Origin: a virus
Strand: one strand, 5' to 3'
Length of the DNA: 43,290 bases
Virus record (IMG/VR): IMGVR_UViG_3300036715_001927
Coordinates: 1 to 43,290 of that record
The notes beneath the pieces are model-generated. The model ran no database searches. It was not told the origin of the DNA and saw nothing but the letters and a program-made list of their open reading frames with translations. Within the stretch, counting starts at the first letter, position 1. The number at the start of each line of letters is the position of its first letter. Made by a program: the position numbers and the translations under genes. Below, piece by piece: positions 1 through 43,290 of this stretch.

Positions 1-991
1 TGCTGGAAGTGGAGCAACAAATGCTAGTGACTCAAATTTTATAGGTATCAATGCTGGTTTATATGCAACTGATGCTTTTAATTCAACATTTATAGGCAAT
101 AATGCTGGAAATTTTGCTCAACAAGCTTATTCATCAAATTTTATAGGTATCAATGCTGGAAACAATGCAACAAATGCATCATTTTCTAACTTTATTGGAT
201 ATAATTCTGGAAATGGTGGCACTAATGCTAATACAAACAACTTTTTAGGATATCAAACAGGATATATGGCTGTAAATGCAACTTTTTCTAACTTTATTGG
301 TTTTAATGCAGGTTATAGTGCAACAACCGCATCATATTCTAATTTTTTAGGACATGACGCTGGATTCAACGGATCAAATGCTTCACATTCTAACTTTATT
401 GGATATGTCGCTGGATATGGTGCAACAAATGCATTAAGATCTAATTTTATAGGTGTTAATGCTGGTATGACGGCTGCAAATGCTAATAATTCTAATTTCA
501 TAGGTAATAACGCTGGATCAATTTCAACTAATGCCGCATATTCTAACTTTATTGGTGAATCTGCTGGAAGTGGAGCAACAAATGCTAGTGACTCAAATTT
601 TATAGGTATCAATGCTGGTTTATATGCAACTGATGCTTTTAATTCAACATTTATAGGCAATAATGCTGGAAATTTTGCTCAACAAGCTAATTCATCAAAT
701 TTTATAGGTGTCAATGCTGGAAACAATGCAACAATTGCATCATTTTCTAACTTTATTGGATATAATTCTGGAAATGGTGGCACTAATGCTAAGGCAAGCA
801 ACTTTTTAGGATATCAAACAGGATATATGGCTGTAAATGCAACTTTTTCTAACTTTATTGGTTTTAATGCAGGTTATAGTGCAACAACCGCATCACATTC
901 TAATTTTTTAGGATATAACTCTGGATTCAACGGATCAAATGCTTCATATTCTAACTTTATTGGACATAGCGCTGGATATGGTGCAACAACC
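1..991 (+). repeat. 561-bp tandem duplication inside the fibre gene
   Basis: Bases 1 to about 430 recur with very few differences at 562 to about 991, an exact offset of 561 bp. This is eleven copies of the 51-bp (17-codon) unit, so the reading frame is kept. Smaller 51-bp units continue to about base 1150. It looks like a recent in-frame expansion by recombination between repeat units, which would lengthen the fibre. A repeat this long and this similar is also a place where an assembly could collapse or expand. Confidence 0.9.
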
Positions 992-2038
992 GCATCATAT
1001 TCTAATTTTTTAGGATGTGACGCTGGATTCAACGGATCAAATGCTTTATATTCTAACTTTATTGGATATGCCGCTGGATATGCTGCAACAAATGCTTCAT
1101 ATTCTAACTTTATTGGATATAGCGCTGGAAATGGTGCATCTATGTCTAGTTATTCAACATTAATAGGATTTAATGTTGGTAACGGTAGTTATAATATGGG
1201 ATCAAACAATATAATAATTGGAAAAAATATTACTCTTCCTTCTGGCTCTACTAATAGTATAAATTTTGGTAACATATTGTATGGTACTGGAACATATTCT
1301 AATTATGGTTCACCATCCCATCTAACTCCATCTATAACTCCAAATAATGGTAAAATTGGTGTTAATGTTGTATCACCACAAGCATCATTTCACGTTGTTA
1401 ATAATACAAATAGTTATACTTTTATTGCGGAAAGTAATAATAATAATAATCCAAATAATTTTGTAATTGATAATTATGGTGCAGTTGGTGTTGGAACTGA
1501 TACACCATCGAACTCTTATAATATGCACATTAAAGGCAGTGGAGTTTATTTTGAAATTTCTGGAAGTACAGATGGTGGAGTTTATATAGGAAATTCTGGA
1601 TATGGTGGTACAACAGATGAATCAGGATTATATGTTGCTAATGATACACCTATTTCTATATACAATAAAGGTACAAATATTATGTATTATGGTGGTGGAA
1701 ATGTACAATATAATTTCAATACAAAATCATTAAATATTAATACTGAAACTAGAACATTAGGGTTTGCTGCCGGATATAAGTATATATCATCCGCATATAC
1801 TGGTGTTACAACAGATCATACAATAAATTGCACAGGTGGATCATATGATGTCACATTGCCTTTTGTTGTTGTTTCTGGTAAGCAATATGTTATAAAAAAT
1901 TCAGGCTCTGATACAATAACAGTAAATACTACCAATGGTCAAACAATTGATGATATATCTACTACGTCTTTATCAGCTAAACAGTGTGCAACTTTCGTGT
2001 CTACTGGTTCAAATTGGATTATAACTAATCATTATTAA
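2..2038 (+). CDS. Repeat-rich tail fibre / adhesin protein, 5' end outside the window
   Basis: The frame is open from base 2, so the gene begins upstream of the window; the first in-frame ATG (266) is internal. About the first 400 codons are 17-residue repeats of the type SNFIGxNAGxxATNAS, a pattern of Asn/Gly beta-strand repeats seen in trimeric fibres and adhesins. A non-repetitive region follows. The C-terminal ~85 residues (from about base 1783, with TVNTTNGQTIDD and ending in NWIITNHY) look like the small beta-rich tip found on phage fibres. It probably forms a trimeric receptor-binding fibre on the virion surface. It precedes glycosyltransferase and baseplate genes, which fits a tail module. 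The exact fibre type (long, short or baseplate-attached) cannot be told from sequence alone. Confidence 0.75.
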   Translation, partial: AGSGATNASDSNFIGINAGLYATDAFNSTFIGNNAGNFAQQAYSSNFIGINAGNNATNASFSNFIGYNSGNGGTNANTNNFLGYQTGYMAVNATFSNFIGFNAGYSATTASYSNFLGHDAGFNGSNASHSNFIGYVAGYGATNALRSNFIGVNAGMTAANANNSNFIGNNAGSISTNAAYSNFIGESAGSGATNASDSNFIGINAGLYATDAFNSTFIGNNAGNFAQQANSSNFIGVNAGNNATIASFSNFIGYNSGNGGTNAKASNFLGYQTGYMAVNATFSNFIGFNAGYSATTASHSNFLGYNSGFNGSNASYSNFIGHSAGYGATTASYSNFLGCDAGFNGSNALYSNFIGYAAGYAATNASYSNFIGYSAGNGASMSSYSTLIGFNVGNGSYNMGSNNIIIGKNITLPSGSTNSINFGNILYGTGTYSNYGSPSHLTPSITPNNGKIGVNVVSPQASFHVVNNTNSYTFIAESNNNNNPNNFVIDNYGAVGVGTDTPSNSYNMHIKGSGVYFEISGSTDGGVYIGNSGYGGTTDESGLYVANDTPISIYNKGTNIMYYGGGNVQYNFNTKSLNINTETRTLGFAAGYKYISSAYTGVTTDHTINCTGGSYDVTLPFVVVSGKQYVIKNSGSDTITVNTTNGQTIDDISTTSLSAKQCATFVSTGSNWIITNHY

Positions 2039-2059
2039 TATTTAATTTATTTTTAAACT

Positions 2060-2100
2060 AAATTATTATTTTTTAATATATCATTAAAAAATAATAATTT
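2060..2100. terminator. Perfect 18-bp AT hairpin after the fibre gene
   Basis: The arms 2060-2077 and 2083-2100 are perfectly complementary (18 bp, all A/T) around a 5-base loop. An A run before and a T run after allow termination on either strand. It separates the fibre gene from the glycosyltransferase that starts at 2104. Confidence 0.6.
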
Positions 2101-2103
2101 TTT

Positions 2104-2736
2104 ATGAATAACCCAAAAGTTACAGTTGTTATGGCGTCCTATCTTGGTGACTATCCAGGAGCCGCAACAAATAGAGATAAAAAATTTATCCGTGCAGTTA
2201 ATAGTTTTAAAAAACAAACTTATGATAATAAAGAATTAATTATAGTTTCAGATGGTTGTCAATTGACAGTTGAGTTATATAGTAAATTTTTTTCTAATGA
2301 TTCTAACATCAAATTAATTCAAATTCCAAAACAACCATTATACTCAGGTGAGATGAGAAATGTCGCTTTTCAGATTGCTGAAGGTGAAATAATTTCTTAT
2401 TTAGATTCTGATGATGTGTTTGGAGCTAACCATTTAAAAATAATTGTAGAACAATTCGATTTAGATAATTTTGACTTCGTTTATTATGACGATTTGATGA
2501 CATTAGATGCAACTTTTAAGAAATTTCATCATAGAATAGTTGAGCCTAGATGGGCAAGTATAGGAACAAGTTCAATAAGTCATAAAAATATAAAAGGTGT
2601 AACCGACTGTTGGTCAAATGGCTATTCGCATGATTTTCTCTATGTTGTAAAATTGACTAGTGCTGGATTAAGATATAAAAAATTGGAAAACATGCCACAA
2701 TATATTGTTTGTCATTTTAGTGGAGCAGACTGGTGA
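2104..2736 (+). CDS. Glycosyltransferase family 2 (GT-A fold)
   Basis: This 210-residue protein starts with VTVVMASYLGDYPG, the nucleotide-sugar-binding strand of GT2 enzymes. It continues with SFKKQTYDNKELIIVSDG and carries the metal-binding DxD-type motif in ISYLDSDDVF near residue 100. These are hallmarks of inverting GT-A transferases that move a sugar from a nucleotide donor. The length is that of a bare catalytic domain with no membrane segment. Its place directly after the fibre gene suggests glycosylation of a virion protein or alteration of host surface sugars, but the acceptor is unknown. The ATG follows a T/A-rich leader without Shine-Dalgarno sequence. Family call is firm, substrate is not. 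Confidence 0.85.
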   Translation: MNNPKVTVVMASYLGDYPGAATNRDKKFIRAVNSFKKQTYDNKELIIVSDGCQLTVELYSKFFSNDSNIKLIQIPKQPLYSGEMRNVAFQIAEGEIISYLDSDDVFGANHLKIIVEQFDLDNFDFVYYDDLMTLDATFKKFHHRIVEPRWASIGTSSISHKNIKGVTDCWSNGYSHDFLYVVKLTSAGLRYKKLENMPQYIVCHFSGADW

Positions 2737-2819
2737 TAATATTTAATTATCTATTTTAAAAATTTAACTAATTTAACTAATTTATCTATAATATTTTCAT
2801 CATATCTAATTCTTAATAA

Positions 2820-3295
2820 GTTGATATTATTATTGATTGTGGTGGTAACATTGGTGTGTTCACATCATTTGCAATTGATATGGACGCATCAATAGTTCTG
2901 TCATATGAACCTTTTCTTAATAATTTTGAAATAAATAAAAAATGACTCTATTGTTGAAGTTTTCAATTTGGCTGTTTTTAATAAAAATAACGAATTGACT
3001 TTGAAAGATAGAAGCTGGGTGTATCCTGAGTGTGACGAAAGTCAAGACTGTGACATAAACGAAGCAAACAATATCAAACAAGAAGTCATGAAAATTAAAA
3101 TAGGGCTGAGTTCACCCGAATCAACGCTTCATGAGAGTAAATCCATTAGATCCTCTATGATTGAAGAAACAAAAAGAGAATCATATCATTTTATATGATT
3201 TTTCCGAACTATATACATGGATTTTAGATTCATATACAAGAATGACTTACATATGTAAAGGTTATGTTTTTACAAATAATATTAATCACATTTAA
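2820..3295 (+). pseudogene. Decayed FkbM-like SAM methyltransferase
   Basis: Reading from 2820 gives DIIIDCGGNIGVFTSFA and then YEPFLNNFEI, which match the SAM-binding start of FkbM-family methyltransferases (D-x-GxNxGxF, then an acidic 'EP' strand). There is no start codon, since an in-frame TAA sits at 2817. The frame breaks in the A run near 2940 and resumes in another frame as DSIVEVFNLAVFNKNNELTL. It breaks again near 3180 and continues in a third frame as LYDFSELYTWILDSY up to 3295. The gene is therefore truncated at its 5' end and doubly frameshifted. It follows a GT2 gene, a pairing common in polysaccharide or glycan modification modules. Confidence 0.65.
3179..3212. repeat. Dispersed repeat copy A (shared with 19028-19061)
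   Basis: About 34 bp, 27 of them consecutive and identical, recur at 19028-19061, with one mismatch (G/T) near the right end. The centre is palindromic (ATCATAT / ATATGAT). Here it lies over the second frame break of the methyltransferase remnant; at the other site it forms a larger, nearly perfect hairpin. Confidence 0.6.
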
Positions 3296-3304
3296 TTATA
3301 AAGT

Positions 3305-3517
3305 ATGAAAACAATAGAGTTTATTGAAAAACAAAAAACAAAAAAATTGCAAGATATGTTAAAATATATGGAATTTGAGCAAAATAAGGTAGATGTTGAG
3401 CTTGATAAATATTTTAATTCTGAGTTGAAGAAAATTAGCGATGATTATGAAATTGATATACATCTTATCCGAATGGAACTATCAAAAAGATTATGGTTTA
3501 ATGATTTTGAAAAATAA
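3305..3517 (+). CDS. Small charged helical protein of unknown function
   Basis: 70 residues, rich in Lys and Glu, with heptad-like spacing (for example MLKYMEFEQNKVDVELDKY) that suggests a coiled coil or helical hairpin. There is no signal peptide and no membrane segment. No family is recognised. The gene ends right inside the upstream arm of a strong terminator (3516-3551), which argues that it is a real transcription unit end. Start ATG at 3305 follows an A/T-rich leader. Confidence 0.5.
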   Translation: MKTIEFIEKQKTKKLQDMLKYMEFEQNKVDVELDKYFNSELKKISDDYEIDIHLIRMELSKRLWFNDFEK

Positions 3518-3551
3518 AAAAAGAGTGCTATTAAAATAGCACTCTTTTTTT
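3516..3551. terminator. Rho-independent terminator
   Basis: The inverted repeat AGAGTGCTAT / ATAGCACTCT with a 4-base loop, extended by A and T runs on both sides, lies between the small gene ending at 3517 and the structural gene starting at 3606. The shape allows bidirectional use. Confidence 0.85.
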
Positions 3552-3571
3552 ATTTTTATGAAGATGAAATT

Positions 3572-3583
3572 TTTATATATAAG
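3572..3583 (+). promoter_or_regulatory. Putative phage promoter motif TTTATATATAAG upstream of baseplate genes
   Basis: TTTATATATA followed by an A-rich stretch lies about 25-30 bases before the ATG at 3606. Very similar strings precede the gp25-like gene (9555-9572) and the homing endonuclease remnant (10510-10527), and the complement precedes the LAGLIDADG gene. It differs from the TAnnTTTG host-type promoters of the minus-strand genes and could be a late-class element. Inference from recurrence only. Confidence 0.35.
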
Positions 3584-3605
3584 TAAAATAAAATAAAAAT
3601 TAACT

Positions 3606-6326
3606 ATGTCTACACCTCTTTATAAGCATATGAAATCTAAGGGTACATCATTCTATGCGTTTCCTTCAGCTGCATCCGATTTAAATTTAGCAAATTATAA
3701 TGATTTCTATAATTTAAATTTCACAAAATTTGCGTTAATAAATATTCCAAGACAAGTAGATGGCGTTCCAAATCCTATCGATGGTGTAATGGATTTTTCA
3801 CCTAAATATAATAATGGTGATGCTCCATTTTATTGTGATGATCCGAATTATACAACTCCAACGTTATTATCAGAACAACTAGTTGAGTCTTTGAGAAATT
3901 ATGTTGCAAATTATGATACATCATTGCATGAAAGTAGAATCAATTCAAATACTGATTTTTATAATATTGCTGAAAGATATACTCCAACTGAACTTATTTT
4001 TTGGAAATGGTGTAGAAAACTCAACTTGATCGATTTTGAGCCAGCTGTACATAAAGTTGATTGGGATAAAAATCTGTCTGCTTTTGATAACCCTAATGCA
4101 TCTACAACAACAAATACTGATTTTTTCCGTAAATATTTATGGAAAGAAAGAGAAGTCATAAATTATAAGGTTGTATCATATGAAGAAAGTGATAATATAC
4201 ATCAATCAACAGATGGATATACTTATTATCGCACTGTAAAATTAAATATACCTGGTCAAATTGCAAAATTTAAAGTTGGTGATAAAGTTATTTTAAATAG
4301 TACAGCTACACAAGATCAGATTATTTTTTCTGCTATAACTTACGGACAACCATATAAAATTTCTTATGTTGAATTTCAAAGCGGAAGTACATATATTTGG
4401 TTAGATATTAATTTTACAGGTAAAGGTGATGGTGCTCTTTCAACAACAACGGTTTATTTAAATTATAATAGATTAGTACAATATGTTGGTGAGATAAATC
4501 AAATAACAAATATACAGACCGCATCAAGAGTTGGTCAAGAAATTACAGCTTATATTCCTCATCAAGCAGGTAAAACGCCTAGTGTTTTATTTGGTTTGAG
4601 AAGTAATACTAATTATTATCCTAATTTGGAAATACCTATTTTAGCAGGTGAAATTCAATCTGAGATAGTTGGTGCACAAACTTTAAATTCACCTATTAGA
4701 ACAAATCCTCAGGATTATCCTGGTTCATATTTTGGTCAATTTGATACTGTTGATAATACATATTTATGTTCAAATGGCGACAATATTCGTTATAATGGTG
4801 ACTATTTTGGTGTATTATTATCAGATAATGTTGGTTTAAATGCGGATGATTATGTTGAAAAATTGACAGATTTTAATTCTGATAATATAGATGGTGTTTT
4901 TTTAGATGTAGATAGAAGTCACTATTATAAAATGAATATACCTGGCTTAGAATGTAAAAATTTTGATGAATTTGGATCAATATCAATTCAAGGACAAGCT
5001 CCAGAAGATTTTGATTTTAATGCAATATTGTGGTATTATGAATTGACTGAAAAGGATCAAAATAATAATGTTAATTCTTTTGTTAATTTATATGGTATTG
5101 AGTTTTTAAATAATCCAGAAAATGATGATGATAATTTTGCAAGTTTGATAACACCGTATCATAAGTTGGTTACAAATGGTGTGCATGATGGTTTATCATA
5201 TATGTTTAATTTGAATGTTCATTATAATATTGATAATGATGTTGTTCCTTTGACATATGATCCAACAACAATTTATAATATGTTTGGATTTGATATGTAC
5301 AACGAAATGATGAGGAGATTTTATCAAGTTAATGAAAATTTTGTAAATATTATATCAGAATTTGTTAGAATCAATATGGATATTCAAGAAATGAAGAGTT
5401 TATTATATTCTCAAACAGATGTAGATGATTTGAAGAGCAGAATGAAAAATATGGAAGATTTATTAAGATTATATGCAACAAATCAATTTGTGAATTCAGA
5501 TACCGCAACTATATCAGTTGATTATTCTGGTGTTTATCCTAAACTTAAATTTAATGTGACTAGTGTTGAATATGATAATATTGTAACTGTAAATATGACA
5601 GATGCTTATAATTATAATTTTAAAAACACTGGAACATCATATCCTATTTCTTTGAATTTTAATGGAGGAATGTTGTTAAACTTGGTGAATGATAATACTA
5701 CTGTTGATAGCGGTAATGTTAATATAGTTTTAGATAAAGACTTAAAGAATAAACAAAAATTGGATATTATACTTAAACCTAATTATTCTAATTTTTCTCA
5801 ATCTTTGAACTTTAATATGTTATTTAAGTCTGGAAATAATACTTCAGAAATTAATATTTTCAGTGTTAAAACACCAACCGATTTGATATCATATAATAGT
5901 AGTGTACCTAATAATTCTGTTTTTGATGATAGTTTTTATTTAAATGAAAATGTATATGTTAATGTATCTAATATATTTACAGGTATAACAAATTGCGATT
6001 CTGGATACACTGAACTCATATTAAATGAGGATATGTTTAAAATTGGTAACACGATATATGTTCAGAATTTTTATTTTAAAGATAACAATTCACAAAATGC
6101 AACATTTGGTAGCACATTAGATTTTAGTGGTGCTTATAAAATTTTAGAAAAAAATGGTATAAATATAACAATTGATATTCCTAAAGAGAATATATGTGGT
6201 ATGCTATTAGTTGGACAACCAAGGGTTAGTTATTATAGAGGTGTTCAAGTTAGTTTATTGCGAGTTAGTGCTGATGATACAACAACATTTGCACAAAGAT
6301 ATAATGTTACTTATAAAATAATTTAA
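3606..6326 (+). CDS. Large virion structural protein, probably baseplate
   Basis: 906 residues without signal peptide or transmembrane segment. The composition (Asn, Asp, Tyr, Thr rich, few Cys) and the many short beta-type stretches are those of phage structural proteins. A short helical segment near residues 590-630 (MDIQEMKSLLYS, then MKNMEDLLRLYATNQF) could be a trimerisation coil. No domain can be named with confidence. It heads a run of tightly packed plus-strand genes (3-base gap to the next ORF, which is followed 1 base later by the gp6-like gene), so a baseplate or tail-hub role is inferred from position. It follows a terminator and a TTTATATATA motif, suggesting it is the first gene of this operon. 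Confidence 0.6.
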   Translation: MSTPLYKHMKSKGTSFYAFPSAASDLNLANYNDFYNLNFTKFALINIPRQVDGVPNPIDGVMDFSPKYNNGDAPFYCDDPNYTTPTLLSEQLVESLRNYVANYDTSLHESRINSNTDFYNIAERYTPTELIFWKWCRKLNLIDFEPAVHKVDWDKNLSAFDNPNASTTTNTDFFRKYLWKEREVINYKVVSYEESDNIHQSTDGYTYYRTVKLNIPGQIAKFKVGDKVILNSTATQDQIIFSAITYGQPYKISYVEFQSGSTYIWLDINFTGKGDGALSTTTVYLNYNRLVQYVGEINQITNIQTASRVGQEITAYIPHQAGKTPSVLFGLRSNTNYYPNLEIPILAGEIQSEIVGAQTLNSPIRTNPQDYPGSYFGQFDTVDNTYLCSNGDNIRYNGDYFGVLLSDNVGLNADDYVEKLTDFNSDNIDGVFLDVDRSHYYKMNIPGLECKNFDEFGSISIQGQAPEDFDFNAILWYYELTEKDQNNNVNSFVNLYGIEFLNNPENDDDNFASLITPYHKLVTNGVHDGLSYMFNLNVHYNIDNDVVPLTYDPTTIYNMFGFDMYNEMMRRFYQVNENFVNIISEFVRINMDIQEMKSLLYSQTDVDDLKSRMKNMEDLLRLYATNQFVNSDTATISVDYSGVYPKLKFNVTSVEYDNIVTVNMTDAYNYNFKNTGTSYPISLNFNGGMLLNLVNDNTTVDSGNVNIVLDKDLKNKQKLDIILKPNYSNFSQSLNFNMLFKSGNNTSEINIFSVKTPTDLISYNSSVPNNSVFDDSFYLNENVYVNVSNIFTGITNCDSGYTELILNEDMFKIGNTIYVQNFYFKDNNSQNATFGSTLDFSGAYKILEKNGINITIDIPKENICGMLLVGQPRVSYYRGVQVSLLRVSADDTTTFAQRYNVTYKII

Positions 6327-6329
6327 TAT

Positions 6330-6983
6330 ATGGATATTTTAATAGAAGATTTGGTGAAAAAAATTAAATCTGTTTTTGATACTACCAAGGTATTATCAGT
6401 AAAAACAGTTTATGAGAAAATAAATGGCTCTGATGATTTAAGATTGATTATATCTATGGATAAAATTCTATATGATGATATAAATGTTATTTATACTAAA
6501 TTGATTTTTATTTCTGATAATAATAAATATAAATTGACTAAAAATTATTTCACTTATTTGTTTGATATAAATTGTGAGTATGTCAGAATTGAGTTTTCTG
6601 ATTTGAATGATTTTTCAACTAAGATAAGTAGTGTTTTTAATGAAAATAAATTTGGTGAAAATATTAAAATACTATCTGACTTTATTAAATCTCCATCAAC
6701 ATTGATTAATAAATGGTTCGAGAAAAATGATATAGCAAATATTTCCATACTTAATGTTGAACAAAAAAGTATATCTATAATGCCTTGTAAATCACTGAAT
6801 TTTAATTTTATAATAGATGTGAGCAATAATGATAAAGTTGATTTGACAATATCAAAAGAAGGTGAAAAAGATTATTTATTTAAATTTAAAATTTTTAATA
6901 ATATATATGAAGATAATGAGGTAAATCTTAAAAGACTTGTTGAAACAATAGGTACAAATATAAAAAATAATGTAAAAATATAA
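6330..6983 (+). CDS. Unknown protein of the baseplate operon
   Basis: 217 residues, rich in Asn, Asp, Lys and Ile, with no recognised motif, signal peptide or membrane segment. It lies 3 bases after the large structural gene and 1 base before the gp6-like gene, so it is surely co-expressed with baseplate components. A role as a small wedge component or assembly factor is possible but only inferred from neighbours. Start ATG at 6330 directly follows the previous stop codon. Confidence 0.6.
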   Translation: MDILIEDLVKKIKSVFDTTKVLSVKTVYEKINGSDDLRLIISMDKILYDDINVIYTKLIFISDNNKYKLTKNYFTYLFDINCEYVRIEFSDLNDFSTKISSVFNENKFGENIKILSDFIKSPSTLINKWFEKNDIANISILNVEQKSISIMPCKSLNFNFIIDVSNNDKVDLTISKEGEKDYLFKFKIFNNIYEDNEVNLKRLVETIGTNIKNNVKI

Positions 6984-6984
6984 C

Positions 6985-8952
6985 ATGGCTAGAATAACAA
7001 AACTCAACAATGTTTTTAATAGAATAGAGTTAAATTATACAAATTTAACAGATCAAATAAATAATTGGTTAAGTTCAGCATATAAAAAGTCTAGTATTCT
7101 TTTTAATTCAGCTTCACCATATGGTCAAATTTTGGAAGTAGTTAAGGAGTTTTTTATTCAAGATATATTATATTTAAAAAACTTTGTTAGGCAATTAGAT
7201 ATTGATCAATCTAATACAATTAGAATGATTAGAAATATTGCTAGAATATCTGGACATAATCCATCAAGATCAATATCAGCTAAGGGTACTATTAAATTTA
7301 AGCTTAAACAAGGCATAAATATAGATCAAGCCGTTTCAGGCGGAGTTGTTACAATTTATGATGATACTCTATTGAAGAATAAATCAAACAGTCTTTATTA
7401 CTCATTAAATGTCGGAGCAGCAAAAAACTTTTATACTTTATCACCAGGTTGTCAATTTTTTGTTAATGTCGTACAAGGCAAGTATGAATCTCAATTTTTT
7501 ACAGGTGATGGAACAAGTTCACAATCATTTCAAATTACAGTTAGTAATAATGCGACAATTGACAATTTTGATTTTTCGATTACCTTAAATGGTATTAATT
7601 TACAAATAAAAGATCATTTATATGATATGCTTCAAGATGAATATGCTTGCTACACCAGAACTGGTTTTAATGGCGGTATTGATGTTTATTTTGGAAATAG
7701 TGTAAACGGCTGTATACCAAGTTTGGGATCAATAATAGAAGTAAGATACCTACTTACGAACGGACTAGTTGGTAATATATTAAATAATAAAATTAATGAT
7801 TTTGCATTTATTGATGATATATATGACGCTGATGGTAATATATTGCAAGCAAGTCAATTATTTGATATCTATATTGATACCAATATTCAATTTGCTAGTG
7901 ATGGTGAGAGTGTAGAATATACAAAATCTGTAATACCTTATGTTTCAAGAAATTTTGTATTATCAACACCGTCACAATTTATATATCACCTTAGAAAATT
8001 GAATATGTTTTCAAAAGTTAATGCATTTAATAATTTGGATATGATTAAGGTAGATATTACTAGTGATGGCTCATTAGATCAAATTAATATAAATGAAATG
8101 TATTTATATTTGATACCTAGAATTACTGATTATTTTACACCAGATATTAATTATTTTAATCTTCCGTATGATGCATTTTATTTAGATCAAGTTGAAAAAG
8201 ATAGAATTATTAGTTACCTTAAAATACAAGGAACCCTTAGTATATCATCTAATGTTAAGATTATTGATCCTAAAATAAAATTGTTCATAGTGAATATTTT
8301 TGTTAGAAGATATGACGATGTGTCTGAGGATAATATCAGAGAACAAATAATTAACACACTATCCGATTATTTTTCTACATATGATAGATATGATAGAATA
8401 GTTAAATCTAATATTATAACATTATTGAAAAACGTTGAAGGTATAGATTCTGTTAATATAGAGTTTGTCGGTAAAGATAATGAAGATTATCATAGAGATG
8501 GTGGATTATTATCATCTACACAACAAAATATTCTACAAACAACATATGCAACTAATTCAAATTCTGTTAATATGTCAACTGATACTTATAGAAATATTGT
8601 AACGGCACAAAATAGTCAAAATGTAACAAATCCAAATAGCAGTACAACACCAGCTAGTCAAAATTTGATTAATGCTATGCAATCGCCTAGTTCAAATTTG
8701 ACAAACAATACATTTACATCTGTAGGTAGTAGTAATATTGTTTCTTATAAAAATACAGTAACGTATGATCCAACAAAGCTAGTAGGTATAGACCCAGTTT
8801 TGGGTGATATAGTTATCGGTAATAATGAAATAGTTATACTAAGAGGTGGATGGAACAATAGAAATGGTGTATTCTTCAGTGAAGATCCTAAAACTACAAG
8901 CGGATTCAGTACAGTTAATATTATCTGGAAAGGTATAACACCAAGTAAATAA
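6985..8952 (+). CDS. Baseplate wedge protein, T4 gp6 / Baseplate_J-like
   Basis: 655 residues. The N-terminal part (residues ~45-105: YGQILEVVKEFFIQDILYLK, then IARISGHNPSRS and GTIKFKLKQG) follows the pattern of gp6/J-type proteins: a helical region, the 'G-x-xPsrs' turn and a strand beginning 'kGt'. Residues ~420-510 (IKLFIVNIFVRRYDDVSEDN, YDRIVKSNIITLLKNVEGID) match the C-terminal J domain, where a strand-helix unit precedes 'v...i.gV..v'. In T4-like phages this protein forms the dodecameric ring of the baseplate periphery and triggers sheath contraction. A Ser/Thr/Asn-rich linker follows (about residues 525-590). The gp25-like gene downstream supports the assignment. Confidence 0.7.
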   Translation: MARITKLNNVFNRIELNYTNLTDQINNWLSSAYKKSSILFNSASPYGQILEVVKEFFIQDILYLKNFVRQLDIDQSNTIRMIRNIARISGHNPSRSISAKGTIKFKLKQGINIDQAVSGGVVTIYDDTLLKNKSNSLYYSLNVGAAKNFYTLSPGCQFFVNVVQGKYESQFFTGDGTSSQSFQITVSNNATIDNFDFSITLNGINLQIKDHLYDMLQDEYACYTRTGFNGGIDVYFGNSVNGCIPSLGSIIEVRYLLTNGLVGNILNNKINDFAFIDDIYDADGNILQASQLFDIYIDTNIQFASDGESVEYTKSVIPYVSRNFVLSTPSQFIYHLRKLNMFSKVNAFNNLDMIKVDITSDGSLDQININEMYLYLIPRITDYFTPDINYFNLPYDAFYLDQVEKDRIISYLKIQGTLSISSNVKIIDPKIKLFIVNIFVRRYDDVSEDNIREQIINTLSDYFSTYDRYDRIVKSNIITLLKNVEGIDSVNIEFVGKDNEDYHRDGGLLSSTQQNILQTTYATNSNSVNMSTDTYRNIVTAQNSQNVTNPNSSTTPASQNLINAMQSPSSNLTNNTFTSVGSSNIVSYKNTVTYDPTKLVGIDPVLGDIVIGNNEIVILRGGWNNRNGVFFSEDPKTTSGFSTVNIIWKGITPSK

Positions 8953-8959
8953 AAGAGTT

Positions 8960-9253
8960 ATGAAACATATTAAAACATTTGAAGGTAAGATTTTGAACTA
9001 TGATGTAGGCGATTATGTTTATGTTAGTGTCTATCCTTAAATATTGAATAATTTTGCAAAAATATATAGAGTTAACAAATTTGTTAAAGCATATGGCTAT
9101 TGGGACTATCTTATTAATTTTTTTGAAGAAAATGAATATCATGATAATATATCTGGTATGTATATAGATGAATCCGATATTAAAAGAAAAATGACAAACG
9201 AAGAAATAGCAGAATTTGAAACAAAAATTGCACTAACTAAATATAATTTATAA
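8960..9253 (+). pseudogene. Small phage gene split by an in-frame TAA
   Basis: ATG at 8960 gives MKHIKTFEGKILNYDVGDYV (26 codons in all). A TAA at 9038-9040 follows, and the same frame then continues for about 70 codons to FETKIALTKYNL and the stop at 9251. 'MKhIKtFE...vGDYV' openings with 'KYNL' endings belong to a family of small uncharacterised phage proteins of this length, so the two pieces look like one gene with a nonsense mutation. The second piece alone would need a TTG start at 9044. Its end directly abuts the convergent gene on the other strand. Function unknown. Confidence 0.5.
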
Positions 9254-9538
9254 TTCATCTTCACTCATGAATTCTTTAAAAATTTCATCTTTATTGTCCA
9301 AAACAAAATTGTGTATGTAAAATGCTAATTTTTTATAATTAGTATAATCATATATTGTTTCTATTTTATAATCTTCTAAAAACACATCATCTGCTGATAT
9401 AATATAGTTATCTTCTTTATCAAACCAATAACCTAATTCATATATTTTATCAACAATCTTCATTGATAATAGTACTGCAACACCATTATTAATCTCACCG
9501 ATATAATCTATTACTGATATAAAATTAACTTCTTCCAT
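9248..9538 (-). CDS. Small acidic protein of unknown function
   Basis: 96 residues from the ATG at 9538 (MEEVNFISVIDYIGEI...). A longer reading exists, but its extra N-terminus covers the A/T-rich promoter of the opposite gene, so the internal ATG is preferred. Acidic (many Glu/Asp), soluble, no motif recognised. It is a lone minus-strand gene inserted between plus-strand structural genes. Its stop codon (9248-9250) directly touches the stop of the upstream plus gene, a tail-to-tail overlap typical of later gene insertion. Confidence 0.5.
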   Translation of the reverse strand: MEEVNFISVIDYIGEINNGVAVLLSMKIVDKIYELGYWFDKEDNYIISADDVFLEDYKIETIYDYTNYKKLAFYIHNFVLDNKDEIFKEFMSEDEL

Positions 9539-9554
9539 TATGAGTTTTCTTTTT

Positions 9555-9572
9555 TTTATATATATAATAAAA
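9555..9572 (+). promoter_or_regulatory. Putative phage promoter motif TTTATATATATAATAAAA
   Basis: Lies just before the ATG at 9583 and resembles the strings at 3572 and 10510 (TTTATATATA then A-rich). It overlaps the start region of the divergent gene at 9538. Suggested as a phage promoter because of recurrence before plus-strand genes. Confidence 0.35.
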
Positions 9573-9582
9573 ATAAGGTTTA

Positions 9583-9954
9583 ATGGCACTAAAAGATGTA
9601 AAAGATTTTGTGATAAGATATCCTGGACATCCTAAATACGATCCAAATAGAATAATAGAGGATGACGAAGTAGAAGTTATCGTACAAAAGTTAGAAATGT
9701 TGCTCTTTACAACTAAAGGCGAGGTTCTAGGAAATTTAGATATGGGAATAAATCTAGAATATTACTTGTGGCAAACTAATGTTACTACAGGAAACTTGAA
9801 AAACTTGGTTCAAGAACAGATTGATATCTATATTCCTGAATTAAATATAATCGGTTATGATTTCTATTTATATTTATATGAAGGTACGGTAAGAGATATT
9901 CTGAATCTAAACTTTATAATAAAAGGATATAATATAGACTTTGTTCTTGAATAA
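9583..9954 (+). CDS. Baseplate wedge protein, T4 gp25-like
   Basis: 123 residues. The region LLFTTKGEVLGNLDMGINLE (residues ~40-60) matches the gp25/W family signature, where 'l.T..GEr' is followed by a short loop, 'G..l...l' and W. Then come YLWQTNVTTGN, a helix (LKNLVQEQIDIYIPELN) and two closing strands (LNLNFIIKGYNIDFVLE). In contractile tails this protein anchors the sheath to the wedge and helps nucleate sheath assembly. It is followed 14 bases later by the terminase gene, an order seen in other T4-like relatives. Length fits the family. Confidence 0.75.
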   Translation: MALKDVKDFVIRYPGHPKYDPNRIIEDDEVEVIVQKLEMLLFTTKGEVLGNLDMGINLEYYLWQTNVTTGNLKNLVQEQIDIYIPELNIIGYDFYLYLYEGTVRDILNLNFIIKGYNIDFVLE

Positions 9955-9968
9955 AAAAATAAAATAAA

Positions 9969-10475
9969 ATGGCTGAGAAAAGTGATGATTTTATATTAAC
10001 CACAGAGCTGGTTGATGATATAATACTTAGAGAAAATTTAGGTAAAAAATTAACAAGATATGAGAAACTTTGGTTTCAAAATATGCATGGAATTCGTAAA
10101 GCAAATTTAACATTCGCTCTTACAAACAATGAATTTGAAGAATATATAAAATGTAAAATAAATATACACTATTTTGCTGAAAAGTATTGTCAAATTAAAA
10201 GAGAAGATGGTACAATCGGACCAATGAAGCTTCGTGATTATCAGAAAGATATTATTGACTTATATACTAAGAATCCAAGAAGTATACTAATGGCTTCGAG
10301 GCAAACAGGTAAATGTCTGGCTTTCAACACATTAGCTAATGTTGAGAAAGATGGTGATATTATAAAAATTCCTATTGGTTTGTTATATTATGATGCGTTA
10401 AAGAAAGAAAAAAATCTTACAATTTTAGAAAAAATAAAGATATTTTTATATAAAATTTTAAGTAAACTATCTTAA
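9969..10475 (+). CDS. Terminase large subunit N-terminal part fused to intein N-fragment
   Basis: 168 residues. Residues 1-115 are the start of a gp17-type packaging ATPase: MKLRDYQKDIIDLY is followed by the Walker A segment SILMASRQTGK. Right after the Walker A Lys the sequence changes to CLAFNTLANVEKDGDIIKIP, an intein block A with the required Cys1 (residue 116), and stops 53 residues later. The missing remainder of the ATPase is encoded at 12983-15166 behind an intein C-fragment. The protein should associate with that fragment and splice to restore GK-T in the P loop. The split falls between intein blocks A and B, an atypical position known from TerL inteins such as AceL-TerL. Start ATG 9969 follows an A-rich leader. 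Confidence 0.85.
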   Translation: MAEKSDDFILTTELVDDIILRENLGKKLTRYEKLWFQNMHGIRKANLTFALTNNEFEEYIKCKINIHYFAEKYCQIKREDGTIGPMKLRDYQKDIIDLYTKNPRSILMASRQTGKCLAFNTLANVEKDGDIIKIPIGLLYYDALKKEKNLTILEKIKIFLYKILSKLS

Positions 10476-10509
10476 TTTTACCAAATTGACAAAATGCGAC
10501 CAATAAATA

Positions 10510-10527
10510 TTTATATATAGAATAAAA
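10510..10527 (+). promoter_or_regulatory. Putative phage promoter motif before the endonuclease remnant
   Basis: TTTATATATAGAATAAAA lies 4 bases before the ATG at 10532. It shares TTTATATATA plus an A-rich tail with the motifs before the baseplate genes, suggesting that the endonuclease gene had its own promoter. Confidence 0.3.
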
Positions 10528-10531
10528 CGTT

Positions 10532-11523
10532 ATGATAGAAGAAATTGAAAATTCTGATGATTTTATTTTTTGTAAAATATGTGGATTTAAATCTAAAATA
10601 ATTTATGGTAGACATTTAATTCACATGGTATAACATCAAAAGAATATAAAAAGCAATTCCAAGGAGAACCGTTATATTCTGAAAGTGATAAGAAAAATTT
10701 TTCAAAATGTAGTTGTTTACATATGAAAGACGAAAAATATAAAAAATGTTTTCTGAAAAGATTAAAGGCGATAAAAATCCAAATCATAAAAATAATACTA
10801 CATTAGAACAAAGAAAATTGAATTCTCCATTTTCAAAAGACTTTATTAATTATTCTGGTTTAACAGAAGAAGAAAAAGTAGAAAAATTAAAATTTTTTTG
10901 TTAAGGATATTTGTGATAATAAAACATATACAAACAGATTAGATTATTGGATAAATAAGGGATATTCTGAAGATGATGCAAAACAAAAATTAAAAGAAAG
11001 ACAAACAACTTTCAATTTAGATATCTGTATACAGAAATATGGTGAAGTTGAGGGTAAACGAATATATACTGATAGACAAGATAGATGACAAGACTCATTA
11101 TTGAATAATGGTAATTTAAAATATGACTTTTTTAAGATATCTCAAGAACTCTTTGATTCTATATTAAATTTTTATACAGACGATAGTAAAGATTATATTT
11201 TTTATGCTACTAAAAATAAAGAATATCGATTGGAAAAAGAAGAAGGTGGTGTTTGGTTATATGATTTTGTAGATTTAAAAAATAGAAAAATTATTGAATA
11301 TAATGGTGATCAATATCACGCAAATCCAAACATATTTGAATCTACTGATTTTCCACATCCATTTATAAAAAATTTAACAGCACAAGAAATTTGGTATAAA
11401 GATGAAAGAAAAATACAAGTTGCTAAAGATGAGTGTTTTGAAGTTTTAACCATATGGGATTCAGAATATAAGAACCAAAAACAAAAAACTTTAGAACAGT
11501 GTAAAAGATATTTAAATTTATGA
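10532..11523 (+). pseudogene. Decayed Vsr-like free-standing homing endonuclease
   Basis: The start encodes a zinc-finger-like segment (FIFCKICGFKSKIIYGRHLI). After a frameshift near 10627 it continues HGITSKEYKKQFQGEPLY, the usual recognition module of phage endonucleases. Further frameshifts near 10740 and 10900 lead through KGDKNPNHKN (NUMOD3-like) to YWINKGYSEDDAKQKLKERQ. A TGA at 11086-11088 then interrupts the frame. The last 140 codons (11101-11523) hold a Vsr/EDxHD-type nuclease core, IIEYNGDQYHANP, and end in VLTIWDSEY. At least three frameshifts and one stop mean no full protein can be made. It sits between the two halves of the terminase intein, the place where Vsr-like endonucleases occur in fractured intein genes. 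Confidence 0.75.
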
Positions 11524-12116
11524 TAAAAACGAAATATATTTCAACAACAAATAAAACATATATTGACTATGTTAATAGTCATAATAGAACTGATAGACTT
11601 AGTACTTTTTTGAAAATTTATACATTTGAAAAATTTAATGAGAAACTTGTATTGGAATCTTTCGATAAAAAATATGATGATACTAAATTTGAAATTGAAT
11701 CTTTCAGATTTGATTCTTCACATTCAAATTATGATAAATCTGGTCATAAAATATGGTTTAAAACGGAATCAGGTAATAAATATAGAATAGATTTATCTCC
11801 GTTGAAAAATTTTAATTCACACATAAATAATGATTTTGTTTGGAATATTTCTTTTACGTTAGATAAATATAATGTTGATGATGTAGAATATGAAGATTTG
11901 ACATCTTTAAATGAAGAAAAAGAAGTATTAGTTAGAGTTGGAAACATTTTAGATCGTATAGATATTCCAAAATATTTTATAATAGGAGATACAGAACTAC
12001 AAAAAAGAATTAGAATATATAAGCATATAGTATCTATAGTTTTTCCTAATTATAATATTGATATGAATTATTGTGAAGGTTTATTTAATAATAAAGGATT
12101 ATATATCTGGAAGTAA
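11520..12116 (+). CDS. Unknown protein inside the fractured terminase locus
   Basis: 198 residues, intact frame, start ATG overlapping the stop of the endonuclease remnant (ATGA), so it was translated with it. Rich in Asp, Lys, Tyr and Ile; no signal peptide, membrane segment or recognised motif. It opens with IKTKYISTTNKTYIDYVNSH and contains an alternating strand pattern in the middle (HKIWFKTESGNKYRIDLSPL). Being intact amid decayed genes suggests it may still be selected, perhaps as a phage accessory gene rather than part of the intein system. Function unknown. Confidence 0.5.
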   Translation: MIKTKYISTTNKTYIDYVNSHNRTDRLSTFLKIYTFEKFNEKLVLESFDKKYDDTKFEIESFRFDSSHSNYDKSGHKIWFKTESGNKYRIDLSPLKNFNSHINNDFVWNISFTLDKYNVDDVEYEDLTSLNEEKEVLVRVGNILDRIDIPKYFIIGDTELQKRIRIYKHIVSIVFPNYNIDMNYCEGLFNNKGLYIWK

Positions 12117-12132
12117 AAATATTTAACTTATA

Positions 12133-12993
12133 ATGATTAAAGAAAAAGAAATAAGCGTAAATATAATATCAAGAAATATTAGATATTATGTGGATAGAGG
12201 ATATGATTGTAAAGTCGGTGACACAATAACAATAAAAATAGAAGATGCTGCATATAATTCACATGCAAGAATAACTGCTATTTGTGATGTATGCGGGCAT
12301 TAATCTAATATAACTATTCAAAAATATAATAAAAACTATAAAAATTGTAGTATTTATACATGTTGACTATCTTCAACAAAATAAAGATATTTTAGAAAAA
12401 TCTAATAATACAAATTTGATAAAATATGGATTTAAAATACCTGCACAGAATTTATTAGTTAAGATGAATTGTAAGGCAAAAAGCATATCAAAATTTGTTA
12501 AAGAAAATGAATTGTTTGAATTTATACGAGAAAATTATAAAGGTGAAATAATTGAAAAAGATAGAAAATTTTATCATGTAAGGAACTCGATGTTTATCTT
12601 CAAGATTTAAATTTAGCTTTTTAGTATAATGTGTATTATACTGGCATAGTAATTTTTATAAAGATGATGATTATCACTTAAATAAAAAATTACAATTGTT
12701 CAATTAAAAATATACAGTTGGTTTACATTTGGTAAGATTCTTGGTTGTGTGATAAAGATGCCACTAAAAATGTTATTCTAAATTTGATAACCGATGCTGA
12801 AGATGTTATTGAAATAAGTTCATCGCATATTTCTGAAAATTTTAGTAAAAAATATAATATAATAAATATAGAAGATTCAAAAAAATGGAATATTTCTAAT
12901 GTTAAAAGAATAGAATTTGATACTAATAGTGATAAGCCATACTTTTGTGATTGTGGTATAATAAAAATAAAAAAGAAAAATTGTGATATTTAA
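12133..12993 (+). pseudogene. Second decayed homing endonuclease (PD-(D/E)XK type)
   Basis: The ATG at 12133 opens a 56-codon piece (IRYYVDRGYDCKVGD, then ARITAICDVCGH, half of a zinc ribbon) ended by TAA at 12301. Later pieces in shifting frames read NLIKYGFKIPAQN (the 'leKYGvknpaQ' repeat of this endonuclease class) and FIRENYKGEIIEKDRKFY. Next come ELDVYLQDLNLAF, a stop, YWHSNFYKDDDYHLNKK, and finally WLCDKDATKNVILNLI up to 12993. The series ELDxYL...FEYNGLYWHS is the nuclease core of large phage homing endonucleases. The many stops and frameshifts show it is dead. With the element upstream it makes two endonuclease invasions of one terminase gene. Confidence 0.65.
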
Positions 12994-15166
12994 AGACTTT
13001 ATAAAAAATATAATATATTTCTTAATTCAATTAATTGAAAAATATGAATTTAGAAATTTTAATCCGAATGAAGATGATATAATGAAGAAATTTGTTAATA
13101 CAATATTTCTTGAAAATGATTTATATGTTGAAACTGATTATGGTGTTGTTCCAGTTACTGAAATTAATATTACTCAACCTTTTCAACGATATAAGTTACA
13201 ATTAGAAAACGGAGTTTGGCTTGAAGGCGCAGATACACATATTGTTTTTTGTAAAGATTATGAACCAAAAATGATGATAGATTTGACCACAAATGATTTT
13301 GTTATCACAAAATATGGTTTGAGCAGAGTTAAGTTTATTAAAAAAGAATATGGTAAAGTCAGTATGTTTGACTTATCTATAGACACACCAGAGATGAGTT
13401 ATTATACAAATGATATATTATCTCACAATACAGTTTCAGCAGCAATAGTTATCTTGCATTTTGTTTTATTTAATGATGATAAAGGTTGTATGATTGTTGC
13501 CAATAAAGGTAAAACCGTTAAAGAAATTATCAGAAAAATCAAAGATATCTATAAATTAGTTCCATTCTTCCTTAAAAAGGGTGTTACAAACTGGAATGAA
13601 ACGCAAATTGCGTTTGAAAATAACTCAAGAATTCAAACAGAAAATAGAACGAAGGATCCAAGTATCGGTTTTACGATTGATTTGTTATATCTCGATGAGT
13701 TCGCACACATACCTGAAAATTATGCCAGAGACTACTATGGTGCGATTGTTCCAGTTGTATCGTCTATTAGCAATTCACGAATTATAATAACTTCAACTCC
13801 AATGGGCTATAATATGTTCTGGGAACTTATAACTGCTGCAGAACTTCCAGATGATGATCCAAATAAGAATCCATATAAGGCTATGCGTGTATACTGGAAT
13901 CAGGTTCCAGGTAGAGAAGATACAACTATAAAGATTTTAGAGAATAAACTTAAAAAATATGGCTTAGTAAAAGCATATGTTTTGAAAACTATTAGAGAAA
14001 ATTATGGCATAACACTTTATAAAAAACATGTTGGTGATGATATTATAGATTGTGTAAAATATGATGTTCAAGATGAAAAAACATATATTGATAATATAAG
14101 AAAGATAAGAATTAATGGTATTCCTTTACCAGAATTGTCAGTTGTTACAAATTGGCAAGAAGAAGAAACCAAACTTTTATTGTCGGCAGATAAATTTGAT
14201 CAAGAGTATGGACTACACTTTGTTACAGGCGATAAGATTTTATTTAACAAGGAAACAATTGATTTGTTGAGAAGTAATCAAATTCCTTTTGATTATATTG
14301 ATATTCCTCAGTTTAAAAAATTAAGTATGCCGTATGATTCTTTGAAGTTCGTAAGAGATATAAATCTATTTAATCTAAATAGAGTAAAGGATTATTATAT
14401 AATGATATCTATTGATTTATCTGAAGGTTTAGCTAAGGATTATTCTGTTATAAATATATTTAAAGTGGTGCTTAGAGATAAAAAAGAAATAGAAAAACTA
14501 CAACTTGATAATTTGTATGATTTGTTTAAAATTGAACAAATCGGTCTATTTAGAAATAATTTATATTCTATTAGAGAAGTTGCTCATATATTATATATGA
14601 TTGCTTTTGAGTTGTTTGATCCAGAAAAAGTTAAAGTCGTTCTTGAATATAATACTTATGGTGCTGAATTTTTAGCACATCTTCCTAATGTGTTTGATGG
14701 TAATAATCAATATTCTAATGCGATTTTTTTAAGATTTAAACATGCAAAAGAAGATATTATTGGTAAGATTGGATTAAGATTAAGTAAAGATAAACACTTA
14801 ATAATTGATAAGGATTTTCAGCAGGCTATAAGAAATAAAAAAATGATTCTACATAGTGATATTAATATAAATGAAATAACAACATTTAGTAAACACGAAA
14901 CTACATCTGGTGCGATATCATATAAAGCTGAGAGTGGAAATGACGATGTTGTTATGTCAACTATTACTCTATCTACTTGCTTTGACAATATCGGTTATAA
15001 GAATCTATTGAATATGATGGTAAACAATGATTTAAAAGGTGATGCGCTAAGATATGTAGAAAATATTACCAGTATATCAAATGGTGGTGGAGGTGTCGCT
15101 GGTGCGTATAGTAAAGTATATAGAAGAAGACCTGATTACTATAGTAATAGATATCCTGGTAGATAA
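12983..15166 (+). CDS. Intein C-fragment fused to terminase large subunit C-terminal part
   Basis: The frame opens with GTG 12983; an ATG at 13082 (residue 34) is an equally good start. The intein part ends at residue 149 with blocks that can be seen in order: GADTHIVF (block B His), SMFDLSIDTPEMSYYTNDIL (block F) and SHN (block G), followed by Thr150 as +1 residue. The C-extein resumes the P loop as TVSAAIVILHF. It continues with Walker B LLYLDEFAHIP (Asp238, Glu239), coupling motif ITSTPMGYN, and the nuclease acids Asp478 (SIDLSEGL), Glu555 (VLEYNTYG) and Asp654/655 (SGNDDVV), as in T4 gp17. Joined to the 115-residue N-extein the product is about 693 residues, a normal size. ATPase and nuclease activities drive and cut packaged DNA. 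Confidence 0.9.
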   Translation: MIFKDFIKNIIYFLIQLIEKYEFRNFNPNEDDIMKKFVNTIFLENDLYVETDYGVVPVTEINITQPFQRYKLQLENGVWLEGADTHIVFCKDYEPKMMIDLTTNDFVITKYGLSRVKFIKKEYGKVSMFDLSIDTPEMSYYTNDILSHNTVSAAIVILHFVLFNDDKGCMIVANKGKTVKEIIRKIKDIYKLVPFFLKKGVTNWNETQIAFENNSRIQTENRTKDPSIGFTIDLLYLDEFAHIPENYARDYYGAIVPVVSSISNSRIIITSTPMGYNMFWELITAAELPDDDPNKNPYKAMRVYWNQVPGREDTTIKILENKLKKYGLVKAYVLKTIRENYGITLYKKHVGDDIIDCVKYDVQDEKTYIDNIRKIRINGIPLPELSVVTNWQEEETKLLLSADKFDQEYGLHFVTGDKILFNKETIDLLRSNQIPFDYIDIPQFKKLSMPYDSLKFVRDINLFNLNRVKDYYIMISIDLSEGLAKDYSVINIFKVVLRDKKEIEKLQLDNLYDLFKIEQIGLFRNNLYSIREVAHILYMIAFELFDPEKVKVVLEYNTYGAEFLAHLPNVFDGNNQYSNAIFLRFKHAKEDIIGKIGLRLSKDKHLIIDKDFQQAIRNKKMILHSDININEITTFSKHETTSGAISYKAESGNDDVVMSTITLSTCFDNIGYKNLLNMMVNNDLKGDALRYVENITSISNGGGGVAGAYSKVYRRRPDYYSNRYPGR

Positions 15167-15167
15167 A

Positions 15168-15390
15168 TTATTTTTCTATATCATCTTTTGCTACTAATTC
15201 AACAAAACTTTTATTATCTACTATAAATTCAACTTCTGCTGCGCTATTAGGATAAACATATACAACTGTAACTTTTGTTCCAGCTGGTATTGCGTTTGGA
15301 TTTTCTTAGTATGTCAACTGATTTTTTTAATGTAACTACATAATGTTCTTTAAAGTTCATAGTTTCAAATGTTTTAAAAACTTTTATCAT
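15168..15390 (-). pseudogene. Frameshifted DUF4926-like small gene
   Basis: The ATG at 15390 gives MIKVFKTFETMNFKEHYVVT. A frameshift near 15305 is needed to continue into ENPNAIPAGTKVTVVYVYPN, then EVEFIVDNKSFVELVAKD to the stop at 15168. 'aGtkGtVVyvYp....yeVEFvd' is the pattern of DUF4926-type proteins, small beta-barrel proteins often linked to toxin or immunity loci. The function of that family is not established. A TAnnTTTG promoter (15416-15423) lies upstream. It converges with the terminase gene. Confidence 0.5.
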
Positions 15391-15415
15391 TATTGTTTAT
15401 TATTTTTTCAAAGTG

Positions 15416-15423
15416 CAAATATA
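15416..15423 (-). promoter_or_regulatory. Bacteroidota-type -7 box
   Basis: On the minus strand reads TATATTTG, a TAnnTTTG box, with the extended context CGTATATTTGCAC shared with several other minus-strand upstream regions of the window. It lies 26 bases before the broken gene starting at 15390. Confidence 0.45.
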
Positions 15424-15511
15424 CGCATTATTTCTTATATATAAATTATTTTTATTTTTATTAAAACAATATTTTGAATTTTTTCTATATTAATAAAATC
15501 AAAAATATTTT

Positions 15512-16273
15512 ATGGCAAGTATATCATACAAGTTCTCAATGAACTTAGAACAATTAAGATTCTTTTTAGATAAGGTACATGATTTATTATCAATAGATAA
15601 TGAAATATTAATTAAGATAGATAAAGACAACACGTTATTATATTCAATCGTAGGCGAAAAGTCTAATGTTAACGCATTCAAATCTTTTATTTATAAGACA
15701 AATGAATTATTTATTTTTGATGAAGAACTACCAAAAGAAATTAGATTCATTATAACAAACGCATCAAAGTTTGAAACCACACTTAAAAACTATTTAGATT
15801 ATAAGGATGAAATTAGATGCGAATTTTTTATGAATGATGATACATATGCTTATAATCTAAGATTGAAGAACTCTAACTTGAAATTGAGTGTTAATGGTGG
15901 TGATATTCGTGGTATGAATACTACAATTGATATAACTAAAATTAATGAAACTTTGAACAAAGATAATATTGATTTTAAATTTATTTTGGATAAAAACTCT
16001 TACACTAAAGTTAAGAAAATTGCATCTATTGATAGTGAGAATGACATTTTGACATTGAATATTACTGATAATTGTTTAACTATTGGTGAAGGAAGTTGGG
16101 ATTTAAATATCTGCGATATTGAACATGAAGATTTAAATATTACATTTCCAAAAAAATATTTTAAGTCTATAACATTCACTGAAGATGAAATTTATGTATA
16201 TGTCTTTGATACATTTATATTGATTGATAATAAAAATACAAATCTATTAATTGCTCTTGAAATGAGCGTTTAA
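15512..16273 (+). CDS. Probable DNA polymerase sliding clamp
   Basis: 253 residues with an alternating strand/helix plan expected of a clamp: an N-terminal helix-rich unit (EQLRFFLDKVHDLL), central strands, and a closing unit ITFPKKYFKSITFTEDEIYV then FILIDNKNTNLLIALEMSV. The last strand resembles the ending of T4 gp45 (NYVVALEAD), where the chain closes the ring. Overall size is near gp45 (228). A clamp would tether the phage polymerase and, in T4, also activates late transcription. Similarity is remote, so the call rests on fold-like pattern, length and end motif. It shares a 13-base gap with the Sir2 gene behind it. Confidence 0.5.
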   Translation: MASISYKFSMNLEQLRFFLDKVHDLLSIDNEILIKIDKDNTLLYSIVGEKSNVNAFKSFIYKTNELFIFDEELPKEIRFIITNASKFETTLKNYLDYKDEIRCEFFMNDDTYAYNLRLKNSNLKLSVNGGDIRGMNTTIDITKINETLNKDNIDFKFILDKNSYTKVKKIASIDSENDILTLNITDNCLTIGEGSWDLNICDIEHEDLNITFPKKYFKSITFTEDEIYVYVFDTFILIDNKNTNLLIALEMSV

Positions 16274-16286
16274 AAAATTTAAATTT

Positions 16287-16979
16287 ATGAAGAAAAAATT
16301 AGTAATACTTAGTGGTGCAGGATTGGATGCTGAAAGTGACGTTTCAACTTTTCGTGATCAAAATGGACTTTGGGAGAATCACAGAGTAGAAGATGTAGCT
16401 AGTTATGATGGTTGGATTAGAAATAGAAAAATAGTTTTAGATTTCTATAATGCTAGGCATAAACAACTTAATGAAGTTAAGCCAAACGATGCACATTATA
16501 CATTCGCAGAACTTGAAAAAGACTTTGATGTGTATCATATAACTCAAAATGTCTCAGATTTGCTTGAAAGAGCAGGATGCACAAACATTACACATCTACA
16601 TGGTGAACTAACAAAAATGCGTTCTTGTAATGACGATAACGAGATATATGATTGGCCGAGTGATTTTGTTATTGAGGCGCACACTATGGCAAAGGATGGT
16701 TCAGCAATGAGACCTCATATTGTTTGGTTTGGTGAAGATGTTCCGAAACTTTATGATGCTATGAATATTGTTAAATCTGCTGATATATTAGTTATCATTG
16801 GAACTTCAATGCAAGTTTATCCAGCAGCAAGTTTAATAGATTATGTGAAGTCTGAAGATGTTCCAATTTATATTATAAATCCAACAGAAAACAATTATTT
16901 TGGATGGAGAAAAGTAAAATATATTAAAGATGTTGCTACAAAAGGAACTAAAAAATTGCAGAAGATGTTATTGAAATGA
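16287..16979 (+). CDS. Sir2-family NAD-dependent deacylase (CobB-like)
   Basis: 230 residues, the size of bacterial CobB. Seen in order: the NAD-binding ILSGAGLDAESDVSTFRD (residues ~7-24), GLWENHRVEDVAS, TQNVSDLLERAG (residues ~90-101), the catalytic His in THLHGEL (~residue 110), HIVWFGEDVP and IGTSMQVYPAASL. Known Sir2 enzymes use NAD+ to remove acyl groups from lysines, releasing nicotinamide and acyl-ADP-ribose. Two deviations are visible: the usual NVDxL is NVSDL, and the Gly of AESG is Asp. Only one Cys of the zinc site region (RSC) is apparent. It forms an operon with the clamp-like gene and ends 1-2 bases before a terminator hairpin. Confidence 0.85.
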   Translation: MKKKLVILSGAGLDAESDVSTFRDQNGLWENHRVEDVASYDGWIRNRKIVLDFYNARHKQLNEVKPNDAHYTFAELEKDFDVYHITQNVSDLLERAGCTNITHLHGELTKMRSCNDDNEIYDWPSDFVIEAHTMAKDGSAMRPHIVWFGEDVPKLYDAMNIVKSADILVIIGTSMQVYPAASLIDYVKSEDVPIYIINPTENNYFGWRKVKYIKDVATKGTKKLQKMLLK

Positions 16980-17011
16980 AAAAAGATGTGATTAGTTAAT
17001 CACATCTTTTT
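16980..17011. terminator. Bidirectional terminator between convergent genes
   Basis: The arms AAAAGATGTGATT (16981-16993) and AATCACATCTTTT (16998-17010) are perfectly complementary around AGTT. The stem contains the stop codon of the minus-strand gene, so it serves both the Sir2 gene and the convergent gene. Confidence 0.85.
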
Positions 17012-17429
17012 TATTTTCATTGATTTCTATTAATTTAGTTTTTCTAATACCTTTTAAATCTTCATCTTTAATTTTACAAATATCTACACTTTCAGAGTAA
17101 TAACCATTGGAATAACCATACCAACGAATTGTTACATATCCTTTAATAGTTGCGAATTTATAATATGTCCATGTTGCAGATTCTGATGTGTTTGGATCAT
17201 TAGATGATGATTCTTCAGCTATAATTAATTTATAACCAATCAAATCTTCTATGTCACCGTCAATGTCTTCAATTGTAACACTTTCGCAACAATCTTGAAT
17301 ATGTTTTTGTCTATATATAGAACCATCTGAAATGTGAAAATCTATATGATCATTTCCTACACCATTATTGTGTACTTCTATATTGTTGATATATTTGCCT
17401 ATTAATTCTGGTATTACTGTATATGACAT
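16992..17429 (-). CDS. DUF7448-like conserved protein
   Basis: 145 residues. It contains QKHIQDCCESVTIEDIDGD (residues ~40-60) and, after a Ser/Asn-rich loop, ESATWTYYKFAT and VTIRWYGYSNGYYSESVD (residues ~100-120). This pair of motifs (QDCCE...VTIRWYGxSNGYYSE) marks a small family common in phages and bacteria, recalled as DUF7448; its biochemical role is not known to me. Length fits a single-domain protein. Soluble, acidic. It is the last gene before the shared terminator. No clear promoter is seen directly upstream. Confidence 0.6.
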   Translation of the reverse strand: MSYTVIPELIGKYINNIEVHNNGVGNDHIDFHISDGSIYRQKHIQDCCESVTIEDIDGDIEDLIGYKLIIAEESSSNDPNTSESATWTYYKFATIKGYVTIRWYGYSNGYYSESVDICKIKDEDLKGIRKTKLIEINENKKDVIN

Positions 17430-17430
17430 A

Positions 17431-17704
17431 TTATTTTGGTAATTTAATATTGTATTTATTTTATATTATCTAAGTCAAAAAAGAAATTACTATCTAAATT
17501 ATTTTTTATTAAATATATCATTTTTTTAATCTGAATTTTGATATATCTTTTATTCTTTTTGTTATTTCGCTATCAGAATAGCCATAATCTATCATTTTTA
17601 TAATATCTTCTTTTTTTGAGTTTAAATCAAAATCAAATTTATTTTTCCTTTTTGTTACAACTCCTATTTTTCTTTTTAATATGTTTTCTGGTGTGCATAT
17701 TTTT
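17431..17704 (-). other. Short coding remnants between two minus-strand genes
   Basis: A 60-codon open stretch without start codon (17697 down to the TGA at 17518) reads CTPENILKRKIGVV and then KMIDYGYSDSEITKRIKDIS, which looks like a helix-turn-helix end of a lost gene. A 21-codon ORF beginning MIYLIKNNLDSNFFF overlaps its stop (ATGA) and ends before 17429. No family can be named. Either could be debris of an endonuclease or a regulator. Confidence 0.3.
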
Positions 17705-18223
17705 CTATTTTAATGAAATCTTTAGTCCCATTTTCTGCATTTCTAATAACACCTCAGCATTACTCATAGCGTCGTCAATTGGCATGTGGGAGTGAATAGT
17801 TTTTCTTAAGTGCTTCCATTTTGCATGAGAATCTTTAACCATTCCACAATATAAATCACCAATTCTACGACTTGACCATCCAAATGGATTTTCACCATAA
17901 AATCTATGAAAATAATAATTTATAAAAGAAAAATCATATCCATTATTATCAGAAATGAAAATTGGTTTTCCAACAGATGTTTCTTTTATCCATTCTGCAA
18001 ATTCTTTCATTACTTGTTCTGGCTCATCAAACGTTAGATGATCCTCTCTTGAAAATCCGCTGATACTTAATGCGTCAGGTTTCCAGTTTTCTGATATTGG
18101 TTTAATTTTACCATAGAATGTTTTTGATAATGTTGGTTCAACTTTTACAACACCAAAACATATCATAGAATATAGTCCAGGTACAGGTCCATCTGATTCA
18201 CAATCAACAACGTATACACTCAT
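17705..18223 (-). CDS. DEDDh-type 3'-5' exonuclease (DnaQ/RNase T-like)
   Basis: 172 residues. Exo I is VYVVDCESDGPVPG (residues ~3-16, catalytic Asp and Glu). Exo II is ISDNNGYDFSFINYY (~residues 95-105, Asp). Exo III is HSHMPIDDAMSNAEVL (~145-160, His and Asp). These acidic residues bind two metal ions that hydrolyse 3' ends of single-stranded DNA or RNA. The single-domain length matches phage and bacterial exonuclease/RNase T relatives. Four bases separate it from the upstream macro-domain-like gene, so the two are co-transcribed. Whether it acts on DNA or RNA is not decided by the sequence. Confidence 0.8.
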   Translation of the reverse strand: MSVYVVDCESDGPVPGLYSMICFGVVKVEPTLSKTFYGKIKPISENWKPDALSISGFSREDHLTFDEPEQVMKEFAEWIKETSVGKPIFISDNNGYDFSFINYYFHRFYGENPFGWSSRRIGDLYCGMVKDSHAKWKHLRKTIHSHMPIDDAMSNAEVLLEMQKMGLKISLK

Positions 18224-18227
18224 TTTT

Positions 18228-18641
18228 TTATTTATTTTTTAATTTTAAAAATTCTTCTTCAAACACTATATTTTCTGGTGGTTCTATTGAAAAAAACATA
18301 TCAGCAAGTTCTTGATTACTATAGCCATTAAGATTGACTCTTGTTCCTGAATATACAATAAAAAACTCTAAGTTTTCATTTTGTTCAGCATATTCATATA
18401 AATATTTTATTTGATCAATAATATGCTCTGTCTTTATTGATGGATGTTTATATTTAGTTAAGTCTTTTGTTACAATTGCATATGATTGTCCCTGTAACCC
18501 ATAAGCTTGTCCGTAAATTGCTCCAAATTTTTCTTTTGCTGTCAGAGCAGCACCTTTTCCGTGCCTACCTTGTGTATTACTACCAAAAACAAAGATTTGA
18601 TTAGGTTTTAATTTTGTGATATTTCCTTTATATGTTTTCAT
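18228..18641 (-). CDS. Macro-domain-like phage protein (A1S_2505 type)
   Basis: 137 residues. The start ITKLKPNQIFVFGSNTQGRH and the following GKGAALTAKEKFGAIYGQAY, then GLQGQSYAIVTKDL, match a family annotated as A1S_2505-type phage proteins. That family's core FGSN..G.HG.GaA...fGA resembles the ligand loop of macro domains that bind ADP-ribose-like molecules. ADP-ribose binding here is an inference. It lies 2 kb from the Sir2 gene, whose product releases acyl-ADP-ribose. The start ATG is only a few bases after a TATATTTG box, so its mRNA may be nearly leaderless. Confidence 0.7.
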   Translation of the reverse strand: MKTYKGNITKLKPNQIFVFGSNTQGRHGKGAALTAKEKFGAIYGQAYGLQGQSYAIVTKDLTKYKHPSIKTEHIIDQIKYLYEYAEQNENLEFFIVYSGTRVNLNGYSNQELADMFFSIEPPENIVFEEEFLKLKNK

Positions 18642-18646
18642 ATTTG

Positions 18647-18654
18647 CAAATATA
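18647..18654 (-). promoter_or_regulatory. Bacteroidota-type -7 box next to the start codon
   Basis: Minus-strand TATATTTG within CCGTATATTTGCAAATATG; the ATG of the macro-like gene lies 5 bases downstream. Initiation at the usual distance would give an almost leaderless transcript. Confidence 0.5.
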
Positions 18655-18672
18655 CGGATATTATTTCAATAA

Positions 18673-18705
18673 AAAAAGAGAAATATTAAAAATATTTCTC
18701 TTTTT
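18673..18705. terminator. Rho-independent terminator after the histone-like gene region
   Basis: Arms AAAAAGAGAAATATT (18673-18687) and AATATTTCTCTTTTT (18691-18705) pair perfectly around AAA. It ends the transcript of the Hc1-like gene (stop at 18725) just before the promoter of the next minus-strand gene. Confidence 0.8.
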
Positions 18706-18724
18706 CTTTTTTTAACTATAAAAA

Positions 18725-18904
18725 TTATTTCTTTGTAGCTTCAACAGACGCTGCTCTATAAGGTGTAACTAATTTTTTAATTTCACCTAAAGCTTTTCTA
18801 ACATCAGCCTCAGCCGACTTATTACCTTTTTCTACAAATTTTGCGTGTTTTTCTGCTACAATTGCAAATTGTTTTTCTAGTTGTGCATAAAGTTCTTCCA
18901 ACAT
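18725..18904 (-). CDS. Histone H1 / Hc1-like nucleoid protein
   Basis: 59 residues: MLEELYAQLEKQFAIVAEKH, then AKFVEKGNKSAEADVRKALG and EIKKLVTPYRAASVEATKK. This is the plan of the Hc1-like proteins of Bacteroidota and Chlamydiae: a helix, the conserved KfveKGNksA turn, and a second amphipathic Lys-rich helix 'vRKaL.eiKkL...yR..sve'. Such proteins bind DNA and condense nucleoids. A phage copy could package or shield phage DNA, or alter host chromatin. It is monocistronic, with its own terminator 20 bases behind the stop. Start ATG at 18904 is the only reasonable one. Confidence 0.7.
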   Translation of the reverse strand: MLEELYAQLEKQFAIVAEKHAKFVEKGNKSAEADVRKALGEIKKLVTPYRAASVEATKK

Positions 18905-19018
18905 ATTATTCTATTGTTTTTTTTTATATCAATCTAATGACTGATAAACTATATATTTAAATTTTATTGTCCTCTTTTTCTATTTTTTTTAATTTTAAAC
19001 TTTTTTCATATTTTAATA

Positions 19019-19061
19019 GTTCGGAAAAATCATATCATTTTATATGATTTTTCCTAACTAT
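19019..19061. repeat. Dispersed palindromic repeat copy B / bidirectional hairpin
   Basis: Arms AGTTCGGAAAAATCATAT and ATATGATTTTTCCTAACT form an 18-bp stem with one mismatch. The right part (19028-19061) repeats at 3179-3212 with one difference. It lies between the stop of the minus-strand gene at 19062 and the upstream region of the Hc1-like gene, so it probably works as a terminator. Confidence 0.65.
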
Positions 19062-19346
19062 TTAAGTATCATCATTTAAAGTTGTTTCGTACCCGCTTTC
19101 TTTGACTTTTTCTTTAAATTCTATCCATTGATACATATCAAACATTTTATCAGTGAATGTTTTGTTGTATAATACAGGTATAGCAAAGAATAATTCCATT
19201 CTATCTATAACATCTCCGAATCTCTGAATGATTGAATCATAATTTATTAAATTTTCTTTGTAAAATTGACTGTAAACTTTATAATCATGGTTATCATTGA
19301 GCAATGATACAGGAAACCAATCATATTTCTTACCTAAACGTGACAT
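19062..19346 (-). CDS. Possible fragment of an ATP-grasp-like protein
   Basis: 94 residues from the ATG at 19346, but the same frame is open upstream to about 19433 without a start codon (LPFVDDFEFETDRKDIFCFG). The joined reading 'IFCFGSVKMSRLGKKYDWFP' plus 'VSLLNDNHDYKVY' and 'LYNKTFTDKMFDMYQWIEF' resembles the N-terminal part of phage ATP-grasp proteins ('v.yGS..la......w.P....n', 'RP...nK.FtG..f....w'). The catalytic C-terminal half is absent. The neighbouring tRNA and homing endonuclease (19473-20330) could mark the insertion that cut its start. Resemblance is weak; unknown protein is the safe label. Confidence 0.35.
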   Translation of the reverse strand: MSRLGKKYDWFPVSLLNDNHDYKVYSQFYKENLINYDSIIQRFGDVIDRMELFFAIPVLYNKTFTDKMFDMYQWIEFKEKVKESGYETTLNDDT

Positions 19347-19472
19347 TTTGACAGAACCAAAACAGAAAATATCTTTTCTGTCAGTTTCAAATTCAAAATC
19401 ATCTACAAAAGGTAAAACCTTTACATATAAACATATTAAGAATAACTTTTTTCATTTTTTAATATTTTTTTG

Positions 19473-19545
19473 TGCGCCAGGCGAGACTCAAACTCGCAAC
19501 CTTTTCCTTAAGAGGGAACAGCTCCATCAATTAAGCTACAAGCGC
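19473..19545 (-). tRNA. tRNA-Lys(CTT)
   Basis: Acceptor GCGCTTG pairs with CTGGCGC; T arm GCGAG TTTGAGT CTCGC is perfect; the anticodon loop CTCTTAA gives CTT. CCA is not encoded. Its 5' end overlaps the last ten bases of the LAGLIDADG endonuclease gene. Confidence 0.85.
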
Positions 19546-20330
19546 ATTTTGTTTAATCTACATAATCTGATGGTTATAGATTTTTTTGTTCTTTTTAAAT
19601 ATTCTACAGAATCAGTTAAATCATGTTCAATAATATAATTATCTTCATCTTCAGTCCATTTTCTTCTTTCAAAATCTATTTTTTTAACATTATCTGGTCT
19701 TAGCCATGCTTTTATTTTTTGTGCATTACTATTTTTTCTATTAATAGATATACAACCATTATAGTATATTGAACTAATTATTTTCTGGGCGTTTTCATTA
19801 GTTACCATTATGTTGTATAGTTTATCTCTTTTGTTTCTATTTAATATTTTTTTGTAACCTATAATATTACTTAAAAAATCAACATATTGCTCAGCTAATA
19901 TTTCAGAACATGTAACTAAAGATATGAAAGGTAGTCCTTTTTTAGTGAAGCCTAATGAACCATCACCATCAATTACACCTCTCCAATAATCGACTTCAAT
20001 AATATCGTCTGGTTTTTGAATTATTAAAGATTTTTTACCAGAAGGAATATACTTTATAAATTCATTTCTGGTGTCCAAATCATATATAGTTAAAGATGAT
20101 GTCTTAGAAATGTAGTTATTACCTTTTATTTCTATATCTCTAGTTCTATCTTTTATTGAAAAATTACAATCAAAATGTTTTGAAATGTCATATAAGATGT
20201 TATTATCACTTGTGTTTATCTCTATTGATAATCTACCTTTGTTTTTACCGTGTTCATATAGATTACCATCTGTTTGTAGTAATCCGATAATATATGCGTG
20301 AGCTTTATTGTTTAAAATATCAAGTTTCAT
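19536..20330 (-). CDS. Free-standing LAGLIDADG homing endonuclease
   Basis: 264 residues with both catalytic helices of a monomeric LAGLIDADG enzyme: AYIIGLLQTDGNLYE (residues ~13-27) and YWRGVIDGDGSLGF (~115-128), each ending in the Asp that binds metal. The C-terminal 55 residues (KWTEDEDNYIIEHDLTDSVE, then KRTKKSITIRLCRLNK) look like a Myb/SANT-type DNA-binding unit. It would cut a 14-20+ bp site and spread by repair. It stands alone between rtcB and tRNA-Lys. Its stop TAG lies inside the tRNA gene, and its start lies in the arm of a large hairpin (20314-20401), which probably restrains translation. A TTTATATATA-like promoter lies in the hairpin loop. Confidence 0.9.
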   Translation of the reverse strand: MKLDILNNKAHAYIIGLLQTDGNLYEHGKNKGRLSIEINTSDNNILYDISKHFDCNFSIKDRTRDIEIKGNNYISKTSSLTIYDLDTRNEFIKYIPSGKKSLIIQKPDDIIEVDYWRGVIDGDGSLGFTKKGLPFISLVTCSEILAEQYVDFLSNIIGYKKILNRNKRDKLYNIMVTNENAQKIISSIYYNGCISINRKNSNAQKIKAWLRPDNVKKIDFERRKWTEDEDNYIIEHDLTDSVEYLKRTKKSITIRLCRLNKMRL

Positions 20331-20401
20331 AATGTATTTTATTTGTATATATAAAAATACACTTTGTTGAAAAAATACATTTTATTGAAACTTGATATTT
20401 T
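20314..20401 (-). promoter_or_regulatory. Hairpin burying the endonuclease start codon
   Basis: On the minus strand AAAATATCAAGTTTCA (16 bases after the rtcB stop region) pairs perfectly with TGAAACTTGATATTTT, which covers the ATG of the endonuclease. After a small bulge a further 10 bp (AATGTATTTT / AAAATACATT) pair. The loop holds TTTTTATATATAC, a promoter-like string. In a read-through rtcB transcript the start would be hidden; in a short transcript started in the loop the 5' arm is missing and the start is free. This is the logic known for T4 homing endonuclease genes; inference here. Confidence 0.6.
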
Positions 20402-21795
20402 TACATTCTTTTCATCTTTCTGTAAGACATTTCATCTCTTTCTCTACGAAGATTTTCATCTTTTTTCTTTTTTGCCTTTCTATCTTTCCAAGATTCACCT
20501 TCAGACTTATCCTTGATGTTTAATATTGGCTTGATTCTATCAAGAATTGTAACAGTAGGCTCAATCATAGTTTCAATCATCTTTGAGTTTTTATATGCAA
20601 ATGGTGATTCATCAATTGTTGATTTGCAAACAGAAGTTGAATATATATCCTTCATAACTCTCTTAAAGTCATCCAAGCTAACTGATTCCTTAGCTTTACC
20701 TCTGGACATCAATCTACCTGAACCATGCGGTGCAGTATTATTCCAGTCTTCATTGCTTTTTCCTTCACATAACAATATTCCATCTCTCATATTGAAAGGT
20801 ATAATCATTTTTTCACCAATATATGATGAGATTGCACCTTTTCTGATAATAAAGTCTTTAAAGTCAATATAATTATGTATAGAGTGAACTTCTTCATCAA
20901 AGTTCTTGATGTTTAATGCCTTTTTTATCAATGATAAAATAGTTTGTCTATTCCACAATGCATATTGCTGAGCAAATATCATATCAAAAATATAATTTAT
21001 CAAGTTTTCACCTTCTAAATATTCTGGATTGATATTTAGACTGTATCTTTCTCTTAAATCCTTTATTTTCTTAGATATTTCAGACTTTGGTGTAGTGTTT
21101 TCAACAATTTCTCTCATTTCTGATTTGAAATCTTCAGTTTCAACAAATACTTTGCCTCTTGCAACATTTATCCAATATTCAGCAATCTTTAATCCGAAGT
21201 TTCTTGAACCAGTGTGAATAGTCAACCAATAGTTTGAAGAATTTTCAGATTTGCCAACTTCTATGAAATGATTACCACCACCTAGTGTGCCAATAGCTGA
21301 ATAGAACTTTTTAGTGTACATTCCAACTTGAGTTAACTTATTAGTTAACCATTCTTCGTTGTATATTGGTGCAACATACGAAGTTTTGAATTTTTGGTTA
21401 TACTTTTCAACAAAAGAGTTTGCTATTTCTTGTACATCTCCGAATGGAATTTCATGAAATCTGATACTTTCTTGTAAATTCATTCCCATAGGAACTTTTT
21501 CACGAATTTTGATGTCTAATTTTTCTAAATCCATTGAAGTTTGGTTAGAAAAGCTTGCTGACAACATGCCACATCCCACATCAACTCAGATCATGTTAGG
21601 ATTAAGAAAATTACCTAATTCCATTGAAAATCCGATAACGCTTCCTTTGCCAACATGCGTATCTGGCATAATTCTAACCTTTAATCCTGATGATGTTTCA
21701 GAATCTAATGTGTGCATTATTTGTTCTACAACACCTTCTTCAACTTCATCTATAAAGATTTTTGCATCTGCGTGTTTTCCTTTTAACTCTATCAT
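20401..21795 (-). pseudogene. rtcB: RtcB RNA ligase gene interrupted by an in-frame TGA
   Basis: The first 69 codons (ATG 21795) give MIELKGKHADAKIFIDEVEE and IMPDTHVGKGSVIGFSM. A TGA at 21586-21588 follows, and the same frame resumes as VDVGCGMLSASF. In RtcB this place reads GVDIGCGM, so the stop replaces the Gly codon GGA by one base. The rest is canonical: LGGGNHFIEVG, HTGSRNFG, NRQTILSLI, HNYID, PHGSGRLMSRGKAKE with the GMP-accepting His region, and an unusual Lys/Arg-rich tail. RtcB joins 2',3'-cyclic phosphate RNA ends with 5'-OH ends in tRNA repair. As written the product is split into 69 and about 392 residues (GTG restart). Nonsense mutation, read-through or sequence error are all possible. 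Confidence 0.85.
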
Positions 21796-21822
21796 AATGT
21801 TTAATTTTAATTTTGTTTTAAT

Positions 21823-21914
21823 AATAGTGTAGTTGTACTTTAAACAACATCTGCTGAGTTTAGTTTATTTAGCTTTTTTGGCAATCAGTGACTTTAATTA
21901 AGCGATACACTATT
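21823..21914 (-). ncRNA. Structured leader upstream of rtcB
   Basis: On the minus strand AATAGTGTA (21914-21906) pairs with TACACTATT (21831-21823), enclosing a hairpin GTTGT TTAAAGT ACAAC stacked directly on the closing stem as a tRNA T arm would be. A GCTT/AAGT stem lies where a D arm would be, and CTGA TTGCCAA ... TCAG lies where an anticodon arm would be, but with a 20-base extra segment in the loop. It begins close to the predicted transcription start of rtcB. It may be a regulatory leader or a degenerate or intron-bearing tRNA-like RNA. Not a canonical tRNA. Confidence 0.4.
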
Positions 21915-21919
21915 GTTTG

Positions 21920-21949
21920 CAAAGATAATATAAATAAATGATTTACAAA
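21920..21949 (-). promoter_or_regulatory. Bacteroidota-type promoter of rtcB
   Basis: Minus strand: TTTG (21949-21946), 18 bases, TATCTTTG (21927-21920). The predicted start lies at the foot of the structured leader, about 120 bases before the rtcB ATG. Confidence 0.55.
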
Positions 21950-21957
21950 AACATTTT

Positions 21958-22239
21958 TTAATATTTTGCATCTAACATATCAATAATTGAATATGGTGAA
22001 ACCCCAATTCCAGAATATGTGATGTTATCAAATCCATTTTCCTTTGTTATTAAGCTTTCGCTTTCACTAATAGCACCAGAATATTTATCATATCCTTTCT
22101 TATGTTCAATATTTCCAGTACCTGGATTATAAGAACCCCAATCTGCCGCTCTTGTGCTTCCAATCGGCTCAACATAATATGTTTTACCTGTTCTAAGCGA
22201 TTTAACCATAAATCTACCCGTCTCGTCACGATTTGTCAT
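21958..22239 (-). CDS. Unknown small protein
   Basis: 93 residues: MTNRDETGRFMVKSLRTGKT, then YYVEPIGSTRAADWGSYNPG and GNIEHKKGYDKYSGAI. The 'TGRFMVKSLRTGKTYYVEPI' part looks like a compact beta hairpin as in nucleic-acid- or ligand-binding small proteins. No family is recognised. The frame stays open about 13 codons upstream of the ATG (NDFNKRF), so the true start may be non-ATG or lost. It lies between tRNA-Tyr and the rtcB promoter and is probably co-transcribed with the tRNA cluster. Confidence 0.5.
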   Translation of the reverse strand: MTNRDETGRFMVKSLRTGKTYYVEPIGSTRAADWGSYNPGTGNIEHKKGYDKYSGAISESESLITKENGFDNITYSGIGVSPYSIIDMLDAKY

Positions 22240-22311
22240 AAACCGTTTGTTGAAATCATTTGTCTTTACCCCATTTTTATTTATTATTTTTTATTTAACT
22301 ATTATTAGTTG

Positions 22312-22385
22312 TGTGTACAATCGGATTTTAACCGATGCTGAGAGATTTACAATCTATAGTACTTAACCGCTAACACTATGTACAC
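22312..22385 (-). tRNA. tRNA-Tyr(GTA)
   Basis: Acceptor GTGTACA / TGTACAC and T arm ATCGG TTAAAAT CCGAT are perfect. The loop TTGTAAA gives anticodon GTA. The variable region is short for a bacterial tRNA-Tyr, which normally has a long arm. Six bases downstream of the HisRS-like gene. Confidence 0.75.
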
Positions 22386-22391
22386 CATATA

Positions 22392-22850
22392 TCATTTTAT
22401 CTTGATAAATTCATCATTCTTAATCGCTTTGTTGATATATCTCATTAAAGTGATAGAATTAGATGGATTGATTATTTCAACTCCAAGTTGTGTGAACTCT
22501 CTGTATCTTCCAGCCTGTGGCTTTTCTCCACGAAAACATTCAGCTACATAAAACAAAAAAACATCTTTTTTATTTCTAAAAGATGTTTTTGCTAATTTCT
22601 GAATAACCGCCGTATATTCTGGCGCTAAACATAAATCTCGTTCACCTCTATCTTTAAAATTGTACATCATGTTGTTGTTCTCAACACCAACCTTACCAGC
22701 AAATAAATCCTGATGTTGGATTATATGTATTTGAATTTCATTGAAGTTGCTATTTATTAGTACTTCAATCATGCTGTTTAGCATTTCTCTCTTCTCATTT
22801 CCAACCAAAATCCTGGTTCCTTTGTAACATGTTTCTTTAATCTCTTTCAT
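22392..22850 (-). CDS. Truncated histidyl-tRNA synthetase-like protein
   Basis: 152 residues covering only the front half of a class II HisRS catalytic core. Seen: HQDLFAGKVGVENNNMMYNF (residues ~46-65; HisRS 'tELF..kvGe.tdi..keMYtF'), RDLCLAPEYTAVIQKL (HisRS 'LtLRPEgTA') and motif 2 as FRGEKPQAGRYREFTQLGVE (~residues 110-130; HisRS 'FRhErPQkGRyRqFhQ.g.E'). Motif 3, the HisA-type histidine loop and the anticodon domain are missing. RPEGT is changed to APEYT. Full activation of histidine is therefore doubtful. The gene ends next to tRNA-Tyr and starts 18 bases after tRNA-His, so a role in binding, repairing or protecting tRNA-His is a reasonable guess. Confidence 0.75.
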   Translation of the reverse strand: MKEIKETCYKGTRILVGNEKREMLNSMIEVLINSNFNEIQIHIIQHQDLFAGKVGVENNNMMYNFKDRGERDLCLAPEYTAVIQKLAKTSFRNKKDVFLFYVAECFRGEKPQAGRYREFTQLGVEIINPSNSITLMRYINKAIKNDEFIKIK

Positions 22851-22868
22851 AACTTTTAATTTTGTTTG

Positions 22869-22942
22869 GGTGTAAGGTCGGTTTCGATCCGACTACCTCT
22901 TGAATCACAGTCAAGCACTCTCCCGATTGAGCTACAAACACC
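22869..22942 (-). tRNA. tRNA-His(GTG)
   Basis: Anticodon arm CTTGA CTGTGAT TCAAG gives GTG; T arm GTCGG ATCGAAA CCGAC is perfect. An extra G at position -1 can face C73, the identity pair of tRNA-His. The acceptor has two T-T mismatches (positions 5 and 6), which is unusual. Lies 18 bases before the HisRS-like gene. Confidence 0.8.
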
Positions 22943-22971
22943 ATATAAAATGCTCATTTTTAGAACATTAG

Positions 22972-23062
22972 CGGAAAATTCGGGGCTCGAACCCAAACAC
23001 CGATTTAACTCGATGAACAGTTTAGCAAACTGCGCCAATACCAATTATGGACTTAATTTTCC
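22972..23062 (-). tRNA. tRNA-Ser(GCT)
   Basis: 91 bases with a long variable arm as in type II tRNAs. Acceptor GGAAAAT / ATTTTCC is perfect; T arm ends in GGTTCGAGCCC; the loop TTGCTAA gives GCT. Confidence 0.85.
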
Positions 23063-23071
23063 AGTTTTTTG

Positions 23072-23148
23072 TGGGACGAATCGGAATCGAACCGATGCTA
23101 ACTACTCAGATCTTCAATCTGAAGCTCTGCCAACTGAGCTACCACCCC
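23072..23148 (-). tRNA. tRNA-Phe(GAA), first copy
   Basis: Anticodon arm TCAGA TTGAAGA TCTGA gives GAA; T arm ATCGG TTCGATT CCGAT is perfect; acceptor GGGGTGG pairs with TCGTCCC through G-T wobbles. Its 5' end lies 6 bases after the 3' end of the RNase P RNA. Confidence 0.8.
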
Positions 23149-23154
23149 TTATTT

Positions 23155-23355
23155 AATTTAAAAAATAATAACCACCTTTTTGTATCTCGTTTATCATTTG
23201 TCTAATCCCGTACCTTGTCCTATCTGCTCACCATAATAGACTTTTTTCGGTTTCATCCTTAACAGTTTTAGCGAATTATTAGTTCTCCTGTTTTAAGCAG
23301 TGATGAGGTGAGTTTCCTCTATGTCTTATCATAGCGATAAACTATTTTTTAAATT
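23155..23355 (-). ncRNA. rnpB: Compact RNase P RNA encoded by the phage
   Basis: About 201 bases. On the minus strand, in order: P1 AATTTAAAAAATA pairs with the 3' end TATTTTTTAAATT (13 bp). P2 GTTTATC pairs with GATAAAC (7 bp) directly inside. P3 hairpin is CTATG/CATAG. The universal GAGGAAAC follows, and its AAC-U-CACCT pairs with AGGTGGTT, giving P4 with the single bulged U that marks all RNase P RNAs. P5 TCAC pairs with GTGA. The stretches TTAAGGATGAAACCG, TAGACAAATGATAAAC and ACAAAA stand where bacterial RNase P has GGTAAGGGTGAAAG, TAGATGAATGACTGTC and ACAGAA. The specificity domain is strongly reduced. It is embedded in the tRNA array, 4 bases after one tRNA-Phe and 6 bases before another. 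Confidence 0.85.
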
Positions 23356-23359
23356 ATTG

Positions 23360-23432
23360 TGGAGACTATTGGTTACGATCCAATCTCTCATGCTCTTCAG
23401 GCATACGCTTTCACCAGATTAGCTTAGTCTCC
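23360..23432 (-). tRNA. tRNA-Phe(GAA), second diverged copy
   Basis: Acceptor GGAGACT / AGTCTCC and T arm ATTGG ATCGTAA CCAAT are perfect; the stem TATGC / GCATG encloses CTGAAGA, giving GAA. Sequence differs widely from the other tRNA-Phe, so it is not a recent duplicate. The atypical D arm (GCTAATCTGG...) leaves some doubt about charging identity. Confidence 0.7.
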
Positions 23433-23466
23433 TTATTTATAAATTGTTTATTTTCAACAATTTAAG

Positions 23467-23557
23467 CGGAAGTAGAGAGACTCGAACTCCCACGCCGTTT
23501 TTAGCGACCTACTGTTTTCAAGACAGCTGCCCTTAGACCAACTAGACTTATACTTCC
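23467..23557 (-). tRNA. tRNA-Ser(TGA)
   Basis: Type II tRNA with variable arm GTCGCT...GGCGT. Acceptor GGAAGTA / TACTTCC is perfect, anticodon arm CTGT CTTGAAA ACAG gives TGA, T arm GGGAG TTCGAGT CTC(T)C. Decodes UCA. Confidence 0.85.
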
Positions 23558-23596
23558 ATTATTTTAATTTTATATTCTACGCTTAGAATATTTTTG

Positions 23597-23677
23597 CAGA
23601 CCAGGTAGGATTTGAACCCACGAACCTTTCGGATTGATTTTGGAGATCAACTGCTTTGACCGCTTGCTTACTGATCT
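23597..23677 (-). tRNA. tRNA-Trp(CCA)
   Basis: Acceptor AGATCAG / CTGGTCT; anticodon arm TTGAT CTCCAAA ATCAA gives CCA; T arm GTGGG TTCAAAT CCTAC. The anticodon is CCA, not TCA, so it would not read the in-frame TGA codons seen elsewhere in the window. The variable region is longer than normal. Confidence 0.8.
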
Positions 23678-23685
23678 ATTTTTTG

Positions 23686-23759
23686 TGCGCCTGACAAGAT
23701 TCAAACTTGTGACTCCATCATTAAAAGTGATGTACTCTAGTCAACTGAGTTACAAGCGC
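23686..23759 (-). tRNA. tRNA-Lys(TTT)
   Basis: Acceptor GCGCTTG / CAGGCGC; anticodon arm CATCA CTTTTAA TGATG gives TTT; T arm ACAAG TTTGAAT CTTGT. Its acceptor equals that of tRNA-Lys(CTT) at 19473, suggesting common origin. Confidence 0.85.
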
Positions 23760-23781
23760 ATTATGTTTTAATTTTATTTTT

Positions 23782-23863
23782 GTTTCCCCACTGGGACTCG
23801 AACCCAGAATGATTTCTCCCCGCTTTAAAAGAGCGGTGCCTTACCAATTTTGCTATGAGGAAA
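23782..23863 (-). tRNA. tRNA with anticodon TTT (Lys-type), unusual acceptor
   Basis: Acceptor TTTCCTC / GGGGAAA (one G-T), anticodon arm CCGCT CTTTTAA AGCGG giving TTT, T arm CTGGG TTCGAGT CCCAG. It starts with U1-A72 and has a 9-10 base variable region, unlike the other tRNA-Lys. Charging identity is uncertain although the anticodon reads AAA. It is the first tRNA of the main cluster. Confidence 0.7.
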
Positions 23864-23875
23864 TATATTAAATGC

Positions 23876-23907
23876 AAAAAATCCGAACTTTTGATGGTTC
23901 GGATTTT
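23876..23907 (-). terminator. Hairpin terminator upstream of the tRNA cluster
   Basis: AAAATCCGAAC and GTTCGGATTTT pair perfectly around an 8-base loop, followed on the minus strand by T residues. It lies between the small ORF at 23943-24032 and the first tRNA; partial termination would set the ratio of leader to tRNA transcript. Confidence 0.65.
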
Positions 23908-23942
23908 CCTTTTTATAACTTAACTTTATTAATGATGTTTCA

Positions 23943-24032
23943 TCACTTTCGATTTAAGCAAGACATTTCCGAACCTTGGTTTTTTGATGACCAAAATTTA
24001 AAGGATTTACTATGTTTGCTAAAATTTCTCAT
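23943..24032 (-). CDS. Possible 29-residue basic peptide
   Basis: ATG 24032 gives MRNFSKHSKSFKFWSSKNQG then SEMSCLNRK and a TGA. It stands between a well-formed Bacteroidota promoter (24120-24151) and a terminator hairpin (23876-23907), the layout of a short transcription unit. The composition (Ser, Lys, Phe) is not typical of random AT-rich sequence here. No family is known; it may equally be the start of a leader RNA for the tRNA cluster. Confidence 0.3.
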   Translation of the reverse strand: MRNFSKHSKSFKFWSSKNQGSEMSCLNRK

Positions 24033-24119
24033 GATTTCTATTTCTTAATTTGTTTTGTTATATATATTATAAAAAAAGTCGTTTTTTTCTATTTTTATTG
24101 TTTGTTTTATTTGATAGTG

Positions 24120-24151
24120 CAAAATTACGGATAAGTTTTCATTCTACCAAA
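24120..24151 (-). promoter_or_regulatory. Bacteroidota-type promoter of the tRNA cluster
   Basis: Minus strand: TTTG (24151-24148), exactly 20 bases, TAATTTTG (24127-24120). The surrounding sequence TTTGGTAG..TG..AAAACTT..TCCGTAnnTTTGCACTATC is nearly identical to the promoter at 25866-25897, so both probably respond to the same host sigma factor. Confidence 0.75.
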
Positions 24152-24349
24152 TTATTTTGCATTTATTTTTGTTAAAGTTTTATTTATTAAATAATTTTGT
24201 ATTTTTTCTTGTATTTTGCCGTTTAATTTTAGTAAATATTCAATGTATCTATCATATTTTTCATCATTTTCTATACATTTTTTTATTTTACTATAAAATA
24301 TATCTACGATTTTATCTGGAATTAATTCATTATAATTGATGTTAATTAT
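24152..24349 (-). pseudogene. Small helical ORF without start codon
   Basis: An open frame of about 65 codons reads IINYNELIPDKIVDIFYSKI, then KKCIENDEKYDRYIEYLLKL and ends INAK at 24152. The amphipathic pattern is clearly protein-like, but no ATG, GTG or TTG precedes it; a TAA lies just upstream. Either it uses a rare start (ATT) or has lost its 5' end. It follows the gene at 24356 by a few bases. Function unknown. Confidence 0.4.
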
Positions 24350-24355
24350 AAAGTT

Positions 24356-24760
24356 TTATTTTTTATCAAACTCTTGATAAGGTTTACCACTTTTTTGTAT
24401 TAGTTCATCAATAAATTTTAAAGCTTCATCGTCAGAATTGAACCATTCATAAAGTTTTACATAATCTTTCATAATGAATTCAACTTGTGCTTTATTATAA
24501 ACTATTTTAGTATTCTCGTCTACTCTATATTGATTATTATTTTTTAAAGATTCCAATGATATTAGTTCACTTTTTTTGTTATATCTCCAACCAGATGGAA
24601 TTGTAGTTTTTGATAATCCAAACCAACGGCTTTGTATTGTTTCATCATACCATTTGTAAGAACTTTCTTTTTCTTCTTCAAAGTTTATTGATATGATTTT
24701 TTCAAGGTTTAAAAAATATTTTGAGCAAGTTTTTTTAGGCTCCATATATGGTATTGTCAT
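24356..24760 (-). CDS. Unknown soluble protein
   Basis: 134 residues, no signal peptide or membrane segment. It contains a Trp/Tyr-rich stretch (SYKWYDETIQSRWFGLSKTT) and ends in an acidic helix (EALKFIDELIQKSGKPYQEF). No family recognised. Four bases separate it from the gene at 24765, so the two share a transcript. Start ATG 24760 follows an A/T-rich leader. Confidence 0.5.
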   Translation of the reverse strand: MTIPYMEPKKTCSKYFLNLEKIISINFEEEKESSYKWYDETIQSRWFGLSKTTIPSGWRYNKKSELISLESLKNNNQYRVDENTKIVYNKAQVEFIMKDYVKLYEWFNSDDEALKFIDELIQKSGKPYQEFDKK

Positions 24761-24764
24761 TTTA

Positions 24765-25292
24765 TTATATTATATTATATGTATTATTAAAAATTTTACG
24801 TCTTACAATCCAAACATCAGTTAAATCTTCTCTATTTCTACAAATAAAATCTCCTTTTTCTGCTCTTTGAATTTGAACTTCTTCTCCAAGGACATTAACA
24901 GTTTCTCCCCATTGTCCTACGATAAAGTATTCTTCTTCGGATACCCATATATCTGATTCACTTATATAAGGATTAAGTTCGTCTAATATTTGAACGCATT
25001 CAACTGAATTTTCAGGTATTGGTTCGCATAGCATCCAACCATCATTATCAATTCCAATTACATTATATTTTTGAAGTAATTTTTTTGGCATTTGTTGCCA
25101 AATATCATTGCTTTCTCCAATACAAATAATTGATCCATCTTCAAGTTTTTTTTCACCTTTTATAGTGTCAACTAAAAATTTACTCATTACACTTCTGTCA
25201 ACCATTATTGAAATAAGTGGCTTCGCCTTAATATTTTTAGTTTTCTTAGCAATATTCCATTTAGGAATTGCTTCTACATTAATATGTTTCAT
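24765..25292 (-). CDS. Unknown protein with PGDYL-like C-terminal part
   Basis: 175 residues. The N-terminal half (EGTIICIGES-like stretch KLEDGSIICIGESNDIWQQM) and the C-terminal AEKGDFICRNREDLTDVWIV then RRKIFNNTY resemble small phage/bacterial domains in which 'pGDfi......D.WiV....F..TY' closes a beta barrel. Their function is unknown. No catalytic motif is visible. It lies just downstream of tRNA-Met on the minus strand and heads a two-gene unit. Confidence 0.5.
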   Translation of the reverse strand: MKHINVEAIPKWNIAKKTKNIKAKPLISIMVDRSVMSKFLVDTIKGEKKLEDGSIICIGESNDIWQQMPKKLLQKYNVIGIDNDGWMLCEPIPENSVECVQILDELNPYISESDIWVSEEEYFIVGQWGETVNVLGEEVQIQRAEKGDFICRNREDLTDVWIVRRKIFNNTYNII

Positions 25293-25331
25293 TGTTTTTT
25301 AATTTTAAAACATTGTTAATTAGATATTATG

Positions 25332-25404
25332 TGGGCCCTGAGGGAGTTGAACCCACGACCTTCAGATTATGAGTCTGCTATTCTAACCACTGAATTAAGG
25401 GCCC
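25332..25404 (-). tRNA. tRNA-Met(CAT)
   Basis: Acceptor GGGCCCT / AGGGCCC and T arm GTGGG TTCAACT CCCTC (one mismatch); anticodon arm GCAGA CTCATAA TCTGA gives CAT. Could also be tRNA-Ile2 with a modified C34; the sequence alone does not decide. It follows the structured RNA at 25418-25612 by 13 bases. Confidence 0.8.
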
Positions 25405-25417
25405 GATTTTATTTTTT

Positions 25418-25612
25418 AATGAACTGTACTTTCGAGGGCGGGTTTATATGAGAGTTATCCGCCTTTGTTATCCGTCTATTAGTAGTATTCAATCAGTACT
25501 ACCCACAATCTTGCCGTTCTTATCATGATTACACTGGTTGCTTACCTGCTTCTGTTAGGAAGAGCATAATCAAATTTGGTAGGCTTACGTTACTTAGTAC
25601 CTATCGTTCATT
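25418..25612 (-). ncRNA. Unassigned structured RNA of about 195 bases
   Basis: No ORF, yet richly paired on the minus strand. Closing stem is AATGAAC / GTTCATT. Hairpin TAGG-TAC...GTA-AG-CCTA comes next. Then a three-way unit is closed by TGATTA / TAATCA holding CTTC CTAACA GAAG and GGT AAGCA ACC. Hairpin GTAGTA ... TACTAC and stem GGCGG / CCGCC follow. GC content is visibly higher than in the flanks. It lies between a promoter-preceded small gene and tRNA-Met, the setting of the phage RNase P RNA. I tested it by eye against tmRNA, SRP RNA and RNase P and found no match. Confidence 0.5.
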
Positions 25613-25616
25613 TTTT

Positions 25617-25826
25617 TTAAGCTTCTGCAATCTTATTCAGTTTTTCAACCAAAGCGTTACCGCTTTTTTTGAAGTTGAATTCTAGTTTTTTTACTAAAAG
25701 TTTAACATCTTCGTTTGTCAATTCTTCTTGGTTTGCAATTTTAGTTACAACTTCGTTTCCTGAGTTTTTGAATCTAAATTCAAGTTTTTTGCTCAACAAT
25801 TCATACTCTTCTTTTTCCAGTTTCAT
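25617..25826 (-). CDS. Small protein with two internal repeats
   Basis: 69 residues made of two copies of a ~25-residue unit: EEYELLSKKLEFRFKNSGNE (residues 5-24) and EDVKLLVKKLEFNFKKSGNA (residues 39-58). Each is a helix followed by a 'KSGN' turn, so a helical bundle is likely. Basic and soluble, no known family. It has a strong Bacteroidota-type promoter 40 bases upstream and is followed directly by the structured RNA and tRNA-Met, with which it may share a transcript. Confidence 0.6.
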   Translation of the reverse strand: MKLEKEEYELLSKKLEFRFKNSGNEVVTKIANQEELTNEDVKLLVKKLEFNFKKSGNALVEKLNKIAEA

Positions 25827-25865
25827 AATTATAATTTTTTGTTAGTTATTTTTAATATGATAGTG

Positions 25866-25897
25866 CAAATTTACGGAAAAGTTTTTACACTACCAAA
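25866..25897 (-). promoter_or_regulatory. Bacteroidota-type promoter
   Basis: Minus strand: TTTG (25897-25894), 20 bases, TAAATTTG (25873-25866), within a ~40-base block nearly the same as the promoter at 24120-24151. It drives the small repeat protein and probably the RNA and tRNA-Met behind it. Confidence 0.75.
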
Positions 25898-25908
25898 CTT
25901 TTATTTAT

Positions 25909-26097
25909 TTATTTATTTTTTTTAACTTCAGATAATATTAGTTCTGTACAAATTAATATTAATCCGCCTAATCCAAGAAAAACTTCACAAAGTTCTACAT
26001 TGTGGTTAAAAAATGCGATTCTAATGGATAGCAATATAATATAAAATATATATGTTATAATAAATATTTTTGAGAAAGTTTTGTTAAAATTTTTCAT
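25909..26097 (-). CDS. Small two-helix membrane protein
   Basis: 62 residues with two hydrophobic segments, FIITYIFYIILLSIRIAFF (residues ~12-30) and VFLGLGGLILICTELIL (~39-55), and a Lys-rich end. No family recognised. Such small inner-membrane proteins are frequent among phage accessory genes (for example superinfection exclusion or lysis modulators), but nothing specific supports a role here. It follows another broken small membrane gene in the same operon. Confidence 0.5.
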   Translation of the reverse strand: MKNFNKTFSKIFIITYIFYIILLSIRIAFFNHNVELCEVFLGLGGLILICTELILSEVKKNK

Positions 26098-26103
26098 TTT
26101 ATT

Positions 26104-26271
26104 TTATTTTTTTAATGTTTGAATAGCTTTTTCTAAGAATATGCCAGATATGAAGAACGATATAATAATTGTGATGAAATATCTATCTATAATTAATACA
26201 TTTGTAAAAAATATATAGATTAATACTATCCATGATAATGATTATAATATTAAGTATGAGATTAATTTCAT
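26104..26271 (-). pseudogene. Small membrane protein gene with in-frame TAA
   Basis: The ATG overlaps the stop of the upstream gene (ATGA at 26268-26271), supporting the start. The frame reads MKLISYLIL, then TAA (26242-26244). It continues without further interruption SLSWIVLIYIFFTN and YFITIIISFFISGIFLEKAI to the stop at 26104. It would be a two-helix membrane protein similar in size to its neighbour at 25909. One substitution has closed an otherwise intact gene. Confidence 0.5.
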
Positions 26272-26678
26272 TTGCTGTAAATGTTTTTAAGTTTTTTTAT
26301 TAAAATTTCAATATTTTCAATTCCTTTATTCCATTTAGATTCGTCAAACACATTATCTTCTGATATTGATTCTAGATCTTCTAGTGTATCAGCGATTTTA
26401 TTTTTTGTGTGAAACACAGTTCTTATTTTTTCATTGTAGATACTGGCATAATTTATAAAGTCTATTTTTTCTAATTCTTTTATTACTTCATCTACTCTTT
26501 TTTCATCTACTTCAAAAATGTAAGCCTCAGAATAACCGTAATCGCCACCTATATAGTCAATATTTAGATGTTTTGCAATATTTTCAATATTGCTTTCTTC
26601 AATAGTAAATTTTCCAGCGATTGAACCATATGGTTCAATAACTTCTTCAGTTAATATTTCAATTTTTACGGTTTTCAT
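26268..26678 (-). CDS. Unknown protein
   Basis: 136 residues, acidic, opening with the regular strand MKTVKIEILTEEVIEPYGSI and ending in helices (NKGIENIEILIKKLKN). The middle contains FINYASIYNEKIRTVFHTKN. No motif recognised. It overlaps the gene upstream (26659-26883) by 20 bases and the broken membrane gene downstream by 4 bases, so it is part of one translationally coupled operon. Confidence 0.5.
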   Translation of the reverse strand: MKTVKIEILTEEVIEPYGSIAGKFTIEESNIENIAKHLNIDYIGGDYGYSEAYIFEVDEKRVDEVIKELEKIDFINYASIYNEKIRTVFHTKNKIADTLEDLESISEDNVFDESKWNKGIENIEILIKKLKNIYSK

Positions 26679-26883
26679 TTTTATTTATTTCGTCAATTTG
26701 TTCTTGTAAATAGTCTATTTCAGAATTTCTAACTGCATCAAAAAAGTATATAGCTAATGAAATTAAAACTTGCTGCCATGTTTGTAATGTTGTAAACATT
26801 GATAATGCAAACAAAGATAAACAAAAAGTAGTAACTGAAAATAGTAAGTTGATTGGTAGATGTTTTAATTTTTTATTATTCAT
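26659..26883 (-). CDS. Small membrane protein
   Basis: 74 residues with two hydrophobic helices: LPINLLFSVTTFCLSLFALS (residues ~8-27) and VLISLAIYFFDAV (~39-51), then a charged coiled tail (IDYLQEQIDEINKNENRKN). The tail would face the cytoplasm. No family recognised. Its end overlaps the start of the next gene by 20 bases. 5-base gap to the gene upstream. Confidence 0.5.
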   Translation of the reverse strand: MNNKKLKHLPINLLFSVTTFCLSLFALSMFTTLQTWQQVLISLAIYFFDAVRNSEIDYLQEQIDEINKNENRKN

Positions 26884-26888
26884 AATAT

Positions 26889-27167
26889 TTATTTTTGTGG
26901 TGCGTCTAATATTTTACAATATAATTTAAACTTATCTGTTTCAGTTTTTTTGTTCCAAATGCTTTCAAAGGTGTATACACCGATGTAATCATCTTCAAAT
27001 TCTGAATAGATATACTTATTGAACCCTAAATATACAATTTCTTTATTTTCAATTAATGGATCATACCCCATATAATCAAATAGTTGATTATTTGCATTTT
27101 CTTGAGAAGATGCTGTTATAATTGGCTGATTGCTTTCAGTGTCGATTATTACCCAAATTTCTGTCAT
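26889..27167 (-). CDS. Unknown protein
   Basis: 92 residues from the ATG at 27167 (MTEIWVIIDTESNQPIITAS). A longer reading from a TTG at 27194 would run into the promoter box, so the ATG is preferred. The opening 'WVIIDTESNQPI' and the middle IVYLGFNKYIYSEFEDDYIG suggest a small alpha/beta domain. No family is known. The box TATCTTTG at 27192-27199 on the minus strand lies at promoter distance. Confidence 0.5.
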   Translation of the reverse strand: MTEIWVIIDTESNQPIITASSQENANNQLFDYMGYDPLIENKEIVYLGFNKYIYSEFEDDYIGVYTFESIWNKKTETDKFKLYCKILDAPQK

Positions 27168-27180
27168 ATTTTTAAATTTT

Positions 27181-27386
27181 TTAATGTTTGACAAAGATAA
27201 TATAATTATTTTGAATATCGTTATTTTTATATATTATTAACACAATTTTCTTCTCATTGCAATTAAATGTTGCTATTTGATGTCTAAACTGATTTCCTCC
27301 ACATTTTCTGCTTACCAGATAAGAGAAGTTGCTTCTAATATATAAGGTGCTAAGAATAAGTTCTTTAATTCTGTTAGATTATCCAT
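27181..27386 (-). pseudogene. Frameshifted small phage gene
   Basis: The ATG (27386) overlaps the stop of the upstream gene (TAATG). The first frame reads MDNLTELKNLFLAPYILEAT and SLIW, then a stop. Shifting frame gives SRKCGGNQFRHQIATFNCNE, which is protein-like and joins logically. The 'KCGGN.FRHQiATF' part recalls a small conserved phage protein of unknown function. The distal part runs through the promoter region down to 27181 and may not be coding. Confidence 0.45.
27192..27199 (-). promoter_or_regulatory. Bacteroidota-type -7 box
   Basis: Minus-strand TATCTTTG, the same box as at 21920 and 40297, about 25 bases upstream of the ATG at 27167. Confidence 0.4.
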
Positions 27387-27799
27387 TATTCATTATCTTT
27401 AATTTTAAAAAGTTTTTCTTTTCTACTTAACTTGAGTTTTATATTTTTATATTTTTCAATATTTTTTATTATTATTTCACCAATACATGGCATTAGAACA
27501 TTGTCTCTATGAAAAGATGAAATTATTATTGTAAAATCTTCTTCGTCTAATTGTGAAAACGCCTCAGGCATTTCAATTATTTTTTTGAATGTTCCCCAAT
27601 TTTGATATACTTGTGAATGTTTTCCCTTCTTTTGATGTATTGGTGCTCTACCTTCGCCTGGCTCAACTTCGTATTTTATTTTAACGTATTCAAACTGCTT
27701 GTCACCTAATGAAATATAACATAGATGTGAGCAAATTGTTCCTTTTCTTGCGTAGTTTTTTGGTGTTAGAGATATTGAATAGGTGTTTTTTGTTATCAT
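27386..27799 (-). CDS. Unknown basic protein
   Basis: 137 residues, Lys-rich, no signal peptide. Contains SLTPKNYARKGTICSHLCYI, EVEPGEGRAPIHQKKGKHSQ and YQNWGTFKKIIEMPEAFSQL. The Gly/Lys/His-rich middle loop could bind nucleic acid, but no known motif is visible. It has an 8-base gap to the next gene upstream and overlaps the following broken gene, so it is part of the same operon of small genes. Confidence 0.5.
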   Translation of the reverse strand: MITKNTYSISLTPKNYARKGTICSHLCYISLGDKQFEYVKIKYEVEPGEGRAPIHQKKGKHSQVYQNWGTFKKIIEMPEAFSQLDEEDFTIIISSFHRDNVLMPCIGEIIIKNIEKYKNIKLKLSRKEKLFKIKDNE

Positions 27800-27807
27800 A
27801 TTATAGA

Positions 27808-28089
27808 TTAAAGTTCAACAACTTTTTTAATTACAACTTTATCTGATACGCAAAGATTATTTAGATATAGCATATCTTTAGTTTTCTCTTTCGCATCATC
27901 AACGGAGTGTGCTTTCAATGTGAATTTACAATCGTTTTTATATGGAGATAAGTCGTTTGTTTCTGGTGAGTATAAATATATATTGTATGTCACCTCATAA
28001 ACTTGATATTTAAAATATTTTGTTGATATTGTTATGATTGAAATTATGATTAATGCTGCGATTAGTGAGATTGCTATTGTTTTTTTCAT
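27808..28089 (-). CDS. Small membrane-anchored protein
   Basis: 93 residues. An N-terminal hydrophobic helix (IAISLIAALIIISIITIS, residues ~5-22) after MKKT acts as signal anchor; the rest is a soluble domain (YQVYEVTYNIYLYSPETN, then KAHSVDDAKEKTKDMLYLNN) that would lie in the periplasm or face the membrane. No family recognised. One base separates it from the gene upstream. Confidence 0.5.
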   Translation of the reverse strand: MKKTIAISLIAALIIISIITISTKYFKYQVYEVTYNIYLYSPETNDLSPYKNDCKFTLKAHSVDDAKEKTKDMLYLNNLCVSDKVVIKKVVEL

Positions 28090-28090
28090 T

Positions 28091-28450
28091 TTATATTGTT
28101 ATTTTGATGTCATATTTAAAATAATTACATTTCTCTATTCTTGATATTTCAATGCCATTTATTTTTAAATTTACTTTTTTTAAATTTCTTTCGGCTGTAC
28201 CAACATTACTGTCCATACACATAAATGATACCTTACCTGTATTTTTAACTATCTTATTTCCATAGTATGCTATTTCATCATATTGATATAATGTATGATT
28301 TATTACAAAATAAACATCACCACTAGTTAGTTTGGATTTAACAATATCTCCAACTTTGAATTTTGCATTTTCTTTTACATAATTATTAATATCACTATAT
28401 AGTTCATCTTTATATAGTTTTATCTTTTTGTTTAATTCTAATAATGTCAT
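28091..28450 (-). CDS. Unknown protein
   Basis: 119 residues from the ATG at 28450, just behind the stop of the upstream gene; a start three codons earlier (28459) is possible. A helical N-terminus (LLELNKKIKLYKDELYSDIN) is followed by a KOW/SH3-like beta part, AKFKVGDIVKSKLTSGDVYF and YYGNKIVKNTGKVSF. The 'FkvGDiV' motif suggests a small beta barrel as in many phage accessory proteins. Function unknown. Confidence 0.5.
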   Translation of the reverse strand: MTLLELNKKIKLYKDELYSDINNYVKENAKFKVGDIVKSKLTSGDVYFVINHTLYQYDEIAYYGNKIVKNTGKVSFMCMDSNVGTAERNLKKVNLKINGIEISRIEKCNYFKYDIKITI

Positions 28451-28451
28451 A

Positions 28452-28733
28452 TTATGCATGTTTATTTTTGTTACAAATTTTATTTTTATCTTTAAAATAG
28501 TTATCTTTTCTTAGTTCACTGATATACATACACAAACTCCATTTTTCATTTATTTTTTTATGATATGGACAGACTTTAACGTAGAATCCATTATTCCATT
28601 CGTCAATCAATAAATCAGTTTTCTTTTTATCATATTCATAGCAGAACACGCCGTCAGGTATAAGACTTGGGTCGTATTTTAATCCTATTAGATTTTTTGC
28701 TTTTGATATTATTAATTTGTCTAAATTTTTCAT
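28452..28733 (-). CDS. Unknown protein
   Basis: 93 residues, basic C-terminus (KDKNKICNKNKHA). Contains FCYEYDKKKTDLLIDEWNNG and YVKVCPYHKKINEKWSLCMY; the Cys and His residues (C31, C56, H59, C69) might bind a metal but do not form a classical finger. No family recognised. Part of the minus-strand small-gene operon. Confidence 0.45.
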   Translation of the reverse strand: MKNLDKLIISKAKNLIGLKYDPSLIPDGVFCYEYDKKKTDLLIDEWNNGFYVKVCPYHKKINEKWSLCMYISELRKDNYFKDKNKICNKNKHA

Positions 28734-28749
28734 TTGATAGTATTATTTT

Positions 28750-28914
28750 TTAGAAATTTGGGTCGTTCGGGTCTAATTCATGACAAATTTTTTTATCCCA
28801 CCATTTTCCAAATTTTGAATCTTTCTTTATATATGTATTTGTAATTAATATAGAAAAAACAATAATTGATGATACTGCATAAATTAGTATTATTATGATT
28901 ATAAAGGTTTTCAT
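28750..28914 (-). CDS. Small membrane protein
   Basis: 54 residues. One hydrophobic N-terminal helix (FIIIIILIYAVSSIIVFSIL, residues 4-23) and a short charged tail with FGKWWDKKICHELDPNDP. The start ATG overlaps the TGA of the upstream gene (ATGA), supporting translation. No family recognised. Confidence 0.5.
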   Translation of the reverse strand: MKTFIIIIILIYAVSSIIVFSILITNTYIKKDSKFGKWWDKKICHELDPNDPNF

Positions 28915-29111
28915 ATATATTGATTTTTAAAGTGATATTTTAATTTTAGTCTTTCTTCAATAAAAACAATGATAGAAGCTATACCATTTTTCTTAACTGC
29001 TTCTATGATTCTATCAGATTCAGTTTTTCTAATCAATGAAATTTGATAATCTGATAGATTATTATCATTTGCTTTTTGTGCTTCTTTGACAACTTGGTTA
29101 ATATACAACAT
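28911..29111 (-). CDS. Unknown helical protein
   Basis: 66 residues from ATG 29111: INQVVKEAQKANDNNLSDYQ then RIIEAVKKNGIASIIVFIEE. The frame is open nine codons further upstream (IEEFEDLA) with only ATT as possible start, and these codons look native, so the true start may be earlier. Mostly helical, no motif. Directly follows smpB. Confidence 0.45.
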   Translation of the reverse strand: MLYINQVVKEAQKANDNNLSDYQISLIRKTESDRIIEAVKKNGIASIIVFIEERLKLKYHFKNQYI

Positions 29112-29137
29112 TGCTAAGTCTTCAAATTCTTCAATAA

Positions 29138-29581
29138 TTATCTATATTTTTCTAAATCTCTATCAGTATCTCGTTTAATGTCTCTCTCTTTTAAGTCTGA
29201 TTTTTTGTCGTACAATTTTTTACCTTTTGCGATACAGATTGTAACTTTACACAAACCTTTATCATTGATAAACATATTTTTAGGTATGAGAGTAAATCCT
29301 TTTTCTGTTATTTTCTTACGAATTTTTTTAAGTTCTGCTTTTTTAAGTAATAGTTTTCTTGGACGTTTAGGCTCGTGATTTAATCTATTACCAAATTCGT
29401 ATTCTGATATGTGTGTGTTCAATAGAAAAAGTTCATCACCAGTAAAAGCACAGTGACTATCTACTAAAGTAGCTTTACCTAATCTGATAGATTTAATCTC
29501 TGTACCCAGAAGTACGATTCCAGCTATGTACTCGGCTTCTAACGTGTATTCGTGTGAAGCCTTTTTATTTTTTATTATCAT
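29138..29581 (-). CDS. smpB: SsrA-binding protein SmpB
   Basis: 147 residues from the ATG at 29581 (a TTG eight codons earlier lies in the promoter region and is not preferred). Family marks in order: NKKASHEYTLEAEYIAGIVL, GTEIKSIRLGKATLVDSHCA, the conserved HISEYEFGN, NHEPKRPRKLLLKKAEL and the tail AKGKKLYDKKSDLKERD. SmpB binds tmRNA and guides it to stalled ribosomes for trans-translation. The long basic C-terminal tail that enters the mRNA channel is present. No tmRNA gene was recognised in the window, so the protein either uses host tmRNA, a phage tmRNA elsewhere, or has a changed role. Confidence 0.9.
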   Translation of the reverse strand: MIIKNKKASHEYTLEAEYIAGIVLLGTEIKSIRLGKATLVDSHCAFTGDELFLLNTHISEYEFGNRLNHEPKRPRKLLLKKAELKKIRKKITEKGFTLIPKNMFINDKGLCKVTICIAKGKKLYDKKSDLKERDIKRDTDRDLEKYR

Positions 29582-29647
29582 ATCATATTTATGTTTAATG
29601 TACAAAGTAACGAAAAAAAAATCAACTACACAAGTAATAGTTGAAAT

Positions 29648-30055
29648 TTATTTCATAATTTGTTTTAATTTAATTTTTCTTAACTTATTAGAATATTTAT
29701 CTGGATTTAAAATAGCTAACAGCCAATCATGAAAGTTTTTAAAGTCATCATCTTCTAAAACATACCATTTGCTTTTATCGCTTTTTTTAAAATAGAATTT
29801 ATTCATAGTGAAGAATGCTGTATGACAAGAATTCATTTTACTTTTCAATTTATCTTCACTAAGATGCCTATTTGTTATCATTTCTAATCCAACATATTCT
29901 AAAAAGCTATTATCGTAAAATTCTTCGTGTGTTAATAATACAAAGTCATTTACCATTAATTTAACTTCATTAGAATGAAACCAATTTGGTGTGTTTTCTT
30001 TAATTGTTGTTAATGAAAAAATGTTGTTTTTAATTTTAAAACTATTTAATGACAT
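29648..30055 (-). CDS. Unknown protein, paralogue of the next gene
   Basis: 135 residues. The C-terminal part KWYVLEDDDFKNFHDWLLAI and LNPDKYSNKLRKIKLKQIM lines up with the same region of the gene at 30042-30461 (NVMSGKDYDNFYDWLTIILL, KKRRVKLNNIL). Both have the phenylalanine/tyrosine stretch before it (FFTMNKFYFKKS here, FTNNTLYYKRN there). They look like a tandem duplication that has diverged. Their coding regions overlap by 14 bases. No known family. Confidence 0.55.
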   Translation of the reverse strand: MSLNSFKIKNNIFSLTTIKENTPNWFHSNEVKLMVNDFVLLTHEEFYDNSFLEYVGLEMITNRHLSEDKLKSKMNSCHTAFFTMNKFYFKKSDKSKWYVLEDDDFKNFHDWLLAILNPDKYSNKLRKIKLKQIMK

Positions 30056-30461
30056 TGTTTAATATGTTGTTTAATTTTACTCTTCTTTTCTTTGTTATGC
30101 CACATTCTGGTAATAGAATTATTGTTAACCAATCGTAGAAATTATCATAATCTTTACCACTCATAACATTCCAAAAGTCATTTATATTTCTTTTATAGTA
30201 TAAAGTGTTATTTGTGAATATCGAATATTTTTTAGAATATTCTTTTTCTATTAATGCAGATTGATTATTTTCAAAATCATATTCTAACATCATTTCTATT
30301 ATGTCTAAATAACAATCTGTTTTTGATAGATTGTTTTCTAATAATAGTATATCATTTATGTATAATTTTGTTATATCACATAATTCTTTTTTATCTAAAA
30401 AAATTGTTTCAATTTCTAATTTGAAAACGTCTTCGTTATATTTATAATTATATTTCTTCAT
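30042..30461 (-). CDS. Unknown protein, paralogue of the gene at 29648
   Basis: 139 residues. Beta-rich N-terminus (YNEDVFKLEIETIFLDKKEL, then LYINDILLLEN), helix, and a C-terminal YDNFYDWLTIILLPECG block shared with its downstream neighbour. Soluble and acidic. Function unknown; tandem paralogues with overlapping ends suggest recent duplication. Confidence 0.55.
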   Translation of the reverse strand: MKKYNYKYNEDVFKLEIETIFLDKKELCDITKLYINDILLLENNLSKTDCYLDIIEMMLEYDFENNQSALIEKEYSKKYSIFTNNTLYYKRNINDFWNVMSGKDYDNFYDWLTIILLPECGITKKRRVKLNNILNNVIK

Positions 30462-30486
30462 TGTTTTATATTTATATTAACAATAA

Positions 30487-30783
30487 CTATTCATAGTTTT
30501 TTAAATTTTCTAGTTTTTCTTTTCTTTGTAATAATAGTGAATTTTCAATATGTATAGAGAAAGATTTATATATCAAACTATATTCTATTCTTCTTTTTGA
30601 AAATTTTGATTTGATTTGATTGCACAATTCATTAAAATGTTCATCATTGTAGTTTTCATTTTTTCTTACATCAAAACATTCATACCAACAATTATTTATA
30701 TCATCGCCAGAACTAAATCTACCTCTATTTATAACTTCTGCGTTATCTCCAACTATTTCTATTAATTTTTCTTTTATTGTCAT
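30487..30783 (-). CDS. Unknown protein
   Basis: 98 residues: EIVGDNAEVINRGRFSSGDD, CWYECFDVRKNENYNDEHFN, then a helix and the strand IEYSLIYKSFSIHIENSLLL. A small alpha/beta domain without known motif. Its start overlaps the stop of the GT9 gene by four bases, so it is translated with it. Confidence 0.45.
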   Translation of the reverse strand: MTIKEKLIEIVGDNAEVINRGRFSSGDDINNCWYECFDVRKNENYNDEHFNELCNQIKSKFSKRRIEYSLIYKSFSIHIENSLLLQRKEKLENLKNYE

Positions 30784-31739
30784 ATAGTAAAAAAACCTTT
30801 ATTTGAAAGCATATAATGATTAATAATTTCAGAATATACTTTATCAACTGACGGATGACATTGATAAACAGATGGATCTGGATCGACATCATTTTCAATT
30901 GATTCTGGTCTTTCCAAACAGAAAGCGACTGGAGGCATAATTTTATGAGTTCCGTTGTGTCTAATATTATATTTCATATTACTACAACAAAAAAGATTAC
31001 AATCTCCTAAAATATAAGAATACTTATATTTTTGATTTCCATTTCTATAAGGTGCTCTTAATCTTGGATCAACTGAGCTTCCTAATTGAATAATATGAGT
31101 GTCTGTGGCTCCTGCTAAATGCAGCAATCCTGAGTCCATTGTGACTATCATCTCTGAATTATTAATCACATGATATGTTTGGTGTATGCTCAATTTGTTA
31201 GCCAAATTTAATCCATTTTTAATTTCTATATTATATACAGGTTTTTCAATTTGATATGTACCAAATTCATTTGAATCTTTGCCAACAATAACAACAGGTA
31301 TATTTATGTTGTTTAGTCTATTGATTAACTCTTGCCATCTGTTCTTCTCCCAAGTTCTTGATTGCCAAGTTCTTGATGGATGAATAACAATGTATTTTTT
31401 TGGTAATCCTTCAATTTCTTCATAAGCATCTGGATAGAATTTAATTTCCATTTCTTCTGGTAGTAACTGAAAACCAGAGCTTATAGCGTGTATTTGTCTA
31501 ATATCAGTTCTTGTATGTACAAATAAGTCAGGCCTGAATGATTCAATTAGCAAATCTCCTTCATCTACATCATAATTATCTGATAGTGTTATATATGGAA
31601 TATTTTTGAATAGTTCTGGTTGATAGGTGAAGACATGAATATTTTTTTCATATACTTCACTCAACTTTTTAATTGTTGGTATAGCACATAAAGTATCACC
31701 TAAGCTGTGTGAACCTACCAGAACTAATACTTTATTCAT
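30780..31739 (-). CDS. Glycosyltransferase family 9 (heptosyltransferase-like)
   Basis: 319 residues, GT-B fold. The N-terminal strand VLVLVGSHSLGDTLCAIPTI (residues 4-23) is the 'G.iGD.l...P.i' motif of ADP-heptose:LPS heptosyltransferases. The C-terminal half has YIVIHPSRTWQSRTWEKNRW (~residues 117-136), VVIVGKDSN and the donor-binding MIVTMDSGLLHLAGATDT (~198-215, family 'D.g.mHlA...g'). It transfers a sugar from a nucleotide donor. In a phage it may change host lipopolysaccharide or glycosylate phage DNA or proteins. Overlaps both neighbours by four bases. Confidence 0.85.
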   Translation of the reverse strand: MNKVLVLVGSHSLGDTLCAIPTIKKLSEVYEKNIHVFTYQPELFKNIPYITLSDNYDVDEGDLLIESFRPDLFVHTRTDIRQIHAISSGFQLLPEEMEIKFYPDAYEEIEGLPKKYIVIHPSRTWQSRTWEKNRWQELINRLNNINIPVVIVGKDSNEFGTYQIEKPVYNIEIKNGLNLANKLSIHQTYHVINNSEMIVTMDSGLLHLAGATDTHIIQLGSSVDPRLRAPYRNGNQKYKYSYILGDCNLFCCSNMKYNIRHNGTHKIMPPVAFCLERPESIENDVDPDPSVYQCHPSVDKVYSEIINHYMLSNKGFFTI

Positions 31740-32413
31740 AAATTTTCTTTTATAATTGTTATATTTTTTGGATTAATGTTATCATATGTAAAATAACCTA
31801 ATCTATAGTTTGGATCAGTGTGTAACATTAAAGAATCTTTTATACAATTTATTTCCAATAGTATATAATCTTTTTTTATTGTATCTGTAAATTTTAATTT
31901 CGTTAATAATTCATTATAATTATTAATATTGTCAAACAAATATATTCTATCTGGATGTATAGATAATCTTTTTTTAGACTTTGGATAAATTCCTTTTTTA
32001 AATATACTATCTTTATTCTCCTGATATGATAGATGATATAATTTGTTAGGACAAATTATATCGTTTTTATATATACCATCATCATATTTGCTCTCATATC
32101 TAATGTCTACTGATTTTGTATTATTTGATAATGACGATATCTCTTTAAACCCATTTCTCATATCATTATTTAAAGTTATATAATAATATGCTGGAAAATA
32201 ACCTAATGTGTAACAATCGTGGTTAATAACATTAATTAAATTCATATCTTTTGTTTCAATTGATAGTAAGAATTCAAACTTATCAACAATATTAATAGAA
32301 TATATTATATCTATTTTATCTAAATAGTCTGTTATTATGTGTGAGTATTTTGTTATATCATGTGTAGTTATTAGACCTTCTTTTAATTGTTCTATAAATT
32401 CTAAATAATTCAT
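31736..32413 (-). CDS. Unknown protein with weak ADP-ribosyltransferase-fold resemblance
   Basis: 225 residues from the ATG at 32413, which overlaps the stop of the upstream gene (ATGA); an upstream extension inside that gene is unlikely. The N-terminal half is helical with no motif. The C-terminal part CPNKLYHLSYQENKDSIFKK, GIYPKSKKRLSIHPDRIYLF follows the pattern 'lyH.t...n...Il..Gl.pk.......p.riylf' seen in ART-fold proteins such as KptA-like enzymes. The catalytic residues cannot be assigned with certainty, so this is a hint only. Confidence 0.4.
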   Translation of the reverse strand: MNYLEFIEQLKEGLITTHDITKYSHIITDYLDKIDIIYSINIVDKFEFLLSIETKDMNLINVINHDCYTLGYFPAYYYITLNNDMRNGFKEISSLSNNTKSVDIRYESKYDDGIYKNDIICPNKLYHLSYQENKDSIFKKGIYPKSKKRLSIHPDRIYLFDNINNYNELLTKLKFTDTIKKDYILLEINCIKDSLMLHTDPNYRLGYFTYDNINPKNITIIKENL

Positions 32414-33096
32414 AATAGTTGTATAATTTCTTTTGCTGCTTTTACACAAGCCATAACATCTGCTTCACAGTATGTTTTAATTTTATTTAAATCTTTATCT
32501 ATCCAAAAGCAATTGTGTACATCTTTGCCCGCTATAACTGATTTTGGCGATTCTATACCTAACGTGTACAGCATTTCATCAAAAGATACACTTTCTAAAG
32601 TTCCATTGCTTTTCCAAACGTCCGCTAGATCTATTATTCTCATCTCCCACGGTTTAACATTAAATGTTTGTAAAATTTTTGGTATTTGTAAACCATATTC
32701 CATCATTTTTCTATTTAACCAAGGTATATCAAACCCCTTAATATAATAACCTGATAATGAGAATAATGTCTTAACAGAGAAATTCATAAGAATTTTATGT
32801 ACTTTTTCAATTATAAACTTTTCATCCTCATCACAAACTGACAGCATCTGAACTTTATCATCTTTTATCATAGCCATTGATACACACACAATTCTACCGA
32901 ACTCAGGAATCAAAGAAACCTTATTCAGATACACTTCATTTGGGTCTATTTTCCAATCAGTAAATTGTACACCTTTTCTATCTAATTTCCTAAGAAAAAG
33001 TTCATATCCTCTTATATCATTAGCTTTTAATGTTTCTAAGTCTGGATATTTACCAGCAGTTTCTATATCAATGTATATTAATTCTTTGTAATTCAT
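32410..33096 (-). CDS. DEDDy-type 3'-5' exonuclease (PolB_exo2-like)
   Basis: 228 residues. Exo I is LIYIDIETAGKYPDL (residues ~6-20, Asp and Glu); GRIVCVSMAMI follows. Exo II is FSLSGYYIKGFDIPWLNRKM (~112-130, Asp in GFD). Exo III is IKTYCEADVMACVKAA (~205-220, Tyr-x3-Asp). This is the arrangement of the stand-alone exonucleases related to the proofreading domain of family B polymerases. It would trim 3' DNA ends during phage replication or recombination. No polymerase domain is attached. First gene of the tightly overlapped block 33096-30487. Confidence 0.75.
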   Translation of the reverse strand: MNYKELIYIDIETAGKYPDLETLKANDIRGYELFLRKLDRKGVQFTDWKIDPNEVYLNKVSLIPEFGRIVCVSMAMIKDDKVQMLSVCDEDEKFIIEKVHKILMNFSVKTLFSLSGYYIKGFDIPWLNRKMMEYGLQIPKILQTFNVKPWEMRIIDLADVWKSNGTLESVSFDEMLYTLGIESPKSVIAGKDVHNCFWIDKDLNKIKTYCEADVMACVKAAKEIIQLL

Positions 33097-33229
33097 TTAA
33101 TTTTTCTTTTCTAAATTCTTTTATTGCTTTTAACATCTAATTGATTGATTTTTATTACTATAGTAAAAATAAATATTTTAATATCATTTTTATTCAAAAT
33201 TTACTATTTTATATTAAAAATTATTGAAG

Positions 33230-33363
33230 TTATTGAATACTTTTTATATAATGTTCTTTATATGGTGAATCTACAGAATCTTTATATTTAAAAATAATTA
33301 CTTGAAGTAGTCATCATACATAGTGCTACCTTTACTAAAATCATTATTTTTAACATATGATTG
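33230..33363 (-). pseudogene. Short remnant behind the methyltransferase gene
   Basis: Within the 286-base gap 33097-33382 a frame reads SYVKNNDFSKGSTMYDDYFK then stops. A shift by one base gives VIIFKYKDSVDSPYKEHYIK and a stop at 33230. The two parts fit as the end of a lost gene. No start codon is present. The rest of the gap is A/T-rich with no visible signal. Confidence 0.35.
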
Positions 33364-33382
33364 CTAAATTATATCATATAAA

Positions 33383-34291
33383 TTATTCATCTTTTTTCTT
33401 TTTTTTTTTACGGTTTGCTAATATTTGTTCTCTTGAAATTATAAATTTTAATTTTGGATTCGGATTATCTTCAGTGTATGGTTCAACTTCAATTCTTTTG
33501 TTTGAGATATCAACATACTCTTGATTGATGTCAATTCCTATAAAGTTTCTATTGTTCATTTTTGCCATTTTTAAAGTAGTACCACCTCCACACATACAAT
33601 CGCATACTACATCATTTGGATTTGACCAAGATAATATGTGATCTTCTGCTAATTCTTCAGGAAAAAGAGCAGGATGCTGAAAAGCGAATTTGTCTTTTGT
33701 GGTATAACCAGCTCCATTGCTGATATTCCAGCAGTTATATCTATAGCCGTACTCTGCGACAGTAAACTGTCTACCAGACTTTATTTCTCCATCTTTTTTT
33801 CTTGAACTACTTGTACCAAATGTACTTATGCCTGCCCACCTATTGACTTTATCCCTTAAAAGATTGACAGTCTTAGGTTTACCTTTTGAGAACACGAACA
33901 TATATTCAAATACTTGAGAGTATCTTCCAGATTCTGGAAAAGCAGGTCCGCTCTTATGATATATCATTGTGTCATATAGTTTAAAGCCTTTATTCATAAA
34001 AGTTAAAGCTTGTCTGAATGAGTCGCCGCTCTCTCCTCCGTCAACTATCTGATCTCCAATGACCCACACAACAACTCCACCATCTTTTGTTACTCTATAT
34101 AATTCTTCAACCATTGGTATAAATGGAAAACTATACCCATCAAATTCGTCATTATTTTTTATAACACCTTTATATGTTCTTAAACTTCCGTATGGTGGTG
34201 AAGTTACTGTCAAGTCAATAAAATTATCTTGTATTTGTTTCAATGTCTCAATTGCATCACCACATATAACTTTATTTAGAAAATTATTCAT
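33383..34291 (-). CDS. Site-specific DNA methyltransferase (TSPPY type)
   Basis: 302 residues. Motif IV is DLTVTSPPYGSLRTYKG (residues ~26-42); TSPPY is commonest in N4-cytosine and some N6-adenine enzymes. The SAM-binding motif I comes late, VVCDCMCGGGTTLKMAKMNN then FIGIDINQEYVDIS (~238-270), i.e. beta-class order. The segment between them carries the target recognition part (WNISNGAGYTTKDKFAFQHP). The C-terminus is Lys-rich (ANRKKKKKKDE). It may protect phage DNA from host restriction; no cognate nuclease lies directly beside it. Confidence 0.85.
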   Translation of the reverse strand: MNNFLNKVICGDAIETLKQIQDNFIDLTVTSPPYGSLRTYKGVIKNNDEFDGYSFPFIPMVEELYRVTKDGGVVVWVIGDQIVDGGESGDSFRQALTFMNKGFKLYDTMIYHKSGPAFPESGRYSQVFEYMFVFSKGKPKTVNLLRDKVNRWAGISTFGTSSSRKKDGEIKSGRQFTVAEYGYRYNCWNISNGAGYTTKDKFAFQHPALFPEELAEDHILSWSNPNDVVCDCMCGGGTTLKMAKMNNRNFIGIDINQEYVDISNKRIEVEPYTEDNPNPKLKFIISREQILANRKKKKKKDE

Positions 34292-34340
34292 AATTTATAT
34301 TATTTTTTATAATATATCATTTTTTGTCACATATGTTTAT

Positions 34341-34375
34341 AAAAAAAGAGAAGATTTACTCTTCTCTTTTAATTT
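34341..34375. terminator. Rho-independent terminator
   Basis: Arms AAAAGAGAAGA (34344-34354) and TCTTCTCTTTT (34360-34370) pair perfectly around TTTAC. It follows the stop of the secreted Tyr/Asn-rich gene and precedes the methyltransferase. Confidence 0.8.
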
Positions 34376-35226
34376 TATCTTCTTGAACCTCCGCCTGGTG
34401 TGAGTGTTCTAATATTATTGTTATTATTTGATGAAGGTGGTGTATATGTGCTTATAGGTGTATTATTTTGATTAGGCGTATACGTTTTTCGTGGTGTGCT
34501 GTTTTCGTTAGGTGTATATGTACTTCTATGTTGAATAGTTGTTTTAGTTTCATAGTTGTTCCTAGATTGAGCAGTTGTTATAGGCGTATATGTGTTTCTT
34601 GGCTGAATAGTTGTTCTAGTTTCAGTGTTTGTTCTTGGATTTATAATAGTTCTAGGTGTATGATTATTTCTAGAATTGTCATCTATTACCACTGGTCTCT
34701 GAATTGTTGAATTTCTATATGTTGAATTTCTTCTATAATTGTGATTTTGATAGTCATTATAATGCTTGTAATGATTGTGATGATTAAAATTATATATTGA
34801 ATTATAATTCCAATTATAGTAATTCCAATTATAGTAGTAATTGTTATAATTCCAATTATAGTAATTCCAATTATAGTAGTAATTGTTATAATTCCAATTA
34901 TAGTAATTCAAATTATTGTAATAATTATAATATGATGTATATGAATAATAATCATATGATAAACTATTATAATACCAATCATTATAATAATCAAAACTTG
35001 TTAAGTAAAATAAATGTCTTGGATTGTGAAATCTATTGATTCTACTTGTGAATATATATTCAGTGTCATAAATTGTATCACTGCTGTAATTGTAATTTGT
35101 GTCTATCTTTGTCTCTATTTTTTGTTTTTTACTTGGTTTGAAATAAATATCATCCGTGATAACATTTTGTGCAAAAAATGAAAGACTGCTTAGTACGAAT
35201 ACTAATAATAAATATAACTTTTTCAT
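34375..35226 (-). CDS. Secreted Tyr/Asn/Trp-rich repeat protein
   Basis: 283 residues with a clear signal peptide (MKKLYLLLVFVLSSLSFFAQ, cleavage likely after SFFA or FAQ). Residues ~75-155 are almost only Tyr, Asn and Trp, built on a 14-residue repeat of the type YNWNYYNWNYNNYY. A Thr/Arg/Pro/Asn-rich tail follows (TETRTTIQPRNTYTP and similar, repeated about five times) and ends in LTPGGGSRR. This looks like a host-derived exported low-complexity protein, perhaps surface-associated. A signal peptide ending in '-FFAQ' is typical of Bacteroidota. A role in changing the surface of infected cells is conjecture. Confidence 0.65.
   Translation of the reverse strand: MKKLYLLLVFVLSSLSFFAQNVITDDIYFKPSKKQKIETKIDTNYNYSSDTIYDTEYIFTSRINRFHNPRHLFYLTSFDYYNDWYYNSLSYDYYSYTSYYNYYNNLNYYNWNYNNYYYNWNYYNWNYNNYYYNWNYYNWNYNSIYNFNHHNHYKHYNDYQNHNYRRNSTYRNSTIQRPVVIDDNSRNNHTPRTIINPRTNTETRTTIQPRNTYTPITTAQSRNNYETKTTIQHRSTYTPNENSTPRKTYTPNQNNTPISTYTPPSSNNNNNIRTLTPGGGSRR
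34804..34912 (-). repeat. 42-bp tandem repeat in the Tyr/Asn-rich gene
   Basis: The unit begins at 34804, 34846 and 34888 (two full copies and a partial third) and is identical between copies. Each 42-bp unit is itself made of a 15-bp and a 27-bp part sharing AATTCCAATTATAGT. Confidence 0.85.
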
Positions 35227-35290
35227 GTGTTTTTTTTTTATATATTAAAAATTTTATGCTGTGTTTAAAAATATATTTTTTAATAATCTT

Positions 35291-35484
35291 CTATTTTTTT
35301 ATTTTAAGCTTTCTTTCTTCTATTTCGCTATAAAAGCATCCGTCAAAATCTGGTTTGCTAACTATATTGTTATTATATTTTGGCATATTAAAAATCATAT
35401 ATATTCTGAAATCATTATATGTACATGTCTGTCATTAAAATCAATAACTTGATAATATTTATCAACAAACATAATGTCTATCAT
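35291..35484 (-). pseudogene. Frameshifted small gene
   Basis: The ATG at 35484 gives MIDIMFVDKYYQVIDFNDRH then VHIMISEYI and a stop. In another frame the sequence continues NMPKYNNNIVSKPDFDGCFY and SEIEERKLKIKK to the TAG at 35291. Protein-like on both sides of one frameshift near 35395. Family unknown. It fills most of the otherwise empty gap 35227-35514. Confidence 0.4.
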
Positions 35485-35514
35485 TCAATAAGGTACTTTT
35501 TACAACTGTATTTT

Positions 35515-35751
35515 TTACCTACTGTCATATATTTTTTTGAGTTTTTTTGTTCTTATTGATTTTTCATATGCTTTCATATTAAACCTACCTTGTAAAATGG
35601 TGTGTTCGTTCATGGTACCTTTTTTAAATAGTATACAAAAATGACATATAGTTTCATTTATAGAAAATGATATATCAGAGATATTTTCAATATTTATATC
35701 ATGTTTGTTTATTATTCTATCCATAATATACGTTTCTATATCATTTTTCAT
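35515..35751 (-). CDS. Unknown small protein
   Basis: 78 residues: MKNDIETYIMDRIINKHDIN, then FSINETICHFCILFKKGTMN and a basic C-terminus KKLKKIYDSR. Small alpha/beta protein without known motif, signal or membrane segment. Neighbours on the same strand are decayed small genes. Confidence 0.4.
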   Translation of the reverse strand: MKNDIETYIMDRIINKHDINIENISDISFSINETICHFCILFKKGTMNEHTILQGRFNMKAYEKSIRTKKLKKIYDSR

Positions 35752-35796
35752 AACTTAATTTTTCAAGTTTTTTCAATCTCAAATGTTTTTAAAATT

Positions 35797-35919
35797 TTAT
35801 AATGTTGATAGTTCTATTGTATTTCCTTCTGCTTCTTTCACAACATAATAATCTCCTTTCCAAATTGGATAAGGATCATGATAGAACTATGACGCTTTTT
35901 TACATAAATATAATTTCAT
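35797..35919 (-). pseudogene. Tiny gene with in-frame TAG
   Basis: ATG 35919 gives MKLYLCKKAS, TAG (35887-35889), then FYHDPYPIWKGDYYVVKEAE and GNTIELSTL to the stop at 35797, all in one frame. It resembles the common phage micro-proteins opening 'MKLylCKka' that end within 40-60 residues. A TATTTTTG box (35925-35932, minus strand) lies 5 bases upstream, so the mRNA may be nearly leaderless. Confidence 0.4.
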
Positions 35920-36017
35920 AAAAACAAAAATATACATAATATTCGGAATATCCAAATATTTTGATAAACAAAATGTTAAATCTTTTATATAAAAGATAAA
36001 AAATAATTAAATAATTA

Positions 36018-36902
36018 ATGTTTGATTTAGAAATGAATAAATATCATTTAATAGATGTTATAGATGGTATGAATAAGATTGAAGATGAATCGGTTGATGT
36101 GGTTTTAATAGATCCACCTTATAATATCGGTAAAGATTTCGGAAACAATAAAGACAATATGAAAATTGAAGATTATATAGAATGGTCTAAATTGTGGATG
36201 AATGAATCTATAAGAATATTGAAACCGACTGGTAGTATTTTTATTTATGGCTTTTCAGAAATATTAGCATATTTGTCAGTAAATTTAAATTTAGATAAAA
36301 GATGGCTTATTTGGCACTATACAAATAAAACTGTTCCAACATATAAAAGCGGATGGCAACGTAGTCATGAATCCATAATATTTGCATATAAAAATAATGC
36401 TATTTTTAATGTTGATGATGTTAGAGAACCATACACTGAAACATTTTTAAAAAATTCTGCAGGAAAAACACGAACAAAAAGTGACACAGCTAGATATGGT
36501 GGATCAAAAGAAACAACATACGAAGCTCATCCAGGTGGTGCATTACCAAGAGATGTGTTCACTGGTATTTCTTCATTAGCTGGTGGTGCTGGTGCTAAAG
36601 AAAGATATTTTTTACTTGATGATAAATTTTATTTACCATCTGAAATTAAAAATTTGTCATCTGAACAAAAGAAAAATATAATTAAGCATCCAACACAAAA
36701 ACCATTAAAATTGACTGAACGATTGTTATTATCTTGTAAACCATCTGAAAATGGAATAGTTGTAATTCCATTTGGCGGTTCTGGTAGTGAAGGTATTGTT
36801 TGTAAAAAATTAAAAATGGATTTTATCGGGTTTGATATTAATCCTACATATATTAATATGTCTAATTTTGCTGTTGATAATTGGAAGTCTATAATTGATT
36901 AA
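36018..36902 (+). CDS. Adenine-specific DNA methyltransferase (DPPY type)
   Basis: 294 residues. Motif IV DVVLIDPPYNIGKDFGNN (residues ~28-45) comes first; target recognition region in the middle; then HPTQKPLKLTERLL and motif I VIPFGGSGSEGIVCKKLKMD, FIGFDINPTYI (~250-280). This is a beta-class N6-adenine methyltransferase of type II systems. It converges with a putative restriction endonuclease (36917-37624), the two stop codons being only 14 bases apart over a shared terminator, so the pair may be a complete restriction-modification system carried by the phage. Confidence 0.9.
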   Translation: MFDLEMNKYHLIDVIDGMNKIEDESVDVVLIDPPYNIGKDFGNNKDNMKIEDYIEWSKLWMNESIRILKPTGSIFIYGFSEILAYLSVNLNLDKRWLIWHYTNKTVPTYKSGWQRSHESIIFAYKNNAIFNVDDVREPYTETFLKNSAGKTRTKSDTARYGGSKETTYEAHPGGALPRDVFTGISSLAGGAGAKERYFLLDDKFYLPSEIKNLSSEQKKNIIKHPTQKPLKLTERLLLSCKPSENGIVVIPFGGSGSEGIVCKKLKMDFIGFDINPTYINMSNFAVDNWKSIID

Positions 36903-36935
36903 AAAAAAGCTAATTCTTACGAATTAGCTCTATAT
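36901..36935. terminator. Bidirectional terminator between methyltransferase and endonuclease
   Basis: AGCTAATTC and GAATTAGCT pair around TTAC, with an A run on the left and a T-rich stretch on the right. The stop codon of the minus-strand gene is in the loop. Confidence 0.7.
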
Positions 36936-37624
36936 CTGTTTTGTGCCAGAGTTTCTATTTTTTCTTCTATTGTAAATTTACGATATTGATCAATTTTATC
37001 TAATTTAACTTCTATCCATAGTTGCGATGACATACTTGTAACTATTTTTGCTGATATGTGTGATTTTTCAGTAGTTTTATATCCAGTATTAGTACTTTCC
37101 CATACCATATTATATACGTTAAATACATTTGATGGTATATCATAAAAAGTATATTTTATATTTTTTTCTTTCTTATCTTGAGTTCTTAATAAAATGTGAT
37201 AGTTATCAAAATTGTTGCTGTTTTCATTTATAAATTTAAGAATATTATCTAATTTTTTATTAACATCTTCATTTTTAAATCTAGTTAATCTATATGATGA
37301 TATTTTTAATGTGTGACTATCTTTTTTTCCAGATTCTGTAGCAGATTTTGCTGATATTCCAAAAAATACGTCTTTTATAAATTTTGATAATATATCAATA
37401 TCCTTACCTGGTTTGTGACTACCTATATTGTGAACAGTTGTATATCCTAAATCTTCATAAGTGTTTGATAGTATTTCTTCCCATTTATATGAATTTATAG
37501 GAATTTTTGTTATACTCATAGTATGCCGAATATGCTTTTCTAAATATTCTAAGAATTTTTGATAGTTTTGGTTTATGTGTTCTATAAGTTTTTTCTTTTC
37601 TATTTCTAATTCTTCTTCTGTCAT
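36917..37624 (-). CDS. Putative type II restriction endonuclease (PD-(D/E)XK)
   Basis: 235 residues. After a helical N-terminus, NIGSHKPGKDIDILSKFIKD (residues ~66-85) followed by VFFGISAKSATESGKKDSHT (~86-105) gives a PD-x(n)-(S/E)xK-like active site: Asp in GKDIDI and ISAKS with Lys, as in several restriction enzymes that have 'GSHkPG.Di....g.isaKS'. The remaining part carries no known domain. Its partner methyltransferase is directly convergent. It has a strong Bacteroidota-type promoter. The recognition site cannot be read from the sequence. Assignment rests on motif and context. Confidence 0.6.
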   Translation of the reverse strand: MTEEELEIEKKKLIEHINQNYQKFLEYLEKHIRHTMSITKIPINSYKWEEILSNTYEDLGYTTVHNIGSHKPGKDIDILSKFIKDVFFGISAKSATESGKKDSHTLKISSYRLTRFKNEDVNKKLDNILKFINENSNNFDNYHILLRTQDKKEKNIKYTFYDIPSNVFNVYNMVWESTNTGYKTTEKSHISAKIVTSMSSQLWIEVKLDKIDQYRKFTIEEKIETLAQNRYRANS

Positions 37625-37660
37625 TTTTTAATTTTTGTTTGTTAATATTTTTTATCAATA

Positions 37661-37692
37661 CAAATATAATAAATAATAACGAGAAAACCAAA
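37661..37692 (-). promoter_or_regulatory. Bacteroidota-type promoter of the endonuclease gene
   Basis: Minus strand: TTTG (37692-37689), exactly 20 bases, TATATTTG (37668-37661), 37 bases before the ATG at 37624. The match to the TTTG-N20-TAnnTTTG form is complete. Confidence 0.75.
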
Positions 37693-37711
37693 CATTTTTT
37701 GATATTTTTTA

Positions 37712-37745
37712 CAAAAAAAAAAGATTTTTCAATCTTCTTTTTTTT
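37712..37745 (-). terminator. Terminator of the large modification gene
   Basis: An A10-rich arm ending in AAGATT pairs with AATCTT followed by a T run. It directly follows the stop codon of the 843-residue protein on the minus strand. Confidence 0.6.
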
Positions 37746-37746
37746 A

Positions 37747-40278
37747 TTATTCTTCAGTTACTTCAATATTTTCACCTTTCAAAAAACCTAACTCATAAAC
37801 TTGTGGTCTAAGTCTATCTTCAAATGCTTTATATTTCTTAGTGAATTCTGAAAGTTCTGATTTAAAGTGACCATTAAGCACTTTTTTAATTTGGTACCAG
37901 CCAGCATCCCATGCATCTAAGTGATACTCTGGATTTGATGTATACATAATTTTTCTCCATTCAAAAGATTTTCTGACTAGTTCTCTTGCTGTTTCTAAAA
38001 CATCTTGAGCATCAGGTGATAGAGTTGTAGTCTTTAAAAGATTGTAAACATATCTTTCATCAGATTGTCTTGCATCTTTATATAATTCGTCAAAACGATA
38101 AGTTTCAGCTAACTCTTTCATTTCATCTTTTGACATGAAGAAGAATTCATTCTTGATGTCCCATAGTTTATCTTTATATTCAACTTGACGCATTGAAGAT
38201 TGATTTGAACTTGTGTTGAAAAGTGAATATACTATTGAATCAGATTCAAATTGTTTATATTGTTCAGTTTGTTGAATTTCTTCAGTTGGTGCTAAATATT
38301 CGTCTTTATTATTTGTGAAATTATTACTTATCAATTTTCTGCAAGTAAAATTTGTAGTGACATCATTATAATTTTCTTTAACTATTGAACATGATGGCTT
38401 AGTAGGATATGCATATGAACTTGTTAATAATATTACGCCAGATGCGTTTTCGTTAACGTTATTGCTATTATTTACATATACACCAAAACTATTGATATTC
38501 ATTCTACCCTTATGTTTATTATCATTAGATATATTAATAGCATTTGTTAATCTTGGCATATCATCTGATTTAATATTTTTTATGTTTCTTTTAATATAAT
38601 TACTATAAGTTACTTTTCCATCCGTGTTATATATTGTTTTTTTTGATAATATATTTATTCCAGAATTTAAAATATCTTTAATTTTATATAAAAATTCATT
38701 TTTATTATTCTGTTCACCTTTACGCCATAAACTAAATGATATACCCCAGTTGTCTGAAACATCCGCAAAATTGTTAGCTTCAAATAACATACCGTCAACA
38801 AATTTAAAATTTTTAAAATAATCTTTTCTAAATAAAGTGTATCCATCACTAGATAAGAAACTAATTGGACTAAATAAAGTAATATTCATATTACTTTTAT
38901 ATTTATTGTTTATTAATAATATTTTATATATAAATTGTGAATACAAATTTGCACTTGATTTCCCTAAATTTATCATTAGACTATTTATTTTAGTTGATAC
39001 ACAATCGGTTTTATTTTTAGATTGTTTACTGTTTGCAACTGTACCATAAGGTGGATTAATAAGAAATATTATTTCTTTACCTTCTAAAATCGCATTTTTT
39101 AAACCTTCTGGTAATTTATAATCATTTTCAACATTAATTTTACCATCAACAATACCATCGTTCAAAAAATCATATTGAAATTTAGTAGCTTCAGGATTAT
39201 ATCCAGCCTGATTAGCCGTTTCAATATCAGAACTATTCAAAGTGCTACAATATAATTCTTTAAAGTTATAGTCACGAGTCAAATTTCCTGTACCCCAAGC
39301 ACAATCCCATACAACATATTTTTCTTTCCAATCTTCACCAAATTGTTCAGAAATCATTCTATGTGCTTCATCAACCCAAATTGTAGGTGTAAAAAATTCA
39401 CCCTTCATTCTACGAGTTTCATCTTGAATCAATCTATCTTGTGTAGCTGTCAGAGCTTCTTTTTCAGATGGAGACAATTCAGTATCAAAAAAGTTTATAT
39501 ATGACTTATATCCAGAACCTTTTATTTTTACATCACCAAATCCTTTTGTAACCAAAACATTTGGTTTATTAGGATGTTGATAATTATTATTTCTATCAAC
39601 TAATGATTGAATAAATAAGTTAACTTCATCATTTACTGTTAGTTTTTTATCATCCAACACCTTTTTCAAAAAGTTGGATAATATAATATGTACATTTTTT
39701 TCTGTGATTCTAAATTTTGAGATGGTTTTAACTGATATTTCATTGATATGTTTTAGCATATCAACAAAGTTGAAATCTTCGTTTATATCAATAATGTAGA
39801 TGTTTTCAAGATTAGCATCTTGAATCATTTCTTTTAATAGTTCATCATTTTTAACACCAGCTTCACTTGGTGCTATATTCCAATTGATTTTATATCCTAA
39901 ATATTTTATAATATTATTTGTATGAAAATAAAAACATTCATTTTTATTACCAATGAACAATGTTGTTGGTATAAAAAACTCACCAGCCATCTCAAACTTT
40001 TTTAAATAATATAACGCTTGAATTATAACACGAGTTCTATCAATTTTATTTGAGAGATCAATATCATATTTGAATTCAAAAAGACAATTCAGATTAATAT
40101 TTTGATTCTTATCAGTATATCTCAATAATCCATCTGTTTTATATGGTGAAGTGATTGTGACGATATTTTTTTTGTCTTTTGACATTTTGCTTAGCTTAGA
40201 ATTAAAGTATTCCCTGTAGCTATTCTCAACGTCTTTTTCGGTTCTTGCTGATTCTAATGTTTTGTAAAATGTGCTCAT
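37747..40278 (-). CDS. Type IIG-like restriction-modification protein (N6-adenine methylase)
   Basis: 843 residues. The N-terminal region has YKTDGLLRYTD (residues ~46-56) and LNCLFEFKYDIDL (~64-76), a plausible D...ExK nuclease site. The methylase core starts with RRMKGEFFTPTIWVDEAHRM (~295-315), then motif I KYVVWDCAWGTGNLTRDY (~327-344) and motif IV EIIFLINPPYGTVANSKQ (~403-420). The C-terminal ~350 residues would hold target recognition. This gamma-class layout, nuclease and methylase in one chain, is that of type IIG enzymes. It could protect phage DNA and attack competing DNA. Whether the nuclease part is active cannot be told. Confidence 0.75.
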   Translation of the reverse strand: MSTFYKTLESARTEKDVENSYREYFNSKLSKMSKDKKNIVTITSPYKTDGLLRYTDKNQNINLNCLFEFKYDIDLSNKIDRTRVIIQALYYLKKFEMAGEFFIPTTLFIGNKNECFYFHTNNIIKYLGYKINWNIAPSEAGVKNDELLKEMIQDANLENIYIIDINEDFNFVDMLKHINEISVKTISKFRITEKNVHIILSNFLKKVLDDKKLTVNDEVNLFIQSLVDRNNNYQHPNKPNVLVTKGFGDVKIKGSGYKSYINFFDTELSPSEKEALTATQDRLIQDETRRMKGEFFTPTIWVDEAHRMISEQFGEDWKEKYVVWDCAWGTGNLTRDYNFKELYCSTLNSSDIETANQAGYNPEATKFQYDFLNDGIVDGKINVENDYKLPEGLKNAILEGKEIIFLINPPYGTVANSKQSKNKTDCVSTKINSLMINLGKSSANLYSQFIYKILLINNKYKSNMNITLFSPISFLSSDGYTLFRKDYFKNFKFVDGMLFEANNFADVSDNWGISFSLWRKGEQNNKNEFLYKIKDILNSGINILSKKTIYNTDGKVTYSNYIKRNIKNIKSDDMPRLTNAINISNDNKHKGRMNINSFGVYVNNSNNVNENASGVILLTSSYAYPTKPSCSIVKENYNDVTTNFTCRKLISNNFTNNKDEYLAPTEEIQQTEQYKQFESDSIVYSLFNTSSNQSSMRQVEYKDKLWDIKNEFFFMSKDEMKELAETYRFDELYKDARQSDERYVYNLLKTTTLSPDAQDVLETARELVRKSFEWRKIMYTSNPEYHLDAWDAGWYQIKKVLNGHFKSELSEFTKKYKAFEDRLRPQVYELGFLKGENIEVTEE

Positions 40279-40296
40279 ATTATTTATTTTAATTTA

Positions 40297-40304
40297 CAAA
40301 GATA
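40297..40304 (-). promoter_or_regulatory. Bacteroidota-type -7 box
   Basis: Minus-strand TATCTTTG 19 bases before the ATG at 40278; TTTT rather than TTTG stands at the expected upstream distance. Same box as before rtcB and the gene at 27167. Confidence 0.5.
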
Positions 40305-40338
40305 ATGGTATTATCTGAGATATAAAAACTTATATAAT

Positions 40339-40376
40339 AAAAAAGTGTTAAAGTTTTTAGACTTTAACACTTTTAA
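40339..40376. terminator. Rho-independent terminator
   Basis: AAAAGTGTTAAAGT (40341-40354) and ACTTTAACACTTTT (40361-40374) pair perfectly around a 6-base loop, directly behind the stop of the gene at 40384 on the minus strand. Confidence 0.8.
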
Positions 40377-40383
40377 TTTATTT

Positions 40384-41364
40384 TTAGAATTCTAAATCAT
40401 TACATTCTTCATTTTTTAATTGTAGTGACTCCAAGTACTCATTGGTAACTTTGTTTATAAATTCTTGTTCCTCTTTTATTTTATTATATGATTTTTTGTT
40501 AAATGATTTTAGTATTTTATTTTTTCTATATTCATCTGTGCTTTTGTCTACTTTTTCCTTTTTTGAAATTATGTAATCTAAACATAAATTTGAATAATAA
40601 TCTTTTTCATCTTGTTTATCAATAAATATAGTGTCAATATTTTTGTTATTGTTTACTAATAATTCGCTATAACTCATAAGTGTTTTGAAATTGAACATAA
40701 TTTTAAAACAATAACCATCTTCTTTTTTAAACATCTTAACTTTAACTAGTGTGTTTGTATCTCTAATAGTATTTTGAAATTTTATACATTCTTCCTTGTT
40801 TTTTAAATTAATATTAGTAATAGTATTTGATATTAGGTTAAATTCAGATATTGCTATTGGACAATTTTTCGCATGAAAAACTGCAAAATTTACAATTTTA
40901 CCAAATCTTGAAGTTTTATCATATTGATTATAATATAAAGGCATCAAAATATGTTCAATTTTAGTGAAATATGTTTTATAATCTGTCAACTCAATTATTC
41001 TTATATCACCATTTGCTCTCAATAATATGTTACCATTATTTGTTGTACACATGAGTGCATTTTTGTTCATATCAACTATTTTTAATTTTGGCCCAGGTAC
41101 CAACTTTGTAGTTTTTATTTCATATTCATTAAAGTCTCTAATTCTTGCTCTAGTTGCTTTTGTTGTAATACCAATGGATTTTTCAACAACCCTACCAGAA
41201 ATAGTGACACTTTGAGAAGATTTCGCAATTATATTTACAGGTAGTTTTTTTACCAATTTTTTTTCAAGCTGATAGTCATACATTGTTTCGGTGTCAATAC
41301 CATATAACGGCATTAAGTTGTATAGAAATTCTGTTTGTGATATTTCAAATTTTGTTTTTTTCAT
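40384..41364 (-). CDS. Unknown 326-residue protein
   Basis: Soluble and Lys/Asn-rich. N-terminal part KFEISQTEFLYNLMPLYGID; then a strand-rich region (VNIIAKSSQSVTISGRVVEK, ILLRANGDIRIIELTDYK), a region with FAVFHAKNCPIAISEFNLIS, and a charged helical end (NKVTNEYLESLQLKN). No catalytic motif is recognised. It stands alone on the minus strand, divergent from the primase gene, with its own terminator. A replication-associated role is possible only because of the neighbour. Confidence 0.5.
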   Translation of the reverse strand: MKKTKFEISQTEFLYNLMPLYGIDTETMYDYQLEKKLVKKLPVNIIAKSSQSVTISGRVVEKSIGITTKATRARIRDFNEYEIKTTKLVPGPKLKIVDMNKNALMCTTNNGNILLRANGDIRIIELTDYKTYFTKIEHILMPLYYNQYDKTSRFGKIVNFAVFHAKNCPIAISEFNLISNTITNINLKNKEECIKFQNTIRDTNTLVKVKMFKKEDGYCFKIMFNFKTLMSYSELLVNNNKNIDTIFIDKQDEKDYYSNLCLDYIISKKEKVDKSTDEYRKNKILKSFNKKSYNKIKEEQEFINKVTNEYLESLQLKNEECNDLEF

Positions 41365-41498
41365 ATTTTTTAAATTTTAAATTATTTCTAATATATTAAA
41401 TTAATGTAGCATTGTTTGACTTTTTTAAATTTATTTTAATTTTTTAACGATTAAACTTTCTACCATATTTATGATATAATTTATCAAACAGATTATAT

Positions 41499-42692
41499 AT
41501 GGAAGAGTTAGATTTAGATTATATAAAGGTGAAATTGATGGAAGTTTTAAAAAAAGCTCATTCAGATCCTAGAAAACATTTTATTAAGCCGTTTAATGAC
41601 AGAATAGCAGCACCATGCCCAATTTGCGGCGACAGTTCCAAGGATCCAAAAAAATGTAGATTTAATATTTACTTGGATAATCCTTTGTTTTACAAGTGTT
41701 TCAACGAAGGTTGCAAAGGTAGTATCGTTGGTTTATTCAAAAAATTTGATATTGAAATTGATTTAGATAAGAAGCAAGAGATGTATTCTTATGCCGATTC
41801 TCATATGAAATTTGACAAGAAGAAGGATGTCTACATTCCAGAGCAACTTACAAAGTTGTTAAGTCTTGATGATTTTTCAGAATATTTAAACATACATCCA
41901 GAGTATCAGATATCTAATTTTAAACCTATAAAAACAAATTCTGCTCAGTATCAATATTTAAAATATGAGAGACTTATAGATAATTTTGAAAACATATATG
42001 AGTGTGATTATCATTTAACACCAAGATGGAAAGAAAAGTGTATTGTAATGCTGAATAAGTCTGGAGACAAATTGTTAAGTATGCAGATTAGAAACCTGAA
42101 ACCAGGTGATAAGCGTTTATTTAAGATATTCAATTTTGAGAAGATATATACAATGAGATATCCTGATGAGGATGTTGATGAACTTGAAATTATGTCATAT
42201 AATAAGATTTCTAATTTATATAACATATTGAATGTAGATTGGGATGAACCAGTTACTATTACAGAAGGATTCCTAGACTCAACTTTTGTTCCAAATAGTT
42301 TGTCAGGAATAGGACTCAATTCATTAGATGATATATCATTTTTGATGTCTGAAGATTTGAATATTCGGTTTTTATTAGATCAAGATAATGCAGGTGTTAA
42401 AAAATCTCTTGAGATGTTAGATAAAGGCTATAAAGTTTTTCTGTGGCAACTTTTTGTTGAAAAGTTGATAAAGAATAAGACTGATAAATATGAAGCTAAA
42501 AAGTACGCATTAAAAATAAAGGATTTGAATAAGTTAGTTCAGGAGATGAAAAATCCTGATGCGTTTAATAAATTAAAATTAGAGAACTATTTTTCAAATG
42601 ATATGCTTGATAAAATGTATTTGAATCCTGATTTATATCCTAAAAATCAAAATTTTAAAAACAGTAAATATGATAAAAATAAAAAAATATAA
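41499..42692 (+). CDS. DNA primase (DnaG / T4 gp61 type)
   Basis: 397 residues. An N-terminal zinc-binding domain shows CPICGDSSKDPKKCRFNIYL and FYKCFNEGCKGSIVGLFKKF (residues ~40-85; four Cys as in CHC2-type fingers). A TOPRIM domain follows with EPVTITEGFLDSTFVP (~250-265, catalytic Glu) and NIRFLLDQDNAGVKKSLEML (~287-306, DxD). It would synthesise RNA primers for lagging-strand replication together with a helicase. Size suits a T4-like gp61 with short linker. The next small ORF overlaps its end. Start ATG 41499 follows a T/A-rich leader. Confidence 0.85.
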   Translation: MEELDLDYIKVKLMEVLKKAHSDPRKHFIKPFNDRIAAPCPICGDSSKDPKKCRFNIYLDNPLFYKCFNEGCKGSIVGLFKKFDIEIDLDKKQEMYSYADSHMKFDKKKDVYIPEQLTKLLSLDDFSEYLNIHPEYQISNFKPIKTNSAQYQYLKYERLIDNFENIYECDYHLTPRWKEKCIVMLNKSGDKLLSMQIRNLKPGDKRLFKIFNFEKIYTMRYPDEDVDELEIMSYNKISNLYNILNVDWDEPVTITEGFLDSTFVPNSLSGIGLNSLDDISFLMSEDLNIRFLLDQDNAGVKKSLEMLDKGYKVFLWQLFVEKLIKNKTDKYEAKKYALKIKDLNKLVQEMKNPDAFNKLKLENYFSNDMLDKMYLNPDLYPKNQNFKNSKYDKNKKI

Positions 42693-42837
42693 TATCATAA
42701 ATGAAACAGAAGATGATATTATTTCTGATATAATAAAGATATGTTACGATATAAATACATTAGACAATAACAGCTCATTTTTGTATAGAAAACTATGGAA
42801 AGTTTCTATAAAAAATTTTAGGAAGCCAACAGAGTGA
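42670..42837 (+). CDS. Short ORF, probably a gene truncated by the transposon
   Basis: The ATG at 42670 overlaps the primase end. The 55 codons start MIKIKKYNIINETEDDIISD, then IIKICYDINTLDNNSSFLYR, and finish in KNFRKPTE where the frame runs into the end of the TnpB element (from about 42818). The body is protein-like, so a phage gene of this T4-like replication block was probably cut here by the insertion. Confidence 0.45.
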   Translation: MIKIKKYNIINETEDDIISDIIKICYDINTLDNNSSFLYRKLWKVSIKNFRKPTE

Positions 42838-43290
42838 CTTTCCTTGGGTTAACTGCAAACCCTCTATTCCCTTCATTAAATTCAGGAACTACTTTCTTAA
42901 AGATGTTTAATGATCCATTGATATCTGCATTAATTTTGAATCCATCTTTTGTTTTAAATAAACCTCTTTTCACCCTTTTACCAAGGTAATTTTCGTGATA
43001 TTTCATGGCTTCATTATCGAAGTATGAACATTTACTTGTGTAAGATTCTTCAGTCAAAGTGATATTTATTCCTTTCAGCCTTGCTTTATACGTTAAGGTA
43101 TTAATTAGTTCAAGGTATGGTATTTGAATAAACTTTTGATTGTTTACTTTACTCATTTTACAATCGTCCTTCCATTCTTTATTGTATCCAACAATAATTT
43201 CTGATACATTGTGAATTTCACACCATTTCACAAGAGTTTTTGTGATTTTGTGAACTTCACATTTTATCTTACTGTTTCTTTTTTCGGTCA
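42818..43290 (-). CDS. tnpB: TnpB (IS200/IS605 family), N-terminal part outside the window
   Basis: The frame is open to the right edge, so only the C-terminal ~157 residues are seen. EIIVGYNKEWKDDCKMSKVN and IPYLELINTLTYKARLKGIN are the RuvC-like part. TEESYTSKCSYFDNEAMKYH, then GKRVKRGLFKTKDGFKINAD and INGSLNIFKK, give the zinc ribbon region (only the first Cys pair is reduced: KCSYFD) and the final catalytic Asp in NADINGSLN. TnpB is an RNA-guided DNA nuclease that helps retain its element. The guide RNA would be encoded at this 3' end, across about 42700-42900. Confidence 0.8.
   Translation of the reverse strand, partial: TEKRNSKIKCEVHKITKTLVKWCEIHNVSEIIVGYNKEWKDDCKMSKVNNQKFIQIPYLELINTLTYKARLKGINITLTEESYTSKCSYFDNEAMKYHENYLGKRVKRGLFKTKDGFKINADINGSLNIFKKVVPEFNEGNRGFAVNPRKVTLLAS

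Follow-up and report, generated by a model that had tools for sequence, protein, structure and literature searches.

Results

A HisRS-like reading frame in a phage tRNA cluster

The window analyzed here is a 43,290-nucleotide virus fragment (IMG/VR record IMGVR_UViG_3300036715_001927). Within a cluster of tRNA genes on one strand, between tRNA-His and tRNA-Tyr, lies an open reading frame (ORF) of 152 codons (Table 1). Judged by its sequence, its relation to histidyl-tRNA synthetase (HisRS) is beyond doubt: profile searches matched it to TIGR00442 (hisS; E=1.7e-27, 96.5 bits) and Pfam tRNA-synt_His (E=3.8e-12), and its best solved relative is S. aureus HisRS (1qe0, residues 20-137, E=1.6e-15). 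The TIGR00442 score is below the equivalog cut-off of 286.75 bits.

The initial annotation had described the whole ORF as half of a HisRS. The ORF and its kinship to HisRS were confirmed, but the HisRS-like sequence stops at residue 131, and residues 132-152 form the end of a gene unrelated to it. The HisRS-like part carries the motif 1 region, an E83/T85-type loop reading APEYT, and motif 2. In motif 2, FRGEKPQAGRYREFTQLGVE aligns to E. coli HisRS R113-E131 with R113, Q118, R121, R123, Q127 and E131 as aligned positions, so that the ATP-binding arginine and the C73-reading loop are kept. As the initial annotation had also reported, the ORF lacks HisA, motif 3 and the anticodon domain, and neither the HisA loop RGLDYY nor the motif 3 arginine was found in any of the six frames of the window. 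A search of every frame of the 43-kb record did not reveal a second HisRS half either. Readthrough of the TGA that ends the ORF was considered and ruled out; the residues beyond it show no HisA sequence.

Table 1. Features of the HisRS-like locus, in window coordinates
Feature	Position	Strand	Remarks
HisRS-like ORF, 152 aa (152 codons)	22392-22850	(-)	open, in frame
Mini-HisRS N-terminal part, ORF residues 1-131	22458..22850	(-)	66-76% identity; TIGR00442
Codon 42 CAT (His), position of the motif-1 proline	22725..22727	(-)	P42H relative to intact relatives
Motif 2 strands and loop, intact: LFYVAECFRGEKPQAGRYREFTQLGVEII	22470..22562	(-)	alignment to E. coli HisRS
8-base stretch AATCCATC at the joint	22462..22469	(-)	common to both gene partners
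ORF residues 132-152 and stop	22392..22457	(-)	3' end of an unrelated small gene, PHROG 20427-like
tRNA-His (GTG)	22868-22941	(-)	17 bases upstream of the ORF; G-1 and C73 kept
tRNA-Tyr (GTA)	22311-22385	(-)	6 bases past the ORF stop; tRNA-His at this place in L097
tRNA-Ser (GCT)	22971..23062	(-)	left edge of collinearity with L097
93-aa ORF	21958..22239	(-)	right edge of collinearity; L097 match 96% identical

The ORF joins the front of a mini-HisRS to the tail of an unrelated gene

A close relative of the window, L097, is collinear with it on both flanks of the HisRS-like segment, with 94% identity over tRNA-Ser and the 5' part of tRNA-His and 81% from the ORF tail to the 93-aa ORF. In L097, the interval between tRNA-His and the 93-aa ORF contains an independent ORF of 77 aa and another tRNA-His. 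The last 21 codons and stop of the window ORF match the end of this 77-aa ORF (L097:2701-2766) at 62 of 66 bases and 20 of 21 residues, while identity over the 60 bases directly upstream of the tail falls to chance level (19/60), showing that residues 132-152 are foreign. Elsewhere the 77-aa ORF is a stand-alone gene (52.6% identity over 76 aa in L056; PHROG 20427) with relatives in Prevotella Lak phages, Tunturi_5 and others. The window ORF is a chimera, with a mini-HisRS front, the tail of an unrelated gene and a sharp joint between them. Across the joint the window reads ATCAATCCATCTAATTCTATCACTT and L097 reads TATAAATCCATCACTT; the shared AATCCATC is a possible microhomology, suggestive only.

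Genes of the 77-aa family (PHROG 20427, with ...MRYIxKAI...) were also noted at L097:2533-2763, L034:5704-5802 and L090:5417-5638. The family adjoins tRNA-His and a mini-HisRS in several large phages and may share a function in tRNA clusters.

Intact relatives form a family of mini-HisRS genes

Two viral scans recovered 62 loci of the family on about 60 viral contigs, several of them longer than 400 kb; members from the phage collection are in LR756502 (642 kb), LR745206 (635 kb) and the isolated Sinorhizobium phage Phosso (469 kb). Most are a single ORF of about 180-220 aa with the motif 1 proline, motif 2, RGLxYY (HisA), GGGxY and the motif 3 GxDR, and over residues 1-131/148 the window ORF is 66-76% identical to such intact relatives. 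Exceptions are L053/L096 (one contig), which is frameshifted, L052, which lacks residues 11-66, L051, which is truncated at the edge of its contig, L074 and L079, whose reported match starts ahead of a stop, and L092/L093, in which RGLxYY is degenerate. HisRS profile positions ~150-231 and 320-406 were missing in 17/17 family records searched, gaps that correspond to the HisRS insertion domain and anticodon-binding domain. Three intact relatives scored 142-152 bits against TIGR00442, again below the cut-off, and no full-length HisRS exceeded it elsewhere in the family-bearing phages (0/17 records).

By alignment, E83, T85, R113, Q118, R121, R123, Q127, E131, R259, Y263/Y264, E270 and R311 of E. 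coli HisRS are each matched by the same residue in the family; R287 has no such match. Catalytic roles of the residues are in part taken from PMC8558854. The AlphaFold model of an intact member, L005 (pLDDT 83.4, pTM 0.81), gave E. coli HisRS (1kmn) as its best PDB match in Foldseek (E=1.2e-14, TM 0.81 by query), and the intact family is predicted to adopt the HisRS catalytic fold. The structure comparison that the initial annotation had proposed thus points to HisRS for the intact protein but gives a poor model for the window ORF (pLDDT 70.5, pTM 0.61, mean 52-58 over residues 41-80).

Replacement of RPEGT by APEYT, which the initial annotation had reported for the window gene, is present but belongs to its clade, whose intact relatives have A/S-PEYT. 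Nor is the half form conserved: L097 does not have it, and since the complete relatives are mini-enzymes that possess both HisA and motif 3, only the window copy is halved. A pattern scan of cellular genome contigs found no cellular copies, although the patterns were specific to one clade and the test is a weak one. Both the intact mini-HisRS family and the loss of the motif-1 proline (His at residue 42) are additions to the initial annotation.

Some variation within the family was also noted. Several members of the Phosso clade (L072-L082) lack the N-terminal KGTRIL segment in the ORF and are about 180-190 aa long. A subclade made up of L016, L045/L058, L048, L049, L015 and L050 has ENTQ or ENSQ (mostly with GRW/GRF) in the motif 2 loop instead of EKPQ, and some of its phages carry a tRNA-His with A73; covariation of motif 2 with base 73 is possible, and the counts are mixed.

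Mini-HisRS genes are linked to tRNA-His

tRNA-His lies within 6 kb of the mini-HisRS at 20 of the 24 loci that have nearby tRNAs. It is a flanking tRNA at 10/24 loci, against a within-locus shuffle mean of 4.65 (p=0.005), and no tRNA lies closer at 8/24 (shuffle mean 2.8, p=0.0025). These p values are optimistic because the loci, treated as independent, are related to one another and had been selected for the presence of tRNAs. Spacing is below 20 bases in the window, L034, L075, L077, L080 and L088, and a close tRNA-His is upstream of the mini-HisRS in some loci and downstream in others. At many family loci, no tRNA lies within 6-8 kb, and in some sampled tRNA-bearing stretches of the family no tRNA-His was found. 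The expectation that the pairing of a HisRS-like gene with tRNA-His would recur was thus borne out in other large phages, in varied arrangements and above the within-locus shuffle.

The tRNA-His directly upstream of the window ORF does have the two T-T mismatches reported initially, as U-U at 5:68 and 6:67. In a set of 43 tRNA-His genes (41 from phages, not all of them family-bearing records, and two bacterial), G-1 is present in 37 and C73 in 32. At least 7 of the 43 carry the U-U tandem, in five phages and two Bacteroidota MAGs, these mismatch counts being lower bounds; a single U6-U67 occurs in further Bacteroidales genomes. Because the tandem occurs in other phages and in Bacteroidota, it is no evidence of the co-adaptation with the window protein that had been proposed.

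The window copy shows signs of recent loss

The class II motif-1 proline, P42, is invariant across a 30-sequence alignment of intact relatives and is His42 in the window. A comparison of 20 intact copies gave 45 invariant columns, of which the window N-terminal part keeps 43, departing at two (P42H and K92R). Its mean pN of 0.212 falls in the range of the intact copies (0.188-0.238). P42H and truncation combined with this ordinary non-synonymous distance suggest that the loss is recent and that the window copy spent most of its history as an intact enzyme. With HisA, motif 3 and the motif-1 proline all missing, the protein probably has no activity; the neighboring tRNA-His would presumably be charged by the host (or another) HisRS. 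As the ORF is open, in frame and keeps 43 of the 45 invariant positions, it may also have recently gained a new role. The only other record with both the 93-aa gene and a family match, G021/L053, has a broken mini-HisRS too.

Discussion

Origin of the window ORF and alternative functions

The window ORF is best read as a remnant of recent recombination, in which a segment with tRNA-His and the first 131 mini-HisRS codons would have replaced the matching tRNA-His and the first 56 codons of the small neighbor gene. The left crossover would fall within the tRNA-His gene or close to it, and the right joint would have been illegitimate and in frame by chance, leaving a product of 131 HisRS-like and 21 foreign residues; we infer this order of crossovers at the window locus. 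The exact joint (residue 131/132) had no match in the other viral contigs searched, so the fusion rests on one assembly, and that record is a fragment. Even so, a chimeric joint made during assembly is unlikely, since the joint is in frame and L097 is collinear on both flanks, such that an artefact would require two false joins. Taken together, we think it likely that the ORF is a recombination remnant, probably inactive, derived from an intact HisRS family that works through the acceptor end only.

The window protein could instead be a natural urzyme, retained because it weakly activates histidine and charges tRNA-His. For engineered HisRS fragments limited to motifs 1-2, histidine activation and tRNA acylation have been reported, and the window protein resembles the 122-residue motif 1+2 urzyme in content (PMC4082485), keeps equivalents of E83, T85, R113, R121, Q127 and E131, and adjoins a tRNA-His with G-1:C73. 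We consider this quite unlikely: the motif-1 proline is lost, the tail is foreign and the model is of low confidence over residues 41-80, all of which make residual activity unlikely, and the form is absent from the closest relative L097 and was found in no other phage. Very unlikely, too, is the combined view that large phages carry the smallest known natural acceptor-only HisRS and that the window copy is a still-active, fused, urzyme-like form of it. HisRS dimerizes through motif 1, and with its retained first half, motif 2 and adjacent tRNA-His the window protein might have acquired a non-catalytic role as a tRNA-His chaperone or as an inhibitor forming heterodimers with host HisRS. However, the altered position is the very motif-1 proline of the dimer interface, the relatives keep a full active site rather than a half, and the tail is an accidental fusion, so we give this role very little credence. 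A HisZ-like regulator of histidine synthesis is the most improbable of all and almost certainly not the answer. The window does have weak similarity to the HisZ profile TIGR00443 (64 bits), but the hisS profile scores higher, and HisZ does not carry out adenylation (PMC9437257), while active-site residues are retained in the intact phage family. HisG (TIGR00070), detected in 13/14 control genomes, was not found over cut-off in 20 family-bearing records, which makes a HisZ role unlikely. The idea of a dedicated half-HisRS, whether chaperone, HisZ-like regulator or inhibitor, is therefore not supported, given the chimeric structure, the lost proline, the poor model and the failure to find HisG.

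A putative acceptor-only enzyme and its known counterparts

The intact mini-HisRS family, present in many giant phages and often near tRNA-His, is a more interesting find than the half. By its conserved residues, the intact enzyme would activate histidine in a standard class II active site and would recognize G-1:C73 of tRNA-His via motif 2, without anticodon contacts. HisRS charges minihelices and microhelices through G-1:C73, which suffices (PMC9976931), and this would explain how the anticodon domain can be dispensable. The family thus probably needs only the acceptor end to charge tRNA-His, although we infer the charging itself.

The phage genes share with bacterial HisRS (hisS) motif 2, the histidine-binding residues and the tRNA-His linkage, and the intact relatives also share HisA, motif 3 and the predicted catalytic-domain fold. 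Bacterial HisRS has ~420 aa and the phage family about 180-220 aa, without the insertion and anticodon domains; in RPEGT, R81 is A or S and G84 is Y in the window's clade, and the window copy additionally lacks HisA, motif 3 and the motif-1 proline. The engineered HisRS urzymes and Ncat (PMC4082485) are likewise reduced forms, resembling the window copy in having motifs 1-2 and the phage family in having a core without insertion and anticodon domains. However, the urzymes contain motif 1+2(+3) and lack HisA, whereas the phage family keeps HisA and consists of natural genes with their own conserved sequence. One intact member, Phosso XYS97181.1 (196 aa), is already annotated 'histidyl-tRNA synthetase'; it lies 275 bases after tRNA-His, shares 41-45% identity and, unlike the window copy, has motif 3 and HisA intact.

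HisZ is also a HisRS paralogue without an anticodon domain, and differs from the phage family in its lower profile score, the absence of detected HisG and the active-site residues that the family retains. Fold matches in BFVD (E 4e-5 to 1e-8) included K7QJG2 of Escherichia phage phAPEC8 (190 aa) and A0A6J5M2P2 (222 aa), small class II synthetase-like proteins that, compared by fold match, are similar in size and fold at 10-15% identity. The second best fold family was MmaPylRS, a class II PylRS without the N-terminal domain (~275 aa), which is larger and serves another amino acid and tRNA.

tRNA synthetases encoded by huge phages are already known (PMC7162821), and in the mostly open literature covered we found no description of a phage HisRS pared down to the catalytic core. 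Should the intact members charge tRNA-His, they would represent minimal class II synthetases of natural origin, would offer a direct test of the urzyme idea, so far based on engineered fragments, and could serve as compact tools for tRNA engineering. The window copy is mainly a warning that an in-frame fusion can be mistaken for a half-enzyme with a purpose; it also suggests that tRNA genes serve as sites of recombination in phage tRNA clusters.

Other features of the window

Between the 93-aa ORF and a tRNA-Lys(ctt) lie an RtcB RNA ligase gene (20401-21795, (-)) and a LAGLIDADG ORF (19536-20330), neither of which is at this place in L097. At 21586-21588, a codon that encodes Gly in the family, the RtcB gene is interrupted by an in-frame TGA (NPNMI-stop-VDVGCGM), which could be a nonsense mutation, a sequencing error or a site of readthrough. 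The large terminase (9969-10475 and 12983-15166, (+)) seems to be divided within the ATP-binding loop, where the two parts have ends resembling those of an intein (RQTGK/CLAFN... and ...LSHN/TVSAA, the slash marking the break), with ~2.5 kb and other ORFs between the parts; this arrangement is a possible split intein or fractured gene, and the only Pfam match was Terminase_6N, on the second part. The window also encodes the C-terminal part of a TnpB/Cas12f-like protein (42818-43231, (-); PF07282, 2.4e-10), a SIR2-family protein (16287-16979, (+); 3.6e-38) and SmpB (29138-29605, (-); 1.9e-53). A secreted-looking Tyr/Asn-rich repeat protein (34375-35226, (-)) starts with MKKLYLLLVFVLSSLSFFAQ, which is typical of Bacteroidota and hints at such a host.

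Follow-up and report, generated by a model that had tools for sequence, protein, structure and literature searches.

The window, which is the whole stretch of DNA analyzed here, is a 43,290-base IMG/VR virus record that carries genes for a large terminase, baseplate wedge, RtcB and primase. On its minus strand, an AU-rich interval (G+C 0.31) with the elements of a bacterial RNase P RNA lies between two tRNA-Phe genes, whose positions (Table 1) leave gaps of 2 nt and 5 nt to the two ends of helix P1. The neighbors of this RNA include RtcB, a HisRS-like protein of reduced length and a protein that weakly matches RNase T-like exonucleases.

The tRNA array (22868-23862, minus strand) contains two tRNA-Phe(GAA) and two tRNA-Lys(UUU) genes, and a hairpin followed by a T run was seen by eye directly before it at about 23870-23912. 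A tRNA-His gene (22868-22941) is located directly upstream, in transcription order, of the HisRS-like gene (22392-22850, minus strand), the product of which has 152 aa and is much shorter than its family of 308 positions. The exonuclease match (17705-18223, minus strand) scores 24.9 bits at a cut-off of 24, and trimming of tRNA 3′-ends is one possible role for this protein.

Table 1. Positions in the window of the miniature RNase P RNA, its elements and the adjoining tRNA genes. R2 is the covariance model described in the text.
Feature	Position	Strand	Remarks
Miniature RNase P RNA, P1 to P1, 203 nt	23154-23356	-	R2 match (window excluded from model) and elements located
tRNA-Phe, adjoining upstream in transcription order	23359-23432	-	
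tRNA-Phe, adjoining downstream in transcription order	23071-23148	-	
P1, 5′ strand	23343-23356	-	14 bp with 23154-23167, zero mismatches
P1, 3′ strand	23154-23167	-	Partner of 23343-23356
P2, 5′ strand	23336-23342	-	7 bp with 23189-23195; adjoins P1
P3 hairpin	23319-23334	-	
Region I, GAGGAAACUCACC	23307-23319	-	Contains P4 5′ strand 23307-23314 and bulged U
Reduced middle domain	23224-23300	-	P7-like helix, 23294-23300 with 23224-23230
AAGGUACGG	23208-23216	-	Resembles L15 loop
Region V, first part, UAGACAAAUGAUAAAC	23189-23204	-	Contains P2 3′ strand 23189-23195
Region V, second part	23170-23183	-	ACAAAA 23178-23183, then P4 3′ strand GGUGGUU 23170-23176

The catalytic core of an RNase P RNA is kept in this interval, namely P1-P4, regions I and V and the bulged U of P4, and the specificity domain is shrunken. 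The P3 hairpin is followed by GAGGAAAC (23312-23319, minus strand), and P4 is formed by AAC(U)CACC of region I and GGUGGUU of region V, with a single bulged U. Region V is complete and in order on the minus strand (UAGACAAAUGAUAAAC, ACAAAA, GGUGGUU). In the middle domain, the P7-like helix encloses two further helices, P11-like and P12-like, together with a motif resembling region III (23248-23260); the labels P7, P11 and P12 are assigned by analogy. P13-P18 and a full specificity domain are not present, and a length of about 203 nt leaves no room for them. The L15 loop, which AAGGUACGG resembles, binds the CCA of tRNA in E. coli, and the GGU of this stretch is, by eye, absent from the other phage RNAs in an alignment of eight. 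The folding energy of the interval is by itself only mildly unusual (z -2.42; 4 of 200 shuffles were as good).

Most of the architecture had been proposed in an earlier note made from the sequence alone. The 7-bp P2 stacked on P1, the P3 hairpin, GAGGAAAC, a P4 with a single bulged U and the block order of region V all held, as did the flanking by tRNA-Phe genes. P1 is present, and its length is corrected from 13 to 14 bp; the gaps to the tRNAs, given as 4 and 6 bases, are corrected to 2 and 5 nt. The claim of a cut-down specificity domain held in part, in that the domain is reduced and not gone: helices labeled P7, P11 and P12 and the region-III-like motif are found in it.

Rfam families for RNase P RNA gave no match in the window at the gathering score and none in the interval at E<=10, and a search of the window record with RF00010 likewise found no match. 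RF00010 is a model of 367 positions, much of the middle of which is missing in the window RNA. Because there is no match above its gathering score of 100 bits, the window RNA is filed here under RNase P RNA and not under RF00010. When RF00010 was run on the records of 48 terminase relatives, two matches with an identical score were obtained (G049 and G058; 59.1 bits, E 2.2e-18), both under the gathering score, and on the RNA of a relative the match extended over the full length of the model (E 1.6e-17). P1-P3 and the two conserved regions, I and V, align there, and a large part of the model's middle has no counterpart, even in L060. Rfam at E<=0.05 recognizes an RNase P family in five of 16 other loci with miniature RNAs, RF00010 in two and RF00373 in three. 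None of these matches reaches the gathering score, which is 84 for RF00373; the best RF00010 score is 62.5 bits, and the three loci for which RF00373 is the best family score 26.7-40.7 bits.

A covariance model, R2, was built from 28 phage RNAs with the window excluded, and its pairing scheme was drawn on L046. R2 matches the window at 23155-23356 on the minus strand with 126.3 bits (E 5.7e-33), and the next best place in the window reaches 8.1 bits. A caveat is that the 28 RNAs had been collected by a model, R1, whose eight sequences included the window. On cellular RNase P RNAs, R2 scores 22-29 bits, with 5 of 18 at E<1e-3, and on 55 miniature RNAs it scores 36-190 bits. By these scores, the phage RNAs are related to cellular RNase P RNAs, yet are a distinct compact kind.

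Conservation of the structure was assessed in eight phage RNAs, including that of the window, which were aligned with MAFFT by sequence only and on which a structure with the P4 pseudoknot was drawn by hand. Under this structure 92.5% of the cells are paired, and changes on both sides occur in 36 of 45 pairs, where shuffles gave 18.5 (sd 2.5) and slid controls 8-14. Such changes are found in all 12 pairs counted in P1, in six of seven in P2 and in six of eight in P4. The paired fraction is 90.4% for P1, 89.3% for P2, 91.7% and 79.2% for P3, 94.6% for the P7-like helix and 97.5% for the P11-like helix. P4, which is absent from the R2 model, is 98.1% paired over 60 sequences, five of them cellular, and 111 of its cells are changed on both sides, compared with 30 (sd 5.9) in shuffles; in two of five measures, namely the pairs with a double change and the pair types, P4 in these 60 sequences is not above shuffles. 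An alignment of 55 miniature RNAs comprises 53 viral sequences and two from MAG contigs, 194-357 nt long (median 231), and every one of the 55 has the bulged U of P4. The positions of GAGGAA, a stretch that is not part of the region-V search pattern, are kept in 53-55 of 54-55 of them. It should be noted that the 55- and 60-sequence sets were assembled largely by searching with region-V letters and with models of which region I is a part.

The RNA recurs in other large phages. The window terminase has 48 relatives among the IMG/VR loci, and a script descriptor and regex screen found the same architecture in six of them (L017, L033, L037, L040, L046 and L057). A descriptor match in L031 was judged to be chance, and the matches of the regex screen mostly lacked the other RNase P RNA elements. 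When R1 was run on 50 related records, nine, all terminase relatives, gave a strong match (133-224 bits), and the other 41, some of which are short fragments, gave nothing above 16 bits. Because only 9 of 50 related records have a strong match, the RNA gene is patchy even among relatives. No strong R1 match was found in RtcB relatives of 256 and 330 kb or in a terminase relative of 159 kb. For the RtcB relatives L001-L011, no tRNA and no Rfam match were found in the stretches examined, and RF00010 had no match in their 11 records.

Over the whole of IMG/VR, a first exact pattern had no match, and a region-V pattern found 71 stretches. At a threshold of 40 bits or more, with R1 run on all and R2 on some, 48 of the 63 region-V loci not yet counted were retained, and stricter patterns gave 11 new loci, all 11 of which passed. 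Together with the nine of 50 related records and the window, the tally is 69 IMG/VR contigs, several of which are near-duplicates, and counted contigs with RNAs longer than 280 nt (such as L136, L137, L142 and L150) may be of the host type. The loci dropped were L093, L096, L102, L103, L105, L107, L124, L126, L130, L131, L140, L151, L153, L154 and L158, of which L151, L124, L153 and L158 score 26-36 bits. The viral status of the contigs rests on IMG/VR. A PF03237 terminase is found in 9 of 45 IMG/VR records, in both of two named phages and in one of two MAGs.

Among named phages, the RNA was found by model in three of seven tested (LR756501, 207.9 bits; LR756502, 105.4; LR745206, 100.7) and by blastn in LR756503, and was not found in LR756504, LR756500, Sphingomonas phage PAU or Tenacibaculum phage PTm1. 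The blastn search of named phages with the window stretch gave 310 matches, at least 40 of which fall on tRNA genes by their coordinates, and the search with the L046 RNA gave only three weak matches. The named phages nearest to the window by terminase are LR756501 and LR756503 (735,411 bases; 51.9% identity), followed by genomes of 635, 642, 636 and 462 kb (36-42%), with LR745206, LR756502 and LR756504 at 37-42%. The LR accessions are taken here to be genomes of the huge-phage study in which five genomes larger than 634 kb form the Mahaphage clade, predicted to replicate in Bacteroidetes (PMC7162821). It is likely, as part of the best explanation given below, that the window virus infects bacteria and that its record is a piece of a phage genome akin to the huge phages of 635-735 kb; placement with Mahaphage-type genomes rests on terminase identities and not on a tree.

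A tRNA is located within 50 nt of 11 of 52 miniature RNAs, always on the same strand; one of these 11 is on a MAG contig and two are probably the same RNA. For the remaining 41, the nearest tRNA is more than 50 nt away or there is none in the locus. In the window and in L148, tRNAs flank the RNA on either side at a distance of no more than 15 nt. TAnnTTTG, which is a promoter motif of Bacteroidota, occurs within 60 nt upstream of 10 of 43 RNAs, where 2.1 are expected by shuffling (3.4% of random 60-mers contain it), and hairpins with T runs were seen by eye downstream of the L062 and L168 RNAs. By these signals, the miniature RNAs that do not adjoin tRNAs look like separate genes.

Some further features of the relatives' loci were noted. 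A tmRNA gene (RF00023, 97.4 bits) is present in L116 (1261-1644, minus strand), also in L157; that of L116 and the RNase P RNA are on the same strand, some 1.2 kb apart, together with tRNAs. ARAGORN called one to three tRNA-Pyl genes, its name for tRNAs with a CUA anticodon, in each of L016, L017, L033, L034, L037, L041, L046, L048, L049, L057 and L058, mostly a few kb downstream of the terminase. These may be amber suppressors or reflect a changed code in these phages, which is no more than a possibility.

A search of 71 distinct records for RnpA (PF00825), the protein component of RNase P in bacteria, gave hits in two, LR756502 (525189-525473; L162 1495-1800, plus strand; TIGR00188 52.5 bits, cut-off 38.35) and LR745206 (76444-76752; L179 1465-1812, plus strand; 49 bits). 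The two proteins are 52% identical over 93 aa. Because LR756502 and LR745206 also carry the RNA, a bacterial-type RNase P seems to be encoded in full, RNA and protein, by each of these phages. In LR756501 the RNA is present and RnpA was not detected, and in LR756504 and LR756500 neither was found. A search of IMG/VR by peptide patterns confirmed no relatives of the phage RnpA. RnpA was not found in the window record; the window phage might use the RnpA of its host, or its rnpA might lie outside the fragment.

Near the phage rnpA genes, an ORF three genes before that of LR756502 (L162 332-988, plus strand) weakly resembles the head of CCA-adding enzymes (E 0.002 and 0.006). Beside rnpA of the 635 kb phage LR745206 is an ORF that by eye resembles TonB-dependent receptors (L179 2511-3296, minus strand), and a ClpP-like ORF, also recognized by eye, is nearby (L179 176-916, minus strand).

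Cellular genomes were searched for RNAs of the same kind, which proved rare there. The compact pattern was found in 17 IMG/VR stretches vs. seven stretches in a collection of genomes of 84,980 species, and the models support two of these seven, both on MAG contigs: L174 (123.7 and 142.5 bits), on a 6.8 kb contig binned in a Planctomycetia MAG, and L175 (34.6 and 42.8 bits), on a bacterial MAG contig of 28.8 kb. Possibly the L174 contig is a phage contig. The L174 RNA (393-617, minus strand) lies among tRNAs. L173, from Erysipelotrichaceae, appears by eye to be a short bacterial RNase P RNA and scores only 11.9 bits, and the remaining four stretches look like chance. In a sample of 148 Bacteroidota genomes, the phylum of a Paraprevotella MAG, 147 have RF00010 over the cut-off, with spans of 307 to 582 nt and scores of 158 to 307 bits. 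In a tree, five cellular RNAs group near the long RNAs of L137, L142 and L151 and not among the miniature ones; because support is weak, the tree is used solely for this grouping. Host contamination as a general cause was considered and rejected.

The window interval encodes an RNase P RNA in a phage; its identity, the conservation of its structure, its placement in a tRNA array and its recurrence, with RnpA genes in two of the large phages, are shown. The best explanation of the whole is likely to be that it is a catalytic miniature RNase P RNA of bacterial type that matures phage tRNAs, of which transcription, catalysis, the RnpA partner and self-release are inferred. According to this model, the RNA would be transcribed together with the flanking tRNAs; cleavage by RNase P at the 5′-end of the next tRNA, a tRNA-Phe, would free the 3′-end of the RNA, and 3′-end processing of the preceding tRNA would free its 5′-end. 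The RNA would then bind RnpA, either that of the host or, in some relatives, one encoded by the phage, and the complex would remove the 5′-leaders from phage tRNAs during infection. This explanation is limited by the lack of an Rfam match for the window RNA, by the absence of expression or activity data, by the finding of RnpA in just 2 of 71 records and not in the window, and by the patchy occurrence of the gene. A bolder reading is that an RNase P proper to huge phages has evolved, consisting of a lineage of miniature catalytic RNAs, some with phage RnpA as a holoenzyme, and that in the window type the ribozyme is part of a tRNA operon and frees itself and the tRNAs independently of host RNase P; taken as one joint claim, this could as easily prove wrong as right.

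The most serious rival, although an unlikely one, is that the RNA is a decoy or modulator, a descendant of RNase P RNA that binds host RnpA or pre-tRNA without cleaving and thereby slows host tRNA maturation or redirects RNase P. The reduced domain and the GGU missing, by eye, in most relatives could mean that normal substrate binding has been lost, and RnpA is lacking in most of the records searched. However, conservation of the core letters and the bulged U extends over the whole set, two phages also bring RnpA, and the RNA is beside phage tRNAs in 11 of 52 cases; an enzyme is favored over a decoy because of the conserved core letters and the two RnpA genes. It is very unlikely that the RNA is active as RNase P RNA but acts chiefly on targets other than phage tRNAs, such as host or phage messages or other structured RNAs. 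This rival can draw on the 41 of 52 copies that do not adjoin a tRNA, on the tmRNA nearby in one relative and on the fact that bacterial RNase P has substrates besides tRNAs (PMC4919922), whereas the copy in the window is flanked by two tRNAs.

Less likely still is a decaying, functionless remnant of a captured host gene. The RNA is short, AU-rich and missed by Rfam, as such a remnant might be, but decay gives neither compensating pairs nor kept core letters in sequences so different. Chance resemblance, or membership of another RNA family, is all but excluded: the pattern was first picked out by eye and Rfam finds nothing on the window, but the window-excluded model gives E 5.7e-33 and even RF00010 matches the RNA of a relative along its entire length.

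The catalytic RNA preferred here accords with the earlier note in its identification as RNase P RNA, which is supported by the leave-window-out search, the covariation in P1-P4, the RF00010 match of a relative and the RnpA genes. Pairings kept by both-side changes in P1-P4 of related phages answer the covariation check that the note had suggested. The note had also proposed an Rfam search, the failure of which even at a relaxed threshold would count as refutation, and for the window this is literally what was observed. Its statement that no well-described phage system of this layout was known can be amended in that the RNA is not a one-off and recurs in other large phages; embedding next to tRNAs is true of the window and not of most relatives (11 of 52 within 50 nt). 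That tRNA processing would free the ends of the RNA, and that the phage would thus mature its own tRNAs when host RNase P is limiting, remain inferences.

Ribozymes present in nearly every cell are few, and RNase P RNA is among them. If the miniature RNAs are active, phages carry a core RNA-based step in making the parts of translation, and the RNAs form a natural series of stripped-down catalysts (194-357 nt) that may reveal what the catalyst needs. It would also become testable why large phages with tRNA arrays bring their own enzyme, two of them with its protein. The results point to a blind spot of annotation as well, since Rfam misses the window RNA and the record of a 735 kb phage carries its copy unannotated.

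No description of a phage-encoded RNase P RNA was found in the open-access literature searched, with most subscription papers and preprints outside its scope. The sections bearing on the subject in PMC6582537, PMC9569102, PMC8545117, PMC4919922 and PMC11143913 contain no phage-encoded RNase P RNA, those of PMC8172020 do not mention RNase P RNA in phages, and a word search of the main text of PMC7162821 found neither "RNase P" nor "ribonuclease P."

Among known systems, bacterial class A RNase P RNA (RF00010, rnpB) shares with the phage RNAs the P1-P4 core, the bulged U of P4, the order of regions I and V and related motifs in the middle, but the cellular RNAs span 307-582 nt in 147 of 148 Bacteroidota genomes, compared with 194-357 nt (median 231) in the 55 miniature RNAs, and the miniature RNAs are encoded by phages and score below the gathering score. 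Archaeal RNase P RNA (RF00373) is similarly compact and is the best family for 3 of 16 loci, but the phage scores are below 84, there is no match on the window, and the two phage protein subunits are bacterial RnpA. Type T of Pyrobaculum is a short archaeal RNase P RNA that lacks most of the specificity domain, whereas in the phage RNAs this domain is reduced but present. CPR bacteria have diverged RNase P RNAs that are missed at normal thresholds and lack helices, most of them without the CCA-binding motif (PMC8172020); they resemble the phage RNAs in missed detection, missing helices and the frequent lack of this motif, but are cellular. In phage T4, tRNAs are contained in multi-tRNA precursors cut by host RNase P (PMC11143913); these multi-tRNA transcripts likewise need RNase P, but there the host supplies the enzyme, whereas here the catalytic RNA is encoded by the phage.
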